64,000 nucleotides of DNA from Cyclobacteriaceae bacterium (GTDB taxonomy: Bacteria > Bacteroidota > Bacteroidia > Cytophagales > Cyclobacteriaceae). Positions 1-64,000 of this stretch are shown here, piece by piece. The number at the start of each line of letters is the position of its first letter. The first letter of the stretch is position 1. The notes under the pieces are model-generated. The model was given only the letters and a program-made list of their open reading frames with translations, had not been told where the DNA came from and ran no database searches. The DNA is taken from contig JAEUUJ010000047.1 in the NCBI GenBank assembly GCA_016786495.1, positions 1-64,000 of the forward strand, read 5' to 3'. The translations under genes were made by a program, and so were the position numbers.

Positions 1-366
1 GCGACTGCAAGTATAATTCCCGCGACTAAACCTCTAAAACCGGTGACTTCCTGCCAACATCCGCGCCTGAACTTCCTGATTCGTAATTCGTAATTTTCAC
101 GACTCGCGACTGCAACGCTAAAACCGGTGACTTCCTGCCAACATCCGCGCCTCAACTTCCTGATTCGTAATTCACAATTCGTAATTCGAAATTCTAAAAT
201 TCTCACGCCTCGCGTCTTCTTACTCACATCTGCGCCCAAACCTCCCGATTCTTCATTCTAAATTCGCGATTCGAAATTGACACATCTCACGCCTTCGTCC
301 TGATAGCTGACCTCCAAACGCCCTGATTCGTAATTCGACATTCGTACTTCGAAATTTGCCCACCGA
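1..366. repeat. Degenerate tandem repeat array, about four units
   Basis: Four successive blocks (about 1-100, 101-206, 207-290, 291-366) each have a GC-richer part followed by an AT-rich tail built from variants of ATTCGTAATTC and ATTCGAAATT. The first two blocks share a 55-base stretch, 35-89 and 119-173, that differs at one position (69 versus 153), giving a period of 84. Blocks three and four keep the order but are diverged and shorter. I found no convincing reading frame in it. It precedes the permease gene at 522 and may be truncated by the window edge. Confidence 0.75.
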
Positions 367-521
367 AGCTCCCGCACGCGTTCCATTACCGGACAATCAC
401 GTCAGCCGCTAATGCCGTTTACCCACACCACCGGCAAATCGTCAAAATGGCTTCATTTGCCGCGCCCGTGCGAAACCTTTTATCGGCCCGCCAGTTAAAC
501 CGGTAAACCGACCCTGCCGAT
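367..521. other. Non-coding leader before the first permease gene
   Basis: Ordinary intergenic sequence between the tandem repeat and the permease gene at 522. It contains no repeat unit and I could not identify a clear TAnnTTTG promoter box. The bases directly before the start codon show no strong Shine-Dalgarno sequence. Confidence 0.4.
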
Positions 522-2927
522 ATGTTCAAGAATTACCTCCGCGTTGCGTACCGCAACTTCACCAAAGAGAGCCTCTATTCCTTCATCAACGTGGTGGGCT
601 TAGCCACCGGCATTGCATGTTCGCTGCTCATCTTCCTGTACGTGTCAGACGAGCTCAGTTACGACCGCTTCCATCCCCAGGCCGAACGAACCTACCGGGT
701 AAACGAATTCTTCGAGGCCGAAGATGGTTCCGGAGAGCGGTCGTCAAGCATCCCGTTCCCGATGGGCGAAGCATTGATGGTCGAATACCCCGGAATGGTG
801 AAAGAAGTAGTCCGGTTCTTCGACTTCCAGGCACCAACACTCACAGTCGCCTACGAGCAGGCCGAGAAACAATTCAACGAACGCAACTTTTACTTTGTCG
901 ACTCCACCTACCATAACGTGTTCGAGCTGCCGCTCGTGAAGGGAAACACCCTCACCGCACTCAACAACCCTAATTCCGTCATCATCAGCGAAAGCATGGC
1001 CCGGAAGTACTTTGGCGATGCCGAGCCCATGGGCAAGATGCTCCGCTTCCAGGGCCAAACCGATTTAATGGTAACCGGTGTCATGAAAGATCCGCGCGCC
1101 AATTCCCATTATCAGGCCGACTTCCTCGCGTCATTCTCAACCTTGCGGCCATTCTTTGGCGGTCAGTTGCCTGAGGGCTGGTATTGGAACCCGTGCTGGA
1201 CGTACCTCGTACTCGATGAGCGCATTCAACCGTCAGACCTCGAAGCTAAGTTTCCGGAATTCTTACAAAAACATCTGCCAGCCTTCATCAAAGACGATGT
1301 ATACCTGAAACTGCAGGCGCTAACCGACATCCACCTCAAGTCACACCTGCAGTTCGAGATGGAAGCCAACAGCAGCGAAGCAAACATCTACCTCTTTTCA
1401 GGCGTAGCCGTGTTCGTACTGCTCATTGCCTGCATCAACTTCATGAACCTGTCAACCGCGCGCTCGCTTAACCGCGCCAAAGAAGTGGGGATGCGAAAAG
1501 TAGTGGGCAGTCAGAAGCATCAGCTCATCACCCAGTTTCTCCTCGAGTCGGTACTGATGAGTATGCTCGCAGTAGTGGTAGCCGTACTCTTCGTGTACCT
1601 GAGCCTGGTGTGGTTTAACAACTTTGCCGGAAAAAATCTCTCACTCAACCTGTCCGATCCGGTCATACTCGGGGGCTTATTGCTGGTAGGCGTGGGCGTG
1701 GGCCTGCTGTCGGGCATCTATCCGGCCATCGTACTCACATCATTCAATCCCGCGAAAGCGCTCAAGGCAAAACGCGAGCAAAGCCGCGGCTTCTCATTCC
1801 GGAAAGTGTTGGTAGTAGTGCAGTTTTCCATCTCCATTGTGCTGATCATCTGTACCGGAGTTGCCATTCGCCAGTTAAACTTCCTGCAGAACGATGACAT
1901 CGGCTTCGGAAAAGATCATGTCGTGATGATACCCGTAATCGGAACACCCATTGCACCGAAGTACAACGCATTTGTCGATGAAGCTTTAACGCATAAAGGA
2001 ATTGAATCCATTACAGCCCTCGAAGAAATTCTGGGTGCAAAATACCAGGGCGGAAATTACCAGTTCGATGGGATGGAAGCCTCGCGGTTGTTCTCGCGGT
2101 TAAACGTACGCCACGACTTTCTAAAAACATTCAACATCCCGTTGCTGGCCGGCAGAGATTATTCGCAAGAGGTACATACCGACGACAGCCTCGCACTCGT
2201 GGTAAACGAAAAACTGGTGAAGTCACTGGGCTGGACAGCCGAAACAGCCATTGGTAAACCGTACACATTGGGCCGCTTCCGCGGACAGATCATTGGCGTT
2301 ACGCGCGATTTCAATTTCTCATCCAAGCACGAAGCCATCGCACCGCTGGTATTGCACCTCAATACCAATCCGGGCGCATTCAATTTGTTCATCAAGTACA
2401 TGGCCGTGAAAATAAGCCCCGATAACACAAGCGAATCCATCGCCACACTCGAAAAGATCTGGAAACAAACCTTGCCCGACCGGCCCTTCGAATATTTTTT
2501 CCTCGACAATGAACTCACAAACCTGTACAAGGCCGAGTCGAACCTGAGTAAAGTGGCCGGAACGTTTTCCGTACTCGCGATTTTGGTTGCCTGTCTGGGC
2601 CTTTTCGGATTAGCATCGTTCAATGCCGAACAGCGCAAGAAAGAAATCGGCATCCGCAAAGTATTGGGCAGCTCCGCAAGCCAGATCATGATGCTCGTGT
2701 TCTCCGATTACAGCAAACTGTTGCTGGCAGCCATACTCATTGCGTGTCCGGTGGCATACCTGGCGATGGATCGGTGGCTCTCCACCTTTGCATACCGCAT
2801 CGATATTCCGCTGTTGATGTTCATTGTAGCGTCAGTGGCAACCGTAGTCATCGCATTGATCACCGTAAGCTACAAATCGCTTTCCGTAGCCCGCACAAAC
2901 CCGGTTGACGCGCTGAAGTACGAATAA
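522..2927 (+). CDS. FtsX/MacB-type ABC transporter permease
   Basis: Inner-membrane permease of the MacB/FtsX superfamily in its duplicated Bacteroidota form (801 residues). The visible layout is one membrane helix near residues 20-42, a MacB periplasmic core domain to about 285, three FtsX helices near 288-400, a helix near 427-450, a second periplasmic domain, and a final FtsX block near 680-783. Family landmarks include a KEVGMRKVVG loop and its second-half counterpart KEIGIRKVLG. Family members act in efflux or lipoprotein/envelope processes driven by a separate ATPase. No ATPase gene is adjacent, so the partner and substrate cannot be named. It is clearly a close paralogue of the protein at 54789-57200. 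It stands alone and is followed by a terminator. Confidence 0.93.
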   Translation: MFKNYLRVAYRNFTKESLYSFINVVGLATGIACSLLIFLYVSDELSYDRFHPQAERTYRVNEFFEAEDGSGERSSSIPFPMGEALMVEYPGMVKEVVRFFDFQAPTLTVAYEQAEKQFNERNFYFVDSTYHNVFELPLVKGNTLTALNNPNSVIISESMARKYFGDAEPMGKMLRFQGQTDLMVTGVMKDPRANSHYQADFLASFSTLRPFFGGQLPEGWYWNPCWTYLVLDERIQPSDLEAKFPEFLQKHLPAFIKDDVYLKLQALTDIHLKSHLQFEMEANSSEANIYLFSGVAVFVLLIACINFMNLSTARSLNRAKEVGMRKVVGSQKHQLITQFLLESVLMSMLAVVVAVLFVYLSLVWFNNFAGKNLSLNLSDPVILGGLLLVGVGVGLLSGIYPAIVLTSFNPAKALKAKREQSRGFSFRKVLVVVQFSISIVLIICTGVAIRQLNFLQNDDIGFGKDHVVMIPVIGTPIAPKYNAFVDEALTHKGIESITALEEILGAKYQGGNYQFDGMEASRLFSRLNVRHDFLKTFNIPLLAGRDYSQEVHTDDSLALVVNEKLVKSLGWTAETAIGKPYTLGRFRGQIIGVTRDFNFSSKHEAIAPLVLHLNTNPGAFNLFIKYMAVKISPDNTSESIATLEKIWKQTLPDRPFEYFFLDNELTNLYKAESNLSKVAGTFSVLAILVACLGLFGLASFNAEQRKKEIGIRKVLGSSASQIMMLVFSDYSKLLLAAILIACPVAYLAMDRWLSTFAYRIDIPLLMFIVASVATVVIALITVSYKSLSVARTNPVDALKYE

Positions 2928-2957
2928 AATAAGTCCGGCATCACCCCCGGACTTATT
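2928..2957. terminator. Bidirectional hairpin terminator
   Basis: A perfect 11-bp inverted repeat, AATAAGTCCGG at 2928-2938 and CCGGACTTATT at 2947-2957, with an 8-base loop. It starts directly after the permease stop codon and lies between convergent genes. The A/T-rich ends give a U-tract in either direction, so it could end both transcripts. Confidence 0.75.
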
Positions 2958-3025
2958 CTAAAGCAACCAAATGTTGTAACGTTCTGTGTATGGATTCGTG
3001 AAAGAGAATTGTTCAGTCAGGATGT

Positions 3026-3478
3026 TTACTGAACCGAGAGAATAGTAAAAGCACGTCCGTTGATTGTGAACTCCGACTGCGCGTTTAATCCCATCATCTT
3101 TTGCGCAACAGGCGATGCAGGCGAGATCAGAAAGAAAGTAGTGTCATTTATCGTTGTTTCACCTGCGTGGATGGAGATGAAGAAGTTTCCACGCGAAGTG
3201 AACACCACACTTCCCGGTTTAATGGGGGTAGCAGGTAACGTAATCACGATGCGCTGGAGGTCCGCTTTCGCGCGATTCAATTCAGCCAGTTGAAATTGCA
3301 GCTTCTCGATTTCGAGGTGCGCCATCGCGCGGCCGGTTTCATACTTGTCACCCGAAGAACTTTTGGTTTCCTCGTTAGCCGACTGCTGAATACTGCGCAG
3401 GGAAGCAGTCAGCTCCGCGATGCGTTCATCTACATACCGTTCACACGCCTGGTAGAGCTGTTGTTTCAGATCCGCCAT
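3026..3478 (-). CDS. GreA/GreB-like C-terminal domain protein
   Basis: Protein of 150 residues with an N-terminal coiled coil (about 1-72, ending in a LEIEKLQFQLAELNRAK segment) and a C-terminal beta domain resembling the GreA/GreB transcript-cleavage factor C-terminus, including ISPASPVAQKMMG, the usual SPxSPxGxALxG motif in altered form. Homologues in Bacteroidota are often labelled transcription elongation factor or, probably wrongly, 3-oxoacyl-ACP synthase. The N-terminal coiled coil is shorter than in GreA, and I do not see the acidic tip pair clearly, so cleavage activity is uncertain. It is the last gene of a leftward cluster and is separated from the DUF1684 gene by 5 bases. Confidence 0.75.
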   Translation of the reverse strand: MADLKQQLYQACERYVDERIAELTASLRSIQQSANEETKSSSGDKYETGRAMAHLEIEKLQFQLAELNRAKADLQRIVITLPATPIKPGSVVFTSRGNFFISIHAGETTINDTTFFLISPASPVAQKMMGLNAQSEFTINGRAFTILSVQ

Positions 3479-3483
3479 CCGCG

Positions 3484-4104
3484 TTAGTGTTTTCCGGCAA
3501 AGGCAACACCGGCCTTTACTTCAAGTGGGATGTGATTTTTTTCCGGTACGATGGGGCAGGAGTAGTTATTGCTGTACGCACACAGGGGATTATACGCCTG
3601 GTTGAAATCGATCACCAGCATATTTCCGGTTTGAGGAATCCGCAGGTCGATATACCGCCCGGCCGAATACGAAGTATGTCCGTTGGTAAGATCCGTGAAC
3701 GGAAAGAAGAGGTAATCGGCATACTCGTCCATTCCCAAAAGCTGTTCCGATTGGTAGATCGGTAAACTCAGGCGTTGATCTTGCAGCGTAAACGTTACAA
3801 TGCCGTACTGCCGGAAGTTTCGCGGGCGGTTGTTCGAAGTCATCATCTTGAAGTAAGGCTCTTTGTCCGTAACCTCCAGCGAAGCCTCAACCCGGTAGCT
3901 TAAATCGACCGGGAAAAACGTGTGCCCGGTAAAACCCGCAATGCTTTTCTTATCCAGCGGACTTGTTTTGGGATCCTTATATTCTGCATTCAGGTGCCTT
4001 TGAAACGTTGCGATCGCGTAGCTGCCAACCGTATCGGTTTGTGCAAAACAGAACAGCGTACACAACAAAAAAAGGCCCGTTAAAACCAGATTCTTATAAC
4101 ACAT
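3484..4104 (-). CDS. DUF1684 family secreted protein
   Basis: About 206 residues from the chosen start. Beginning at the ATG at 4104 gives a clean signal peptide (positive start, hydrophobic core LVLTGLFLLCTLF, cleavage after FAQ). Upstream in-frame ATGs at 4134 and 4131 would overlap the end of the DUF4249 gene and spoil the signal. The mature part resembles DUF1684 proteins: a beta-rich body with GRYIDLRIP, then DFNQAYNPLCAYS and a terminal CPIVPEKNHIPLEVKAG, which are conserved in that family. The biochemical function of DUF1684 is unknown to me. The position directly after the TonB receptor/DUF4249 pair suggests an envelope role (inference). Confidence 0.8.
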   Translation of the reverse strand: MCYKNLVLTGLFLLCTLFCFAQTDTVGSYAIATFQRHLNAEYKDPKTSPLDKKSIAGFTGHTFFPVDLSYRVEASLEVTDKEPYFKMMTSNNRPRNFRQYGIVTFTLQDQRLSLPIYQSEQLLGMDEYADYLFFPFTDLTNGHTSYSAGRYIDLRIPQTGNMLVIDFNQAYNPLCAYSNNYSCPIVPEKNHIPLEVKAGVAFAGKH

Positions 4105-4117
4105 CAGGCAGGTTTTT

Positions 4118-5290
4118 TTACTCAACGTCATCATTATCCTCTGCAACCCAAAAGTCAGGCTTCGGTTCGGAGCCGTAAACGATGCGGCAGTCCGCGCAAC
4201 TTTTCGCCACAATCGTAAATCCAATCAGTTGCGGGGCATCGTCAATAAAAGGTCCATAGATTGCATCAACCGGCAATGCTTGTTCGAGATAAATCGGAAG
4301 CTGTGGGTCGCCAAGCAAGACTTCCAGCACATCGACCGAGCAGGGTGTGGTGTAATCAAAGTCAGATACCTGTGAATGCTTGATGAAGACCTGCTTTTTC
4401 TGACTTGTATACGAAGCTATAAAACCCACCACGAGTTGGTCGGACGTAATGCACTGAATGTTGCTGAGAAGTTGAGAGGGCTGTGAATCGAAGAATCCCC
4501 CGAGGTCGCTGCTGTTGCGCTCCATCACCTGCAGAAATTCAAATTCATCGCGCTGAAGCGCCCGTTGCGTAACGGTAATGCTGTACCGCCACCCGAGCCG
4601 CGAGTCAGATACCGGAAACGAGGTTAACGGGAACTTACTAATTGCATCGGTAACCAGCGCGGCTGACGAAGCCATCAGAATATCCCGGTTTTGTCTTCGC
4701 GGCCAGCACACCGACATCGCTTTTACTTCGTCTCCTGTGCGAATCCGCGGCATCCCGTTTTCATATGCCCAACTGCTCCGGTACGCTGAACGAGTTTCCC
4801 AAATCTCTTCGTATTCCCATTTGTAGTAGAAGGTTTCATTCTGCGGATCACGCGTACTTACGGTAATGCTGATCTCATCATCCTGCGAGCGGGTCCATGC
4901 AACTTCATCGATCAGCGGAGTTACGCGCGGTTCCGTGAAGTCAGACAGATAGGTTTCATCGCCTGCTTCAATGCGAAGCCGGTATTCGTGATCGAGGTCG
5001 AGGTTCAATTCAGCAGATTCATACACTCCGTTTCCGCGATGTTGCAGTGCGTAGGTGCCGTCAGCATCATCTTCGATAACCACAATGCCGGCCGTTTCCG
5101 GATTCAGCTTACTGATTGCGTTCAGGGGTGTAACGCGCGAAAGTTTGATACGGGTAATTCCCGGTCCAACATTAATGAAGCCTTCTACAACCAGAATGCT
5201 CCCGGGTTGATAGGCCTGCTCTGCCTCAAACTTTTCGCGGCAGGTGCTGAGCAGCACAAGAATTGCTACGAATAAGAGTGTCTGTTTCAT
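4118..5290 (-). CDS. DUF4249 family outer-membrane lipoprotein
   Basis: Protein of 390 residues starting with a lipoprotein signal (MKQTLLFVAILVLLSTC; the residue before Cys17 is Thr, slightly off the usual lipobox). The rest matches DUF4249: an early SILVVEGFINVGPGITRIKLSR segment typical of these proteins, a beta-sandwich region, and a cysteine pair near the C-terminus (CADC). In Cytophagales DUF4249 genes nearly always lie beside a TonB-dependent receptor with a carboxypeptidase-regulatory domain, as here, with 74 bases between them. By analogy with SusC/SusD it is probably the surface partner of that receptor (inference). The ligand is unknown. Confidence 0.88.
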   Translation of the reverse strand: MKQTLLFVAILVLLSTCREKFEAEQAYQPGSILVVEGFINVGPGITRIKLSRVTPLNAISKLNPETAGIVVIEDDADGTYALQHRGNGVYESAELNLDLDHEYRLRIEAGDETYLSDFTEPRVTPLIDEVAWTRSQDDEISITVSTRDPQNETFYYKWEYEEIWETRSAYRSSWAYENGMPRIRTGDEVKAMSVCWPRRQNRDILMASSAALVTDAISKFPLTSFPVSDSRLGWRYSITVTQRALQRDEFEFLQVMERNSSDLGGFFDSQPSQLLSNIQCITSDQLVVGFIASYTSQKKQVFIKHSQVSDFDYTTPCSVDVLEVLLGDPQLPIYLEQALPVDAIYGPFIDDAPQLIGFTIVAKSCADCRIVYGSEPKPDFWVAEDNDDVE

Positions 5291-5364
5291 CGTGGATCCT
5301 AAGCCGTATTATCCTTTAACACACAGTAACAAAGAAACCCTTCACAAGGTTTATTGCCATCGTA

Positions 5365-8151
5365 CTAGAATTTAAAGTTGAAATTGACATACGGAATAAC
5401 CGTTCCCAGAATCGAGAGCTTATATCCGTTAATAACCCTGTTTTCGCTCGTGTAGTATACTGAATACGGGTTCTTCCGGCCCGTCAGGTTATACAAACCG
5501 AACGTCCACGAGGTGTGAATCCATTGCTTGACTTTGTGGTTACCCTCGATGTTCGCAGCGAAGTCCATCCGGAAGTAATCCGGAATCCGGTATCCGTTGC
5601 GATCGGAGTACAGTGTCTTGGGCGCACCTCCGTAATAAAACACACCAATGGGTATCGTTACCGGCCGGCCGGTGCTGTACGAAGTATTTAAGGAGAAACT
5701 CAGCCTGCGGGTGATCTTCTGATTCAGGGTCAGATTGAAATCGTGCGGCTTGTCGTAACTGGCGGGATAATACTCGCCCCGGTTAATGGATTCTCCGGCA
5801 ATCGGATCATCTACCTTCAGCAGGATGCGCGAATACGTATAGCTGATCCAGCCGTTCAACTTCCCGGAAGGTTTCTTGATCATGAACTCCGCACCGTACG
5901 CATTACCTTTTGTGGTCATCACTTCGGTTTCCACATGTTTGTTCATAATCAACACCGCACCGCTCTTGTAGTCGAGGTAGTTGTTGATATCCTTTTTATA
6001 AACTTCAACCGATGCTTCCAGTGTCTTGAGCACCTTTCCGTAAAGACCCAGTGAATATTGCTGACTGAATTGCGGCTTGATGTTCGGGTCGCTTAACTTC
6101 CAGGTGTCGGTGGGAGAGATGGCTACTGTATTGGAAAGCATGTGAATGTATTGACGAAGCGTGTTATAGCTTGCTTTGATTGAAAAGTCATCGGTAATGG
6201 AATACCGGGCCGACAACCGCACTTCCGGACCGGAATACGTTTTGATTAATTCGTTCTTACCATAATCAACGGTGCCCGTAATGGTTTCTTCCGTGCGCGG
6301 CACACCGGGCGCATATTGATTCACAGTCCGGGCACCCAGGTAGTTAAACAGTGAATAACGAATACCACCGTTTACCGACAGCTTCGGAGTGATCTCGAAT
6401 TGATCTTCAATAAAGATTGCGCTCTCAAGGCCGTGCTCCGGCTCTACACGATCCGGCCGGATAACCGACTCGTTGCTCAGCGGTAAATAGGTTCCGGGAT
6501 TAATGGAATAGTAAATCGAACTCACGCCAAATTGTAACGTATGCGCAGGATGGAGTTCATACGTGAAGTTTGCTTTCACATTCGTTTGATTAATCGCAAA
6601 CTTAAGTTCGTAGGCATACTGCGGATCGGAAACACTTTTGTTTCCATACTCGTAATGGTCGAACGCTGCAATAAATTCTCCGTACAGCTTATCGGTGAAC
6701 TCGTTCGTCCACGAAGCGGAAATATTCCGGTTGGCGTATGAATAGGTAGTATCCGTGTTCAGGTTCGATTCATCGTTGCTCATGTATCCATTCACCTGAA
6801 TAATACTCTTCTCGTTTAGTTTAGCCGTGAGCGTTGCGTTGGCATCGAAGAATGAAGCTTTGCTGTTTTTGAATCCCGAACGTTCCGGAACCAAACCAAA
6901 CACCCAGTTAGAGTACGTGGTACGCGCACCAGCTAAAAACGAAATCTTGTCTTTCCATATCGGACCTTCCAGGTTCAAGCGGCTTGTTAATACTCCGATG
7001 CCGGCCGAACCTTTTATCTTCTTCATGTCGCCCTGACGTCCGTCAACCTTTAATACAGACGACAGTCTGCCGCCATAGCTGGAGGGAATTGCACTCTTGA
7101 ACAATTCAACACTCTTGATCGACTCCGAGTTAAACGAAGAGAAGAATCCAAAAAAGTGAAATGGATTATAAATGGTCGAATTGTTAAACAAGATCAGGTT
7201 TTGATCCGTGGCGCCACCGCGTACGTTAAAGCCTGAACTCGCTTCACCAACTGTTTTCACACCGGGCACCGTAAGCATGGCTTTGAGAACATCGGCCTCA
7301 CCAAACGAAGAAGGAATGTACTTGATGGTTTGAATGTCGAGTTTCTCAACACCCATTTGCAAACCTTTCACATGCGATTCACGGTCAGACGTAACCACCA
7401 CTTCTTTCAGGTTCGCACTTTCCGAAACCATTTCAATATCCAGTCTGCCATCAGCCTGCACCACTACGGTGCGCTGTGTTGTTTTCATGCCGATGCTTCG
7501 GATGGTGATCAGATGCCGCCCTGCAGGCAGTTCCAGTTTATACTTTCCACTTTCATCGGTTGCTGCACCCACAGCTGAGTTTTGCACGGTAAGGGCCGCA
7601 CCAATGATGGGTTCTCCGGTGCTGATGGATTTGATGGTACCGCTTACCACCGCCCGCTGTTTGCCGGAAGGTCTCGCACCGATGGTGAAAACCCTGCGTT
7701 CATTAAGTGCAGCAATGCGACTGTTTTCTTCATCATCCGAAATGTTCTCGCGGTTCGAAGTGTTATTCGGACTATCAATCATGTCCGACAACAGTTGCGT
7801 GGTAATAACAACATCCCGCGTCAGGAAAACATTTTGCTCGGGATCAATCGCATAGTGATAAGACGTGTTCTTAAAGGCTTCATCGAGAATGTAACTCAGG
7901 GGCTTTCGTTCAGCCGTTACCGTGAACAAAGCGTTCTCGAAATCAGATTCGCGAAAGTATAACCGATAGTTGGATTGCGACTCAATTGCCTGAACCAGAT
8001 CTTTTAACGGGGCCTGATTAACATTCACCGTTAGCAATGTTTGCTGCTGACCCAGAATGGGGGAGAAGCAACCGACCGTCATCACAAGTACTGCCGTTAG
8101 AAAAAAAAGTCTGACCGGAAGTGCGCCATTTAAGGGGAGAAGCTTCTTCAA
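5365..8151 (-). CDS. TonB-dependent receptor with STN and carboxypeptidase-regulatory domains
   Basis: Outer-membrane active transporter of about 928 residues. After a signal peptide come an STN domain (about 40-115), a CarboxypepD_reg-like beta-sandwich (about 167-240, starting VVSGTIKSISTGEPIIGAAL), a plug domain (about 260-367, with GFNVRGGATDQNLILFNN), and a 22-strand barrel ending in a terminal Phe, as required for BAM insertion. The open frame extends to a TTG at 8211, but that codon lies inside a TATATTTG promoter box. A TTG at 8151, giving MKKLLPLNGALP and a usable signal peptide, is my preferred start; no in-frame ATG fits. STN plus plug often goes with sigma/anti-sigma signalling, but no such genes are adjacent. 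It forms a unit with the DUF4249 gene downstream. Confidence 0.92.
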   Translation of the reverse strand: MKKLLPLNGALPVRLFFLTAVLVMTVGCFSPILGQQQTLLTVNVNQAPLKDLVQAIESQSNYRLYFRESDFENALFTVTAERKPLSYILDEAFKNTSYHYAIDPEQNVFLTRDVVITTQLLSDMIDSPNNTSNRENISDDEENSRIAALNERRVFTIGARPSGKQRAVVSGTIKSISTGEPIIGAALTVQNSAVGAATDESGKYKLELPAGRHLITIRSIGMKTTQRTVVVQADGRLDIEMVSESANLKEVVVTSDRESHVKGLQMGVEKLDIQTIKYIPSSFGEADVLKAMLTVPGVKTVGEASSGFNVRGGATDQNLILFNNSTIYNPFHFFGFFSSFNSESIKSVELFKSAIPSSYGGRLSSVLKVDGRQGDMKKIKGSAGIGVLTSRLNLEGPIWKDKISFLAGARTTYSNWVFGLVPERSGFKNSKASFFDANATLTAKLNEKSIIQVNGYMSNDESNLNTDTTYSYANRNISASWTNEFTDKLYGEFIAAFDHYEYGNKSVSDPQYAYELKFAINQTNVKANFTYELHPAHTLQFGVSSIYYSINPGTYLPLSNESVIRPDRVEPEHGLESAIFIEDQFEITPKLSVNGGIRYSLFNYLGARTVNQYAPGVPRTEETITGTVDYGKNELIKTYSGPEVRLSARYSITDDFSIKASYNTLRQYIHMLSNTVAISPTDTWKLSDPNIKPQFSQQYSLGLYGKVLKTLEASVEVYKKDINNYLDYKSGAVLIMNKHVETEVMTTKGNAYGAEFMIKKPSGKLNGWISYTYSRILLKVDDPIAGESINRGEYYPASYDKPHDFNLTLNQKITRRLSFSLNTSYSTGRPVTIPIGVFYYGGAPKTLYSDRNGYRIPDYFRMDFAANIEGNHKVKQWIHTSWTFGLYNLTGRKNPYSVYYTSENRVINGYKLSILGTVIPYVNFNFKF

Positions 8152-8208
8152 GCGGGATAGTTTGTTTAGGTTTCGTCTACTGCACAAATGGCCAAGCGCC
8201 ACATCAGA

Positions 8209-8216
8209 CAAATATA
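8209..8216 (-). promoter_or_regulatory. Putative Bacteroidota -7 box for the TonB receptor operon
   Basis: On the minus strand this reads TATATTTG, a perfect match to the Bacteroidota -7 consensus TAnnTTTG. It lies just upstream of the receptor gene, which points to a translation start downstream of 8209. A well-spaced -33 TTG is not evident, so confidence is moderate. Confidence 0.4.
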
Positions 8217-8254
8217 ATCGCTATCAACAACACGCCATAGCCATTCATACGGAA

Positions 8255-8728
8255 ATGAAGCCACTTAATCCCGTCCTGAAACCACTGTTTCTGACAGCAC
8301 TGCTCGCCGGCACACTCGATGGCCTTGCAGCGGTGATAATGTACTGTGCCAAAACCGGCAAAGACCCCATGAACGTGTTTCGCTATATCGCAAGCGGAGT
8401 GTTTGGCAGCGATGCGTTTGCGGGCGGTACAACGATGGCCATCTGGGGAATCGTGTTTCACTTCATCATCGCCCTGGGCTGGACCGTCTTGTTTTTTGTG
8501 TTCGCGTTACGGGTATCCATGCTCACGAAGCATTGGCCTTTATCGGGAGTTGTGTACGGAGTGGTTGTTTGGCTTGCGATGAGTCAGATCGTGGTGCCGT
8601 TAAGCCGGGTGCCGGCAGGCACGGGTTCTGCAGACTGGTCGGGAATGATCCGGGCGGCACTCATCCTGATTGTGTGTGTTGGCTTACCCATCGCGTATGG
8701 ATGTGCGCGGGCGCTGCGCTCACGCTAA
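8255..8728 (+). CDS. Small integral membrane protein, unknown function
   Basis: Protein of 157 residues from the ATG at 8255; the open frame extends upstream to 8057 but would run across the receptor signal region. Four hydrophobic helices are visible (about 9-30, 60-85, 98-115, 130-150), with conserved-looking pieces GTLDGLAAVIMY, RYIASGVFG and FAGGTTMAIWG near the start. It resembles a family of uncharacterised four-helix membrane proteins seen in Bacteroidota, distantly reminiscent of YagU/DUF1440. It is divergent from the TonB receptor gene. I cannot assign a role. Confidence 0.72.
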   Translation: MKPLNPVLKPLFLTALLAGTLDGLAAVIMYCAKTGKDPMNVFRYIASGVFGSDAFAGGTTMAIWGIVFHFIIALGWTVLFFVFALRVSMLTKHWPLSGVVYGVVVWLAMSQIVVPLSRVPAGTGSADWSGMIRAALILIVCVGLPIAYGCARALRSR

Positions 8729-8846
8729 GGCGATGTGTTATAATCTTTTGATAATCAGCATTTCATCCGTAAAGTTTTGATTTATTGAATGATAGTGATA
8801 TGTTGACAGTTTATTGCTCCATAACGTTACTTGAGGGAGAGCTTTT

Positions 8847-9500
8847 ATGCAGGAAAAACTGTTACTGTTTCTTGATTTCTTGAATCCTGAGGAGCTGATC
8901 CGGTATGGAGGTTTTACGCTCTTAATTCTTATAATTTTCGCTGAAACGGGCGTTTTCTTTGGGTTTTTCCTCCCGGGAGACTCTTTGTTGTTTATTGCCG
9001 GGCTGCTTTCCGAAAGCGAATACCTCGAAGTTCATGTATCGCTTATGATTCCCGTGCTGATTGTTGCGGCCGTGGCCGGATCAACTACCGGCTATTTTAC
9101 CGGATTATGGGCCGGGAACTACCTCAAGAATCGAAAGGAAAATTTCTTCTTCAAAAAGAAGTACCTGGACATGACGCACGAGTTTTACGAGCGACATGGT
9201 ATGATGGCGTTTATCCTCGGACGCTTCCTTCCTGTGATCAGAACATTCGTTACCATCCTTGCCGGAACCGTAAAGATCAACTTCCCGAAGTTCTTTATTT
9301 ATAACATCGTGGGTGCATCCTTGTGGATCACATCGATGGTAATGGCCGGCAACCTGTTAGGCAAAGCATTTCCTGATCTTCCGGATTATCTGGAGATTAT
9401 TGTCATCGTCATGGTACTTGTTTCGGCCGTTCCGGTTGCATTAACATGGTGGCGCGCGAAGCGAAGAATGCGCCAGATGGATGCTGATAAAGACAAGTAA
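8847..9500 (+). CDS. DedA family membrane protein (VTT domain)
   Basis: Protein of 217 residues with the DedA/VTT pattern: a first motif ETGVFFGFFLPGDSLLFIAG (about 33-52) and a second motif GRFLPVIRTFVTILAG (about 131-146) with the conserved arginines and proline, followed by hydrophobic helices. DedA proteins are inner-membrane proteins linked to lipid (undecaprenyl phosphate or phosphatidylethanolamine) flipping and to maintenance of the proton gradient. It has one of the few good Shine-Dalgarno stretches here (GAGGGAGAG ending 6 bases before the ATG). It stands alone before the nuo operon. Confidence 0.93.
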   Translation: MQEKLLLFLDFLNPEELIRYGGFTLLILIIFAETGVFFGFFLPGDSLLFIAGLLSESEYLEVHVSLMIPVLIVAAVAGSTTGYFTGLWAGNYLKNRKENFFFKKKYLDMTHEFYERHGMMAFILGRFLPVIRTFVTILAGTVKINFPKFFIYNIVGASLWITSMVMAGNLLGKAFPDLPDYLEIIVIVMVLVSAVPVALTWWRAKRRMRQMDADKDK

Positions 9501-9659
9501 GTCAATTCATTATCACAGAAGGGGAAACTCTTACTTTGAATCAATTTTACGGCTGATTTCTCTCGCCCGATTCAAAACCTTTTCCGGTTTAAACTGTTAT
9601 GTAGACAGGTTATAAATAGCCCGATAATGCCGCGCAGTTAGCTAAAATTGCGGTTTTTC

Positions 9660-9691
9660 TTGCGGGAATTTGTGAATGTGTAGTACTTTTA
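9660..9691 (+). promoter_or_regulatory. Putative promoter of the nuo operon
   Basis: TTG at 9660-9662, then a 21-base spacer, then TACTTTTA at 9684-9691, seven of eight positions matching the TAnnTTTG box. If used, transcription would begin close to the nuoA ATG at 9706, giving a very short leader and excluding the upstream ATG at 9676. Confidence 0.3.
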
Positions 9692-9705
9692 TCGGTCGAA
9701 TTTAT

Positions 9706-10077
9706 ATGGAAGAATCAAGCCTGGCCCAATACCTCCCGATAGCGCTCATGTTTCTTGTCGCGGTCGGTTTTGTAGCACTCACAATGGTTGGAACCCACCT
9801 TCTCGGGCCAAACCGGAAAACCCAGGTTAAACAAGACAGCTTTGAGTGCGGTATTGAATCCAAAGGCAACGCCCGCGCACCCTTTAATATCAAATACTTC
9901 CTCGTAGCCATCCTGTTTGTGTTGTTTGATGTGGAAGTAATCTTTATGTACCCGTGGGCAGTGAACTTTCGCGACTTCGGGATGACAGGATTTCTCGAAA
10001 TGCTTGCTTTCATCGGCATCCTGCTCGTTGGGTTCTTCTATATAATAAAGAAAGGTGCACTTAAGTGGGAAGATTAA
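9706..10077 (+). CDS. nuoA: NADH-quinone oxidoreductase subunit A
   Basis: Membrane subunit of respiratory complex I at the junction of the peripheral and membrane arms. Starting at the ATG at 9706 gives 123 residues with three membrane helices and the conserved loop DSFECGIESKGNARAPFNIKY, followed by FVLFDVEVIFMYPWA with the conserved acidic residues. An ATG ten codons upstream (9676) would add MCSTFIGRIY, which is not family-like and overlaps the likely promoter. It is the first gene of the nuoA-N operon. Confidence 0.97.
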   Translation: MEESSLAQYLPIALMFLVAVGFVALTMVGTHLLGPNRKTQVKQDSFECGIESKGNARAPFNIKYFLVAILFVLFDVEVIFMYPWAVNFRDFGMTGFLEMLAFIGILLVGFFYIIKKGALKWED

Positions 10078-10120
10078 TGACTAAAAGGAATGTTATCGAA
10101 CAGATAACGGTTCACTAAAC

Positions 10121-10681
10121 ATGGAAACGACAACACGAAAATCAGACATAATAATAGGGCAGAAGCCGGAAGGCTACGAAGGTGCCGGGTTCTTCGCCAC
10201 ATCGCTCGACAAAGTGGTGGGTATGGCCCGCAAGAACTCGATCTGGCCCTTGCCCTTCGCGACCTCATGCTGTGGAATCGAATTTATGGCTACCATGGGC
10301 TCGCATTACGACCTGGCCCGCTTTGGAGCTGAACGTTTAAGCTTCAGCCCCAGACAGGCTGATCTTCTGATGGTTATGGGTACGATCGCAAAGAAGATGG
10401 GACCCATTCTGCGGCAGGTTTATGAGCAAATGGCCGAACCGCGCTGGGTGCTCTCAGTAGGGGCTTGCGCCAGCAGTGGTGGAATCTTCGATACCTATTC
10501 CGTACTCCAGGGCATCGACAGAATCATCCCGGTTGATGTGTATGTGCCTGGCTGCCCGCCACGTCCGGAGCAGATCATTGACGGTATCCTGAAAATTCAG
10601 TATTTAATTGAAACCGAATCGCTTCGCAGAAGGGATTCGCCTGAATATAAAGCCATGCTTAACCAATACGGTATCGAATAA
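10121..10681 (+). CDS. nuoB: NADH-quinone oxidoreductase subunit B
   Basis: Peripheral-arm subunit that holds cluster N2, the last iron-sulfur centre before quinone. It has 186 residues, with the N2 ligands visible as Cys50 and Cys51 (SCCGIEF), Cys116 (GACASSGG) and Cys145 (PGCPPRPE). The length is typical. Its stop codon shares one base with the nuoC start, which suggests coupled translation. Confidence 0.98.
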
Positions 10682-11178
10682 TGGAGCAAACAGCCACAGA
10701 AGATAGAATCGTATCCGTTATTCGCGAAAACTTCCCGGGCGAAGTTATCTCGGTGGAGTCGCCATACGACTTCCTGACCGTTAACCTGAAGGCCGGAAAG
10801 ATCATCGAGATCATCAAGTTTCTGTACGACAAAGAAAAGTATCAATACCTCACAACCCTGTGCGGCATCCATTACCCGGAGAACAAGACCATCCAGGTGA
10901 TGTATCAGCTTCACAAGCTTACGGAAAACAAGCGCATCCGCCTGAAGATTGCGTTGCCCGAGGAAAAGCCAACGGTGCCAACCTTAACCAACGTGTTCCC
11001 TGCTGCAAACTGGATGGAACGCGAGACGTATGATTTCTTCGGAGTGATTTTCGAGGGGCATCCGAACCTCATTCGCATTCTGAATGTGGAAGAGATGACC
11101 ATCTTCCCGCTGCGAAAAGAGTATCCGCTTGAGGATCAGACCCGCGAAGACAAAAACAACGACATGTTTGGACGATAG
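10681..11178 (+). CDS. nuoC: NADH-quinone oxidoreductase subunit C
   Basis: Peripheral-arm subunit (30-kDa type) of complex I, 165 residues. The signature region is present near residues 105-150: PAANWMERETYDFFGVIFEGH, then LRKEYPLEDQ. It is a separate protein and is not fused to NuoD as in Escherichia coli. It overlaps nuoB by one base and is 3 bases from nuoD. Confidence 0.97.
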   Translation: MEQTATEDRIVSVIRENFPGEVISVESPYDFLTVNLKAGKIIEIIKFLYDKEKYQYLTTLCGIHYPENKTIQVMYQLHKLTENKRIRLKIALPEEKPTVPTLTNVFPAANWMERETYDFFGVIFEGHPNLIRILNVEEMTIFPLRKEYPLEDQTREDKNNDMFGR

Positions 11179-11181
11179 GAT

Positions 11182-12408
11182 ATGGCAGAGAACTATAACA
11201 CATCAGTATTATCCGACATTCCTGTTCAGGAGGAAAAGCAATATTCCTATCTCAACTTAGGACCAACCCACCCGGCTACGCACGGTATCTTTCAGAACGT
11301 GCTGAAAATGGACGGGGAGATCATCATGGATGCAACGCCAACCATCGGCTACATCCACCGCGCGTTTGAAAAGCTTGCGGAACGCAGACCGTTTTACCAG
11401 ATCACTCCGATTACCGACCGGATGAACTATTGTTCGTCACCCATCAACAACATGGGCTGGCACATGACGATGGAGAAGCTGTTGAAACTGGAGATTCCGA
11501 AACGGGTTCAATATCTCCGCGTAATCATCATGGAGCTTGCGCGGATTTCCGACCATATCATTTGCAACACCATTATCGGTCAGGATGTGGGTGCTACCAC
11601 AGGCTTCCTGTACCTGTTTCAATACCGCGAACGCATTTATGAAATCTACGAAGAGATTTGCGGAGCGCGACTAACAACCAACATCGGCCGCATTGGCGGA
11701 CTCGAACGCAACTTCTCCGACAAGACCTGGGAAAAACTCGAAAACTGGTTAAAGGATTTTCCTCCGGCTTTCGAAGAATTCAGCAGCTTGCTGGAGCGTA
11801 ACCGAATTTTCATGGATCGGACGATTAACTGCGGTCCGATCTCGGCTGAACGCGCATTGGCGTACAGCTTCTCAGGTCCGAACCTACGTGCAGCCGGAGT
11901 GGATTATGATGTTCGCGTCATGAATCCATATTCGTCATACGAAGAGTTTGATTTCATTGTGCCGGTAGGAACGCAGGGCGACACCTACGATCGCTTCATG
12001 GTTCGCCAGCAGGAGATGTGGGAGAGTGTGAAGATCATCAAGCAGGCAATCGAAAAGATTAAAAAGGAGCCTTCTCATATTTATCGTGCCGATGCACCCG
12101 AGTATGTACTTCCTCCAAAAGAAGAAGTGTACAACAACATGGAAGCGCTTATCTATCAGTTTAAAAATATCATGGGTGAAACCGACATCCCGAAAGGTGA
12201 GGTTTATCACTGCGTGGAAGGCGGAAACGGTGAACTTGGTTTTTACCTGATCAGCGATGGCGGCCGCACTCCGTATCGCTTACACTTCAGAAGACCTTGC
12301 TTTATTTTCTACCAGGCATATCCTGAAATGATTAAAGGCAGAATGTTATCGGATGCGATCATCACCATGAGTAGCATGAATGTGATTGCAGGTGAATTAG
12401 ATTCTTAA
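11182..12408 (+). CDS. nuoD: NADH-quinone oxidoreductase subunit D
   Basis: Peripheral-arm subunit (49-kDa type) that forms the quinone pocket with NuoB. It has 408 residues. Recognisable landmarks are LGPTHPATHGIFQ near residue 30 (quinone-pocket histidine), TIGYIHRAFEK, DRMNYCSSPINNMGW, and a C-terminal SDGGRTPYRLHFRRPC. The length matches stand-alone NuoD. Confidence 0.98.
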   Translation: MAENYNTSVLSDIPVQEEKQYSYLNLGPTHPATHGIFQNVLKMDGEIIMDATPTIGYIHRAFEKLAERRPFYQITPITDRMNYCSSPINNMGWHMTMEKLLKLEIPKRVQYLRVIIMELARISDHIICNTIIGQDVGATTGFLYLFQYRERIYEIYEEICGARLTTNIGRIGGLERNFSDKTWEKLENWLKDFPPAFEEFSSLLERNRIFMDRTINCGPISAERALAYSFSGPNLRAAGVDYDVRVMNPYSSYEEFDFIVPVGTQGDTYDRFMVRQQEMWESVKIIKQAIEKIKKEPSHIYRADAPEYVLPPKEEVYNNMEALIYQFKNIMGETDIPKGEVYHCVEGGNGELGFYLISDGGRTPYRLHFRRPCFIFYQAYPEMIKGRMLSDAIITMSSMNVIAGELDS

Positions 12409-12412
12409 GTTA

Positions 12413-12955
12413 ATGGCAGAGACAACAACCATAGAGTTTTCAGCATCTACCAAAGCGTTGGTTGAACGCATTCTGAAACGATACCCGGAAGGACGTCAGA
12501 AGTCAGCATTACTACCGTTGCTTCACCTGGCACAGGCGGAGTTCGGAGGCTGGCTGAGCGCCCCGACCATGGATTATGTAGCATCCATTCTGAACATCAA
12601 GCCGATTGAGGTGTATGAAGTAGCATCGTTTTATTCGATGTTCAACCTGAATCCGGTAGGGAAGTGTCTGATTGAAGTATGCCGCACCGGCCCGTGCATG
12701 TTGCGCGGAGCAAACGACATCATTGAACACATTGAGCATAAACTGGGCATTAAAGAAGGAGAGACAACGCCTGATGGCAAGTTTACCCTGAAGACGGTTG
12801 AATGCCTGGGTTCGTGTGGAACCGCACCGATGTTACAGTGTGGAGCAGATTATTACGAGAACCTCACCAATGAGAAGGTAGATCAACTCATTGCGAAGTG
12901 GAATACGATTAACGATCACAGTACATATATGCGGTCGAACCGCGTGGAGCTATAA
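12413..12955 (+). CDS. nuoE: NADH-quinone oxidoreductase subunit E
   Basis: 24-kDa-type subunit of the NADH dehydrogenase module, with a thioredoxin-like [2Fe-2S] domain holding cluster N1a. It has 180 residues. The four cysteine ligands appear as CRTGPC and, further on, CLGSC (TVECLGSCGTAPM). It is immediately followed by nuoF, its structural partner. Confidence 0.97.
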   Translation: MAETTTIEFSASTKALVERILKRYPEGRQKSALLPLLHLAQAEFGGWLSAPTMDYVASILNIKPIEVYEVASFYSMFNLNPVGKCLIEVCRTGPCMLRGANDIIEHIEHKLGIKEGETTPDGKFTLKTVECLGSCGTAPMLQCGADYYENLTNEKVDQLIAKWNTINDHSTYMRSNRVEL

Positions 12956-12956
12956 G

Positions 12957-14315
12957 ATGGCAAGGAAGTTACTTTTACAGCACGAAAACGTTCCGGGTAT
13001 TAACACCTTTGAGGTGTACCGGAAGAATGGTGGCTATGCGTCAGTGGAAAAAGCATTGAAGAGCATGACCCCCGATGAAGTAATGGAAGAGGTGAAGAAA
13101 TCGGGACTCCGCGGTCGCGGTGGTGCGGGTTTCCCCGCCGGTATGAAGTGGAGCTTCCTCGATCGCAAGTCAGAGAAGCCGCGTTACCTCGTGTGCAATG
13201 CCGATGAAAGTGAGCCTGGCACATTTAAAGACAGATACTTAATGGAAAAAATCCCTCACTTGTTAATTGAGGGGATGATCACATCAAGCTATTCGCTGGG
13301 TGCGAACACGTCATACATCTACGTACGGGGTGAGTACATGTACGTTATCCGCATTCTCGAAAAAGCAATTGAAGAAGCTTACGCAGCCGGGTTCCTCGGT
13401 AAAAACATTTTAGGTACAAACTACTCGCTCGACTTGTTTGTGCAGCCGGGCGCGGGTGCTTACATCTGCGGTGAAGAAACTGCATTGCTTGAATCGTTGG
13501 AAGGAAAGCGCGGCAATCCGCGTTTGAAGCCGCCATTCCCGGCAATCGCGGGTTTGTATGCGTCACCAACCGTTGTTAATAACGTAGAGACGATCGCAGC
13601 GGTGGTTCCGATTGTGAACCAGGGTGGTGATGAGTACGCGAAAATCGGCATCGGCAAAAGCACCGGTACCAAACTCATCAGCGCCAGCGGACATATCAAT
13701 AAGCCGGGTGTATATGAGATCGAACTTGGTTTGCCGGTGGAAGAGTTTATTTACTCCGAAGAATATTGTGGTGGTATCTGGAAAGGAAGAAAGATGAAGG
13801 CCGTGGTAGCCGGAGGTTCTTCCGTTCCCATTCTTCCAACCGATTTGATCCTGAAGACAGCCAAAGGTGAGCAACGCCTGATGACGTACGAGTCACTTTC
13901 CGATGGTGGTTTTGTAAGCGGAACCATGTTAGGATCAGGCGGATTTATCGTGTTGGATGAAACAGCGTGTATCGTTCAGCATTTGCACACATTCGCGCGA
14001 TTCTATCACCACGAGTCATGCGGCCAATGCAGCCCTTGTCGTGAAGGTACCGGCTGGATGGAGAAAGTAATTCACCGGATTGAGCACGGTCACGGCCATC
14101 AGGGCGACATCGATCTTTTGGTTGATGTAGCGAAGAAAATTGAAGGCAATACAATCTGCCCGTTAGGAGACGCTGCGGCATGGCCGGTAGCAAGTGCGAT
14201 CCGTCATTTCCGCGAAGAGTTTGAATATCATATTAAGTACCCTGAGAAAGTGAAAAACCCGAAGCACTTCGAACTTGAGCCGTTTGTTTCGGAAAAGTCA
14301 CTTGTCACTGCTTAG
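12957..14315 (+). CDS. nuoF: NADH-quinone oxidoreductase subunit F
   Basis: 51-kDa-type subunit that binds NADH, FMN and cluster N3. It has 452 residues from the ATG at 12957, one base after the nuoE stop; the longer open frame from 12891 lies inside nuoE. The glycine-rich nucleotide loop GLRGRGGAGFPAGMKW, the FMN-region CNADESEPGTFKDR, and the [4Fe-4S] motif ESCGQCSPCREG with the fourth ligand in NTICPLGD are all visible. The TAG stop lies in the left arm of an inverted repeat that brackets the following S23 gene, so the last residues may have been set by that insertion. Confidence 0.97.
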   Translation: MARKLLLQHENVPGINTFEVYRKNGGYASVEKALKSMTPDEVMEEVKKSGLRGRGGAGFPAGMKWSFLDRKSEKPRYLVCNADESEPGTFKDRYLMEKIPHLLIEGMITSSYSLGANTSYIYVRGEYMYVIRILEKAIEEAYAAGFLGKNILGTNYSLDLFVQPGAGAYICGEETALLESLEGKRGNPRLKPPFPAIAGLYASPTVVNNVETIAAVVPIVNQGGDEYAKIGIGKSTGTKLISASGHINKPGVYEIELGLPVEEFIYSEEYCGGIWKGRKMKAVVAGGSSVPILPTDLILKTAKGEQRLMTYESLSDGGFVSGTMLGSGGFIVLDETACIVQHLHTFARFYHHESCGQCSPCREGTGWMEKVIHRIEHGHGHQGDIDLLVDVAKKIEGNTICPLGDAAAWPVASAIRHFREEFEYHIKYPEKVKNPKHFELEPFVSEKSLVTA

Positions 14316-14347
14316 TCGTTAATGGTTAATGGTTATTAGTTAATCGT
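14312..14347. repeat. Left inverted arm of the S23 element
   Basis: Thirty-six bases beginning TTAGTCGTTAAT and ending GTTATTAGTTAATCGT, with an internal 7-base tandem duplication (GGTTAAT). Ignoring that duplication, it pairs with the right arm at 27 of 29 positions. It includes the nuoF stop codon and ends 2 bases before the S23 gene start. Confidence 0.85.
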
Positions 14348-14349
14348 AG

Positions 14350-14763
14350 ATGAAGACCTTTGAAGAATTAGATTGTTGGAAAAGAGCAAATACGTTGAGA
14401 GTTAACCTTTCAACGCTTGTCAAGTCTTTTCCTTCAGAGGAGAGGTTTCGATTAACAGACCAGATTATCAGGGCTTCAAGATCCGTAACTGCCAACATTG
14501 CGGAAGGTTATGGAAGATTTCACTATCAGGAGTATACTCAGTTTTGCAGGCAAAGCAGAGGATCCTTGTATGAATTGATGGACCACCTAATTGTGGCTGC
14601 TGATGAACGATATATTACAGGCGAACAATTGAATGATTATAAACAACAAATCAGCGATTGTCTCGCTGTATTAAATGGTTTTATCAATTATTTGAAGAAA
14701 GCGAAGCTTCAAAACAGTGTAAATGAACCTGAAGAGCGGTATCATTTAACGATTAACAAATAA
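14350..14763 (+). CDS. Four helix bundle protein (S23/IVS-encoded family)
   Basis: Protein of 137 residues of the family first described from open reading frames in 23S rRNA intervening sequences. Family landmarks are FEELDCWKRAN at the start, FPSEERFRLTDQIIRAS, ANIAEGYGR near residues 53-61 and the SRGSLYELMDHL helix. The biochemical function is not established; members form a pentameric helical bundle with a basic face and RNA binding has been suggested. It sits between nuoF and nuoG and would be transcribed with the operon. Its last five codons lie in the right inverted arm, which suggests the gene and its arms move together. Confidence 0.9.
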   Translation: MKTFEELDCWKRANTLRVNLSTLVKSFPSEERFRLTDQIIRASRSVTANIAEGYGRFHYQEYTQFCRQSRGSLYELMDHLIVAADERYITGEQLNDYKQQISDCLAVLNGFINYLKKAKLQNSVNEPEERYHLTINK

Positions 14764-14777
14764 CGATTAACGACTAA
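14749..14777. repeat. Right inverted arm of the S23 element
   Basis: Reverse complement of the left arm at 27 of 29 positions; read on the minus strand from 14777 it begins TTAGTCGTTAATCGTTATTT. It spans the last codons of the S23 gene and ends with the first base of the nuoG start codon. Confidence 0.85.
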
Positions 14778-15781
14778 TGGCAAAAGTAACGATAGATGGC
14801 ATTGAGATCGAAGTTCCGGATGGCACTTCCATTTTGAATGCTGCCCGGATGATCGGCGGTGACGTAGTCCCGCCTGCAATGTGTTACTACTCATCCCTGA
14901 AAGAAACAGGCGGGAAGTGTCGCGTGTGTCTGGTTAAGGTAACACAGGGTTCTGCAAAAGATCCCCGCCCCATGCCGAAGCTTGTTGCTTCGTGCCGTAC
15001 CAATGTGATGGACGGAATGGTGGTGCAAAACATTACTTCTCCCGAAGTGCTGGAAGCGCGCAAAGGCGTTGTGGAGTTCCTGCTGATCAATCACCCGCTT
15101 GACTGCCCGATTTGTGACCAGGCTGGTGAATGCGATTTGCAGAACCTCGCGTATGAGCATGGCGCAGCAAAAACACGCTACGAAGAAGACCGCAGAACGT
15201 TCGAGAAGATCGACATTGGTGATAAGATCAAGCTGCACATGAACCGTTGCATTTTGTGTTATCGCTGTACGTTTGTGGCCGATCAGCTTACCAACAACCG
15301 CGTTCATGGCGTGTTGAACCGGGGTGATCACTCCGAGATTAGCACGTATATTGAAAAGGCTGTTGACAACGACTTCTCCGGCAACATGATTGATGTATGT
15401 CCGGTGGGGGCGTTAACCGATAAAACATTCCGCTTCAAGCAGCGTGTGTGGTTTACGAATCCGATGGATGCACACCGCGATTGTCCGAAATGTTCAGGTA
15501 AAGTTGTGCTGTGGATGAAAGGCGAAGAAGTTCTTCGTGTAACCGCCCGCAAAGATCAGTACGCTGAGGTGAAGGAGTTTATTTGCAACGAATGCCGGTA
15601 CGATCATAAAGACATTACGCACTGGACGGTTGAAGGTCCGCGCCACATCGACCGCGGTTCGGTTATCTCGCAGAACCATTACGAGCGAATCGATCTTCAG
15701 AAATTGAAAAAAGAAGTTGAACGCCAGCTCGAATTCCAGAAAGGGAAACCGCTGCCGGAGCCTAACTCATTGAACGCATGA
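14777..15781 (+). CDS. nuoG: NADH-quinone oxidoreductase subunit G, short form
   Basis: Iron-sulfur subunit of the peripheral arm, 334 residues. It has an N-terminal [2Fe-2S] ferredoxin domain (AMCYYSSLKETGGKCRVC, with a further Cys in VASCRTN), the NuoG-type motif NHPLDCPICDQAGECDLQ, and further cysteines (CILCYRC, DVCPVGAL, DCPKC, ICNEC). The large C-terminal molybdopterin-oxidoreductase domain of E. coli NuoG (about 900 residues) is absent. The end is genuine because the stop overlaps the nuoH start by 4 bases. Short NuoG proteins are usual in Bacteroidota as far as I know. Confidence 0.93.
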   Translation: MAKVTIDGIEIEVPDGTSILNAARMIGGDVVPPAMCYYSSLKETGGKCRVCLVKVTQGSAKDPRPMPKLVASCRTNVMDGMVVQNITSPEVLEARKGVVEFLLINHPLDCPICDQAGECDLQNLAYEHGAAKTRYEEDRRTFEKIDIGDKIKLHMNRCILCYRCTFVADQLTNNRVHGVLNRGDHSEISTYIEKAVDNDFSGNMIDVCPVGALTDKTFRFKQRVWFTNPMDAHRDCPKCSGKVVLWMKGEEVLRVTARKDQYAEVKEFICNECRYDHKDITHWTVEGPRHIDRGSVISQNHYERIDLQKLKKEVERQLEFQKGKPLPEPNSLNA

Positions 15782-16812
15782 CAGACTTTTTGATTTATAA
15801 AATACTGCTTGTAGTTGGCGTGTTCACCGTAACACTGGTGGTGGCCATGTATGCTACCTACGGTGAACGTAAAGTGGCCGCTTTTCTGCAAGACCGCATC
15901 GGTCCGAACCGCGCGGGTCCGTTCGGGATTTTACAGCCGCTGGCTGACGGGTTGAAGTTTTTTATGAAGGAAGAGATCATTCCTTCCGTTTCGAATAAGT
16001 TTCTTTTTATCCTCGGTCCGAGCATAGCGATGATCACAGCATTGATGGCCGGGGTGTTGATTCCGTGGGGTAACACGCTGATTATTAACGGAACTTCATA
16101 TTCACTTCAGATCACAGACATCGACATCGGTATTCTTTACGTGTTTGGCGTAGTATCGATCGGAGTATATGGAATCATGATCGGAGGCTGGGCTTCGAAC
16201 AATAAATATTCATTGCTTGGGGCAATTCGCGCGTCTGCGCAGATGATCAGCTATGAATTGGCCATGGGTATTTCCATCATCGCACTGATTATGATGACCG
16301 GCACACTTTCGCTGGGAGAGATTGTAACACAACAGGCCGGGGGCGACTGGAATTTCTGGAATGTCGTATATCAGCCGCTGGGCTTTTTGATATTTATTGT
16401 GTGCGCGTTTGCGGAATGTAACCGTGCACCATTTGATTTACCGGAATGCGAAACGGAGTTGGTGGGTGGTTATCACACCGAATACAGTTCGATGAAGCTT
16501 GGTTTCTACATGTTTGCCGAGTACATCAACATGTTTATTTCATCCGCGGTGTTGTCAACGCTCTATTTTGGCGGTTACAACTTCCCGTTCATGAATGACT
16601 TGGGACTAAGCCACAACGCCATCACAATTTTGGGAACCGTGTTCCTGTTCGGTAAGATTTTCTTCTTCATCTTCTTCTTTATGTGGGTTCGCTGGACGTT
16701 GCCGCGTTTCCGGTACGATCAATTGATGAATTTGGGATGGAGAGTTTTGTTGCCGTTGTCAATAGCAAATCTGTTGCTGACTGCATTGGTTTTATTATGG
16801 ATAGATAAGTGA
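15778..16812 (+). CDS. nuoH: NADH-quinone oxidoreductase subunit H
   Basis: Membrane subunit that forms the quinone channel and couples electron transfer to proton pumping. It has 344 residues with eight predicted helices. Diagnostic segments are ERKVAAFLQDRIGPNRAGP near the start and ECNRAPFDLPECETELVGGY near residues 215-234. Its ATG overlaps the nuoG stop (ATGA). Confidence 0.98.
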   Translation: MTDFLIYKILLVVGVFTVTLVVAMYATYGERKVAAFLQDRIGPNRAGPFGILQPLADGLKFFMKEEIIPSVSNKFLFILGPSIAMITALMAGVLIPWGNTLIINGTSYSLQITDIDIGILYVFGVVSIGVYGIMIGGWASNNKYSLLGAIRASAQMISYELAMGISIIALIMMTGTLSLGEIVTQQAGGDWNFWNVVYQPLGFLIFIVCAFAECNRAPFDLPECETELVGGYHTEYSSMKLGFYMFAEYINMFISSAVLSTLYFGGYNFPFMNDLGLSHNAITILGTVFLFGKIFFFIFFFMWVRWTLPRFRYDQLMNLGWRVLLPLSIANLLLTALVLLWIDK

Positions 16813-16816
16813 AAAA

Positions 16817-16873
16817 GTTAATAGTTATCGGTTAATCGTGAACCTATTAACTGATAACGGATAACTGATAACG
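16817..16873. repeat. ORF-less palindrome related to the S23 element arms
   Basis: Imperfect inverted repeat in the 68-base nuoH-nuoI gap. The left arm GTTAATAGTTATCGGTTAAT (16817-16836) pairs at 16 of 20 positions with 16846-16865 across a 9-base spacer, and the right arm then repeats the motif CTGATAACG/GGATAACTGATAACG. The stretch 16824-16839 matches the inner left arm of the S23 element (14332-14347) at 14 of 16 positions. It may be a deleted or miniature relative of that element. Confidence 0.75.
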
Positions 16874-16880
16874 AAAAAGA

Positions 16881-17450
16881 ATGGAATCATTATCACATAG
16901 ATCGAAAGTCGTATCGAACAAGAAGATGACCTTCCTGGAAAGGATTTATCTTCCTGCAGTGTTGAGTGGCATTGCGATTACGATCAAACACTTGTTCCGC
17001 AGAAAAGCTACCGTGAGCTATCCGGAAGTGAAGCGTGAATTCAGCAAAATCTGGCGCGGCCATCACGTGTTAAAGCGTGATGACAAAGGTGCAGAGCGTT
17101 GCACGGCCTGTGGCTTATGTGCGGTAGCCTGTCCGGCTGAGGCAATTACCATGACTGCTGCAGAACGAAAGAAGGGTGAAGAAAATTTATACCGCGAAGA
17201 GAAGTACGCATCGACCTACGAAATCAACATGCTGCGCTGCATCTTCTGCGGATTGTGTGAAGAGGCGTGTCCGAAGGAAGCGATTTTCCTGACCGACCGA
17301 TTGGTGTACACCGACTTTGCGCGTGACGGATTTATTTATGGAAAGGATAAACTGGTAGAGAAGGTGGATGAGCGGATTGATGTTACCGTACGCCAGACGC
17401 CCGCTGTACTGGAATTCAAAAAGCATAAGCAACTCAGTCATAATAAATAA
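16881..17450 (+). CDS. nuoI: NADH-quinone oxidoreductase subunit I
   Basis: TYKY-type subunit that carries clusters N6a and N6b in the peripheral arm. It has 189 residues with two classical ferredoxin motifs, CTACGLCAVACP and CIFCGLCEEACP. The N-terminal MESLSHRSKVVSNKKMT extension matches the style of Cytophagales NuoI. It follows the palindrome after nuoH. Confidence 0.97.
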   Translation: MESLSHRSKVVSNKKMTFLERIYLPAVLSGIAITIKHLFRRKATVSYPEVKREFSKIWRGHHVLKRDDKGAERCTACGLCAVACPAEAITMTAAERKKGEENLYREEKYASTYEINMLRCIFCGLCEEACPKEAIFLTDRLVYTDFARDGFIYGKDKLVEKVDERIDVTVRQTPAVLEFKKHKQLSHNK

Positions 17451-17457
17451 TAACGTA

Positions 17458-17967
17458 GTGACCCTGTACCTCTTTTATTTCTTGTCATTCCTCGCGATCC
17501 TCTCAGCGCTGATGGTCGTGTTTTCCAAAAATCCGGTGCACAGTGTGTTGTACCTGATTATCACCTTCTTTTGCATTTTCGGCCATTACCTGCTGATGAA
17601 TGCGCAGTTCGTGGCGTTCGTTCATATCATCGTGTATGCCGGTGCCATCATGGTGCTGTTCCTGTATGTGCTGATGCTGCTCAACCTGAACAGCGAATCG
17701 GAGCCGCATAAAAACAACACGCTGAAGTTTGTGGCTGTGATTTCCGGCTGTTTGCTGATGGTGGTGCTGGTGGCAGCATTACGCGGAACCGATACGATGA
17801 TGCTTCAGGATAACGGAAGTAAAATTGGCTATGTGAGAAATCTGGGAAAGGTGATGCTCACCGATTTTCTGCTGCCCTTTGAAATCACGTCAATCCTGCT
17901 GCTGGCCGCGATGGTTGGCGCAGTCATGATAGGAAAGAAATCAAGTAAAACCACAACACCCCAATAA
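17458..17967 (+). CDS. nuoJ: NADH-quinone oxidoreductase subunit J
   Basis: Membrane subunit with five helices, 169 residues. I place the start at the GTG at 17458, eight bases after the nuoI stop, because it gives the family N-terminus ([20 protein letters not shown]) directly. The ATG further upstream at 17368 lies within nuoI, and the next internal ATG would remove the first helix. The conserved [20 protein letters not shown] helix, with its pi-bulge region, is present. Confidence 0.95.
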
Positions 17968-17972
17968 GTCGT

Positions 17973-18278
17973 ATGAAAATACCCGTTGAATACTATTTGT
18001 GGTTAAGCCTGGCGCTGTTCTGCATCGGTGTGTTGGGCGTTCTGTTCCGCAGAAATGCGATTATCGTGTTCATGTGTATCGAGTTAATGCTTAACGCTGT
18101 GAACGTTCTGCTGGTGGCATTTTCCACCTACCTGAACGATGCGTCAGGGCAGGTGTTTGTGTTCTTTATCATGGCCGTTGCCGCAGCTGAAGTGGCTGTA
18201 GGACTCGCCATTCTGGTGAAGATGCACGAGAACACGAAAACAGTTGATATTGATATTCTGAATCGTTTGAAATGGTAA
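17973..18278 (+). CDS. nuoK: NADH-quinone oxidoreductase subunit K
   Basis: Small antiporter-like membrane subunit of 101 residues with three helices. The conserved glutamate in [17 protein letters not shown] and the second one in [13 protein letters not shown] are visible; both belong to the proton path. Its end overlaps the nuoL start by 7 bases. Confidence 0.98.
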
Positions 18279-20197
18279 GCATAAAATTCTTAGCGCTCCT
18301 CATTCCTGTTCTACCGCTGGTAGGGTTCCTGCTGGTGGCGCTTAACGTTAAACGACTTTCACACAGCGTTGCTTCTTTTATAGCCTGTGGTTCGGTATTG
18401 CTGTCGTTCATTGCAGCGGTAATGCTGTTTGCAAAACTGTTGAGCCTTCCGGAGGACGCACGCACGATTTACGTACATGCGTTCAAGTGGATCAACGCAG
18501 GAGATTTCCACTCGACTATGGGCTTCCTCATCGATCCCTTGTCGTCTGTTTTCTTATTGATTATTACCGGAGTTGGTTTCCTCATTCACGTATATTCCAT
18601 CGGGTATATGCATGACGATGCGGGATTCAACCGGTTCTTCTCCTACCTCAACTTGTTCGTATTCTTCATGCTGTTGCTTGTAATGGGTACGAACTACCTG
18701 GTGATGTTTATTGGCTGGGAAGGTGTTGGGTTGTGTTCCTATCTGTTGATTGGTTTCTGGTTTAAGAACCAGTCCTATAACGATGCAGCCAACAAGGCGT
18801 TCATCATGAACCGCATTGGCGACCTCGGGTTGTTACTCGGGATCTTCCTCATCTTTATCAATTTCGGTTCGCTTAACTATGCCGACATGATCATTCTGGG
18901 TCCGCAGGCGTCAACGGAAACGATCACGTGGATTACCGTTCTTTTATTCATTGGTGCGATGGGCAAGAGTGCACAGATTCCGTTGTACACGTGGCTGCCC
19001 GATGCAATGGCCGGTCCAACACCGGTTTCAGCCTTGATCCACGCAGCAACGATGGTTACGGCAGGTATTTATATGGTGGCCCGAAACAATGTGTTGTACA
19101 CCTTGTCACCGATCGCCATGAATCTGGTGATGATCGTAGGCCTTGCAACGGCCTTATTTGCAGCAACGATTGCGCTCAAGCAAAACGATATCAAGAAAGT
19201 ACTCGCATACTCAACCGTTAGTCAGTTGGGATTGATGTTTCTGGCGCTGGGTCTTGGCGCGTTTACAGGTGGTATCTTCCACATGGCAACGCACGCGTTC
19301 TTTAAAGCTCTATTATTCCTTGGCGCGGGTAGTGTTATTCACGCATTAAGCGGAGAGCAGGACATGCGCAGCATGGGCGGCTTACGAAAATATCTTCCCG
19401 TGACGTTCGCAACATTCCTGATCGGGGTGCTGGCGATTTCGGGTATTCCTCCATTTGCAGGTTTCTTTTCAAAGGATGAAATTCTGGCGAGTGCGTTTGC
19501 GCACAATCCGGTGGTTTGGGGAGTGGCATTGCTCGCCTCACTACTCACGGTGTTCTACATGTTCAGATTGTTATACCTGACTTTTTTTGGAGACGTACGC
19601 GCAAGCCAGCATGTAATGAGCCATATTCACGAATCACCGAAGAGCATTACGGTGCCGTTGATTTGTCTTGCTGTATTGTCTGTTGTTGGAGGATTTATAG
19701 GCGTGCCCGAGGTACTCGGTGGGTCGCACTGGTTACGTGAATACCTGGCGCCTGTGTTCGCCCAGTCGGTTGAGATTGTCAAGATGAGGGGAGAGGAGCA
19801 TCATCACCTGACTCATGCTACGGAATATGCGCTGATGGGAACGGTAATCGCTCTTACGGTCGTGATAATTGTCATTGCCTACATGAGGTATGTGCGTAAA
19901 AAGCATGTACCGGTGGCCGATGCCCAACTGGCCGGCCCTGCAAAAGTTCTGTCCAACAAGTACTACATCGATGAGCTGTATAACGCAATCATCGTGAAAC
20001 CGCTCTACTGGCTGTCGAACGTATTCGATGTATTTGTGGAGCGCATGGGAATTGACTTCATAGTAAACGTATTTGGAAGCTCGGTACCGGAAGGCGGCAA
20101 GATCACCCGCTTAACGCAGAGCGGCTCTATCGGATATTATATTTTCCTGATGGTGATCGGGATTGTTTTGATTGTGACCTACACGTTAATCAGTTAA
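18272..20197 (+). CDS. nuoL: NADH-quinone oxidoreductase subunit L
   Basis: Distal proton-pumping subunit of the membrane arm, 641 residues, related to Mrp antiporters. Landmarks are [19 protein letters not shown] (with the key glutamate), [20 protein letters not shown] with the TM7/TM8 lysine-rich core, and [13 protein letters not shown]. The long C-terminal lateral helix and last anchor helix fall at about 540-641. Confidence 0.98.
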
Positions 20198-20204
20198 GAG
20201 ATTT

Positions 20205-21674
20205 ATGCTGACTACCCTTCTCATATTTTTTCCGCTTGCTGCAGCACTCTTGATTTTTGTTCTGAGGTCTAAACAAAGTCATGTTATTGCGTTGTCGGCC
20301 GCATTCATCGAACTGATCCTTTCAGCGATTGCGGTGTATCAATTTAAAACCGGAGACGTGTACGATCTCCGCGCCAATTTCCTGTGGATTGAACGCATCG
20401 GGTTGAGCTATTATGTTGACATCGATGGAATCAGCTTGTTGCTGGTATTGCTGACAACCGCATTGGTTCCCTTAATTATCCTGTCGTCGTTCGGAAAGTC
20501 GTTTTCAAAACCTTCCACGTTTTACGGGTTGATCCTCGTCATGCAGATGGCACTGGTTGGTGTATTTGTCGCACAAGACGGCTTACTGTTTTACTTGTTC
20601 TGGGAAGTAGCCTTGATCCCGATCTACTTTATCTGTTTGATCTGGGGCGGAGAAAACCGCGGAAAGATCACTTTCAAATTTTTTGTATACACGCTTGCAG
20701 GAAGTTTATTGATGCTCATCGCGTTGATTTACCTGTATCTGCAGACTCCGGGCACTCATTCATTCGATGTTGATGCCCTGTATGCTGCGGGCCAGAGCCT
20801 GACATATCCCGAGCAGGGCTTTATTTTCTGGTTCCTGTTTGCCGCATTCGCGGTGAAGATGCCGGTGTTCCCGTTTCACACCTGGCAACCCGACACGTAC
20901 ACGGTTGCTCCAACACAAGGCACCATGTTGTTATCGGGCATTATGCTGAAGATGGGTATCTATGGCGTGATCCGCTGGCTTATCCCCGTAGTACCGGTGG
21001 GCGTAATCACGTGGGGTTACACTGCGATCCTGATTTCGGTCATTGGAATTATCTACGCTTCGTGCATCGCGATCGTTCAGAAAGACTTTAAGCGTCTTAT
21101 TGCATACTCATCCATCGCGCACGTTGGATTGATTGCTGCAGGGTTATTTACACTCACCGCTACCGGCCTGCAGGGTGCCATGATTCAGATGATCAGCCAC
21201 GGTATTGTTGTTGTAGGCATGTTCTTCATTATCGACATCGTTTTCGATCGTACCAAAACAACTGCGCTGGCTGAACTGGGCGGGATTCGTAATGTGGCTC
21301 CGCAATTAGCTACGGTGTTTGTGATAACCCTTTTAGGAAGCGTTGCGCTTCCGCTGACCAGCGGGTTTGTGGGAGAGTTCTTGCTGATCAACTCGGTTTT
21401 CCAGTACCGGCCGTGGCTTGGAGCTGTTGCTGGCTTAACGATTATCCTGGGTGCGGTATACATGTTGAAAACGTTCCAGAAATCGATGTCAGGGGAGACC
21501 AACCCGCTTACAGCTTCCTTCACCGACCTGAAGTGGAACGAGAAAGCAGTTCTTTACCCGATCGTTGTGTTGATCATTTTGATTGGTGTGTATCCCGCAC
21601 CGATACTTTCTATTTCAGAACCTGCAGTAGCGAAACTGCTGGAGCTTTATTCACCCCTTACTGCGATCCGATAA
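20205..21674 (+). CDS. nuoM: NADH-quinone oxidoreductase subunit M
   Basis: Antiporter-like proton-pumping subunit of the membrane arm, 489 residues. Landmarks are FYLFWEVALIPIYFICLIWGG (key glutamate), VKMPVFPFHTWQPDTYT and YSSIAHVGLIAAGLF. It is 7 bases after nuoL and 1 base before nuoN. Confidence 0.98.
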   Translation: MLTTLLIFFPLAAALLIFVLRSKQSHVIALSAAFIELILSAIAVYQFKTGDVYDLRANFLWIERIGLSYYVDIDGISLLLVLLTTALVPLIILSSFGKSFSKPSTFYGLILVMQMALVGVFVAQDGLLFYLFWEVALIPIYFICLIWGGENRGKITFKFFVYTLAGSLLMLIALIYLYLQTPGTHSFDVDALYAAGQSLTYPEQGFIFWFLFAAFAVKMPVFPFHTWQPDTYTVAPTQGTMLLSGIMLKMGIYGVIRWLIPVVPVGVITWGYTAILISVIGIIYASCIAIVQKDFKRLIAYSSIAHVGLIAAGLFTLTATGLQGAMIQMISHGIVVVGMFFIIDIVFDRTKTTALAELGGIRNVAPQLATVFVITLLGSVALPLTSGFVGEFLLINSVFQYRPWLGAVAGLTIILGAVYMLKTFQKSMSGETNPLTASFTDLKWNEKAVLYPIVVLIILIGVYPAPILSISEPAVAKLLELYSPLTAIR

Positions 21675-21675
21675 T

Positions 21676-23052
21676 ATGAATGCGTTATACATTGTTTGCG
21701 GACTTGGATTAACAGCACTGGTTGCTGAACTCTTCAATGCGCGGAAAATTCTCAGCATCCTCGTAATCCTCGGGTTAGCGGCTGCCATCGGACTCACGAT
21801 TCCGGAACTCGGTACCTCGATTTCGTATTTCACCAACATGGTGCTGATCGATAATTTCTCGATGGCGTTTTCCATCCTGATCATGGCTGTAACGATCCTG
21901 TGGTTCTGGATGGCGCAGGATTATTTCAACCAGGACCTCGAGCATTATACAGACCGTGCGTCACTTGTCCTGTTTACCGTGGCAGGCGGAATTCTAATGG
22001 TTTCGTTCAACAACATGGCGATCCTGTTTCTGGGAATCGAAGTGCTTTCGCTTTCATTATACACACTTGCGGGCAGCAAGCGCGACAGTCTCGCGTCTAA
22101 CGAGGCGGCATTCAAATACTTTTTAATGGGTTCGTTTGCCACCGGTTTCCTGCTGTTGGGAATTGCGCTCGTTTACGGTGCAACGCGTTCATTCGATGTG
22201 CAGGGTATTGCCGCCAGTGTAGTGATCGGCTCCGCTACCTTGCCGGCATTTTTCTATGTAGGCGTTTTATTGATTCTGGTGGGGCTTGCGTTCAAGATTT
22301 CGGCCGTTCCGTTTCATTTCTGGGCACCGGATGTTTATTCAGGTTCACCCACCAGCGTGACGGCATTTATGTCGACCGTTGTGAAGATTGCTGCTGTTGC
22401 AGCCTTTGTAAAGGTATTTTCGGTGTGTTTTGCGGAGATCGCGCCAAGCTGGAGTTTTGTATTGAAGATCATCATGATCCTCACTCTTGCAGTTCCTAAC
22501 CTGATTGCCGCTGCGCAGGATAATGTGAAACGTATGTTGGCGTATTCGAGCGTGGGGCATGTGGGCTACATTTTGTTGGCGTTCCTGGCACAACCAGAAA
22601 GTTCAGCTTCAGCTATCTTCTATTATTTGTGTGCATATTCAGTAGCTTCTATCACCGCATTTGCAGTATTACTTCAAGTAGAAAAGAGCAATTCCGGAAC
22701 AGATATCGTTCACTTCAACGGCCTGTTTAAGCGAAACCCGCTGCTGGCCGTAGGCCTCACGATCGCGTTACTTTCGCTGGCCGGAATTCCACCGCTGGCG
22801 GGATTTTTTGCCAAGTACTTGGTATTCATTCAGGCGATTGAACGGGGCATGATTTCGCTTACCATTCTGGCGATTGTAACCTCACTGATGGGCGCGTACT
22901 ATTACTTCCGGGTGATCATTGCCATGTTCCTGCAGGAGCCGGCGGGCGACACGCTCACCGTGTCGGCTTCTCAGAAAATCCTGATTGTAATCCTCGTGGC
23001 TGCGATGTTTGCGCTGGCCGTATTGCCCGATTATCTGCTGGAATTGATTTAA
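21676..23052 (+). CDS. nuoN: NADH-quinone oxidoreductase subunit N
   Basis: Third antiporter-like subunit of the complex I membrane arm and last gene of the operon, 458 residues. Landmarks are FLGIEVLSLSLYTLAGSKR, FKISAVPFHFWAPDVYSGSP and LAYSSVGHVGYILLAF. A weak hairpin (AAGCC at 23051-23055, GGCTT at 23061-23065) follows the stop without a T-run, so it is not a convincing terminator. Confidence 0.98.
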   Translation: MNALYIVCGLGLTALVAELFNARKILSILVILGLAAAIGLTIPELGTSISYFTNMVLIDNFSMAFSILIMAVTILWFWMAQDYFNQDLEHYTDRASLVLFTVAGGILMVSFNNMAILFLGIEVLSLSLYTLAGSKRDSLASNEAAFKYFLMGSFATGFLLLGIALVYGATRSFDVQGIAASVVIGSATLPAFFYVGVLLILVGLAFKISAVPFHFWAPDVYSGSPTSVTAFMSTVVKIAAVAAFVKVFSVCFAEIAPSWSFVLKIIMILTLAVPNLIAAAQDNVKRMLAYSSVGHVGYILLAFLAQPESSASAIFYYLCAYSVASITAFAVLLQVEKSNSGTDIVHFNGLFKRNPLLAVGLTIALLSLAGIPPLAGFFAKYLVFIQAIERGMISLTILAIVTSLMGAYYYFRVIIAMFLQEPAGDTLTVSASQKILIVILVAAMFALAVLPDYLLELI

Positions 23053-23121
23053 GCCTGAATGGCTTGAATCTGAGGTATTTAATTGCTATTTTCATAGACC
23101 TGTTTTAAAACTCTTGCCTCT

Positions 23122-23553
23122 ATGAAATACGTTCAGGACATCCTCAAAACCAAGGGTAGCGTAGTCTACTCAGTCGAACCCAATACCATGGTCTACAGCG
23201 CTATCGAGCAGATGTGCGATAAAAACATCGGCGGCCTGATGATCGTGGAAAACGGAAAACTTGTCGGGATTTTTACCGAACGCGACTACGCCCGTAAGTT
23301 GATTCTGAAAGGTAAATCATCAAAAGATACCCCGATCCGCGACTTGATGACTCCCAATCCGTTTACGGTTACACCACAGAGTTCGATCGAAGATTGCATG
23401 AAGCTGATGGCAGGAAAGCATATCCGCCATTTGCCGGTAGAAGAGAACGGCAAACTGATCGGCATGATTTCCATTGGCGATGTGGTGAAACACATCATTG
23501 AGGACCAGAAATCTACCATTGCTCACCTCGAGCAGTACATTGCCGGACAATAG
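23122..23553 (+). CDS. CBS domain pair protein
   Basis: Protein of 143 residues made of two CBS domains in tandem (about 10-65 and 75-130), with GGLMIVENGKLVGIFTERDYARK and RHLPVEENGKLIGMISIGDVVKH. CBS pairs bind adenine nucleotides and usually regulate a fused enzyme or channel; here there is no second domain, so the target is unknown. The ERDYARK segment is typical of small stand-alone bacterial CBS proteins. It stands alone after the nuo operon. Confidence 0.93.
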   Translation: MKYVQDILKTKGSVVYSVEPNTMVYSAIEQMCDKNIGGLMIVENGKLVGIFTERDYARKLILKGKSSKDTPIRDLMTPNPFTVTPQSSIEDCMKLMAGKHIRHLPVEENGKLIGMISIGDVVKHIIEDQKSTIAHLEQYIAGQ

Positions 23554-23661
23554 TAATCAACCGGTACAATAATTTCCTGATTCATCCGACTTAGGCTTAA
23601 AGCTTTGGCATGCAGGCTTTGATAACAAGCGCATGTTCAGGCTTTTATGTCTATTTAGCGA

Positions 23662-24702
23662 ATGAATAAGTCTTTTGGAAAATTGCCCTCAGGCGAACGC
23701 CTGGAGCGTATCAGAAAATCATCTAACTACCGGAATGGAAGCTTTCAAAACCTGACGCCAACCCAAATGCTGGCCGAGGGAGCTTCGTACCCAAAGATGC
23801 TTGTTGACTTCTTCAGCAAGGGCATCGGCCGTGAACCTGTTGATGTTCTGCCCTCCGTGAAAACCGATTTGAAGTCGCTCGCGCCTGATAAAACATCGAT
23901 TGTCTGGTTTGGGCATTCTTCGTATTTCATCAAGCTGAACGGAAAGAACATTCTTATTGATCCCGTGTTCAGCGAACGTGCTTCGCCCTTCCAGTTTATC
24001 GGAAAGAAGGCCTATCCCGTTCAGACTCCGTACACGCTGGATGATTTTCCGGAACAACTTGATCTGGTGATTCTGACACACGATCATTACGATCACCTCG
24101 ACTATCATACCATTCTCAGGCTGCATCCGAGGGTAAAGGCTTTTTGTACCTCACTGGGTGTTGGATCACATCTTGAGTACTGGGGAGTTAACCGCTCGAA
24201 AATCAGCGAGTTCGATTGGTGGGAGTCAACGATGCTTGAAGGCGGAATTGAGATAACCGCAGCACCCTCACGTCATTTTTCGGGAAGGTTGTTCAAGCGT
24301 AATCAGACACTCTGGAGTTCGTTCGTACTAAAGACCAATACTGTTAAAATTTATGCCGGTGGTGATTCAGGGTACGATACCGCGTTTGCAGAGATCGGCA
24401 GGCGATTAGGGCCGTTCGACATTGCCCTGCTGGAATGCGGGCAGTACAATACCCTGTGGCCGAACATTCATATGATGCCCGAGGAAGTCGCGCAGGCTGC
24501 CAGGGATCTGAACACCCGGGTTTTTATGCCGGTACACTGGGGTAAGTTTACGCTTGCGTTGCATCCCTGGAAAGATCCGATTGAGCGAACTACCGCGGCT
24601 GCAGCACGGTTTGGTGTTGATGTAACTACCCCGATGATTGGTGAGCCTGTGGTATTGGGAGAGATCCTTCCGAAGAAGAAATGGTGGGAGAATATCCGAT
24701 AA
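23662..24702 (+). CDS. MBL-fold metallo-hydrolase (RomA/NAPE-PLD-like)
   Basis: Protein of 346 residues with the metallo-beta-lactamase fold. The zinc motif ILTHDHYDHLDY (HxHxDH) lies near residues 137-148. Further ligands are probably in APSRHFSGR, YAGGDSGYD and the C-terminal PVHWGKFTLALHPW. The layout matches the RomA/NAPE-phospholipase D-like branch rather than beta-lactamases. Substrate unknown; phospholipid or related phosphodiester substrates are possible by family. No operon partner. Confidence 0.9.
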   Translation: MNKSFGKLPSGERLERIRKSSNYRNGSFQNLTPTQMLAEGASYPKMLVDFFSKGIGREPVDVLPSVKTDLKSLAPDKTSIVWFGHSSYFIKLNGKNILIDPVFSERASPFQFIGKKAYPVQTPYTLDDFPEQLDLVILTHDHYDHLDYHTILRLHPRVKAFCTSLGVGSHLEYWGVNRSKISEFDWWESTMLEGGIEITAAPSRHFSGRLFKRNQTLWSSFVLKTNTVKIYAGGDSGYDTAFAEIGRRLGPFDIALLECGQYNTLWPNIHMMPEEVAQAARDLNTRVFMPVHWGKFTLALHPWKDPIERTTAAAARFGVDVTTPMIGEPVVLGEILPKKKWWENIR

Positions 24703-24706
24703 TTCC

Positions 24707-24760
24707 GGATTTAGAATTTCGAATAACGAGTACCAGGTCGAAATCCGAAATTCTAAAACC
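24707..24760. repeat. AT-rich inverted repeat between convergent genes
   Basis: GGATTTAGAATTTCG at 24707-24721 is complementary, with a one-base offset near the end, to CGAAATTCTAAAACC at 24746-24760. It lies between the 3' ends of the MBL-fold gene and the cyclophilin gene. The GAATTTCGAAT wording resembles the AT-rich tails of the tandem array at 1-366. It could serve as a bidirectional terminator, but a clear T-run is lacking. Confidence 0.6.
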
Positions 24761-24769
24761 CGAAATCAA

Positions 24770-25216
24770 TTAAATTGTTTCAACTTCTTTAATGACTACT
24801 TTTTCCATTACATCGCCTGCACGGATCTGATCGATCACATCCAAGCCTTCAAACACTTTTCCGAATACCGTGTGGTTACGATCCAGGTGTTTGGTAGTTT
24901 CCCGTGTGTGGCAAATGAAGAACTGGGAACCGCCCGTATTTCTTCCGGCATGTGCCATTGAAATAACACCACGATCGTGGTATTGATTGTCGCCTGTCAA
25001 TTCACAGTTGATTTGATAACCGGGTCCGCCATTTCCGATTCCGTTCGGGCAGCCGCCCTGAATCATGAAATTGGGAATCACGCGATGGAAGATTAGTCCG
25101 TCATAAAAATTATGTTCAGCGAGATCGATAAAGTTCTTAACGGTGTTGGGAGCGTCCTTTTCGAAGAACTTGATCTTCATAACGCCTTTTTTGGTGTGAA
25201 TTTCAGCTATTTTCAT
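24770..25216 (-). CDS. Peptidyl-prolyl cis-trans isomerase, cyclophilin type
   Basis: Cytoplasmic cyclophilin of 148 residues that isomerises X-Pro peptide bonds. Catalytic landmarks are [13 protein letters not shown] (Phe, His and Arg of the active site, near 49-61) and [14 protein letters not shown] (near 90-103), followed by [15 protein letters not shown]. No signal peptide. A TACCTTTG box lies 19 bases upstream of the ATG. Confidence 0.96.
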
Positions 25217-25235
25217 TCCGTATTTAATTAGTCCG

Positions 25236-25243
25236 CAAAGGTA
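25236..25243 (-). promoter_or_regulatory. Putative -7 box for the cyclophilin gene
   Basis: On the minus strand this is TACCTTTG, a perfect TAnnTTTG match, 19 bases before the cyclophilin ATG. A TTTG lies upstream but only 15 bases away, shorter than usual. It is back to back with the box at 25265. Confidence 0.4.
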
Positions 25244-25264
25244 ACATCACCCGTTTTTCAAAGC

Positions 25265-25272
25265 TAATTTTG
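25265..25272 (+). promoter_or_regulatory. Putative -7 box directly before the zinc-ribbon gene
   Basis: TAATTTTG, a perfect TAnnTTTG match, ends only 4 bases before the ATG at 25277. Transcription from it would begin at or very near the start codon, giving a leaderless or nearly leaderless mRNA. No well-placed -33 TTG was found. Confidence 0.35.
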
Positions 25273-25276
25273 CGGT

Positions 25277-25540
25277 ATGATAAAATGTGTGAGCGGAAAG
25301 AAGGTGTATCTGACCCGGGAGCATGCCGAGGAAGCACTGATTGGTGCGCACACCCGTTACGACTATGCCAATGGGCAGGGTCCGGTAAACGTGTATCAAT
25401 GTGAGGATTGCGGGTATTATCACCTTACTTCCAAAGGCACTGTGAACGATGTGCTGGCCAGACAGAAGCAGGCGGGCAAGATCGATCGCGATAAGGAAGC
25501 CGCAGCGTGGCTAAATAAATTGAAGCGCAGGCACTCGTGA
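25277..25540 (+). CDS. Small zinc-ribbon-like protein, unknown function
   Basis: Protein of 87 residues. A central YQCEDCGYYHLTSKG gives a CxxC pair followed by histidine, and another cysteine occurs at Cys4, so a small zinc-binding fold is plausible. The C-terminal half is charged and helical (RQKQAGKIDRDKEAAAWLNKLKRRHS). Similar short proteins are common and uncharacterised in Bacteroidota. No function can be assigned. Confidence 0.7.
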   Translation: MIKCVSGKKVYLTREHAEEALIGAHTRYDYANGQGPVNVYQCEDCGYYHLTSKGTVNDVLARQKQAGKIDRDKEAAAWLNKLKRRHS

Positions 25541-25592
25541 GTTGGTATTTTTCTAAATTTATAGTACCGGAACGCCTTCTAAATCTAACAAT

Positions 25593-26141
25593 ATGAAAAA
25601 GAAAGTTTTGATCTCAGTTGCCATCGTGATTTTGGTGTTGGTAGGTGCGTTGATCTACCTGAATAACCGTAACCGTACACTGAGTCCTCCGGGCAGCGCC
25701 CAACTTTCCAACGGAACGCTTACCGTGACCGTTCAGTACAGCAGGCCATCGGTACGTAACCGTGTTATCTTTGGTACAAAGGAGGAAGGTGCCTTGCAAC
25801 CGTATGGTGAATACTGGAGACTTGGAGCAAACGAGGCTACCGAGATCACGTTCAACCGAAGCGTTTCATTCAATGGCAGTGAAGTTGCTAAAGGAACGTA
25901 CCGGATGTATGCGATTCCGGGTGCTGATGCTTTCGAACTCGCGTTGAACAGCGAACTGGGGGTTTGGGGTGTATTTGAACCGGATCAGGAAAAAGACGTT
26001 CTGAAGACCACCGTTCCTGTAGAAAAACTCTCAACTCCTGTTGAGCAGTACACCATTCGCATGGATGCTGTTGGAGACACCACGAACGTGTACTTTGAGT
26101 GGGAAAAGGTTCGGCTGACGGTACCCGTTGTTGGAAAATAG
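25593..26141 (+). CDS. DUF2911 family membrane-anchored protein
   Basis: Protein of 182 residues with a single N-terminal membrane helix (about 5-24) and a beta-rich DUF2911 domain. Family landmarks are VTVQYSRPSVRNRVIFG, GEYWRLGANEATEITF and KGTYRMYAIPG. Most relatives are secreted; this one keeps an uncleaved-looking anchor. The role of DUF2911 is unknown. A strong terminator follows. Confidence 0.9.
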   Translation: MKKKVLISVAIVILVLVGALIYLNNRNRTLSPPGSAQLSNGTLTVTVQYSRPSVRNRVIFGTKEEGALQPYGEYWRLGANEATEITFNRSVSFNGSEVAKGTYRMYAIPGADAFELALNSELGVWGVFEPDQEKDVLKTTVPVEKLSTPVEQYTIRMDAVGDTTNVYFEWEKVRLTVPVVGK

Positions 26142-26172
26142 GTACGAAACGTAATTTATATTGGAAATACAG

Positions 26173-26194
26173 AAGCCTCTTCGGAGGCTTTTTT
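26173..26194 (+). terminator. Intrinsic terminator with UUCG tetraloop
   Basis: AAGCCTC (26173-26179), TTCG loop, GAGGCTT (26184-26190), then a T-run. The C(UUCG)G closing is an exceptionally stable tetraloop. It ends the DUF2911 transcript. Confidence 0.9.
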
Positions 26195-26245
26195 CATGCC
26201 GTTTACCGAAGATTTCGGCAAAGTGTATACTTTTTTTGCTGTTCC

Positions 26246-26262
26246 ATAGGAGTTACTCCTAT
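26246..26262. repeat. Short perfect palindrome
   Basis: ATAGGAG, TTA, CTCCTAT: seven-base arms with a 3-base centre in the gap between the DUF2911 terminator and the end of the ABC-F gene. No T-run follows on either strand. It may simply be part of an RNA hairpin at the ABC-F 3' end. Confidence 0.5.
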
Positions 26263-26367
26263 AGAATCACTTGGGTTAACCGGATTGTTGCTTTCTTGTA
26301 GTATGTTTTAGGTTACATCGTGCGGGCACCTGGGTCATGGATGGGTGGCTCAGCCCCTGCACATGTA

Positions 26368-28008
26368 TTACTTCACACTTCGCTCAATTTCGCGCAGGTT
26401 CTCCAACTTCTTATTGCGCAGGAATCCGTTAATATCTTCAAAGTGTTCCCGGATACGCTTGTTTCCGAACTCAAATACTTTTGTAGCCAGTCCGTCGAGG
26501 AAGTCGCGATCGTGCGAAACCAGGATTAATGTTCCGTCAAAATCACGCAACGCATCTTTCAGAATATCTTTTGTTTTGATATCAAGGTGGTTGGTCGGTT
26601 CATCCAGAATCAACAGGTTAACCGGAGAGAGCAACAATTTGATCATCGCCAGACGGGTTTTTTCTCCCCCCGACAACACTTTCACTTTCTTCTCGATTGT
26701 CTCATCGCTGAACATGAAAGCTCCCAGGATGTCTTTAATTTTCGAACGGATATCGCCAAACGCGATCTGATCAATTGTTTGAAATACGGTAAGCTCGCCA
26801 TCGAGTAACGATGCCTGATTTTGTGCGAAGTAACCGATTTGCGCCCCGTGACCAATCTGTAATTTGCCTTCAAAGTCAATTTCACCCATGATTGCTTTAA
26901 TGAAGGTTGATTTACCTTCACCATTCTTTCCCACAAAGGCCACCTTCTCGCCACGCGCAATGGTCACCGAGGCATCTTTGAACACAACATGGTCGCCATA
27001 CTTTTTCGTGATTCCTTCAGCAATAACAGGATAGTTACCCGAACGGGGAGCAGGAGGGAACTTGAGGTTCAGTGCTGAGGTATCCACTTCATCCACCTGC
27101 ACGATTTCGATTTTCTCGAGCATCTTCACCCGCGATTGTACCTGAAGCGTTTTTGAATACGTTCCTTTAAACCGCTCAATAAATGCCTGGATGTCGGCAA
27201 TTTCCTTTTGCTGATCGTCAAACTGTTTTTGCTGCTGCTCGCGTCTTTCTTTTCGCAGTTGCAGGTAGTGCGTGTACTTGGCCTTGTAATCGTAAATCCG
27301 GCCCATCGTTACTTCGATCGTACGGTTGGTCAGGTTGTCGACAAATGTTTTATCGTGACTGATTACGATTACCGCTTTTGCATTGTTGATCAGAAATTCC
27401 TCCAGCCACTGAATCGATTCGATGTCCATGTGGTTGGTGGGCTCATCCAGCAGGATCAGGTCGGGCTTTTGAAGCAGGATTTTGGCCAGTTCAATGCGCA
27501 TGCGCCAGCCACCACTGAATTCGCTGGTAGGACGGGTGAAGTCGGAACGCAGGAAGCCGAGGCCCATCAGCGTTTTCTCCACTTCTGCATCGTAGTTGAT
27601 TTCTTCAATGGAGTAATATTTCTCGCTGAGCTCCGATACCTGTTCAATGATTTTTGCATACTCGTCCGATTCGTAGTCGGTACGCGTCTCCAACTGTTTG
27701 TTCAGCTCTTCCATTTGATTTTTCATGTCATGGATTTTGCCGAACGCTTTCGAGGCTTCTTCAAATACGGTGGCGGTATCGTTGGTGAGCAAATGCTGCG
27801 GCAGGTACGCGATAATGGCATCTTTCGGGGCCGATACCTTACCGCGGGTCGGTTTGTTCACCCCGGCAATGATCTTGAGCAGGGTCGATTTTCCGGCTCC
27901 GTTTTTACCCATGAGGGCAATCCGGTCGTTGTCGTTAATGTTAAAGGTAATGTCCTTAAAAAGGGCCGAACCGTTGAATTCTACGGTTACCGCGTCAACT
28001 GAAATCAT
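26368..28008 (-). CDS. ABC-F family ATPase
   Basis: Soluble protein of 546 residues with two ABC ATPase domains and no membrane part. The first has GKNGAGKST near residue 36 and signature SGGWRMR; the second has GKNGEGKST and LSGGEKTRLA. The charged linker between them (KERREQQQKQFDDQQKE) is typical of ABC-F ribosome-associated factors, which act on translation or, in some members, protect ribosomes from antibiotics. The housekeeping kind is more likely (inference). The ATG at 28008 is preferred over 28083 because a promoter lies between them. Confidence 0.95.
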   Translation of the reverse strand: MISVDAVTVEFNGSALFKDITFNINDNDRIALMGKNGAGKSTLLKIIAGVNKPTRGKVSAPKDAIIAYLPQHLLTNDTATVFEEASKAFGKIHDMKNQMEELNKQLETRTDYESDEYAKIIEQVSELSEKYYSIEEINYDAEVEKTLMGLGFLRSDFTRPTSEFSGGWRMRIELAKILLQKPDLILLDEPTNHMDIESIQWLEEFLINNAKAVIVISHDKTFVDNLTNRTIEVTMGRIYDYKAKYTHYLQLRKERREQQQKQFDDQQKEIADIQAFIERFKGTYSKTLQVQSRVKMLEKIEIVQVDEVDTSALNLKFPPAPRSGNYPVIAEGITKKYGDHVVFKDASVTIARGEKVAFVGKNGEGKSTFIKAIMGEIDFEGKLQIGHGAQIGYFAQNQASLLDGELTVFQTIDQIAFGDIRSKIKDILGAFMFSDETIEKKVKVLSGGEKTRLAMIKLLLSPVNLLILDEPTNHLDIKTKDILKDALRDFDGTLILVSHDRDFLDGLATKVFEFGNKRIREHFEDINGFLRNKKLENLREIERSVK

Positions 28009-28027
28009 CTCGTTTAAAAATAAGCCG

Positions 28028-28056
28028 CAAAGATACCGCTTTTCGATTTCTGACAA
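28028..28056 (-). promoter_or_regulatory. Promoter of the ABC-F gene
   Basis: Minus strand: TTG at 28056-28054, an 18-base spacer, then TATCTTTG at 28035-28028, a perfect -7 box followed by C. This is one of the best Bacteroidota-type promoters in the window. It implies a leader of roughly 15 bases before the ATG at 28008. Confidence 0.5.
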
Positions 28057-28227
28057 TAATCCGCCCCGAAAGTGGGTGCGCAAACGTTACAAAAGTTGCT
28101 AACGGTTGAGAAAATTTGTCCCCAGACGAACCGGAGCAAGCGGGGCTGCTCGTGAATTTGGTTCGCTTTCGCGAGTGGCACGATGTTATTAATCCCCTCG
28201 TTCGAAACACCAAACAAAATCAATACT

Positions 28228-28809
28228 ATGAAAATTAACCGTAATACTTTTTGGACTGTGATGATCGCAGCAGCGTTTTCTTTTGCAGCCTGTGAACCTA
28301 AAAACAAGGCCGAAGACGCAAAAGAGGTAGCTGAAGATCAAAATGAAGCAAAATTTGAAGACACTGAAATTGAAGACGACACCGAGTGGGCTGTTGCCGT
28401 GGCGGATTTGGGCATGATGGAAGTTGAAGCTTCGAAACTTGCTCTGGAGCGCGCAACAACTCCTGCTGTTAAGCAATTTGCGCAAACGATGATTGATGAT
28501 CATACCAAAGCGAATGATGAATTGAAGGCATTGGCAGGTCAGAAGAACATTTCTCTTCCGGGAGTGCTCAGCGACAAAAGTCAGAAGAAATACAACGACC
28601 TGATGGAAAAAACAGGTAAGGATTTCGAAGATGCATACACGGATTGCATGGTAAAAGATCACAAGGAAGCTGTTGACAAGTTTAAGAAAGAGGCTGATAA
28701 AGGCGAAGATGCTGAATTGAAGTCATGGGCAGCCGGCAAGGTGGCTGCGCTTGAGCAACACCTCGAAATGGCGAAGGCAACTGAAAAAACTGTTGATGAG
28801 ATAAAGTAA
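28228..28809 (+). CDS. DUF4142 family lipoprotein
   Basis: Protein of 193 residues from the ATG at 28228 (upstream open frame to 28183 lacks a signal). A lipoprotein signal ends at FAAC (Cys21). After an acidic stretch comes a DUF4142 ferritin-like helical domain: DLGMMEVEASKLALERA, KQFAQTMIDDHTKANDEL and CMVKDHKEAVDKFKKEA. The family is often stress-induced in other bacteria; metal binding is plausible but not shown. A terminator follows. Confidence 0.9.
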   Translation: MKINRNTFWTVMIAAAFSFAACEPKNKAEDAKEVAEDQNEAKFEDTEIEDDTEWAVAVADLGMMEVEASKLALERATTPAVKQFAQTMIDDHTKANDELKALAGQKNISLPGVLSDKSQKKYNDLMEKTGKDFEDAYTDCMVKDHKEAVDKFKKEADKGEDAELKSWAAGKVAALEQHLEMAKATEKTVDEIK

Positions 28810-28837
28810 TCACCTTACGATATCGTATCAGCATGAG

Positions 28838-28870
28838 CAGCCTGGTCGTAAAAGCCGGGCTGTTTTTTTT
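28838..28870 (+). terminator. Intrinsic terminator after the DUF4142 gene
   Basis: CAGCCTGG pairs with CCGGGCTG (one wobble) across a TCGTAAAAG-type loop and is followed by eight T residues at 28863-28870. Confidence 0.85.
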
Positions 28871-28888
28871 ATATCTTGGCGGTATCGC

Positions 28889-29194
28889 ATGCTGCTGCTC
28901 ATCATCTTATATTTTGTTCTGTTCCGCGCATTCTATCGCCTGGCACCCGGTAGAAGCAATACGGGCGGGCGACTGGCCGTATCGGCCTGGGTTGTGTTTG
29001 TAGTTTGGGAGAGTATTTCGTCAGTGGTATTCTTCGGGGTTCTCGAAGCGATTCAACCCGGCTCGTTTCGTAAAGTTCCCGGGTACATTACCGGAACAGC
29101 GCCCTTTCTCATCGGCCTGTTGATTACAGGGATTTATTACCAAACGCTGAAACGGGTCTTGCGCACCGGCAGAGGTTCCTACTGGGTGATGTGA
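28889..29194 (+). CDS. Small membrane protein, unknown function
   Basis: Protein of 101 residues with about three hydrophobic segments (1-14, 30-52, 69-85). Its opening, a hydrophobic helix with YFVLFRAFYRLA, recalls that of the 116-residue protein at 31757 (LIYFVGRKFYELA), so the two may be distant relatives. I do not recognise a named family. A terminator lies downstream, before the permease gene. Confidence 0.6.
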   Translation: MLLLIILYFVLFRAFYRLAPGRSNTGGRLAVSAWVVFVVWESISSVVFFGVLEAIQPGSFRKVPGYITGTAPFLIGLLITGIYYQTLKRVLRTGRGSYWVM

Positions 29195-29254
29195 CCGCCA
29201 GCGACCAGAAAGGTCCGCCTTCGTACGGCATGATCAGGCAGTATCCTTAATCGT

Positions 29255-29274
29255 CACCCAAATTGGGTGTTTTT
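29255..29274 (+). terminator. Intrinsic terminator
   Basis: CACCCAA (29255-29261) and TTGGGTG (29263-29269) form a perfect stem; the practical loop is AAATT. Five T residues follow at 29270-29274. It separates the small membrane gene from the permease gene. Confidence 0.8.
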
Positions 29275-29320
29275 CTGATGGCATGACAATTGGAATGCCG
29301 TGTGCGCCAACCAGATTCCT

Positions 29321-31696
29321 ATGCTAAAGAATTACTTTCTTACCGCCTTCCGCAGCCTGAAGCGCAACAAGCTGCATGCATCCATCAACATCATCGGCCT
29401 TGCCATCGGCATGACGTGTTGCATTTTGATTATTCTCTTCATTCAATTTGAACTGGGGTATGATCGCCAAAACAAGAACGCATCGCGCGTTTACCGGCTT
29501 GCCATTGATTTGGAAGCCAACGATTGGGCAATCTCTGCGTTTCCGCTGGGCGCGCTACTGAAGGAGAACTTTCCGGAGGTTGAGCAGTATGCACGGATAA
29601 AGCCTATTGAAACATTCATCCAGAATTCCAATACCCTGGTCAAGCATAAGGAGAAGGTATTTTTTGCCGACAGTACTGTTTTTGATGTGCTGGATATCAA
29701 ATTACTCAAAGGCAATCCTTCCAATGCACTGGCGAAGATCAACTCGATGGTGCTTACTCCGGAACGGGCGCGGGTGTACTTTGGCGATGAAGACCCGATT
29801 GGAAAAACACTCACGCGGGTCGACAGCAAAACTGAATTTGTGGTCACCGGTATTTTTGAACCGATGCCGTCTAATTCACATGTGCACATGGACATCATGG
29901 TGTCGTCAGAAAATTTCGAAATCATGCGCGCCAATGCAGAAGGCGGCTGGAATTATCTGACCAACCACTACACGTACGTCCTGTTGCCGGATCACTTCGA
30001 CTATGTGACCTTTGAAACAACGATTTCAAAATTCCTGGACAAGTATCATGAACTGAAACCCGAAGACACACCTAACCGGTTGCGGCTTCAGCCACTCACC
30101 GATATCCATCTTCATTCAAACCGGGGGCTGGAGATTGAAGCAAACGGAAACATGAACACCGTTTATATTCTTTCTGCCATTGCATTCTTCATCCTGGTCA
30201 TTGCGTGCATTAATTTCATGAACCTGACTACGGCACAATCGCTGAAGCGCGCCCGTGAAGTAGGCGTTCGGAAGGTGGTGGGCAGTAAGCGGTCGCACCT
30301 GATACTTCAGTTTTTAAGTGAGTCGGTGTTGATTAGCCTGATCGCGCTGGTACTCGCAGCCGTATTGTTAACCCTCGTAGTTCCAAAGTTCAATGAGCTG
30401 TCGGGCAAACAGCTGGTACTAAACCCGATCGAAAACGTAACGGTTGTGCTGGCGTTTGTTGGCATCGCAGCCATTGTCGGATTTATTGCCGGACTATACC
30501 CGGCATTTTTCCTTTCGCGGTTTAATCCGACCACGGTGCTGAAAGGGAACTTCGCTACGAATTTAGGCGGACAGCGCTTACGGAAGGGCCTTGTAGTGTT
30601 TCAGTTTGCCATAGCATTCGTCATTATGGTGGGCACGTACGTGGTGCACAGCCAACTCGAATACATGCGTACGAAAGACATGGGTTTCGATCGCGAACAA
30701 ACCCTGATTGTTAAAATGCCGAAAGACAGCGTTGGCAGTGAGGCGATTAAAAATGAAATGAAACGCCTGGCTTCGGTAAACAATGTTACACAGTTTATCG
30801 AAATACCTGGCAAAATGGTTCGGACCACCAGCATCTGGTACGAAGGTGTGAAAGACAATACGGCAGAGAACCTGTACATCTTCAGCGGTGACCCGGATTT
30901 GATCCAGACGATGGGCATGAAAATGAAGGCCGGACGGTATTTCGAAGCCGGAACCAAGCAGTATGGGAAAGAATTTGTACTCAACGAAACGGCTGTGAGG
31001 CACTTCGGGTGGAAGCCCGAAGAAGCCATCGGTAAGATGATCGATTTTGGTCAGCGGGGAGAGACCCCGGGAAAGGTGATCGGTATTGTTGAAGATTTTC
31101 ACTTCAAAGACCTCCACGAGACGATCGATCCGCTGGTCATGTACCTCGAACCCTATTATGAAGGCTGCTTCATGGCGATGAAATTAAAAGCCGGAAATGT
31201 CAGCCAGTCGGTTACCGAAGTTCAGGACGCCTGGAAGAAGTTTTTACCTCAGTATGAATTCGAGTATCAATTCCTGGATGAATCTTTCAACAGTTTGTTC
31301 GATCAGGAAAAAAGGTTGAGCACGTTGTTTACCATTTTCTCCGGACTTGCCATTTTAATTTCATGTCTAGGTTTGTTTGGACTGGCTTCGTTCACGCTCG
31401 AGCAGAACCGGAAATCGGTCGCCATCCGGAAAGTAATGGGTGCATCGGCATCAAACATCCTGTACATGATGTCGAAAGACTTCCTTAAACTGGTATTGAT
31501 CGGAATGATCGTGGCAACTCCGGTGGCTTACTACGCCATGACGAAGTGGCTGCAGGGGTTTGCGTACAGCGTTGGCTTTGGCTGGCTGGTGTTTATCTAT
31601 GCGGCGGTGGTGGCGTTGCTGGTGGCTTTTATTACCGTGAGTTATCATTCGCTGAAAGCGGCTACTACTAACCCCGTAAATTCCCTGAAGGAGTAA
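29321..31696 (+). CDS. FtsX/MacB-type ABC transporter permease
   Basis: Inner-membrane permease of 791 residues from the ATG at 29321 (a GTG seven codons upstream is less likely). Same duplicated architecture as the permease at 522: helix near 16-38, periplasmic domain, helices near 280-395, a fifth near 423-443, second periplasmic domain and a final FtsX block near 670-775. Loops REVGVRKVVGSKR and KSVAIRKVMGAS mark the two FtsX units. It is more diverged from the other three copies than those at 522 and 54789 are from each other. No ATPase is adjacent. Confidence 0.93.
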   Translation: MLKNYFLTAFRSLKRNKLHASINIIGLAIGMTCCILIILFIQFELGYDRQNKNASRVYRLAIDLEANDWAISAFPLGALLKENFPEVEQYARIKPIETFIQNSNTLVKHKEKVFFADSTVFDVLDIKLLKGNPSNALAKINSMVLTPERARVYFGDEDPIGKTLTRVDSKTEFVVTGIFEPMPSNSHVHMDIMVSSENFEIMRANAEGGWNYLTNHYTYVLLPDHFDYVTFETTISKFLDKYHELKPEDTPNRLRLQPLTDIHLHSNRGLEIEANGNMNTVYILSAIAFFILVIACINFMNLTTAQSLKRAREVGVRKVVGSKRSHLILQFLSESVLISLIALVLAAVLLTLVVPKFNELSGKQLVLNPIENVTVVLAFVGIAAIVGFIAGLYPAFFLSRFNPTTVLKGNFATNLGGQRLRKGLVVFQFAIAFVIMVGTYVVHSQLEYMRTKDMGFDREQTLIVKMPKDSVGSEAIKNEMKRLASVNNVTQFIEIPGKMVRTTSIWYEGVKDNTAENLYIFSGDPDLIQTMGMKMKAGRYFEAGTKQYGKEFVLNETAVRHFGWKPEEAIGKMIDFGQRGETPGKVIGIVEDFHFKDLHETIDPLVMYLEPYYEGCFMAMKLKAGNVSQSVTEVQDAWKKFLPQYEFEYQFLDESFNSLFDQEKRLSTLFTIFSGLAILISCLGLFGLASFTLEQNRKSVAIRKVMGASASNILYMMSKDFLKLVLIGMIVATPVAYYAMTKWLQGFAYSVGFGWLVFIYAAVVALLVAFITVSYHSLKAATTNPVNSLKE

Positions 31697-31756
31697 CACA
31701 CCACTTTTTCGTTTTCAAGATTATTTGCCAGCTTTGGGACGATAAACCCCGGATTT

Positions 31757-32107
31757 ATGCTTGGCTTACTATTAATTTATTTCGTTGGAAGGAAGTTTTA
31801 TGAACTCGCGTTTGAATTTGATAAAAGCAGGTGGGGTTATGCCATCGCTGGAGTAGTTTCATATTACGCTGGTACTATTCTTTCAGCGCTCATCATTGCT
31901 ACAATTATTGAAATCAACAGTCCTGGCTACATAACTGAATCGAATGAATGGGCCGTTAGTTTGTTAGGAATTCCATTCGGGGTGCTCGTCTGTTGGGGCC
32001 TTTTCAAAACTCTCGAAAAGAACTGGAGCAAGGAAAAAGCCGCGCAGCCCAATACGTTAGACGGTGGCATGATCAACAGTAATAACCCGGATCAGCCGAA
32101 CGCATAA
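31757..32107 (+). CDS. Small membrane protein, unknown function
   Basis: Protein of 116 residues with a short N-terminal hydrophobic segment, two further helices (about 27-50 and 68-86) and a polar Asn-rich tail (INSNNPDQPNA). It may be a relative of the protein at 28889. It lies just downstream of a permease and ends against the convergent ABC exporter gene with no gap. Function unknown. Confidence 0.6.
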   Translation: MLGLLLIYFVGRKFYELAFEFDKSRWGYAIAGVVSYYAGTILSALIIATIIEINSPGYITESNEWAVSLLGIPFGVLVCWGLFKTLEKNWSKEKAAQPNTLDGGMINSNNPDQPNA

Positions 32108-33886
32108 TTATTCGCTCTCTAAATACCGTTTAGCCTGCATGGTATAAAGCTCGGCATACTTCTTATTCAGTTGCATCAGTGTTTTGTGTGAGCCCTGTTC
32201 AATGATTTTTCCATGTTCAAGCATAAGAATTTTGGCGGCATTTTTTACCGTGCTGAACCGGTGTGTAATCAGGATCACGGTTTTGCCTTCGGTGTTTTTC
32301 TCGAGCGAAGTAAAAATCTTCTCTTCCGTGACCGCATCAATCGAGGCGGTTGGTTCATCCAGAATGGTGATCGGAGCATTGCGGTAAAACATTCGCGCTA
32401 CGGCCAGCCGCTGGTGTTGGCCCTTCGAAAGGTCGATACCATTTTTGAAATCCTTCCAGATCAGTTGATCGTAGCTTGTAATAAACTCATCGGCTCCGGA
32501 AAACCGCGCAGCCTGCCGGATTTTTTCGTCATCAGGAACATCGGAAATACGCCCTACACCGATCGACTCACGAATCGTCAGGTTGTAGATCGGGAAATCC
32601 TGAAATAGAATTCCGATCGCCTGATGCCAGTCGTCCAGGTTTATTTCGCGCAGATCAATCCCATTAATCAGGATGGCGCCATCGGTTGGATCATACACCC
32701 GGCACAGAAGTTTGATCAAGGTTGTTTTACCGGCACCGTTGACACCGACAATGGCAATCTTTTCACCCGGATTAATGGTGAACGAAAGATTCTCGAGTAC
32801 ATACGGATTCAGTTCCGTGTTTCCGGGGTACCGGAATGATACGTTCCGGAATTCAATTCGCGGGGGTAAATCGAATGTAACCCGTTGTGCCTTCTCATCG
32901 GAAGCTATCTTCGGTTGCAGGTCGAACAACTCGAACCACCGTGCGGCATACCGGGCCGCTTCTTCCGTGAACGATATCGATTCAATGTAGCTGTTGACCG
33001 TTTGATAGAAACGGGTGTAGGTGTTGAAAGCCAGCAGCAGTCCGCCCACCGCAATGGTTCCTGCCAGTGCCTCGCGTGTCATCAGGGCGATGGCGGCAAA
33101 CAGAAAGATCAGGTACCAGATGCTCAGCAATCCGTAGGAAACGGATCGTCTTCGTTCGGCAGCAATAATCTTTTGGTTGAACGATACCTTCTTCTCGCGC
33201 ACCTGTTCCTTGAGCCAGTGCTTTAACTTCAGCAGGATCACATCCACGGCCTTTTGCAGTTGCTCGAAGTGGGAGATGCGGTTTCCGATCATCCGATGAT
33301 CATCGATCGACAGGTGACGAACCCGGAAAACTTCCATGCTATACTTTTTGTAGAAGAAATACACGGGTCCGGCCGCAGCCAGGGCGAACAACACCAGCCA
33401 GGGGCTGAGTCCCCAGAGGATTACCATCGAAGTGATGATACCGGCAAAATTCGTGGCAGAGTTGAAGATGAAATCCTGCACATTTAAAATACTGCCCGAA
33501 CCCCATTCCTGCGCTCCGCGCAGTAAGGTTTGATAGTCGTTGCTTTCAATTGTGCCGATATCCAGTGCGCCCTGTTTTTCGATTTTGAACATCTCGAGCT
33601 GAATGCTTTGTTGCATCCGGAACTTGTTCCGGTTATAGGAAACCACATTTTGGACAATGCTGGGGAGCAGAAAGGAGAGTCCCAGAATAACAGCCGGCCG
33701 GATCAAATCCTGATAGAAAGCGGTGCCCTGCTTGATCGCGATGATGGTGTCAACAATGGAAGAAAAGCTGGCGAACTGAACGTACACGATGGAGCCCATG
33801 AACACATTGAGCAGCAACAGGGTTATGAACAACTTCCGGTTGGTTTCCCAGGCAAAAGCGACAGATTTGAAAACAATGGAAAACAT
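32108..33886 (-). CDS. ABC exporter, fused membrane and ATPase domains
   Basis: Half-transporter of 592 residues that would work as a homodimer (or heterodimer). Membrane domain at about 1-310 with six helices; ATPase domain at about 340-580 with Walker A GVNGAGKTT and Walker B ITILDEPTASIDA. The signature is LSKGQ instead of the usual LSGGQ, a variant seen in this branch of lipid/peptide exporters. Substrate unknown. It is convergent with the small membrane gene and divergent from the ABC ATPase at 33989. Confidence 0.93.
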   Translation of the reverse strand: MFSIVFKSVAFAWETNRKLFITLLLLNVFMGSIVYVQFASFSSIVDTIIAIKQGTAFYQDLIRPAVILGLSFLLPSIVQNVVSYNRNKFRMQQSIQLEMFKIEKQGALDIGTIESNDYQTLLRGAQEWGSGSILNVQDFIFNSATNFAGIITSMVILWGLSPWLVLFALAAAGPVYFFYKKYSMEVFRVRHLSIDDHRMIGNRISHFEQLQKAVDVILLKLKHWLKEQVREKKVSFNQKIIAAERRRSVSYGLLSIWYLIFLFAAIALMTREALAGTIAVGGLLLAFNTYTRFYQTVNSYIESISFTEEAARYAARWFELFDLQPKIASDEKAQRVTFDLPPRIEFRNVSFRYPGNTELNPYVLENLSFTINPGEKIAIVGVNGAGKTTLIKLLCRVYDPTDGAILINGIDLREINLDDWHQAIGILFQDFPIYNLTIRESIGVGRISDVPDDEKIRQAARFSGADEFITSYDQLIWKDFKNGIDLSKGQHQRLAVARMFYRNAPITILDEPTASIDAVTEEKIFTSLEKNTEGKTVILITHRFSTVKNAAKILMLEHGKIIEQGSHKTLMQLNKKYAELYTMQAKRYLESE

Positions 33887-33988
33887 AGGCGATCCGCCCG
33901 CGAAGATTCCTGACGCGGTAATCGAAGGTATTCATTTTACCGTGACTGCAAATACCAAATGTGTAAAGGTTTTGATAGCTTGCATACC

Positions 33989-34987
33989 ATGCCGTTATTG
34001 AAAGTTTCGAGCGTTAGCCGCCAATTTGAAAACACCGCTGCGGTTGATGCTGTCAGCTTCTCCCAAAACAAACTTGAGAAAATCGCGATAGCCGGGGAGA
34101 CCGGTTCGGGTAAAAGCACGTTGCTGAAGATGATCGCGGGGTTAATCCAGCCCGACACAGGTTCGATACACTTTGACGGAGAATTGATTGCCGGCCCCGA
34201 TGATAAGCTGGTGCCCGGGCATCCTGCTATTGCTTACCTGTCGCAGCACTTTGAGTTACAGAAGTTTTTACGTGTTGAACAGGTGCTGGAATATGCCAAC
34301 AAGCTTTCGCCCGACGAGGCCGGAACGTTGTTTGAGATCTGCCGGATTGATCACCTGCTGAAACGTAAAACCGATGAATTGTCGGGCGGGGAGAAGCAGC
34401 GCATTGCGATCGCGCGGTTATTGATTTCCGCGCCCCGGATGTTGCTGCTGGATGAGCCGTTTTCAAACCTCGACATGACGCAGCGAAACACGCTGAAGAT
34501 GGTGCTGGAAGACCTTTGTAAAGGGCTAAAGATTACGTGCATTCTCGTATCGCACGATCCGCAGGATGTACTTACCTGGGCTGATAAAATCCTGATTATG
34601 CGCAACGGAAAGGTAGTGCAGAAGGGCACGCCTGAAAATGTATACAAGATGCCGGTGAATGCCTACACAGCCGGATTGTTTGGTAAGTTCTCGCGGGTTT
34701 CGGTTACGGAAACGTTACTGCCGTTGCCGGGCCGAAGCAACATCAAACGAAAGGAATTGTTCGTGCGGCCGGAAAACCTTCAACTCGTTCCGCGGGGCGG
34801 CAAGTCGGTAAAAGGAAAAATCACCAAAGTGGTGTTTACCGGAAACTCGTATGAGCTTGACGTGGAAACTGAGCAGGAAGAACTGACCATTCAAACGGAT
34901 AAGAACCGATATGCGGCTGGCGATACGGTATACATTTCGCTTTCTCCTGCTTATATTGCGCTGCTGAAAAAACTTAACTCCCGTTAA
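33989..34987 (+). CDS. ABC transporter ATPase with C-terminal TOBE domain
   Basis: Protein of 332 residues from the ATG at 33989 (an ATG at 33959 adds ten non-family residues). ATPase domain at about 1-230 with GETGSGKST, signature LSGGEKQR and LLLDEPFSNLD. The C-terminal part (RPENLQLVPRGG to the end) is a TOBE domain as in CysA/PotA/FbpC-type importers. Such ATPases power sulfate, polyamine or iron import, but no permease or binding protein is nearby. Three bases separate it from a response-regulator gene, so the two are probably co-transcribed. Confidence 0.9.
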   Translation: MPLLKVSSVSRQFENTAAVDAVSFSQNKLEKIAIAGETGSGKSTLLKMIAGLIQPDTGSIHFDGELIAGPDDKLVPGHPAIAYLSQHFELQKFLRVEQVLEYANKLSPDEAGTLFEICRIDHLLKRKTDELSGGEKQRIAIARLLISAPRMLLLDEPFSNLDMTQRNTLKMVLEDLCKGLKITCILVSHDPQDVLTWADKILIMRNGKVVQKGTPENVYKMPVNAYTAGLFGKFSRVSVTETLLPLPGRSNIKRKELFVRPENLQLVPRGGKSVKGKITKVVFTGNSYELDVETEQEELTIQTDKNRYAAGDTVYISLSPAYIALLKKLNSR

Positions 34988-34990
34988 ACT

Positions 34991-35350
34991 ATGCGCGTAC
35001 TTGTCTGTGAAGATGACGAAATGGTGATCAAGATCGTGGAGATCGCTTTGAAGGATCAAAACGTGGAGCTGGTTGCTGTGCGTGACGGCCAGCAGGGGAT
35101 CGACCGGCTTGAGCGGGGCGAGGAATTCGACCTGATCATTACAGACCTTCACATGCCGAACAAAAACGGTGACGACATTCTGAAACTGGTTCGGGAAGAC
35201 ATGAAAAGTAATATCCCGATTGTGATGTTTTCATCGGATGGGGAAGAGGAAGTGATCGCATTGGCGCTCAAACTGGGCATCAACGATTTCATCGTGAAGC
35301 CAATTACGGTTGACAAGTTTTTGAAGAAGATCAAAAAGTACCTGAAGTAG
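34991..35350 (+). CDS. Stand-alone response regulator receiver protein
   Basis: Protein of 119 residues consisting only of a CheY-like receiver domain. Acidic pocket residues are in VCEDDE, the phosphorylated aspartate is Asp52 (ITDLHMP), the switch Ser is in VMFSSDG and the conserved lysine is in IVKPIT. There is no output domain and no histidine kinase beside it. It lies 3 bases after the ABC ATPase gene. Confidence 0.94.
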   Translation: MRVLVCEDDEMVIKIVEIALKDQNVELVAVRDGQQGIDRLERGEEFDLIITDLHMPNKNGDDILKLVREDMKSNIPIVMFSSDGEEEVIALALKLGINDFIVKPITVDKFLKKIKKYLK

Positions 35351-35459
35351 TTCTTCCTTTCTCTCTCGCGCTCCAGTTCAAAAATACACCAATGAGCGTG
35401 AGGTTCTGCTGCCGCTACGCTGCCGATATTTACGGACTCCCGCGTAACCGGGATTGCCG

Positions 35460-35849
35460 ATGTCAAAATTTCCTTTTATTAGTTCCGCCCATGCGATTAC
35501 CGTCCTGCGCGTGGTTACTGCCCTCATTTTTGTAGCACACGCGGCTGTCCGGATTGTTACATCAACCATCGGACAATTCGGATCTTTTCTGGAGGACAAA
35601 GGGTTCAGTTTCGGAGTACTGATCGTTTGGCTGATTACGATTTATGAAATCGCGGGCGGGCTGCTGCTCGCATTCGGCATCTTCACGCGCTGGCTGGCGC
35701 TCGGATTTATAATCCTCATCGCGGTTGGTATTGTGATCATCCATGCGGCAAATGGCTGGTTTGTGGGTGAGCATGGAACGGGCGGAATGGAATACAGCGT
35801 CTTGCTGATTGCAGCGCTGATCGTGATTGCCTCCTCCGATAAAAACTAA
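35460..35849 (+). CDS. DoxX family membrane protein
   Basis: Protein of 129 residues with four helices. Starts at the ATG at 35460; the upstream codon at 35454 is a TTG. Typical DoxX features are VTALIFVAHAAVRI, TIYEIAGGLLLAFGIFTRW and the C-terminal VLLIAALIVIA. DoxX proteins are small inner-membrane proteins connected with redox or thiosulfate metabolism in some organisms; the role here is unknown. It is convergent with the YihY-family gene with no gap. Confidence 0.88.
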   Translation: MSKFPFISSAHAITVLRVVTALIFVAHAAVRIVTSTIGQFGSFLEDKGFSFGVLIVWLITIYEIAGGLLLAFGIFTRWLALGFIILIAVGIVIIHAANGWFVGEHGTGGMEYSVLLIAALIVIASSDKN

Positions 35850-36821
35850 TTACCTGCGCTTGTTCGGCTTCTTGTGAATCAATGCGCCATTGTCATCTTC
35901 CGGTGTGGTGGATACTGCCGCGGCCGTAGGTTTGATTTCCTTTCCGTAGCGCTTGGCATACACCTGCGTGAACTCAGCGCCAAACAGCAAGATTAATCCG
36001 GCATACGAAACCCACAGCATAATTAGGATAATGCTTCCGGCTGCACCGTACGTTGATCCGGGGTCACTTTTTCCAAAGTACAAGCCCAGGGCGAATTTTG
36101 CGAGGGTGAAAAGTAAAGCCGTCAGAATCGCTCCGGGCCAAACGTCTTTCCACCGAATTTGCGCATCGGGAAGGAATTTGTAAATCGATGCAAACAGAAT
36201 CGTGATGATGGCAAGCGACAAGGCGATGTCTGCCACATGAAATACCACGTTGAGCGATTCCGAGAGATGTACACTTACCCAATCGCTGAACGCACTCAGC
36301 CCGGCCGACAAGGCCAACGAAACCAGTAAGAGAAAGCCGACTGCCAGAATGAGGCCGAACGAGAAAATCCGGTCCTTAATAATTTTAAGAATCATCTGTT
36401 TGGGCTTGGGTTTTACTTCCCACATTTTATTCAGAATCTGTTGCATCTGATAAAAGACACCCGTAGCACCGAAAATTAATGTGGCGATGCCCAACAGGGT
36501 TGCCAATGTGCTTCCTTTCGACTGACTGGCATTGCCAATGATCGCTTCGATATCCTGTGCCGTATCACCCCCGATCATATTTTGAATCTGGCCCGTCAGG
36601 CGCGATGTGATTTCACCTTTATCATAGAAGTATCCCGCTACGTTAATGATGATCACCATCAGACCGGGCAATGAAAAGATCGTGTAGTAGGCAATAACAA
36701 TGCTGTTGGCAAACGGCTCACGCTCTGTCCATTGGCTGAACGTTTCCTTCAGCAACACTCCGAAATCGCGGACAACAGAGAACAGGGACTTGCGCTTGCG
36801 AGGGTTGGATCGTTTTTTCAT
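35850..36821 (-). CDS. YihY/BrkB family inner-membrane protein
   Basis: Protein of 323 residues from the ATG at 36821 (the TTG at 36833 is less likely). Six helices, with YYTIFSLPGLMVIIINVAG near 45-63, the GATGVFYQMQQILNKMW motif, PDAQIRWKDVWPGA and the glycine-rich YGAAGSIILIMLWVSYAG. The family was once called ribonuclease BN in error; members are membrane proteins of unclear transport function. A charged tail follows the last helix. Confidence 0.92.
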   Translation of the reverse strand: MKKRSNPRKRKSLFSVVRDFGVLLKETFSQWTEREPFANSIVIAYYTIFSLPGLMVIIINVAGYFYDKGEITSRLTGQIQNMIGGDTAQDIEAIIGNASQSKGSTLATLLGIATLIFGATGVFYQMQQILNKMWEVKPKPKQMILKIIKDRIFSFGLILAVGFLLLVSLALSAGLSAFSDWVSVHLSESLNVVFHVADIALSLAIITILFASIYKFLPDAQIRWKDVWPGAILTALLFTLAKFALGLYFGKSDPGSTYGAAGSIILIMLWVSYAGLILLFGAEFTQVYAKRYGKEIKPTAAAVSTTPEDDNGALIHKKPNKRR

Positions 36822-36833
36822 AGTACGGATCAA

Positions 36834-37042
36834 TGTCTTGTCTGTTTAAAAATTGTACCAGTGTCAGGTTGCTGGTTTACAGGATGCGCTACAATGCGCT
36901 TGTAGACTTTTGTCCACAAAATCCGGCAGCTGTTCGCAACTAAATTTCAAAAAAGTCTGTTCCGATTGTTGTCGCACATTGCCTGAAGATGGTATGTCGC
37001 TTGCCAATGTGTGGATGAACTTTATGCAGGGATTGGGTACAC
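36834..37042. other. Intergenic region before the LpxR-like gene
   Basis: A 209-base gap between divergent genes. It contains CTACAA (36889-36894) and TTGTAG (36900-36905), a small inverted repeat around TGCGC that could be a protein-binding site or part of a promoter. I see no clear TAnnTTTG box and no gene. Confidence 0.35.
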
Positions 37043-38002
37043 ATGAAACGAATTTACTGGGCGGTGATGCTGCTGGCGAGCACGGCAGCATTTGGGCAGC
37101 GTGTTGAGAATGCTTCTTCTTATCGGAATATTGGCGCTGAGCGATACGTTCGGCTGAATTACGAAAATGATTTCTTCGCCTTGTCAGACGAGTACTATAC
37201 ACAAGGCGTGAACCTGGAATTTGTTGCTCCCGCCATCGCCAAATTCCCGCTGGCCAGGCTTCTTTTTCAGAACGACCATCTCGCTACCCGCACCGGCATT
37301 GCAATTGAACATCAGGGTTTTACGCCATCCAACATCCTGAAAGGTGAGGTGCTCAAGAACGACAGGCCCTATTCATCCAGCCTGATGCTCAAAACATTTT
37401 CCATCGTCAGTAATCCTTATACCCATCATCGACTGGCCACACAGTTCAGCCTCGGAGTAATTGGCCCCTGGGCAATGGGCAAGGAGATTCAGGTAGCACT
37501 GCATGAGAGGATAAACCCGGATAAGGTTCCGCAAGGCTGGAAAAACCAGATTCACAACGACATTATCATCAACTATCAGGTTGACTACGAGCATGCACTC
37601 TGGGTAAGACGGCTTTTTCAGGTTACGGCAAAGGGCGGTGCGCGGGCAGGCACGTACAGCACGCGGCTCAGTTCTGCGTTCACGCTGACGGCCGGCTATT
37701 TCGACAACCCGTTTGAGTTTGCGAATACGCAGGACAAGAAATTTCAAATCTATCTGTATGCCGAACCTCAGCTTAACCTGGTGATTTTTGATGCCACGTT
37801 GCAGGGCGGAGTGTTCAATCAGCGAAGTCCCTACACGCTCAACCGCGATGAGATTTCGCGCCTGGTGTTCCAGCAGAATGGCGGACTGGTGATTAAAATT
37901 CACTCGCTGGTACTGGAGTATTCGCAGGCGTTAATCACACGCGAGTTCAAAAGCGGAACGATGCACAGTTGGGGTAGTGTTCGGGCCGCCTGGTCGTTCT
38001 AA
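37043..38002 (+). CDS. LpxR-like lipid A deacylase, outer-membrane barrel
   Basis: Protein of 319 residues with a signal peptide (cleavage after AAFGQ) and a C-terminal Phe. The body matches the LpxR family (DUF2219): RLNYENDFFALSDEYYTQG near 30-48 carries the catalytic Asn-Asp and the calcium-site acidic residues, and QIHNDIIINYQ carries the probable active-site histidine. LpxR removes the 3'-acyloxyacyl chain from lipid A at the outer membrane. No operon partner. Confidence 0.87.
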   Translation: MKRIYWAVMLLASTAAFGQRVENASSYRNIGAERYVRLNYENDFFALSDEYYTQGVNLEFVAPAIAKFPLARLLFQNDHLATRTGIAIEHQGFTPSNILKGEVLKNDRPYSSSLMLKTFSIVSNPYTHHRLATQFSLGVIGPWAMGKEIQVALHERINPDKVPQGWKNQIHNDIIINYQVDYEHALWVRRLFQVTAKGGARAGTYSTRLSSAFTLTAGYFDNPFEFANTQDKKFQIYLYAEPQLNLVIFDATLQGGVFNQRSPYTLNRDEISRLVFQQNGGLVIKIHSLVLEYSQALITREFKSGTMHSWGSVRAAWSF

Positions 38003-38004
38003 CC

Positions 38005-38565
38005 TCAGAAGAGATTCCGAAGCATCGCCTGCTGGCCGGCCACATAAGTCTTGGCATCTGCGAATTGACCGGTCAGGATTGCTTCTTTAAATGCGGTGGG
38101 ATCCATTTCTACCAGTTCGATCGATTCGTTCTCGTTTTCGAGTCCGCCACCTTTTCCTTTTTTATCTGAGTTACGCACGACAGCGAAGTAGATATGATAC
38201 CGCTCAGACGTGTAAGCGGGAGAGGAGAAACACGTTACCAGGTATTTCATGTTCTCGTGCCTAACACGATAACCGATTTCTTCTTCTGTTTCGCGGATGG
38301 CCGTGGTGAACGGCTCTTCGCCCGGATCAACTTTACCGGCTACAACCTCCAGCAGATACTTGGTTGTTTTCGGAGCGGCTCCGTACCGGAACTGTCTCGT
38401 CAGAATAACCTTGTTCGAATCGGTGTTCAGCACCAGCACGCATGAAGCATCCTGCCGCCTGATCCGCACGCGCTCAAACGTATTGCCCGCGTCATCCTGA
38501 ACTTTACCCTTCTCCAGCGTCAGCATGTCGTGGAAGACTGTTTCTTCGTGAAGTATTGTAGCCAT
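38005..38565 (-). CDS. NUDIX hydrolase
   Basis: Protein of 186 residues with a complete Nudix box: G-x5-E-x7-RE-xx-EE-x-G reads as GKVDPGEEPFTTAI followed by RETEEEIGY. The preceding VLILTRQFRYGA-like segment (KVILTRQFRYG) and GKGGGLENENESIELVEM near the C-terminus suggest the ADP-ribose or nucleoside-diphosphate-sugar pyrophosphatase branch. Its start lies about 80 bases from that of the divergent oxidase gene. Confidence 0.93.
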   Translation of the reverse strand: MATILHEETVFHDMLTLEKGKVQDDAGNTFERVRIRRQDASCVLVLNTDSNKVILTRQFRYGAAPKTTKYLLEVVAGKVDPGEEPFTTAIRETEEEIGYRVRHENMKYLVTCFSSPAYTSERYHIYFAVVRNSDKKGKGGGLENENESIELVEMDPTAFKEAILTGQFADAKTYVAGQQAMLRNLF

Positions 38566-38646
38566 AACCCTGTGTTTCAGCCGGAAGATACAACAGGCAG
38601 TTGTATTGCAGTTGTGCTCATGCTCAATTTAATGTTACCTTTTGCC

Positions 38647-39915
38647 ATGGCTGGGATTGTAATTATCGGAGCAGGAATTTCCGGATTGTTTGCCGCGCGG
38701 GAGCTTCTTGCGAAAGGGCATGACGTGACCGTGGTAGAAGCCCGTGATCGTGTAGGTGGTCGCATTCATTCCATTCGGGGAGCGTTTTCGACTGCTGTTG
38801 AAACCGGAGCCGAGTTTATTCATGGCGAACAGCCGATCACGTTCGGTTTATTGAACGAGGCACGAATGGAAAAACACCTGATGAAAGGTAAATTCTATTC
38901 CATCGCAAAAGACGAACTCCAGCGGGGCGACATGCTGGACGAACACTGGAAAGAACTCTTCCGTGAACTCGACAAACTTAACACTGATATCCCGCTCGCC
39001 CGATTTCTTGAGCAATACTTCTCCGGGGATGAATATCTGGACCTTCGGAATCGGGTAACACAGTTTGCTGAGGGCTTTGATATAGCCGACACCAACCATG
39101 TGAGTACGCTTGCGCTGCGGGAAGAATGGAAAGACAGCGATGATGAGCATCAGTATCATCCGGAAGGCGGATACACCGCGCTGGTCAAATTCCTGCGTCA
39201 GCAGATCGTTGCCGCCGGGGGTATTCTGGAACTTGGCCAGCCGGTAACGCATGTGCGATTACACGCCAAAAATGCGGAAATTCAGACCCGATCAGGTAAA
39301 ATTTATCACGCGGAAAAAGTGATCGTTACCGTACCGCTGGGCGTGCTGCAGCGGGGTTCGATTACGTTCTCGCCCCCGTTGCCGGGGCATGAGGCTGCTT
39401 TTCAGGCGATGGGTTTTGGAGGTGTGATCAAGTTTCATGTTGAGTTCAACACACCGGTCTGGGAGGCGAGGGAGCATCGCAAGCTTGCTGATCTGGCGTT
39501 CATTTTTTCAGATGCAGCTGTGCCCACGTGGTGGTCGCAATTGCCGGATCAAACTCCGCTGCTGACGGGTTGGTACAGCGGGCCACGAACGTTTAGCGGT
39601 ACTTACACCACCGAGTCTTTGTATCAAACTGCCCTTTCATCCCTGCAGTATATTTTCAGAATCAGTCCTGCTGCGATCAACGCTGCTGTGCGTCACTGGC
39701 ATGTGACCGACTGGGTTCGCGATGAATTTTCGTGTGGTGCGTACAGCTATCCGACTATTCAATCTCATGCAGCACGACACGTGTTGAGCCAGCCTGTTAA
39801 CAACATGCTTTACTTTGCCGGTGAGGCGCTTTATGCGGGAGCTTCCGGCGGAACCGTGGAAGCTGCGCTTGCATCAGCGCAGCATGTGGTAAACCAGGTG
39901 GGAGGGAACGACTGA
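38647..39915 (+). CDS. Flavin-containing amine oxidase
   Basis: FAD-dependent oxidoreductase of 422 residues. The Rossmann motif GAGISGLFAARELLAKGH is at the start, then VEARDRVGGRI; the C-terminal FAD-contact motif FAGEALYAGASGGTVEAA is near 394-411. I start at the ATG at 38647, which places the dinucleotide fold at the N-terminus; the open frame to 38530 would run into the divergent NUDIX gene. No signal peptide. Substrate (polyamine, monoamine or amino acid) is unclear. Confidence 0.92.
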   Translation: MAGIVIIGAGISGLFAARELLAKGHDVTVVEARDRVGGRIHSIRGAFSTAVETGAEFIHGEQPITFGLLNEARMEKHLMKGKFYSIAKDELQRGDMLDEHWKELFRELDKLNTDIPLARFLEQYFSGDEYLDLRNRVTQFAEGFDIADTNHVSTLALREEWKDSDDEHQYHPEGGYTALVKFLRQQIVAAGGILELGQPVTHVRLHAKNAEIQTRSGKIYHAEKVIVTVPLGVLQRGSITFSPPLPGHEAAFQAMGFGGVIKFHVEFNTPVWEAREHRKLADLAFIFSDAAVPTWWSQLPDQTPLLTGWYSGPRTFSGTYTTESLYQTALSSLQYIFRISPAAINAAVRHWHVTDWVRDEFSCGAYSYPTIQSHAARHVLSQPVNNMLYFAGEALYAGASGGTVEAALASAQHVVNQVGGND

Positions 39916-40013
39916 CAGCGCGTTCATCAAGTCAAGCAATACCGATAAAGAGTAGGAAACCAAGAGTTTTTACTTATTTTGGTCTGATCATCCCCTTGGC
40001 TGCGCAAGCTTCT

Positions 40014-43000
40014 ATGAGTGTAAAAAAGAGTTGGATTCTTATCTGCCTGCTGATACCCTTTCAACTGCTGGCTCAGCCTTCACACTACCGCTTTCATCGC
40101 TACGACACCCGTGACGGATTGGCTTCCTCCACCGTCAACGCCCTGACTGAGGATTCGTATGGATTTATCTGGGTGGGAACAGCAGACGGGCTGTGCCGGT
40201 TTGACGGGTACTCGTTTAAGGTTTTCCGCAAGTCGTACGGCCACGAAAACGGGTTGAACAGCAACTGGATTACGGCATTGCTGGCGCTCGACAATGGCGA
40301 CCTGTGGGTAGGAACAGAAGAAGGGCTTTTATACTTCGACAGCCGTTCTGAGAAGTTTACTCAAGTTCATAAAGAGCTTAATATTCAACCAACGTACATT
40401 TCCAAAATTCTGCAAGACGGTAAGGGAAATCTTTGGGTCGGCACGAAAGCGGGCCTTTTCTTCATCACGGCCGATAAAAAAGTAACGGCTTTCAAGCCCG
40501 TTAAGGGCGACACGACAAGCCTTTCGCAGGAGAACATTTTTGATCTGTTGCTCGACCGGAAAAACCGGCTTTGGGTGAGTACGTCACGTGGCGGATTGAA
40601 CCTGATGTTGCCGTATAAAAAGTCGTTCCGGGTGTTCCGTAATGACCCTAAAAATCCTGCTTCCATATCGTCTGATTTTCTCCGGAAAATGATCTTGTTA
40701 CCGGACGGCCGAATCCTGGTAGGCACGTCCGACCAGGGCTTCAATGTGTTGGATCCGGAAACCTTTACGTTTAAAAATTATAACCACGATCCTGCCGATC
40801 CACATTCACTTTCCAGCACCAGTGCCTTTTCATTTTTGCTCGACAATCAAAAACGTTTGTGGGTGGGTACGTGGTCGAGCGGTTTAAACATTTTCGATCT
40901 CAACACGAGTCGGGCTACACGATTCATGAACAATCCGGATGATCCATACAGCATCCCCAATAACGCGATACGCTGTATGTTACAGGCATCCACCGGAGAC
41001 ATCTTTATAGGTACTGACAACGGAGGCGTGGCGCGCTTCCATGCCCACGATCAGCAGATGGTTCGCTATCAGCATAACACACGCGATGAGAATTCACTCT
41101 TCACCAACCTGATAAAATCGGTATATGAAGATGAAGCCGGTGTTCTTTGGATCGGTACGACTCACGGGGGATTAAACAAGTACGATCCCCGGACCGACAA
41201 GTTCTCAATCTATCTCAAGCCCGATAACACACAGGATGGCCGTGCGCGTGGCACCATCTGGTCAATAAGCCCCGGTGCTGATAACACCCTCTGGCTTGGC
41301 ACCTCGCGCGGAGTGGGCAAGTTCAACACGGTTACCGGGGCATGTACATTCTACGAGCCTGACGATCGGAAACCTGAAGGGCTTTCTGCCAACAATGTGT
41401 TGAAAGTACTGGATGACGGACATGGAAATTTGTGGATCGGTACGTGGTATGGTGGACTGAACCGGCTGGACATCCGAACGGGAAAGTTTGAGCATTTCCT
41501 CGCCCGCGAAGCGGACTCGACTGCGCTTCCCTCCAACAACATCACCGACATTTATCAGGACCGAAAGGGCAGGATTTGGGTGGCTACAGAGAGCTCCTTA
41601 AGTCTATTTGATGCGGACAAGCGCAATTTCAGCCATGTACGGCTCGGAAAGGCGTCCGTGCTCATGATCACCGAAGATCAGCGCGGCATGCTGTGGCTGG
41701 CAAGCAGCGAAGGGCTCATCAAGTACGACCCAGAAACTCAAAAAAGGGAGGTTTTTCAGGAGCGCAACGGGCTCTCCGGAAACCTGCTCAATACTGTCCA
41801 GGTTGACCTCGAAGGTTGGCTTTGGATCGGTTCCAACAAGGCAATCGACCGGTACAATCCCGCTACCGGAGAGGTGTTTCATTATACTGTTTCTGACGGA
41901 CTCGCCGGAAATGATACCGAGAGCCGGGCCTGTTTCCGGAGCACGTCCGGCAAGCTCTATTTCGGTGGAAGTGAAGGGCTAACGGAAATTGATCCTCAAA
42001 AACTTATCACCAACACGCTGAAGCCAAGGGTGCAGCTCACCAACCTGTTGCTGTTTAATAAGCCGGTAGCGGTGAGCGATACCACCGTGTTGCCGCAGGC
42101 GCTGCACACAACGTCAACGCTTTCGCTGGATTACACGAACTACATTTTTGCGCTTGAGTTTTCCGCGTTGAGTTTTGGTCAGCCGGAACGCAATCAGTAC
42201 TCCTATAAACTGGAAGGATTCGACAAGAATTGGGTAACAACGGGCTATTCCGACCGCAAGGCGGTGTACACCAACGTTCCTCCGGGAAACTATACGTTCC
42301 GGGTAAAGGCTTCCAACAATGATGGAATCTGGAATGAAGAGGGTGTTAATCTGAACATTACCATTGTTCCGCCCTGGTGGAAAACATGGTGGGCTCAAAC
42401 GCTGTTTTATGCCGTGCTTGCCGGGTGTGTGTTTCTCTTTTTCCAAGTGCGGCTATCGGTGATCAAACATCAAAAGCGTGTCCTGGAAGAGCAGGTTCGG
42501 GTGCGAACGGCTGAGGTTGTTCAGCAGAAGGAGGAAATCCAGTCGCAGGCAGAACGTTTGCAGGAACTTAACACGACCAAAGACAAACTGTTCTCCATCA
42601 TTGCACACGATCTGCGCGGTCCGTTGAATTCGTTACAGGGAATTATGTCGCTGCTGGATCCAAAGATTCTGACATCGGAAGACCTCGCGGGCATGAAGTC
42701 AAATCTCAGTTCGCGCATTGAGAGCATTGCCAGTGTAATGGATAACCTGTTGCAGTGGGCCAAGAGCCAGATGAAAGGCGAGCGGGTTAAACTTGAAGTT
42801 GTGAAATTGGACGGAGTGATGCAGGAAATGGTTAAGCTGTTCGGGCCCATTGCGGAAAATAAACATGTACACCTGATCAACAGCGTTCACGCTGGACTAA
42901 ACGTGTTTGCTGATATCAACCAACTGCGGGCAGTACTTCGTAACCTGATCAGTAATGCGATCAAGTTTACACCCGAGAGCGGTCGGGTGGAGGTTGCTGC

Positions 43001-43247
43001 TTCCGGCAATCAGCAGTCGGTAACGATTAGCGTGTCAGACACCGGAGTGGGAATCACTCCGGAACAGGCAGCAGGATTATTTTCCATCACAACCAATGTT
43101 TCTACCCGCGGAACTGCGGGAGAAACAGGTGTTGGTCTGGGGCTTTTGCTGGTGAAGGAGTTTGTTGAGAAAAACAAAGGCCGTGTTTGGGTTGAACCGA
43201 ATACCGGGTCAGGCTCCACGTTTCATGTGACACTTCCGGCTAAGTAA
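40014..43247 (+). CDS. Two-component sensor histidine kinase with propeller sensor domain
   Basis: Protein of 1077 residues. Signal peptide (about 1-21, ending LLAQ), many beta-propeller repeats of the Reg_prop type (recurring GxLWVGT or IWIGT motifs, to about 690), a Y_Y_Y domain (about 700-783), one membrane helix (about 790-812), a coiled coil, HisKA with phospho-His865 (AHDLRGPLNS) and HATPase with NAIKFTPESG, SDTGVGI and GVGLGLLLVKEF. Unlike classical Bacteroidetes hybrid two-component systems it has no receiver or HTH domain, so it needs a separate regulator. None is adjacent. The ATG at 40014 is chosen over a TTG at 39996. Confidence 0.95.
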   Translation: MSVKKSWILICLLIPFQLLAQPSHYRFHRYDTRDGLASSTVNALTEDSYGFIWVGTADGLCRFDGYSFKVFRKSYGHENGLNSNWITALLALDNGDLWVGTEEGLLYFDSRSEKFTQVHKELNIQPTYISKILQDGKGNLWVGTKAGLFFITADKKVTAFKPVKGDTTSLSQENIFDLLLDRKNRLWVSTSRGGLNLMLPYKKSFRVFRNDPKNPASISSDFLRKMILLPDGRILVGTSDQGFNVLDPETFTFKNYNHDPADPHSLSSTSAFSFLLDNQKRLWVGTWSSGLNIFDLNTSRATRFMNNPDDPYSIPNNAIRCMLQASTGDIFIGTDNGGVARFHAHDQQMVRYQHNTRDENSLFTNLIKSVYEDEAGVLWIGTTHGGLNKYDPRTDKFSIYLKPDNTQDGRARGTIWSISPGADNTLWLGTSRGVGKFNTVTGACTFYEPDDRKPEGLSANNVLKVLDDGHGNLWIGTWYGGLNRLDIRTGKFEHFLAREADSTALPSNNITDIYQDRKGRIWVATESSLSLFDADKRNFSHVRLGKASVLMITEDQRGMLWLASSEGLIKYDPETQKREVFQERNGLSGNLLNTVQVDLEGWLWIGSNKAIDRYNPATGEVFHYTVSDGLAGNDTESRACFRSTSGKLYFGGSEGLTEIDPQKLITNTLKPRVQLTNLLLFNKPVAVSDTTVLPQALHTTSTLSLDYTNYIFALEFSALSFGQPERNQYSYKLEGFDKNWVTTGYSDRKAVYTNVPPGNYTFRVKASNNDGIWNEEGVNLNITIVPPWWKTWWAQTLFYAVLAGCVFLFFQVRLSVIKHQKRVLEEQVRVRTAEVVQQKEEIQSQAERLQELNTTKDKLFSIIAHDLRGPLNSLQGIMSLLDPKILTSEDLAGMKSNLSSRIESIASVMDNLLQWAKSQMKGERVKLEVVKLDGVMQEMVKLFGPIAENKHVHLINSVHAGLNVFADINQLRAVLRNLISNAIKFTPESGRVEVAASGNQQSVTISVSDTGVGITPEQAAGLFSITTNVSTRGTAGETGVGLGLLLVKEFVEKNKGRVWVEPNTGSGSTFHVTLPAK

Positions 43248-43253
43248 GTTCTG

Positions 43254-45644
43254 TTACTTCACTTCAAAGGTTGTGGTAGCCGTTCCGGGGTAACCATCGG
43301 CTGTTATGCCCTCAACCACAACCCGGTATCGCGAGGCTACATCACCGGTATAGAACGCAATTCCCCCACGACCCGCAGCATCGGTCAGCATCATTGGCTC
43401 CCAGAACAACGTTGTGCGTTTGTCTTCGAGTGAATGGCGGTTGTCGGGCTGATCATAACGTGGCGAATAGAATTCTTTTGCCTGATAGAACCCCGGATAC
43501 TCCATTCGGTTGACCCCGATTGTTTCCTCCCGCAACATGGCGCCATGTTTAAGAATGATGTTAATGGCACTGCCTCCGTATAAAGCCGAGTTCGGCAGCA
43601 CTTCAATGAATTCGACATCAGCGGGAGAGACCATTCCGATCATGTCAACATCGGATACGCGGCCATCGAGGAGGAAGATCGGAGCCTGACCCCGAACGGT
43701 AACCTGATAACTGCTTCCGCCACCGGTTACCCAAACGCCCGGTAACCGACTCTGCATCATTTGAAAAACATTTCCGTACGTTTCACCACTAAGTTTTTTT
43801 GCGTCCAGGTAACGACCGGCATTGCCTCCAAGCAGGCGGGGATCAAGTTCCCGCTTAGCGGTGATTTTTGCTTCCGCGAGAACTTTTACTTTCGATGAAT
43901 TGGCAATCATTTTCTCATCAGCCTGTTGTTCGAGGTATTTGGTGGCATCGAAGCGGCTGAAAGGCATCATCGTGTACGAGTATATCGCAGGCATAGCGAT
44001 CGGGTCCGGCAGGAATTTATACGGTTGTTTTTTGCCTTTTGCATTTTCCGTTTGGAAAATAAGTGTGGTCGAATCGTAGTATAGGAGACTATCCGTATAG
44101 AATCTGCCGGAACTGTCAGGACGCAGGCGCACCAGCCGTCCGTCCCGCGTCATCACCTTCAGGATGCTGCCGACCGGTGGACGTTTGCCCATCACCTTAA
44201 GAACTTGTCCGCTGATCGGAATTCCGCCTTCCCGGTTAAATTTTGGTTTGCCCGGTTTGTGTTGGAGTACATCCGTCCAGGTAAAGCGCCTCCAGCCCTG
44301 TGTCATGAGAAGTAAGTCGAGGTTACGTTTTGTTTCAACCAGCGAATCTTTGAAGTAGTAACCGGGATCTTCGATATAACCCTTCAGGTCCGATTTGAGC
44401 GATAAATAGTTGGTGATGGTTAACGGGTATTCCTCGGGATTCCGGATGAGTGCTTCATCGTACACCGAGATCGAAAAATTAGCCATGGCGGGCGATCCGT
44501 TCCGGTACATGGCATCGGCCAGCACGGCAACCAATTTCCGTTTTCCATAGGTTGTTGTGTCGGTTTCAACCGTTAATGCGATGGTTTCGTGATGATCGTG
44601 ATGAACTAACCGCTCAGCTACCGGACGACCTTCGGCATCGAACACTGTGATCTGCGAAATACCATCCGGGAATTGTGATTTCGGAATGAGCGTATAGAAG
44701 CCATTGTTGTTAAACTTCCCGGGTGCGGCAACATATGCCTGGCCCCGTGATTGCACCACGATGTTGAGTGTATGGTCTCCCGATGCAGGTTTGTCCATGT
44801 TGGTGAACACAATCACCTTGATGTTTTTTCCTACCGCATCCACTTGCAAGGTGTAGCCTTTGCTTTGTACCTCGGGCAGCGGATACGAACGCTTGATGGT
44901 ATAGGGCTTGGTTATTCGTGCGAAGTATTGCTTTCCGGCAACCGGATTTATCCGGACCGATCCCATACCCAGATGCTGGGATTTGAAATTGCTGACGACC
45001 ACATCTTTTTCGTCAACAATCGTTCCTTCCACGTTGATTCCTTTTCCATCCGGGCCAACCGCCTTAAAGGCAAGCCGGTTGAATCCGCATGCAACGAAAT
45101 TTCCGCCTTCGGCAAAGAATTGCAGGTCTACCGAGTCGCGGTTGAGGCTTTCGGGCCCATCAGCCGTGTTCCCGAACAAGGGATTGAGTACGGAGAATTC
45201 TTTGGTGAAGAAGAAGTCTTCGCCAAAGTTCTTCATGTAATTGGTGTATGCTCGGATAACGTAATTTCCTTCTTTTAACGTATCGGGCAGTGTAAAATCA
45301 CCAAACGTTAAACCACCCGCCGCGTACAGCATTTTTCGCGCAAAGATGGTTTTATTCTTGTCTACCAGTTCAACATAGACCACGCGGCTTTGCGAATCGA
45401 GATGGTGCAACGATGCTTCCATGACATACGCCTTAAACCACAGGTTATCACCGGCAGCGTAAAAAGGTTTATCGTGATGGATGTAGATTTTCTCCTGCGG
45501 CCGGTCGGCCTGGTATTGCTGTAACTTCTTCAGGATGTTTTCCAGTACGCCCGGCTCGGTGGAAAAAGCCGCCAGTGAAAGCAATGCAACAAGCGTAAAA
45601 GAAATAAGAACAGGTTTTTTGAGTCGGGCAGATGAAGAAATCAT
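43254..45644 (-). CDS. Secreted protein with MG2-like and TonB-plug-like domains
   Basis: Protein of 796 residues with an N-terminal signal (hydrophobic core LVALLSLAAF). Near 45-150 is a macroglobulin MG2-type domain (KIYIHHDKPFYAAGDNLWFKAYV, then EGNYVIRAYTNYM). Near 595-700 is a domain like the plug of TonB receptors (RLPGVWVTGGGSSYQVTVRG, FLLDGR, IEVLPNSALYGG), but no barrel follows; another beta domain ends the protein. Such proteins occur in Bacteroidota and are usually annotated as TonB receptor plug-domain proteins. The role is unknown; anchoring or bridging at the cell surface is possible (inference). Confidence 0.8.
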   Translation of the reverse strand: MISSSARLKKPVLISFTLVALLSLAAFSTEPGVLENILKKLQQYQADRPQEKIYIHHDKPFYAAGDNLWFKAYVMEASLHHLDSQSRVVYVELVDKNKTIFARKMLYAAGGLTFGDFTLPDTLKEGNYVIRAYTNYMKNFGEDFFFTKEFSVLNPLFGNTADGPESLNRDSVDLQFFAEGGNFVACGFNRLAFKAVGPDGKGINVEGTIVDEKDVVVSNFKSQHLGMGSVRINPVAGKQYFARITKPYTIKRSYPLPEVQSKGYTLQVDAVGKNIKVIVFTNMDKPASGDHTLNIVVQSRGQAYVAAPGKFNNNGFYTLIPKSQFPDGISQITVFDAEGRPVAERLVHHDHHETIALTVETDTTTYGKRKLVAVLADAMYRNGSPAMANFSISVYDEALIRNPEEYPLTITNYLSLKSDLKGYIEDPGYYFKDSLVETKRNLDLLLMTQGWRRFTWTDVLQHKPGKPKFNREGGIPISGQVLKVMGKRPPVGSILKVMTRDGRLVRLRPDSSGRFYTDSLLYYDSTTLIFQTENAKGKKQPYKFLPDPIAMPAIYSYTMMPFSRFDATKYLEQQADEKMIANSSKVKVLAEAKITAKRELDPRLLGGNAGRYLDAKKLSGETYGNVFQMMQSRLPGVWVTGGGSSYQVTVRGQAPIFLLDGRVSDVDMIGMVSPADVEFIEVLPNSALYGGSAINIILKHGAMLREETIGVNRMEYPGFYQAKEFYSPRYDQPDNRHSLEDKRTTLFWEPMMLTDAAGRGGIAFYTGDVASRYRVVVEGITADGYPGTATTTFEVK

Positions 45645-45955
45645 AGGTTGGATTGATCAGTGAACGAAGATATGCTTTGCTGTTGATAACGGAAATCTGG
45701 CTGTAAAATTTTTCGTTCTGCGGGTCTGGAGTTTGCAGGTTTTGGCTGTTAATGGCACGGTTAACCGGAATTAGGTAGCCAATGAAAGACGTTTCAAACC
45801 GTGATTGAGTTTTATCCGGAAGGTTAATTAACGTTAAAAGTCTGACGTCCAACTACTTTTCTAAGCAGCATTTCCGCCTGGCGCAATGTGCTTGACTATG
45901 CCCGCGGCTTTCTCTATGTTTAGCGGGATTACAATACATAGAAAGATCTACGGAT
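45645..45955. other. Divergent intergenic region
   Basis: A 311-base gap between the divergent MG2/plug gene and the PEBP gene. No gene is visible. It contains a promoter candidate for the PEBP gene (45892-45922). I could not place a promoter for the leftward gene with confidence. Confidence 0.4.
45892..45922 (+). promoter_or_regulatory. Putative promoter of the PEBP-family gene
   Basis: TTG at 45892-45894, a 20-base spacer, and TATGTTTA at 45915-45922 (seven of eight to TAnnTTTG). Predicted leader about 25 bases to the ATG at 45956. Confidence 0.4.
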
Positions 45956-46492
45956 ATGGAAAAACTACTGGCAACTATTATTCTGGGCGCAGCAGCCATC
46001 GCATGTTATGCGCAGACATTTACCCTGAAAAGCAACGATGTGGGAGGTCAGGCAACCCAGAAGCAATTTGCCAACGTGTTCGGATGCAACGGCGAAAACA
46101 TTTCGCCTCAGCTTTCGTGGGAGAACCCGCCTGCGGGAACACAAAGCTTCGCGGTGACCATCTATGATAAAGACGCACCCACCGGCAGTGGGTTTTGGCA
46201 TTGGGTGATATTCAACATTCCGGCTGATGTGCGTGAGTTGAAGTCAGGCGCAGGCGATATTTCGAAAGGCCTCGCACCAAAAGAAGCGACACAAATCAAG
46301 ACTGATGCCGGAACGCCTGGGTATGTTGGTCCATGTCCGCCTCCCGGCGCTCCGCATGAATACCTGATCACCGTGTTCGCGCTTAAAAGCAAGCTTAACC
46401 TCGATCAGAATGCAACGCCCGCATACGTGGGTTTTAACCTGCATTTCCAGTCGATTGAAAAAGCTTCCATCGTGATGTACGGAAAACGTTAA
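45956..46492 (+). CDS. YbhB/YbcL-type PEBP (Raf kinase inhibitor-like) protein, secreted
   Basis: Protein of 178 residues with a signal peptide ending CYAQ. The PEBP fold is marked by GENISPQLSWENPPAGTQSF, VTIYDKDAPTGSGFWHWVIFN (conserved anion-pocket Asp and His) and YVGPCPPPGAPHEYL. Bacterial YbhB/YbcL proteins bind phosphorylated or carboxylate ligands; their physiological role is not settled. A terminator follows. Confidence 0.94.
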   Translation: MEKLLATIILGAAAIACYAQTFTLKSNDVGGQATQKQFANVFGCNGENISPQLSWENPPAGTQSFAVTIYDKDAPTGSGFWHWVIFNIPADVRELKSGAGDISKGLAPKEATQIKTDAGTPGYVGPCPPPGAPHEYLITVFALKSKLNLDQNATPAYVGFNLHFQSIEKASIVMYGKR

Positions 46493-46515
46493 AATCATCG
46501 ATATGCAATAGAAAG

Positions 46516-46542
46516 CCGCATTTTGAACCATGCGGTTTTTTT
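46516..46542 (+). terminator. Intrinsic terminator after the PEBP gene
   Basis: CCGCAT (46516-46521), 8-base loop, ATGCGG (46530-46535), then seven T residues. Confidence 0.85.
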
Positions 46543-46615
46543 ATTGGAAGTGCACTTTCCTCACCGGAAATTACTATCTTGGTAGACACCCAACACCCCA
46601 CGGACGCGGTTAAAA

Positions 46616-46999
46616 ATGAAAAATGTTTTACTGATCGATGACGACAGTACCTTTCAGTTCATTGGCAAAGCTTTGCTGAAATACGTTGGGGTACCACCGG
46701 AAAACATTCAATCTGCGTTAAGTGGAAAACATGCCATTGATTTACTCAATTCATTTTATTCGGCCGGTAAAGCACTGCCCGATCTGATTCTGCTTGATTT
46801 GAACATGCCCATCATGGATGGGTTCGGATTTTTAGATGCGTTCAATAAGCTCGAGTATCCGAATAAAGAAAAGGCCAAGATTATCGTATTAACGTCTTCC
46901 CAAAACAGTTCCGACATGGAACGCGCCCGCAAGTTTGGGGTAACCCGCTACATGACCAAGCCGCTGCAAGAGGAGGCGTTGCGCGCTGAACTGGCCTGA
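46616..46999 (+). CDS. Stand-alone response regulator receiver protein
   Basis: Protein of 127 residues, receiver domain only. Acidic pocket LLIDDDST, phosphorylated Asp61 in LLDLNMPIMDGF, switch Thr in IVLTSSQNSSD and lysine in YMTKPL. The longer loop before the aspartate and the TSSQN sequence resemble Rcp1-type regulators that serve phytochrome-like kinases. No kinase is adjacent; the nearest is the propeller kinase at 40014, about 3.4 kb upstream. Confidence 0.94.
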   Translation: MKNVLLIDDDSTFQFIGKALLKYVGVPPENIQSALSGKHAIDLLNSFYSAGKALPDLILLDLNMPIMDGFGFLDAFNKLEYPNKEKAKIIVLTSSQNSSDMERARKFGVTRYMTKPLQEEALRAELA

Positions 47000-47017
47000 T
47001 CGTTCGTTGTTTCTACT

Positions 47018-47025
47018 TATCTTTG
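47018..47025 (+). promoter_or_regulatory. Putative -7 box directly before the HelD-like gene
   Basis: TATCTTTG, a perfect TAnnTTTG match, ends 4 bases before the ATG at 47030. As at 25265, transcription would begin at about the start codon. No correctly spaced -33 TTG is visible. Confidence 0.35.
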
Positions 47026-47029
47026 CCGG

Positions 47030-49078
47030 ATGATCAACAGAACCGAGCAGGAAGAACGTGACTATTTAGAGCGGATCAAGGAGAAACTTCAGCAGGCCAT
47101 TAAACGGGCGGATGAAAACGTCAGGCAGTTTTCAGAAGAACTCCGCCAAAACAAAGAATACATTCATGAACACCAGTCGGGTCTTGACGAGGCCGATATG
47201 GTTGCGGCCGAACAATCGGTAAACCGCATGGCGTTTACCGGAGAAGGTGCGGTTGCCCGCAAGCGCAGGCTGCTGAAACTCATCAACTCACCCTACTTCG
47301 GAAGAATCGATTTTGTTCCACAGGGCGAATCGGAAGAACCGGTGTATATCGGCATTCATACGTTTTTTGATGAACTCGATCGCGCTAACCTGGTGCACGA
47401 CTGGCGCGCACCGATCTCGTCCATGTTTTACGACTACGAGTTGGGCGAAGCATCGTATCAAACTCCGTCCGGTAAGATTGCCGGAGAGATTGTGCTGAAG
47501 CGGCAATACAAGATCCGTGACGGGAAAATGGAGTTCATGATCGAAAATGCCGTGAACATCCACGATGAGGTGTTGCAGCAGGAGTTGAGTAAATCGAGTG
47601 ACGACAAAATGAAGAACATTGTCGCCACCATTCAGCGCGATCAAAATGCCGTGATCCGAAATGAAACTACTCCGGTGATGATCATTCAGGGTGTAGCGGG
47701 CTCCGGTAAAACGAGTATTGCACTGCACCGGATAGCTTTCCTGTTATACCGGTACCGGGACGAAATACGGTCGCGCGACATCCTCGTGATTTCACCAAAC
47801 AAAGTATTTTCCGACTATATCAGTAACGTGTTGCCCGAACTGGGCGAAGAGCATATCCCGGAAACGGGAATGGAAGAAATTGCGAGTCAGCTGTTCGAAA
47901 ATAAAATTCCATTTCAAACCTTCTTTGAACAGGTTGCGCTGCTGCTGGAACAACACGATGATGCGTTTATTGAACGCATCAGGTTTAAAGCATCGTTTGA
48001 TTTTCTGGCTTCGCTGAACCGTTACCTGATCCATATTGAAAATAACTATTTCGATTTTACAGAATTGAAAGTAGGGAAGGTGATGCTTCCTTTTCCTTTC
48101 ATTCAGGAACGCTTCCGGGCCTATCACCGGATGCCGCTCTTAAGGAGATTTCCGGAAGTTGTGCGCGATGTAAGCAACCATTTGCGCAACGTTGTTCAGC
48201 GCAAGCTGACCGGTGAAGAGAAGAACACGATCTGGCAGGGTATTCCGAAAATGTTCCGGTTTGGAAACGCGATGGATCTGTATCGGGATTTTTATTCCTG
48301 GTTGGGCAAGCCTGAAATGTTTAAGACCATGCCCGGCGGCAAACTTGAATTCAGCGATGTGTTTCCGTTGATTTATTTCAAGATGCGGCTGGAAGGATAT
48401 GAGGCCTACGATCGCGTAAAGCATTTGCTGATTGATGAGATGCAGGATTATACTCCGGTGCAATATGCAGTGCTGGCCAGATTGTTCAGTTGTAAGAAAA
48501 CAATCCTCGGAGATGTTAGTCAGATGGTTAATCCCTACAGCGCATCTTCTGCTGAAAGCATTGAACGTGTTTTTCCGCAGGGAGACGTAGTTAAACTTTT
48601 CCGAAGCTATCGTTCCACATATGAAATCACACGCTTCGCACAACAGCTGTCAGCCAATCCGAACAGCGTCCCGATGGAGCGCCACGGACCTGAACCGCAA
48701 GTTCTGGGATTCGGCAGCAATGCCGAGGAAATGACCGAACTCCGGAAAATGATCGCGGATTTCCGTGCTTCGAAACATGTTTCACTGGGCATTATTTGTA
48801 AGATTCAGGAGCAGGCAGAGTTTGTGTTTGATGCCTTGCGCGCGCATGATGTGCATTTGCTTACGCCTGAAAGCTCATCGTTTTACGAGGGCGTGATCGT
48901 GACTACCGCACACCTGGCCAAGGGACTTGAATTCGACCGGGTTATTATTCCCTTTACGTCGGCCAACAATTACCGAACCGATGTGGATAAGAGCATGCTG
49001 TACATAGCCTGTACCCGGGCCATGCATGAACTTACGCTCACGTACGCGAAAGCCTGCACCGCCTTCATTAAGGTTTAG
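47030..49078 (+). CDS. HelD-like superfamily 1 helicase / RNA polymerase recycling factor
   Basis: Protein of 682 residues. An N-terminal coiled-coil arm (about 5-60) leads into the HelD-specific SPYFGRIDF segment. Walker A is GVAGSGKTS (about 224-232), Walker B is LLIDEMQD (about 463-470), and motifs AHLAKGLEFDRVIIPF and YIACTRAMHELTL close the protein. In Gram-positive bacteria HelD removes RNA polymerase from stalled complexes. The same role here is inference. A related UvrD/Rep helicase is the alternative, but the N-terminal arm favours HelD. Confidence 0.88.
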   Translation: MINRTEQEERDYLERIKEKLQQAIKRADENVRQFSEELRQNKEYIHEHQSGLDEADMVAAEQSVNRMAFTGEGAVARKRRLLKLINSPYFGRIDFVPQGESEEPVYIGIHTFFDELDRANLVHDWRAPISSMFYDYELGEASYQTPSGKIAGEIVLKRQYKIRDGKMEFMIENAVNIHDEVLQQELSKSSDDKMKNIVATIQRDQNAVIRNETTPVMIIQGVAGSGKTSIALHRIAFLLYRYRDEIRSRDILVISPNKVFSDYISNVLPELGEEHIPETGMEEIASQLFENKIPFQTFFEQVALLLEQHDDAFIERIRFKASFDFLASLNRYLIHIENNYFDFTELKVGKVMLPFPFIQERFRAYHRMPLLRRFPEVVRDVSNHLRNVVQRKLTGEEKNTIWQGIPKMFRFGNAMDLYRDFYSWLGKPEMFKTMPGGKLEFSDVFPLIYFKMRLEGYEAYDRVKHLLIDEMQDYTPVQYAVLARLFSCKKTILGDVSQMVNPYSASSAESIERVFPQGDVVKLFRSYRSTYEITRFAQQLSANPNSVPMERHGPEPQVLGFGSNAEEMTELRKMIADFRASKHVSLGIICKIQEQAEFVFDALRAHDVHLLTPESSSFYEGVIVTTAHLAKGLEFDRVIIPFTSANNYRTDVDKSMLYIACTRAMHELTLTYAKACTAFIKV

Positions 49079-49100
49079 TTTTTTGTTGGATTCGGTTTGT

Positions 49101-49108
49101 TATATTTG
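49101..49108 (+). promoter_or_regulatory. Putative -7 box for the TMEM175-like gene
   Basis: TATATTTG, a perfect TAnnTTTG match, 18 bases before the ATG at 49127. A TTTTTTG lies upstream, with a 15-base spacer, shorter than usual. Confidence 0.4.
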
Positions 49109-49126
49109 GCAACCTGATTCAAACCT

Positions 49127-49729
49127 ATGCAGTTCAAGTATCCTCACGACCGGGTCGTATTTTTTAGTGATGCCGTGTTCGCGATTGCCATCACGCTACT
49201 GGTTATCGAAATCAAAATTCCCACACATGAGCAGATTCATGAATTGGGAATGGGGGGTGTGCTTTCCAAGCTTATCCCGTTATTCATTGCTTTTCTGATC
49301 AGCTTTTTGGTAACAGCACTTTTCTGGCGCTGGCACCTGATTGTGATGCACTACGTAAAAAATATTGACAACCGGTTGTTATGGCTGAATGTCTGGCTGT
49401 TGTTGTTTGTGGCACTGCTGCCGTTCTCATCGGGATTTTACTCGGAGAACTTTAGCTCAAACTGGCCGTTCTTTTTGTATTGCATCGACCTTGCGCTGGT
49501 CGGGTTGTTCACCTACGCCATTACCGCGTACGTGATCCGGAAAGAGAACCTGACTGAGACATTGGGTAAGAAACAGGCGCAATGGATGCGTTTGCGCGCA
49601 CTCATTACGCCCATCGTATTTTTGTCGTGTATTCCCTTAGCCATCCTTTCTCCGATGTTCGGCCGGTTAGGCTTTCTGCTGATTTTCGTTTTTCAGATTA
49701 TCGGTGCGCGGTATTATCGGAATAAGTGA
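49127..49729 (+). CDS. TMEM175 family (DUF1211) potassium channel-like protein
   Basis: Protein of 200 residues with six helices. The first carries the diagnostic motif RVVFFSDAVFAIAITLLVIE (R-x3-FSD), which in TMEM175 channels shapes the first helix. Bacterial homologues form tetrameric potassium-permeable channels without the usual selectivity filter. It ends directly against the convergent permease gene at 49730 with no gap. Confidence 0.92.
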   Translation: MQFKYPHDRVVFFSDAVFAIAITLLVIEIKIPTHEQIHELGMGGVLSKLIPLFIAFLISFLVTALFWRWHLIVMHYVKNIDNRLLWLNVWLLLFVALLPFSSGFYSENFSSNWPFFLYCIDLALVGLFTYAITAYVIRKENLTETLGKKQAQWMRLRALITPIVFLSCIPLAILSPMFGRLGFLLIFVFQIIGARYYRNK

Positions 49730-52117
49730 TCATTCGCTCCGAAGACTCTTCACCGGATTGGTTCGGGCCGCCCGGAGTGATTCAACGCTTACGGTGATTC
49801 CGGCAATTGCCATACTGATCATTCCTGCTGCTACAAAAACGGCCAGCGTAATCTCGGTTTTATACGCAAACCCTTGCAGCCATTTGTCCATCATGTAATA
49901 TCCTGCAGGGATACCCACAACGAATGCGATCAGGACCAGGATCATGAAATCGCGGGAGAGCAGTCCGATGACATTCGGAACCGATGCACCCAGAACTTTA
50001 CGGATGCCGATCTCTTTCGTACGCTGCTCGGTCGTAAATGCGGCCAGCGCATACAAACCCAGGCAGGCAACAAAAATGGCCAAACCGGCAAACAGCACAA
50101 CTACTTTCGAGAGGTTTTGCTCTGAGCGATACAGCGAACTGAGGTGTTCGTCCAGGAACAGGTATTCAAATGACGCATTGATGTTTTTCTGATAAATGTT
50201 TTCTAATTGTTTTACCGTGGCGGTCAGGTTGCCGGTATTCACTTTCACGAGCAGGTAGTTGTAAGGCTCAGACTGAACGGTGTTGTGAAAGCAAAGTGGC
50301 TTGATGGCCTGATGCAGTGAGTTAAAATGGAAGTTCTCCGTCACGCCAACGATTTCCGTGACTTGTCCGAAGCCCATCACAGAAACACGCTGACCGATGG
50401 CTTGTTCGGGCGTGAGGCCGAGGTAGTCGACTGTGGCACGGTTCACCACCAATTGCGTGGTGGTATCGGTACCGTCTTTGGTTTCCGGCAGATTTTTACC
50501 GGCGATCAGCTTGATGTTGAGCACGCCCAGCGTTTCATGTGTTGCCCGGATCGTTTGAATCGGTGCTCCCGCTTCGTCTCCCGGTTTGTAAATTGAACGA
50601 CCGCTTGCATAATTGCCCGGATAGGATTGTGAACGCGCTACGCTCACCACATCGCTCAGTCCTTCGTATGCCGTTTTCACAGCCAGCACCTGGTCGCGGT
50701 CTTTCGCAGGAGCCGTCATCACGGCCAGCACTTGTTCGGGTTCATATCCTAACTTCTTGTCGCGGATGTACATCATCTGCTTATAGAATACAACTGAACA
50801 AATGATCAGAATGATCGATACGGAAAATTGAAATACCACCAAACCTTTTCGCACAAAAGCCTGTCCGCCTGAAGGGGTGAGTTTTTGCAAGGCGAGTTTC
50901 GGTGAAAAAGATGACAGGTACAGGGCAGGGTAAAGGCCGGCCAACAGTGTTAGCACAAACCAAACCGTGCCAAAGCCCAACCAGAATGTACCGGAACGAA
51001 TGAATTCCATCGTGATCGATTTTCCACTCAGTTGATTGAATGAGGGCAGGAGCATGCTGAAGATAGCCATGCTTACGAGTAAAGACACGAGAACAAAAAC
51101 AGATGCCTCCATGTAAAACCGTCTCGTGAGCTGAAAGAACGTTGCGCCCAGCGTTTTTGTAATACCGACTTCTTTGTTTCTTCGCTGCGACTGTGCGGTG
51201 GAAAGGTTCATGTAATTAACGGCAGCGATGATCAGGATGATGCTGGCCAACGCGATCAGGATTTTCACCTGCTTCAGGTCACCATACGGTCTGCGGTCTG
51301 AAGGATCAAAGTCACCGGAATGCAGGCGCATGTTGAGCAGCGGCTGGAGGGTAATGGTCGAATGCCTGTTTTCGGCCGGAACATTCCGCTCAAACATGGC
51401 CGTAATTTTTTGTTCGGCAACCTGTTGCGATACACCTTCATGCAACAGGAAAAACGAATCGAAGCTTGCATTGCTCCAGCTTTGTGTTTGTTCTTGCCCG
51501 AACCAGTTCGATGAGAAACTTGCAATTAATGCCGGGTGAAGAGATGAGTTGGATGGAAAATCTTGATAAACCCCGGCAACTTCAAGTTGCAGTCCGCCAT
51601 CTACTTTTAATGTCTGGCCGATGGGATCAACATCACCAAAGTACTTTTCAGCAGCACCTTCGCTGATAACGACCATACCGGGCTTGCTTAATTCATGGCC
51701 ATTTCCTTTTACAAACGTAAATGTGAGGATATCGAATAACTCGGGATCGGCATAGAACAGATTCGGTTCGCTGAAATTTTCGGTGTCGCGCGAAACAAAC
51801 GCTAAATCGCCAAAGTTGTGATGGAAGTATCGCGCGGCCTTTTCGACTTCGGGAATCTCCTTCATGGCCGTGGTCGCCAGCTTGTTGGGGGTGCCGCCCA
51901 TTTTACGCGAATCCATTCCTGAACCGAATGTAGACACTCCCCGATAAACCCGCGCCTTGTTGGTGTGAAAGGTATCGTACGACAATTCGTCAATGACATA
52001 CAGGCTTATCGCAAGAAAAGCGGTTAGTCCGAGTGTAAGTCCGACAATGTTAATGATGCTGAAAGACTTGTAGCGCAGCATGGTGCGCAGTGCGATTTTC
52101 AGGTAGTTGAACAGCAT
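49730..52117 (-). CDS. FtsX/MacB-type ABC transporter permease
   Basis: Inner-membrane permease of 795 residues, third copy in the window. Same layout: helix near 20-40, periplasmic domain, FtsX helices, second periplasmic domain, FtsX C-terminus. Loops are NKEVGITKTLGATF in the first half and KEIGIRKVLGAS in the second; the first departs from the usual RK (TK instead). No ATPase adjacent. The substrate is unknown. Confidence 0.93.
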   Translation of the reverse strand: MLFNYLKIALRTMLRYKSFSIINIVGLTLGLTAFLAISLYVIDELSYDTFHTNKARVYRGVSTFGSGMDSRKMGGTPNKLATTAMKEIPEVEKAARYFHHNFGDLAFVSRDTENFSEPNLFYADPELFDILTFTFVKGNGHELSKPGMVVISEGAAEKYFGDVDPIGQTLKVDGGLQLEVAGVYQDFPSNSSLHPALIASFSSNWFGQEQTQSWSNASFDSFFLLHEGVSQQVAEQKITAMFERNVPAENRHSTITLQPLLNMRLHSGDFDPSDRRPYGDLKQVKILIALASIILIIAAVNYMNLSTAQSQRRNKEVGITKTLGATFFQLTRRFYMEASVFVLVSLLVSMAIFSMLLPSFNQLSGKSITMEFIRSGTFWLGFGTVWFVLTLLAGLYPALYLSSFSPKLALQKLTPSGGQAFVRKGLVVFQFSVSIILIICSVVFYKQMMYIRDKKLGYEPEQVLAVMTAPAKDRDQVLAVKTAYEGLSDVVSVARSQSYPGNYASGRSIYKPGDEAGAPIQTIRATHETLGVLNIKLIAGKNLPETKDGTDTTTQLVVNRATVDYLGLTPEQAIGQRVSVMGFGQVTEIVGVTENFHFNSLHQAIKPLCFHNTVQSEPYNYLLVKVNTGNLTATVKQLENIYQKNINASFEYLFLDEHLSSLYRSEQNLSKVVVLFAGLAIFVACLGLYALAAFTTEQRTKEIGIRKVLGASVPNVIGLLSRDFMILVLIAFVVGIPAGYYMMDKWLQGFAYKTEITLAVFVAAGMISMAIAGITVSVESLRAARTNPVKSLRSE

Positions 52118-52433
52118 GGCGATTCAGGTTTTTGCAAGGATGGTTTACGAAAATCATTCCAAGCTGAGGAGCGCGATTTCGCCACCATTTTCGGTCATTT
52201 GCCGAAGTTGTCAGTCCGGTTTTGCACGTAACCGTTCGCTGGCGTGCAGTTTAATCGCTGGAACCAGGCTGCCAAGCAGGGCGAGTTACACAGGTAGTTT
52301 TGAAGAAAGATTAACGGCATCTTCGTCAGGTAATTTATAGTCTGCAGCGTTGTCCCGATAAGTCACCAACTGGGCCAAACCTTTTGAGAAGGTTTGAGTT
52401 GAAAGATGAAATAACACCAAAAGCCTATCTGAA
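52118..52433. other. Divergent intergenic region
   Basis: A 316-base gap between the divergent permease gene and the DUF5694 gene. A small hairpin AAACCTT-TTGAG-AAGGTTT (52378-52396 region) lies 40 bases before the DUF5694 start and could influence its mRNA. No gene and no clear promoter box. Confidence 0.35.
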
Positions 52434-53303
52434 ATGATGCGACTCATCTTAATCTTTTTGTTGCTACCATGTGCAGTGTTTGCGCAAAGTCCGTTACAAA
52501 AATTGCACACCATTTTTGAGGACGATCAGGTCAAGCCGACTGTACTCTTGCTTGGAGTCTTTCATTTTGCCGGTGAGCAAGTAGATGTCAACACAACTCC
52601 AGACGCTCTTGCCGTTAATATGCTGTTGCCTGAACGGCAACGGCAAATCCAAGAGTTGGTTGACGCGCTCGCAAAATTCAAACCTACCAAAATTGTCATT
52701 GAGGGGCAGCCGCAGTCCCAAGCTAGGTTGGATTCTCTTTTGAAGTTGTACAAGTCTGGGAAAGCGGCTCTGCCTTCCAAATTTATGGCGAGTGAAACTG
52801 TACAAATTGGGTTCAGGTTAGCAAACAAACTTGGTTTGAATACGGTTTACCCCGTAGACGCAAAAACGTTTCGCTTTCAACTTAGTGCTGCCGATTCTAT
52901 TACTACGTTTAAAAAGTATCAGGATCAGTCGGACTCGACTTTCGAGTATTGGGATGCGCGTTATGAGGCAGAGAGTCAGTTTGACGACACCCTGTGCTAT
53001 TCGTTGCCGCTAAAAAAGTATCTGAGTTTCGTTAACTCCCCGGAAAAACTTGCCCGATCTAATGGCAGATGGCTTATTACGACCAAGCGGGGTACCAATC
53101 TGGAGCCGATTGGTGCTGATGGCTTTATTACCAGGTATTTCAACCGGAACGTTCGAATTTACTCAAACATTCAACGTGTGGTTACGCGTAAGGATGATCG
53201 CATATTGGTGATTTACGGAGCCACGCATATGTACATGCTTTCCGCGTTGTTTAATGCCAGCCCTGAGTTTGCTGTTGAAGATGTTCAGAAGTATCTGAAG
53301 TAG
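52434..53303 (+). CDS. DUF5694 family secreted protein
   Basis: Protein of 289 residues with a signal peptide (FLLLPCAVFAQ). The domain begins KPTVLLLGVFHFAGEQVDV, then FKPTKIVIEGQPQ and LANKLGLNTVYPVDA, ending with RILVIYGATHMYMLS. These are DUF5694 features and recall TraB/Tiki-type proteins (an N-terminal GxxH and a C-terminal GxxH), which may be metal-dependent peptidases. The catalytic role is unproven. The ATG at 52437 is an equally possible start. Confidence 0.8.
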   Translation: MMRLILIFLLLPCAVFAQSPLQKLHTIFEDDQVKPTVLLLGVFHFAGEQVDVNTTPDALAVNMLLPERQRQIQELVDALAKFKPTKIVIEGQPQSQARLDSLLKLYKSGKAALPSKFMASETVQIGFRLANKLGLNTVYPVDAKTFRFQLSAADSITTFKKYQDQSDSTFEYWDARYEAESQFDDTLCYSLPLKKYLSFVNSPEKLARSNGRWLITTKRGTNLEPIGADGFITRYFNRNVRIYSNIQRVVTRKDDRILVIYGATHMYMLSALFNASPEFAVEDVQKYLK

Positions 53304-53520
53304 AGGTTCTGAGTTCGATCTCATGTAGTTACCCTGATAGATCAAACACTGCTTTAGCGTTGTTTATTGTAATTTTCATGCTTTAGCTGTCGCTTGGAAA
53401 AGTGTGCTTTCTTTGGTTTCTTTCAAACCTGATCAAATTTTCTTGTTCATATAGTTCCGGATAAGCGCCAAACAAATGTGTGTGATGTCGCGTCAGGTCG
53501 GTTGTGGACAGTTTGTTGTC

Positions 53521-54714
53521 ATGAAAAATTTTTCCTTTCTCGCCTGTCTGTTATTGATTGCGTCATGTTCGGATGATCACCCCCGGGATCCGCGAACAAC
53601 GGCTACCGATATTCCTCACGTCAATATCACCACAGCCAACAATGCTTCAATCGATGAGGAATACGTTGTGGGAGAAGTTGCGATAATGGAAGGGACGCGA
53701 ACCAGTTTCACGGGCCCGATGCGGATCAAAGTGCGCGGCAACAGCAGCGCTGGCTACCCGAAAAAGCCCTATCGCATTAAACTTGATGCTTCTTCTGAGG
53801 TGCTTGGACTCGCGAAAAATAAAGACTGGGTTTTATTGGCCAACTTTCTGGATGAAACGCTGCTCACGAATGCGATTGCATTAAAAACTGCGAGCTTGCT
53901 GGATATGCCTTTTACGAATCACATTATTCCGGTTGATGTATCGATAAATGGTGTGTATGCAGGCAGTTACAACCTTACCGAGCAAGTTGAAACCGGCAAA
54001 AACCGGGTAGATGTTGAGCCAAACGGGCAACTCCTCGAGCTCGATCAGTATTTTGATGAGACGTGGCAATTTCGTTCGGCTCAGTTCGATTTGCCGGTTA
54101 TGATACATTATCCGAAACTCACGTCAGAAACTCAACTCCAGCCAATTCAAAATCAGTTCGACATACTCACTGCGTTGATGGCCGATCCTTCGTTTCCTGA
54201 AAACAATTATCTCGACTACATCGATCAGCAATCGATCATTAATTTCTTTGTTGTGATGCTGATGACCGATAACGAGGAATTAAATCACCCAAAGAGTATT
54301 TTCCTCTATAAACCTGCAGGCGGTAAATACCATCTGGGCCCTGTATGGGATTTTGACTGGGGTTTTGGATTCGAACGAGACTTCACACATTTTTCCACCC
54401 ATTCGTATCCGCTGTTTTGGTCGCCTGTGAACAACTTTTCCGGCGGCTCGTTCTTTTCGCGATTTCTGGAAGATCCGCATCTGAAAGCCGAACTGTTGCA
54501 AACGTGGAGTACATTCAAAACTACGAAGCTTCCGCTGCTGCTGGAATATGTAGACGATTACTCCAAACGGATCGCATCGTCATACAAAAGGGATTATGTC
54601 CGGTGGAAAAGTCAGCAAGGCGATCGATCACCTGAACTTAATGCTGAATACATCAAAAACTGGTTGGTCAACCGAGCAGCTTTTATTGATATCTACCTGG
54701 ACGATCTGCCTTGA
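53521..54714 (+). CDS. CotH kinase family lipoprotein
   Basis: Protein of 397 residues from the ATG at 53521, with a lipoprotein signal ending IASC (Cys15). The CotH domain is marked by IKVRGNSSAGYPKKPYRIKL near 75, DWVLLANFLDETLLTNAIAL, MTDNEELNHPKSIFLYK and the active-site GPVWDFDWGFGFERDF. CotH is a protein kinase-like fold that phosphorylates spore coat proteins in Bacillus. In Bacteroidota the substrates are unknown. It is convergent with a permease, with a shared terminator between. Confidence 0.9.
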   Translation: MKNFSFLACLLLIASCSDDHPRDPRTTATDIPHVNITTANNASIDEEYVVGEVAIMEGTRTSFTGPMRIKVRGNSSAGYPKKPYRIKLDASSEVLGLAKNKDWVLLANFLDETLLTNAIALKTASLLDMPFTNHIIPVDVSINGVYAGSYNLTEQVETGKNRVDVEPNGQLLELDQYFDETWQFRSAQFDLPVMIHYPKLTSETQLQPIQNQFDILTALMADPSFPENNYLDYIDQQSIINFFVVMLMTDNEELNHPKSIFLYKPAGGKYHLGPVWDFDWGFGFERDFTHFSTHSYPLFWSPVNNFSGGSFFSRFLEDPHLKAELLQTWSTFKTTKLPLLLEYVDDYSKRIASSYKRDYVRWKSQQGDRSPELNAEYIKNWLVNRAAFIDIYLDDLP

Positions 54715-54724
54715 CGGCTTGCTC

Positions 54725-54761
54725 CAAAAAAGAAACCGCCAGTGAAGTTTCCTTCGCTGGC
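54725..54761 (-). terminator. Intrinsic terminator between convergent genes
   Basis: GCCAGTGAA (54738-54746) and TTCGCTGGC (54753-54761) form a stem with one G-T pair and a 6-base loop. On the minus strand the stem is followed by GGTTTC then six T residues, which suits termination of the leftward permease transcript. Confidence 0.7.
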
Positions 54762-54788
54762 AGTTGTGTGTTAAATACCGGCAGTTGA

Positions 54789-57200
54789 CTACTCGTGCCG
54801 AAGTGTCTTGATCGGATTCGAGAATGCGGCCTGCAATGCCCGATAACTGGTCGTGAGCAATGCAATAGCGAAGGTGGTCAGGCCAACGATTGCAAAAATT
54901 CCCCAGTGAATATCAACGCGGAACGCAAACCCGTTCAACCATTGGTTAACTGCATACCAGGCGATGGGGCAGGAGATGATAAAGGCAATGGCAATGAGTT
55001 TTGAAAAGTCTTTCGATAGCAGCATAACGATCTGGCTGACAGAACCTCCCATAACTTTTCGAATACCGATTTCTTTTTTGCGTTCTTCTGCAATGAACGA
55101 GGCCAGTGCGAACAACCCCAGGCAGGCCACCACAACCGCAAGTACTGAGAAGATACCGGCTACTTTACCAAGCTTCTCTTCATCCTTATAAAGTTGATCG
55201 AGTTCCTGATCGAGGAAGAAGTAGTCGAACGGCCGGCCCGGAACGAGTTCTTTCCATTTCTGCTCAATGCCGGCCAGCGTGCCTCTCAGATCGTCAGTTT
55301 TCATTTTAATCGCCACATACTTCAATTCAAAGTTGAAGTGGCGCGGTAACGACCGCTGTTGAATGATCAACGGCTCGATGACCTTGTGCTTGGAAACAAA
55401 ATTGAAGTTCTCAACCACACCTACAATCTCACCGTGGTATTGATTATAGTCGAACGGCTTGCCCACGGCCGATTCATTTGTCCAGCCCATCTGTTTCACC
55501 AAGGCTTCGTTCACAATCAGCGCAAGCGAATCTTCGGTGTTCTTCGTTTCATCGTATGCGCGACCCGCTACGATGTCGAGATCGAACGTTTTAAAGAAAT
55601 CATGACCCACCCAAATCACCGAGAAGAGTTTCGAGTCGGTCATACCTTCAAACCGGTAGTTATCGCCCTGGTGTTTAGAACCCAGCACATCCAGCACTCC
55701 CGTTACACTCGCCACATCGCTTCGTTGCTCAAGCTCTTTCTTGAATGCCGGATACGTTCGTACGATGGGAGTTCCCAACGCTGAAACATATAAAACCTGT
55801 TCGGTATCGAAACCTGTATCGCTCTTGCGTAAAAAATCCAGTTGGTTTATCGCGATTACCGTGCTGATAATCATGATGATGGAAAGCGAGAATTGAACAA
55901 CCACCAGGATCTTACGAAGTACGGCACCGCGGCCGCCTTTTGCCTGACTGTCTTTTAACACCTTGGCCGGAATGAACGAACTCAATACAAGAGCCGGATA
56001 GATACCCGAGCCAACACCCACTACAATGAAGATTAATGCGAGTGCCCCCAGAATAACCGGAGAGAAGAAAACGTCAAAGCCAAGCGACTTTTCGGCTAGT
56101 GAATTAAAGGACGATAAGCCCGCGATGCCCAGTCCGATGGCCAGCACAATGGCTGCAAATACAATGATGAGCGATTCCAATAAAAACTGGAAAATAAGTT
56201 GCGACCGTTCGCCTCCCAATGTTTTTCGTAAGCCTACTTCTTTGGCGCGCTTCGCGGAGCGGGCAGTGGAGAGATTCATAAAGTTCATGCTGGCAATGAA
56301 CAGGATGACGACCCCAATGATGGTAAATACGTAAATGTTTTGCTCGCTGCTGTTGGCTTCCAGTTCGAACTCAAGGTCTGATTTCAGGTGAATATCGGTG
56401 AGCGGCTGAAGACTCATGCGTGCGTCTTTCTTCACGAATTCAGGGAAGTACTTGTCTACCACGGCAGGGAAGTAGTGCTCAATTTCCGAAGGTTTTACTC
56501 CGGGCTTTAGCAGCAAGTAGGTCCAGCACGGGTTCCAATACCACGTTCGAGGATACTGGCCGCCAAAAAAGTTTCGAAGGGTTGAAAACGAAATCAAAAA
56601 GTCGAACTGAAAATGTGCGTTGCGGGGAACATCGGGCATAACCCCGGTTACCACCAATTCCTGACGATCCAGTACGCGCAGGAATTTTCCCATCGGATCT
56701 TCCTCTCCAAAGTAGCGCCTGGCTGCGCTTTCGGTGAGTAATACCGAGTTGGGTTGCGACAGCGCTGTAGCCTTGTCACCCTTGGTTACTTCGTAATCAA
56801 AAACTTTAAAGAAGGTGGAGTCGGCAAATAGTACATGCGGCTCGTTGAATTCTTTATCCTCGTTGTCGCGATTCGAAATTAAAATGGTTGGGGCCTGAAA
56901 GTTGAAGAGTCTCACCTGCGTTTCTACGAGGTTATCATACTCTTCCGCGATGGTTGGCCCGGAAGGAAACGGTACGCTTGACGAGCGCTCGCCTGAACCC
57001 TCGGTTTCGATGAACTCGTTTACCCGGTAAATGCGATCGGCTTTCGTGTTGAACCGGTCGTAGCTTAATTCATCGTTAATGTAAATCGCGATAAAAATAC
57101 AACTGGCGATTCCCAGCGTAAGCCCAAATACATTGATCAGCGAATAGAACTTGTCTTTGAGAATGTTGCGGATCGCAACGGTCAGGTAATTACGAAGCAT
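54789..57200 (-). CDS. FtsX/MacB-type ABC transporter permease
   Basis: Inner-membrane permease of 803 residues, fourth copy in the window and clearly the closest relative of the one at 522: both share YRVNEF, GSGERSSS, WYWNPCWTYL and ALTDIHLKS or PLTDIHLKS. Same double MacB/FtsX architecture, with KEVGLRKTLGGERSQ in the first half and KEIGIRKVMGGSVSQ in the second. No ATPase is adjacent. The near-duplicate suggests a dispersed duplication within this genome. Confidence 0.93.
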   Translation of the reverse strand: MLRNYLTVAIRNILKDKFYSLINVFGLTLGIASCIFIAIYINDELSYDRFNTKADRIYRVNEFIETEGSGERSSSVPFPSGPTIAEEYDNLVETQVRLFNFQAPTILISNRDNEDKEFNEPHVLFADSTFFKVFDYEVTKGDKATALSQPNSVLLTESAARRYFGEEDPMGKFLRVLDRQELVVTGVMPDVPRNAHFQFDFLISFSTLRNFFGGQYPRTWYWNPCWTYLLLKPGVKPSEIEHYFPAVVDKYFPEFVKKDARMSLQPLTDIHLKSDLEFELEANSSEQNIYVFTIIGVVILFIASMNFMNLSTARSAKRAKEVGLRKTLGGERSQLIFQFLLESLIIVFAAIVLAIGLGIAGLSSFNSLAEKSLGFDVFFSPVILGALALIFIVVGVGSGIYPALVLSSFIPAKVLKDSQAKGGRGAVLRKILVVVQFSLSIIMIISTVIAINQLDFLRKSDTGFDTEQVLYVSALGTPIVRTYPAFKKELEQRSDVASVTGVLDVLGSKHQGDNYRFEGMTDSKLFSVIWVGHDFFKTFDLDIVAGRAYDETKNTEDSLALIVNEALVKQMGWTNESAVGKPFDYNQYHGEIVGVVENFNFVSKHKVIEPLIIQQRSLPRHFNFELKYVAIKMKTDDLRGTLAGIEQKWKELVPGRPFDYFFLDQELDQLYKDEEKLGKVAGIFSVLAVVVACLGLFALASFIAEERKKEIGIRKVMGGSVSQIVMLLSKDFSKLIAIAFIISCPIAWYAVNQWLNGFAFRVDIHWGIFAIVGLTTFAIALLTTSYRALQAAFSNPIKTLRHE

Positions 57201-57310
57201 CGGTACGGAGGTTGGTTGGCTTCAAGGTAAACGGAACATCATCAATTTAGATTTTGATACTACATGAGCGGAAACCGCTCATTATGAATAGCTTTATAAA
57301 CGTTTGAGAG

Positions 57311-57343
57311 TTGATGTGTTCGATTTCGAATAGTGTATCTTTA
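57311..57343 (+). promoter_or_regulatory. Putative promoter of the M1 peptidase gene
   Basis: TTG at 57311-57313, a 22-base spacer, then TATCTTTA at 57336-57343 (seven of eight to TAnnTTTG). The spacer is at the long end. Predicted leader about 50 bases. Confidence 0.3.
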
Positions 57344-57399
57344 ACCGCTCATACCCGGCATTGACCAACTCTACCAACCACTAAAACAACATAAATAAG

Positions 57400-59394
57400 A
57401 TGCGCTTCCTTTTACCTGGACTACTCGTTGTTTCGATTTTTGCGTCCGCGCAAAATGTGCAAAAACCTGTTCGAACGTCAATTGAAACACAAAAGCGATC
57501 CATTCGCTCGGATGTTCCGATGACGAATTCGATCCGTAACGCTTTCAAAGCCGGAACACGTGATTTCTCCGGCAAGCCGGGTCCGAAGTACTGGCAGCTT
57601 GAAGCCGACTACACGATTCAGGCAAGTCTGGATCCGGCAACACAAACCATCACGGGCTCTGAGAAGATTGTGATGCATAACAATAGTCCCGATGACTTGA
57701 AGAATATCGTGCTTCGCCTGGATCACAACATTTTTCGGCCGGAGGCAATGCGGGGTGGATCAACACCGGCCGAAGCAACAGAAGGAATGGTAATCACCAG
57801 TCTAAAAGTAGCCGGTCAAGCTGCGGATTTAACAGCAACTCCATCCATGGGCCGCAATAGCCCGCCACCCACAAAAATTGTTGTGTTCGGACTTACACGC
57901 ACAATTGCCAGTATTAATCTCCTCGAACCGGTGAAGGCTGGTTCATCCGTTGAACTGGAAATCGAATGGCGCACCAAATTGCCGGGCGGACCCAACGGTC
58001 GCGGCCATCGGATGACGCAACGTTTTGAAAGCCGGCTCTTTCAACCTACACAATGGTATCCGCGAATTGCGAAATATGACGACCTGCGCGGATGGGAAAC
58101 AAGCCCTTACCTCGGACCGGCAGAATTTTACAATAACTTCGGAAAGTTTGATGTATCGATTACCGTTCCCGGTGGCTGGATTGTCAGCGGAACCGGTGTG
58201 CTTCAAAATCCTGCTGAAGTGTTAACGGAAACAGCACGACAACGCCTTTCCACTGTTCTGAATTCAAATGATGATGTGATCATTGTCGGAGAATCCGATA
58301 AAGGGCCCGGCAAAGCAACGGCACCGGGCGATAAGCTTACCTGGCATTTTGTTGCCGATAAAGTAAACGACTTCGCATGGGCAACGGCTGAAAACTTTGT
58401 CTGGAAAGCGACCCGTGCAACCATTCCGGGAAAAGGACCGATACCGATTCACATGGTGTATCTTCCTGATCGGGCCAGGTTCTTTGAGAAAGCAGGTCCG
58501 GTGGCTCGCCATGCACTTGAATTCTATTCTGCTTTGTGGGCACCCTATCCGTTTCCGCAGTTAACGCTACAGGATGGACCGAGTTCCGGGATGGAGTACC
58601 CGATGGTAATCAACTCCAATCAGGGCGCTGCCGATCATGAAACTGCGCATCAATGGTGGCCGATGGTGGTCGGTAATAATGAAACGAGGTATGGCTGGAT
58701 GGACGAAGGGTTCAACCAGTACATGAATATTCTTTCAGATGCTGACGATGAGAAGAAGCCTTACAGCCTGGATGGACTCGGCCAGAGTTATGGTCGCATG
58801 AGCGGGAGCGAAGATGAAGCTCCTATGATGTGGAGCGCGAATGACGCGGGCAGCGGCTATGGATTTCAGACGTACGCAAAAACTCCGTTGATGCTTTCCA
58901 TGCTTGGCGGAATCGTTGGGGATGAAGCGGTGATCAACGCCATGAAGAAATATACCACGACTTGGTCATACAAACACCCGTCACCGTGGGATTACATTTT
59001 CTTCATGAACAACGAACTCGGTCAGGACCTGGAATGGTTTTGGTATTACTGGCTCTGGACTACCGAAACGGTTGATGGGTCGATCCAGGATGTTAAGACC
59101 GTAAAGGGAAAGACGATCGTCACGGTTCGTCAGGATGGTCAAATGCCTTCGCCCGTGGTGCTGAAGGTTGAGTTCGAAGCCGAAGGACCCGCGATCAAGA
59201 CGGTTCAAAATGCCAAAATGATTGATGCAACAACTGCGGAAGTGACGTGGCCGGTATCCGTTTGGCTGAATGGCAGCCGTACCTTCCAGACGGAGATGAA
59301 TTTTGGCGACCGCAAGATCAAAAAGATAACGTTCGACCCGCACGGCCGTTTTCCGGATTCAAATCCGGCCGATAATGTCTGGCCAAAGCAATAA
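57400..59394 (+). CDS. Secreted M1 family zinc metallopeptidase
   Basis: Protein of 664 residues with a signal peptide (VVSIFASAQ). Zinc site complete: H413-E414-T-A-H417, then 18 residues, then E436 in WMDEGFN. Upstream GMEYPMV stands where aminopeptidases have GAMEN. The N-terminal saddle domain and the typical alpha-helical part are recognisable, and the gluzincin site is intact, so it should be an active peptidase, probably acting outside the inner membrane. A terminator follows. Contrast with the M1-fold protein at 61833, which has lost its zinc site. Confidence 0.94.
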   Translation: MRFLLPGLLVVSIFASAQNVQKPVRTSIETQKRSIRSDVPMTNSIRNAFKAGTRDFSGKPGPKYWQLEADYTIQASLDPATQTITGSEKIVMHNNSPDDLKNIVLRLDHNIFRPEAMRGGSTPAEATEGMVITSLKVAGQAADLTATPSMGRNSPPPTKIVVFGLTRTIASINLLEPVKAGSSVELEIEWRTKLPGGPNGRGHRMTQRFESRLFQPTQWYPRIAKYDDLRGWETSPYLGPAEFYNNFGKFDVSITVPGGWIVSGTGVLQNPAEVLTETARQRLSTVLNSNDDVIIVGESDKGPGKATAPGDKLTWHFVADKVNDFAWATAENFVWKATRATIPGKGPIPIHMVYLPDRARFFEKAGPVARHALEFYSALWAPYPFPQLTLQDGPSSGMEYPMVINSNQGAADHETAHQWWPMVVGNNETRYGWMDEGFNQYMNILSDADDEKKPYSLDGLGQSYGRMSGSEDEAPMMWSANDAGSGYGFQTYAKTPLMLSMLGGIVGDEAVINAMKKYTTTWSYKHPSPWDYIFFMNNELGQDLEWFWYYWLWTTETVDGSIQDVKTVKGKTIVTVRQDGQMPSPVVLKVEFEAEGPAIKTVQNAKMIDATTAEVTWPVSVWLNGSRTFQTEMNFGDRKIKKITFDPHGRFPDSNPADNVWPKQ

Positions 59395-59410
59395 GATTCC
59401 TTGAATCGCG

Positions 59411-59441
59411 AAGCCGCCCACGCCAACGGGTGGCTTTTTTT
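59411..59441 (+). terminator. Intrinsic terminator after the M1 peptidase gene
   Basis: AAGCCGCCC (59411-59419) pairs with GGGTGGCTT (59428-59436), nine base pairs with one G-U, loop ACGCCAAC, followed by T residues to 59441. Confidence 0.85.
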
Positions 59442-59512
59442 GTGGCTTTAAATGTCATTCCGTTGTCCGGTTTCAGGTTTACCTTTACCGTAGGTTTACC
59501 GTTGAAATCGCT

Positions 59513-60436
59513 ATGAAGAAGACCCGGATTGTATTTCTCGTTTTACCGCGGGTACACATGCTTGACCTGGCGGGACCGTTGCAGGTATTTCAGGAAGCGC
59601 AGGACCATGGCGCTGAAATTTCAATTGAATTTTGCTCAGTTCAGCATGAAGTATCATCTTCTATTGAACTGATTATTAATAATTTACAGCATTTTTGCGA
59701 AATCCGATTTTCTGCCGGCGACTACCTGTTTATAGCGGGTGCTGAAGTGCGGTACCTGATCTCTCAGGAGGCCAGGGCGCAGAAGGACTTGATGCGCTGG
59801 ATTCGGGACGCGCATGCCGCGGGTGCATCGATCTGCTCAGTTTGTACCGGTGCATTTCTTGTCGCGGAAGCAGGAATTTTAGATGGCCTGAAATGTACTA
59901 CACATTGGAAACGGACCGCCGAGCTTCAACAGCGGTATCCGGCCGTGAAAGTCATGGACGACATCCTTTTTACCGAAGATAACCGGGTGATGACGAGTGC
60001 CGGAGTAACGGCAGGCGTTGACCTCGCACTGGAAATCGTAAGCCGCCTGACGAGCGAACAGGTTTCATACGAGGTAGCGCGCGAACTTGTGGTGTATGTG
60101 CGCAGACCCGGATCCGATTCGCAACACAGCGTTTTTATGAAGCACAGGAATCACATTCATTCGGGTATTCACAAAGCACAGGATTACCTCCAGGAAAATA
60201 TTCATCAAAAGGTGTCGCTTGGCCAATTGGCCGACACCACCTGCATGAGTCCGCGCAATTTAACCCGCACCTTCAAACGGGAAACCGGCATTACGGTAAA
60301 CGAATATGTAACGCTGGTTCGCAAAAGCATGCTGAAGGAGTTTTCAAAAGATCCCAACATGAGCCGCAAGCAAATGGCAAAACAGTGCGGCCTGAAAAGC
60401 GAACGTCAGGTGATCCGTTTATTGCAAAGTCTCTAA
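59513..60436 (+). CDS. GlxA family transcriptional regulator (DJ-1-like plus AraC HTH)
   Basis: Protein of 307 residues. N-terminal DJ-1/PfpI-like domain (about 5-180) with LDLAGPLQVFQEA, a nucleophile-elbow-like SICSVCTGAFLVAEAG and TTHW; C-terminal AraC/XylS helix-turn-helix pair (about 210-307) with VSLGQLADTTCMSPRNLTR. GlxA-type regulators sense small molecules or betaine/amine-type ligands in other bacteria. It is 9 bases upstream of the NIPSNAP gene and likely controls or accompanies it (inference). Confidence 0.93.
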   Translation: MKKTRIVFLVLPRVHMLDLAGPLQVFQEAQDHGAEISIEFCSVQHEVSSSIELIINNLQHFCEIRFSAGDYLFIAGAEVRYLISQEARAQKDLMRWIRDAHAAGASICSVCTGAFLVAEAGILDGLKCTTHWKRTAELQQRYPAVKVMDDILFTEDNRVMTSAGVTAGVDLALEIVSRLTSEQVSYEVARELVVYVRRPGSDSQHSVFMKHRNHIHSGIHKAQDYLQENIHQKVSLGQLADTTCMSPRNLTRTFKRETGITVNEYVTLVRKSMLKEFSKDPNMSRKQMAKQCGLKSERQVIRLLQSL

Positions 60437-60445
60437 CAACCGTGT

Positions 60446-61222
60446 ATGAAAGTTACCTCTATCATCCTGCTTATCGTCTGTATGTTTAGTTCATCCTGGT
60501 CGCAAACTACATCGCACGATGAGCTGGTGATCAAAAGCATTGAACTCCGCAATTATACGTTGCTGGAAGGAATGCGTGACAAGTTCTCGGCCTACATGGA
60601 CCGGATGATTATCCCGAAACAAGGTGAGTTGGGAGGGTATCTCATGAATGCTTTCAGTCTGAATAACGCTAACGACCACTACGTATGGATTCGCGGCTTC
60701 GAAAACATGCAAACGCGCAGCAAGTTCATGAAAGATTTTTACTACAGCGATTATTGGAAACAAACCGCGGCTGAATGCAATAGCATGCTCGTGGATGCGT
60801 ATGATGTTCATTTGCTGAAGCCGTTGGTGATTGTTGGGCAGGCCATTGATTCAACCGGGGGAATTAAACTGGGTGAACTTAAAAAACCGGAGGGTGTAAC
60901 CGTTGCAACGTATTATGTGACGCGGAACAAACGGAACGATTTAATCCGGCTGATGGCAAGCGATTACCTCGATGTGCTCCGGAAAAGCGGAGCTGACGTG
61001 TTGACGTTGCTGATCAGTGAAACGCAGGAGAACGACTATACCCGGCAACACGTCTATCAGGACCCCAGTCTTTTGGTGATGCTTACGCATTATCGCGATC
61101 AACGTGCCTACGAATCTTCCCGTAAGCTGATCGCGCAAACAACTCCTGCTGCGGTCACCAGGCGATTAAACGATCTTCTGGTGTCGTCCGACTCGCAGAT
61201 TCTTTTCCCGCTACAACACTAA
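60446..61222 (+). CDS. NIPSNAP family secreted protein
   Basis: Protein of 258 residues with a signal peptide (core IILLIVCMFSSSWSQ). NIPSNAP domain near 25-130: IELRNYTLLEGMRDKFSAYM, HYVWIRGFENMQTRSKFMK, FYYSDYWKQTAAECN, and DAYDVHLLKPL. A second, more diverged half follows, beginning VATYYVTRNKRNDLIR. NIPSNAP proteins are ferredoxin-like (dimeric alpha-beta barrel) folds with unclear roles. It lies between two DJ-1-superfamily genes. Confidence 0.85.
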   Translation: MKVTSIILLIVCMFSSSWSQTTSHDELVIKSIELRNYTLLEGMRDKFSAYMDRMIIPKQGELGGYLMNAFSLNNANDHYVWIRGFENMQTRSKFMKDFYYSDYWKQTAAECNSMLVDAYDVHLLKPLVIVGQAIDSTGGIKLGELKKPEGVTVATYYVTRNKRNDLIRLMASDYLDVLRKSGADVLTLLISETQENDYTRQHVYQDPSLLVMLTHYRDQRAYESSRKLIAQTTPAAVTRRLNDLLVSSDSQILFPLQH

Positions 61223-61234
61223 TCCGATACAATC

Positions 61235-61849
61235 ATGACAAAAAATGTTGGCATCCTGATTTTTAACGATGCCGAGGTGCTCGACTTTGCCGGTCCGTTT
61301 GAAGTATTCTCCGTTACGGCTCAAATTAATCCGGAGAAACCGTTCAATGTGTTTACAATCGCCAGAGACGAGCGCATCGTTTCTGCTGTGAACGGACTCA
61401 AGGTTCAACCGGATTACACCATTCACAACCATCCGGTTATTGATATTCTGATTGTTTCCGGTGGTCAGGGAACCCGTGCGTTGCTCACCGATCATATGCT
61501 GCTCGCCTGGATTGAGAAGATACATCAGTCAGCAGAGCTCACGCTCAGCATTTGTTCAGCCTCACGGCTAATGGGCAAACTTGGGTTGTTGAATAACAGA
61601 CCGTTCTGTACGCACCACGAGGTGTACGAGCACATGGCTGAACTGGCACCTCGGGCTGTTCCGAAGCCGGAAAGGCGTTTTACAAAATCGAGCGATAAAC
61701 TTTATACATCAGGCGGAATATCGGCAGGCATTGATCTTTCTTTTTTCACGATCGCCCGGTTGTTGGGCGAATCGGTTGCTATCCGTACAGCCGAGTACAT
61801 GGAATATAACTACATCCCTCAACACGCTACACATGAACAAACACATTAG
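61235..61849 (+). CDS. DJ-1/PfpI family protein
   Basis: Protein of 204 residues, DJ-1 superfamily without an HTH domain. Landmarks are LDFAGPFEVF, VSGGQGTRALL and the nucleophile region LSICSASRLMGKLGLL with Cys109 approximately, then TSGGISAGIDLSFF. This arrangement resembles isonitrile hydratase/PfpI-like members. The ATG is 12 bases after the NIPSNAP stop. Its end overlaps the next gene by 17 bases. Confidence 0.9.
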   Translation: MTKNVGILIFNDAEVLDFAGPFEVFSVTAQINPEKPFNVFTIARDERIVSAVNGLKVQPDYTIHNHPVIDILIVSGGQGTRALLTDHMLLAWIEKIHQSAELTLSICSASRLMGKLGLLNNRPFCTHHEVYEHMAELAPRAVPKPERRFTKSSDKLYTSGGISAGIDLSFFTIARLLGESVAIRTAEYMEYNYIPQHATHEQTH

Positions 61850-64000
61850 CATTGCACTGCTGCTGATTTTACTGGCATCGTTTTCCGCTACCGGTCAGGA
61901 CAGCACCAAACGTTTACCGGCACCGCATTGGGCGCGCGCACGGAAAGTAGATATCAAACATATCTCGATCGATTTGCAATTTGACTGGAAGAAGCGGCAG
62001 GCATTCGGGTCCACAGCGATCACACTTGCTCCCCTGTGGAATACCCGCGAAGTTGCGCTGGACGCAGGAAGCCTTTCGATTCAGTCAATCACGCTGAATG
62101 GTGCATCGCTTGCTTTTTCGTATGACGGAAGCGATAAAGACGATGCGTTAAAGATCACGCTCGACCGGAGTTATCAGGCCGGTGAAGAAGTCACGGTGGT
62201 GATTCGTTACCACACAAATCATATCAATGAAACCGATCCGCTCAACCTGGGCGGGAGTAATGGCAAGGGCGGTTTGCGGTTTATCTGGCCAACGCCTGCG
62301 GAGCCAAAGCGTAAAAAGCAAATCTGGTCGTTGGGAGAGCCTGAGTCGAACCGGTATTGGTTTCCCGGCTATGATTATCCGAACGACTTTCGCACAACGG
62401 ATATCAAGCTCACGGTTGAAAATACGTTAACGGCAGTCGCGAGCGGTGCGTTGGTTAGTAAGAAAGTGAATGCTGACGGAACAACTACGTTTCATTACCA
62501 GTCGAACATTCCACACGCCAATCATAATACTTCTTTCATTGTTGGTGAGTTCACCAACGTAAAGCAAGCCTACCAGGCACTTGATCTCCATAATTACAGT
62601 TATACGAACGAAGTGGAAGCTACTACGGCAAGCGTGGAACGTCTACCGGATATGGTAAAGTTCTTCTCGGAATATACCGGTGTACGTTATCCCTTCCCGG
62701 CCTACGCGCAGGTATTTGTTCAGGATCAGCAATGGGGCGTTACCGGATTGGGCGTGGCAGCTCAATCCGAGAATATGGTTGATGATTATGATACCCATGC
62801 GGATTACCTGTACCTGTGGGATGGCCTGGAAGGAGAGTCGCTGGCCGCTCAGTGGACTGGAGCCTATGTAACGCCGGCAGATTGGAGTCATCAATGGCTG
62901 AACAAGGGATTGTCGCGGTACCTTTCGGGATTGTACAACATCCATAAGAATGGCGTTGACGAATTCCTGCTGTGGCAACATGCACTGGCTGATCAGGCGT
63001 TTTACATGGCCGATTGGAACGCAGGTGTATGCGAACCGGTTGTTTCTAAAAATTACTCCGGGGTGGGAGGTAATGCTCCGTATTACTATGGCGCTTCGGT
63101 ATTGCGAATGCTTCACAAACAGGTTGGTGATGAAAGATGGAAGAAAATTCTTAACCTGTATTTTAGCCGGAATGCACAAAAGCCAGTAACGACAGAAGAT
63201 TTCCGGAAAGCTGTTGAAGAGATTACAGGCGACCCGATGGAGTGGTTTTTTGATCAGTGGGTGTACCGTGTTGGGCACCCGGTTTTTGAAGTCGCCCGAT
63301 CATATGACGCTGCAGCAAAACAGCTTGTTCTCAACGTTAAACAGGTTCAAAAACTCGACTCAGCGCAACGGTATCCGCAGGCAGAGTACTTTCAGGGAAA
63401 TATTGAGATTGAAATTGATGGTGTGATCAGCACGGTTTGGTTAAACGCTCAGGCTGAAAACACCATCACGATTCCTGCCGCGCGGGAACCACGTTTTGTA
63501 AACTTCGATTATCAATCAACCTGGCTGAAGGAACTTAATATCGAGAAGACGGTCGATGAACAAATTGCTATGGCATTAAACTCTACCGATGCCATCGCCA
63601 AGCGATCGGCCATGATAGAACTCGCTGCTCGTGCGAAAAATGAAACAACACCCGCAACCGATAAAACAAAAATTGTCAATACGCTTCGCACAATAATTCA
63701 AAGCAACGCGTATTGGCGTTTACGGATGAGCGCCCTCGGATTGTTGAGGGGTATTTTAGCGACCTCGACACCGGCTAAACTGGATGCGGGTACCACTAAA
63801 ATGTTGCTGAACATCATTGCCAACGACAAGGCATGGGTTAAGGCAACTGCAATTGCTTTCCTGGGCGCAACAAACGACCCTCAATACGCTGATGTTTATG
63901 TCAAAGCCATGGCCGATAAAAGTGATCGCGTGGTAGCCAATGCAGCTTTAGCGTTAGGAAGTTCAAAAAGTCCAAAAGCGTTTAATGCGCTTGCTAAACT
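61833..64000 (+). CDS. M1-fold protein with degenerate zinc site and HEAT-like tail (partial, runs off window)
   Basis: Open frame of 722 codons from the ATG at 61833 with no stop before the window end. Signal peptide (LLLILLASFSATGQ), M1 peptidase N-terminal and catalytic-fold regions, then HEAT-like repeats from about residue 580. Where M1 enzymes have HEXXH and a glutamate 18 residues later, this protein has E335-S-L-A-A339 and K358 (WLNKG). All three zinc ligands and the catalytic Glu are replaced, and the GAMEN region is also altered (GVAAQSEN). The frame is otherwise intact, so it looks like a retained pseudoenzyme, not a decaying gene. Its start overlaps the DJ-1 gene, implying co-translation. 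Confidence 0.88.
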   Translation, partial: MNKHISIALLLILLASFSATGQDSTKRLPAPHWARARKVDIKHISIDLQFDWKKRQAFGSTAITLAPLWNTREVALDAGSLSIQSITLNGASLAFSYDGSDKDDALKITLDRSYQAGEEVTVVIRYHTNHINETDPLNLGGSNGKGGLRFIWPTPAEPKRKKQIWSLGEPESNRYWFPGYDYPNDFRTTDIKLTVENTLTAVASGALVSKKVNADGTTTFHYQSNIPHANHNTSFIVGEFTNVKQAYQALDLHNYSYTNEVEATTASVERLPDMVKFFSEYTGVRYPFPAYAQVFVQDQQWGVTGLGVAAQSENMVDDYDTHADYLYLWDGLEGESLAAQWTGAYVTPADWSHQWLNKGLSRYLSGLYNIHKNGVDEFLLWQHALADQAFYMADWNAGVCEPVVSKNYSGVGGNAPYYYGASVLRMLHKQVGDERWKKILNLYFSRNAQKPVTTEDFRKAVEEITGDPMEWFFDQWVYRVGHPVFEVARSYDAAAKQLVLNVKQVQKLDSAQRYPQAEYFQGNIEIEIDGVISTVWLNAQAENTITIPAAREPRFVNFDYQSTWLKELNIEKTVDEQIAMALNSTDAIAKRSAMIELAARAKNETTPATDKTKIVNTLRTIIQSNAYWRLRMSALGLLRGILATSTPAKLDAGTTKMLLNIIANDKAWVKATAIAFLGATNDPQYADVYVKAMADKSDRVVANAALALGSSKSPKAFNALAK

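Follow-up and report, generated by a model that had tools for sequence, protein, structure and literature searches.

The window analysed in this study is a stretch of 64,000 nt on contig C79 of genome G000, which has 4.0 Mb in 90 contigs. It was found to carry an S23 gene with inverted arms between nuoF and nuoG, as the preliminary description had reported, and the open reading frame (ORF), the profile matches and the pairing of the arms all confirm this. The locus comprises the following features:

12957 to 14315, forward strand: nuoF, up to the end of its ORF, matching Pfam Complex1_51K and NADH_4Fe-4S
14312 to 14347, forward strand: left arm, a 7-periodic tract of about five degenerate heptads
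14350 to 14763, forward strand: S23 gene, 137 aa, a four-helix bundle of the 23S rRNA intervening sequence (IVS) protein family
14746 to 14777, forward strand: right arm, complementary to the left arm and holding the S23 stop
14309 to 14353, forward strand: 5' side of the predicted RNA stem, including the S23 AUG
14742 to 14788, forward strand: 3' side of the predicted RNA stem, including the nuoG AUG
14777 to 15781, forward strand: nuoG, short form of 334 aa, matching Pfam Fer4_Nqo3 and NADH-G_4Fe-4S_3

The S23 ORF is a member of the S23 / 23S_rRNA_IVP family, since it exceeds both curated cut-offs: in a Pfam profile search it matched PF05635 (23S_rRNA_IVP) with an E-value of 4e-31 and 107.8 bits (cut-off 33.8), and it matched TIGR02436 with 102.5 bits (cut-off 24). 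A sequence search among solved structures returned 2gsc as the sole match (E 4.3e-14), and the protein is near neutral, with a pI of 7.7, a value that gives no clear sign of RNA binding. The nuoF stop, TAG at 14313-14315, lies within the left arm, S23 ends within the right arm, its stop being 13 nt upstream of the nuoG start, and the last base of the right arm (14777) is the A of the nuoG ATG.

Several known classes were considered for the insert and set aside. An Rfam scan of the window returned zero families at the gathering score, which speaks against a group I or group II intron with a homing gene. As the insert is located between nuoF and nuoG, outside any rRNA gene, it was not filed as a 23S IVS proper. 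With regard to the Avd protein of diversity-generating retroelements, which we take to share a superfamily with the S23 protein, the profile similarity is weak (NF033474, E 0.00065, 20 bits where the cut-off is 80) and membership was rejected. A known anti-phage defence gene was rejected as well, no PADLOC family being matched at E 0.1.

The two arms (14312-14343 and 14746-14777) are paired at 84% of 32 ungapped positions. With one heptad omitted from the left arm, 27 of 29 positions pair, a figure that was given previously and could be reproduced from the letters. The 7-base duplication then reported in the left arm was seen again, but it is not an accidental one, since both arms can be read by eye as about five degenerate 7-nt units (TTAGTCG, TTAATGG, TTAATGG, TTATTAG and TTAATCG, and their complements). 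In 464 kb of the same genome, made up of the window and 20 stretches of 20 kb, a scan for inverted repeats (exact 9-nt seed, score of at least 26, spacing of up to 700 nt) returned 13, among which the nuo arms scored highest. The duplex energy of the arms was -32.1 kcal/mol, as against -9.9 ± 2.9 in 500 shuffles, the lowest of which reached -20.3. The 491-nt RNA folded at -143.4, as against -106.5 ± 6.4 (z -5.75), and none of 100 dinucleotide shuffles was as low.

The predicted stem comprises 40 pairs, joins 14309-14353 to 14742-14788 and covers the AUG of both S23 and nuoG. The predicted probability that the nuoG AUG is unpaired is 0.00-0.02 in the RNA 14300-14790, versus 0.77-0.88 in an RNA that is free of the left arm (14550-14790). 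These predictions suggest that the start codons of S23 and nuoG would be hidden by an RNA stem in vivo. The predicted stem bridges about 400 nt and would have to form while translation proceeds.

The preliminary description had proposed a search of the genome for further copies of the arms, with or without S23 genes. A search with a 14-nt heptad pair of the right arm, allowing at most one mismatch, gave seven matches, of which three lie in the element itself, two in one hairpin on contig C80, one in a hairpin on contig C48 and one in an ORF; the C80 and C48 hairpins carry no gene. On the basis of this search, a family of identical arm repeats in this genome was rejected. The arms of the three further S23 genes in the genome differ, each gene having its own arms with units unlike those of the nuo element.

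The nuoF|nuoG junction was compared in related genomes, most of which are drafts or metagenome-assembled genomes (MAGs). In G008, nuoF and nuoG are 12 nt apart and there is no S23 gene (NuoG query 99% identical), and in G031 the junction is likewise S23-free, with a spacer of 11 nt (NuoG query 91%). These two empty sites bear out the earlier view of a clean insertion that left both frames intact, and the insert is accordingly not shared by all relatives. G011 holds the same S23 with nearly identical arms, and a Chryseolinea MAG and a Flammeovirgaceae MAG hold an S23 of 69% identity with GTTA-type arms, so that the insert is present at this junction in four genomes, including the one under study. 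A NuoG search in other members of the genus gave either no match or distant matches only (33-37%). As the site is empty in G008 and G031 and occupied in G011, Chryseolinea and Flammeovirgaceae, the nuo junction is a recurrent home of the insert with patchy occupancy. A comparison of nuoG places G008 and G011 equally close to G000, and the element may therefore have been lost in G008. No target-site duplication was seen by eye between the junctions of G000 and G008, whose spacers are strongly diverged.

The arrangement is not unique to complex I, as such inserts are found in many operons. Of 59 genomes, the own one included, 49 have S23 genes, as against none of 14 control genomes. A first set of 73 S23 loci, part of a longer list, yielded 78 S23 ORFs, among them fragments, as well as elements that occur in each of two loci which overlap (L048/L096, L052/L092 and L082). 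Both neighbours are on the strand of S23 for 66 of the 78, whereas about 32% would be expected under strand-blind insertion; 247 of 387 adjacent gene pairs in the sample of the own genome are codirectional. A second set of 49 loci, which shares one element with the first (L272, the G011 copy) and includes two nuoF|nuoG relatives, gave 39 codirectional ORFs out of 52. Exclusion of ORFs with too little flank reduced the first set from 78 to 75 and the second from 52 to 50. At the 15 S23 loci without two codirectional neighbours, no Rfam match to an rRNA context was obtained.

After exclusion of elements with short proteins and of those not flanked by codirectional genes on both sides, 65 codirectional elements remained, spread over 23 distinct junctions. 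Neighbours identified by profile include MurD and FtsW, SufB and SufC, GrpE and DnaJ, MraZ and a methylase of the MraW family (RsmH), CysD, a thiolase, and the two parts of methionine synthase (S-methyl_trans and Pterin_bind). Also among them is FtsW followed by a family-28 glycosyltransferase, which we read as MurG. The murD|ftsW element is present in 2 of the 16 genus genomes with the locus (G000 and G011), and in 13 of the 14 genomes that lack it murD and ftsW overlap by 4 nt.

Complementary arms and heptad periodicity were found to recur widely in the class. The arm score, which compares the left flank with the reverse complement of the right flank, exhibits a median of 28 over 75 elements versus 15 for flanks taken from different elements; 58 of the 75 reach at least the 95th percentile of these cross pairs and 29 at least the 99th. 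A score of at least 26 is attained by 47 of the 75 elements, as against 1.1% of 743 ordinary genes. The best period of the flanks is 7 nt in 60 of 75 elements and 8 in 12, whereas period 7 is best in only 4 of 75 S23 cores and 89 of 743 ordinary genes. The second set gave the same picture in a weaker form, with 24 of 50 elements at or above the 95th percentile of cross pairs (19 at or above the 99th), 26 below the 95th, and period 7 best in 26.

Among the 69 elements that are 7-periodic on both sides, four to five heptads are present in 40 left arms and 35 right arms, and the lengths of the left and right tracts exhibit no correlation (rho 0.04). Proteins of less than 90 aa and repeated proteins were excluded from this comparison, as well as from the clade-linkage and tetramer tests described below. 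When right arms were shuffled within a junction, both of the largest groups lost complementarity strongly (p 5e-5 for each, the lowest value that the test can return), and the loss was not significant in four small groups, so that co-variation is clear in two of six; per junction, a Wilcoxon test gave p 0.055.

With regard to their sequence, the arm units follow the S23 clade. The 263 pairs of elements at different junctions with an S23 identity of at least 55% have a mean arm similarity of 18.25, as against 13.87 ± 0.25 after permutation (118 elements, 41 neighbour clusters, 200 permutations, permuted maximum 14.67). GTTA at 7-nt spacing occurs in 19 of 27 members of the cluster containing the nuo S23 versus 4 of 94 elements outside it, and in 19 of 42 versus 4 of 79 under a looser clade definition. 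Other clusters have tetramers of their own, namely TTCA (5/5 versus 1/116), AGAC (6/10 versus 0/111), AGAA (6/9 versus 2/112) and AGTC (7/13 versus 2/108), although each tetramer is the best of 256, which makes the single counts optimistic, and a clear tetramer is absent from four of the nine clusters shown. A GTTA-type element was also observed in a Thermodesulfovibrionia genome bin (L278).

Turnover within the genus is apparent at the thiolase junction, where the heptads differ between the S23 elements of G000 and G011, those of G009 and G012, and that of G001. Eleven genus genomes have this junction without S23, and six of them (G008, G003, G014, G016, G002 and G007) exhibit gene-less hairpins beyond all 30 shuffles, with quite different units in G007; the hairpin of G006 is marginal (16 versus a shuffle maximum of 14), and G010, G015, G013 and G004 have none. 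At sufB|sufC of G006, 11 nt with one mismatch, set among heptad-like sequence, may be left over from S23 codons. The copy number of a 14-nt arm unit also varies between orthologs, with two in L001 and one in L047. A hairpin scan of 400 kb of G014 was dominated by other repeats.

The element has diverged less than its surroundings. When G000 is compared with G011, the dS of S23 at nuoF|nuoG is 0.15 (11 of 83 sites), versus a minimum of 0.31 and a median of 1.18 for 26 other genes of the same 34-kb stretch, with identities of 0.97 for S23 and 0.86-0.91 for the outer nuoF and nuoG. The conserved tract ends 7 nt into the end of nuoF and about 40 nt into nuoG, the nearest clustered differences lying at -41 relative to the start of S23 and at +54 relative to its stop. 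The same was observed at murD|ftsW (S23 dS 0.10, neighbours 1.07 and 0.38) and at the thiolase junction (0.12, neighbours 0.66 and 0.37), where the conserved tracts exceed the unit by tens of nt on at least one side and resemble what a short co-conversion tract might leave. Other genomes gave 0.19 versus 1.48 and 1.88, and 0.15 versus 1.27 and 1.71. In all, 24 of 41 ortholog pairs have an S23 dS below that of either neighbour; the pairs share genomes and are thus non-independent, and those with an S23 dN above 0.2 had been left out. In the other 17, S23 dS is not below both, and it is higher in all three mraZ|rsmH pairs. As synonymous sites have reached saturation in some other S23 pairs, the low dS does not arise from a general codon constraint. 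In the manner of homing introns, the element appears to invade one and the same junction in related species.

Patchy presence, an element that is less diverged than its flanks, and arms that travel with S23 clades all speak for the mobility proposed in the preliminary description. The dN/dS of S23 is 0.02 at nuoF|nuoG, relative to the G011 copy, and 0.03-0.19 in nine further ortholog pairs. Such low values between orthologs show that the S23 protein is in use and is kept functional by purifying selection.

The closest known system is the rRNA IVS. In the parts of PMC4990558 that bear on this comparison, IVSs with an S23 ORF are described for Coxiella, Leptospira, Xanthomonas and Brucella, with a patchy distribution for which horizontal transfer is suspected, and their function and origin are said to be unclear more than 25 years past their discovery. 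The Coxiella 23S IVS described there is 428 nt long and has a 28-bp stem, in which RNase III cuts, and an S23 ORF in the loop; GACAGAT heptamers directly precede the S23 ATG in two or three sets, depending on the strain (PMC4990558). The rRNA IVS and the nuo element thus have in common a sense S23 ORF, a long complementary stem and heptamers, and the preliminary view of an mRNA counterpart of the rRNA IVS holds as a likeness in anatomy. On the other hand, the nuo element lies at a stop/start junction in the mRNA of a protein operon rather than in an rRNA gene, and its heptads are on both arms. Purifying selection on its S23 is strong, whereas PMC4990558 describes the Coxiella S23 ORF as undergoing reductive evolution, and RNase III cleavage, demonstrated there for the rRNA IVS, may by analogy occur in the nuo element.

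Two further systems share features with the arms. The P6b region of the Nostoc tRNA-Leu group I intron is, like the nuo element, a stem of complementary 7-nt repeats, and its heptad classes, TDNGATT or NNTGAGT, replace one another (relevant sections of PMC4476775), so that paired-heptad stems can swap their repeat class. P6b is however part of a group I intron, those sections mention no protein gene, and the nuo window has no Rfam match. The TAACTGA repeats of marine Beggiatoaceae, some Cyanobacteria and Bacteroidetes are also intergenic heptamers beside start codons, but they consist of one heptamer type, mainly in direct repeats, unlike the nuo arms; the text of PMC4679880 that deals with these repeats contains no mention of 23S, S23 or intervening. 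A literature search, covering titles and the openings of abstracts and few subscription papers, returned no operon-junction S23 elements with heptads or inverted arms.

We consider that the insert is an IVS-like mobile element of operon junctions, composed of a heptad arm, an S23 gene and a complementary arm, and we assign this reading a probability of about 0.6. It builds on features given directly by computation, namely the anatomy, the empty sites, the class, the heptads, the clade linkage, the low divergence and the purifying selection, and the interpretation in the preliminary description is partly supported by them. The unit would enter between the stop and the next start of codirectional genes and would spread horizontally; it would be tolerated since its arms provide or preserve the stop upstream of it and spare the start downstream. 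In the nuo mRNA, the arms would pair into a stem of about 40 pairs burying the starts of S23 and nuoG, and ribosomes finishing nuoF and then translating S23 could open this stem and pass on to nuoG. RNase III could cut the stem and split the transcript. rRNA fragments stay together in the ribosome after IVS removal, whereas an mRNA would be divided; since IVS excision leaves the rRNA in pieces, cleavage of the nuo mRNA would leave separate nuoF and nuoG fragments, with no rejoining of the kind that splicing brings about. S23 would most likely bind the heptad arms, given that arm units and S23 clade go together.

If the unit lives at mRNA junctions of core operons, such as nuoF|nuoG, murD|ftsW, mraZ|rsmH, sufB|sufC, grpE|dnaJ and others (23 in the set), then rRNA is just one of its homes. 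This would account for many genes annotated as 'four helix bundle protein' within Bacteroidota operons, and S23 binding, RNase III cutting and movement of the element would become testable in reporter operons. A bolder version, which we put forward only tentatively, is that S23 rings read tandem heptads sequence-specifically, each S23 clade recognising its own heptad in both arms, and that arms and S23 form a self-spreading, homing-like element targeting operon stop/start junctions, with the rRNA IVS as its ribosomal branch. Such a class would have neither transposase nor ribozyme and might move via the excised RNA. Ring reading is suggested by the arms being mostly of four to five heptads and by the Xanthomonas S23 being a homopentamer (stated in part of PMC4990558).

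The alternative that survives best, although we hold it to be rather unlikely, is a DNA transposable unit with the arms as terminal inverted repeats, a recombinase acting in trans, S23 as cargo or accessory, and RNA pairing without a role. The empty sites, the variety of junctions and a low divergence that stops near the arms would all be expected of such a unit, and the gene-less hairpins in 6 of the 11 S23-free thiolase junctions resemble non-autonomous copies. Moreover, the unrelated GxxExxY genes (PF13366) are also armed, with 13 of 30 scoring at least 26. A transposon or MITE would be expected to have fixed terminal inverted repeats and a target-site duplication; inverted arms are present here, but their sequences differ between elements, each having its own heptads, alike mainly within S23 clades. 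Terminal repeats within one transposon family are normally fixed sequences. In addition, no transposase is visible in the unit, which the S23 ORF fills, and the same-strand bias of 66 in 78 is unexpected if insertion is strand-blind, although selection against disruptive orientations could contribute to it.

A mutational by-product, with heptads arising by slippage, arm likeness by template switching at imperfect palindromes, and pairing devoid of function, appears unlikely. Template switching can make and maintain hairpins (described in part of PMC8794818), and both the varying number of arm units among orthologs (L001 and L047) and the uncorrelated tract lengths of the two arms would fit such an origin. 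This process leaves unexplained, however, why heptad type follows S23 clade at different junctions and why period 7 clusters at S23 (60 of 75 versus 89 of 743 ordinary genes), and the two arms are separated by about 400 nt. Quite improbable is a domesticated host regulator, in which S23 and stem would be a standing post-transcriptional switch of NuoF/NuoG stoichiometry: the predicted occlusion of the nuoG start, the dN/dS of 0.02 and the presence at nuoF|nuoG in four genomes are in line with it, but G008 and G031 retain nuoF|nuoG with a 12- or 11-nt spacer and no insert, and inserts of the same kind occur in unrelated operons. That S23 is simply a small gene of the operon and its repeat fortuitous, for which strand and spacing would be suitable, is hardly credible in view of the top inverted repeat of 464 kb, a fold matched by 0 of 100 shuffles and the class-wide statistics.

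The GxxExxY genes were not filed as the same element as the IVS-like S23 unit, period 7 being the best in just 2 of 30, compared with 9 in seven and 10 in six. They are codirectional with their neighbours in 19 of the 30 cases. In G014 and G001, a GxxExxY gene is flanked on one side by a NuoF-like gene and on the other by a gene whose N-terminus is NuoG-like, and in the genome under study another lies between a cysteine desulfurase-like gene and the next gene of the operon, the names being given by sequence reading.

At the nuoF|nuoG junction of a Chryseolinea MAG (L273), an S23 homologue was found with expanded arms, comprising approximately 8 heptads on the left and approximately 15 on the right. 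The right arm of this element is partly translated, as the tail of S23. At the murD|ftsW junction, the left arm of the S23 element encodes the C-terminal tail of MurD in the genome of the window (G000) and in the related genome G011 (L112/L113 versus L114); most members of the genus exhibit a 4-nt murD/ftsW overlap. The S23 elements of five further loci (L071, L086, L091, L095 and L106) lie between the ORFs for the homocysteine-methyltransferase and pterin-binding parts of methionine synthase, which were identified by profile at L095.

Complementary flanks were also found around genes of the unrelated GxxExxY family (PF13366). The sole PF13366 match in G000 (L012, G000:C56:43078-43419) has flanks with a complementarity score of 30 and codirectional operon genes on both sides. 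In L312 (G014; score 32) and L039 (G001), such a gene, likewise with complementary flanks, follows a NuoF-like gene and precedes one with a NuoG-like N-terminus; the end of the upstream protein is encoded within the left arm.

Several hairpins contain no gene. Those of L005 (G000:C80:16116) and L006 (G000:C48:45419) consist of GTTAATCG/GTTAATAG heptads similar in type to the arms of the nuo element, with convergent ORFs on either side. L210 (G014:C1:1360001-1380000) comprises several nearly identical gene-less heptad hairpins, one of them doubled, in seemingly repeated surroundings. The window itself contains another hairpin, with convergent genes on its two sides:

24703-24764, short hairpin of GAATTTC-like units with 22-nt arms and an 18-nt loop.
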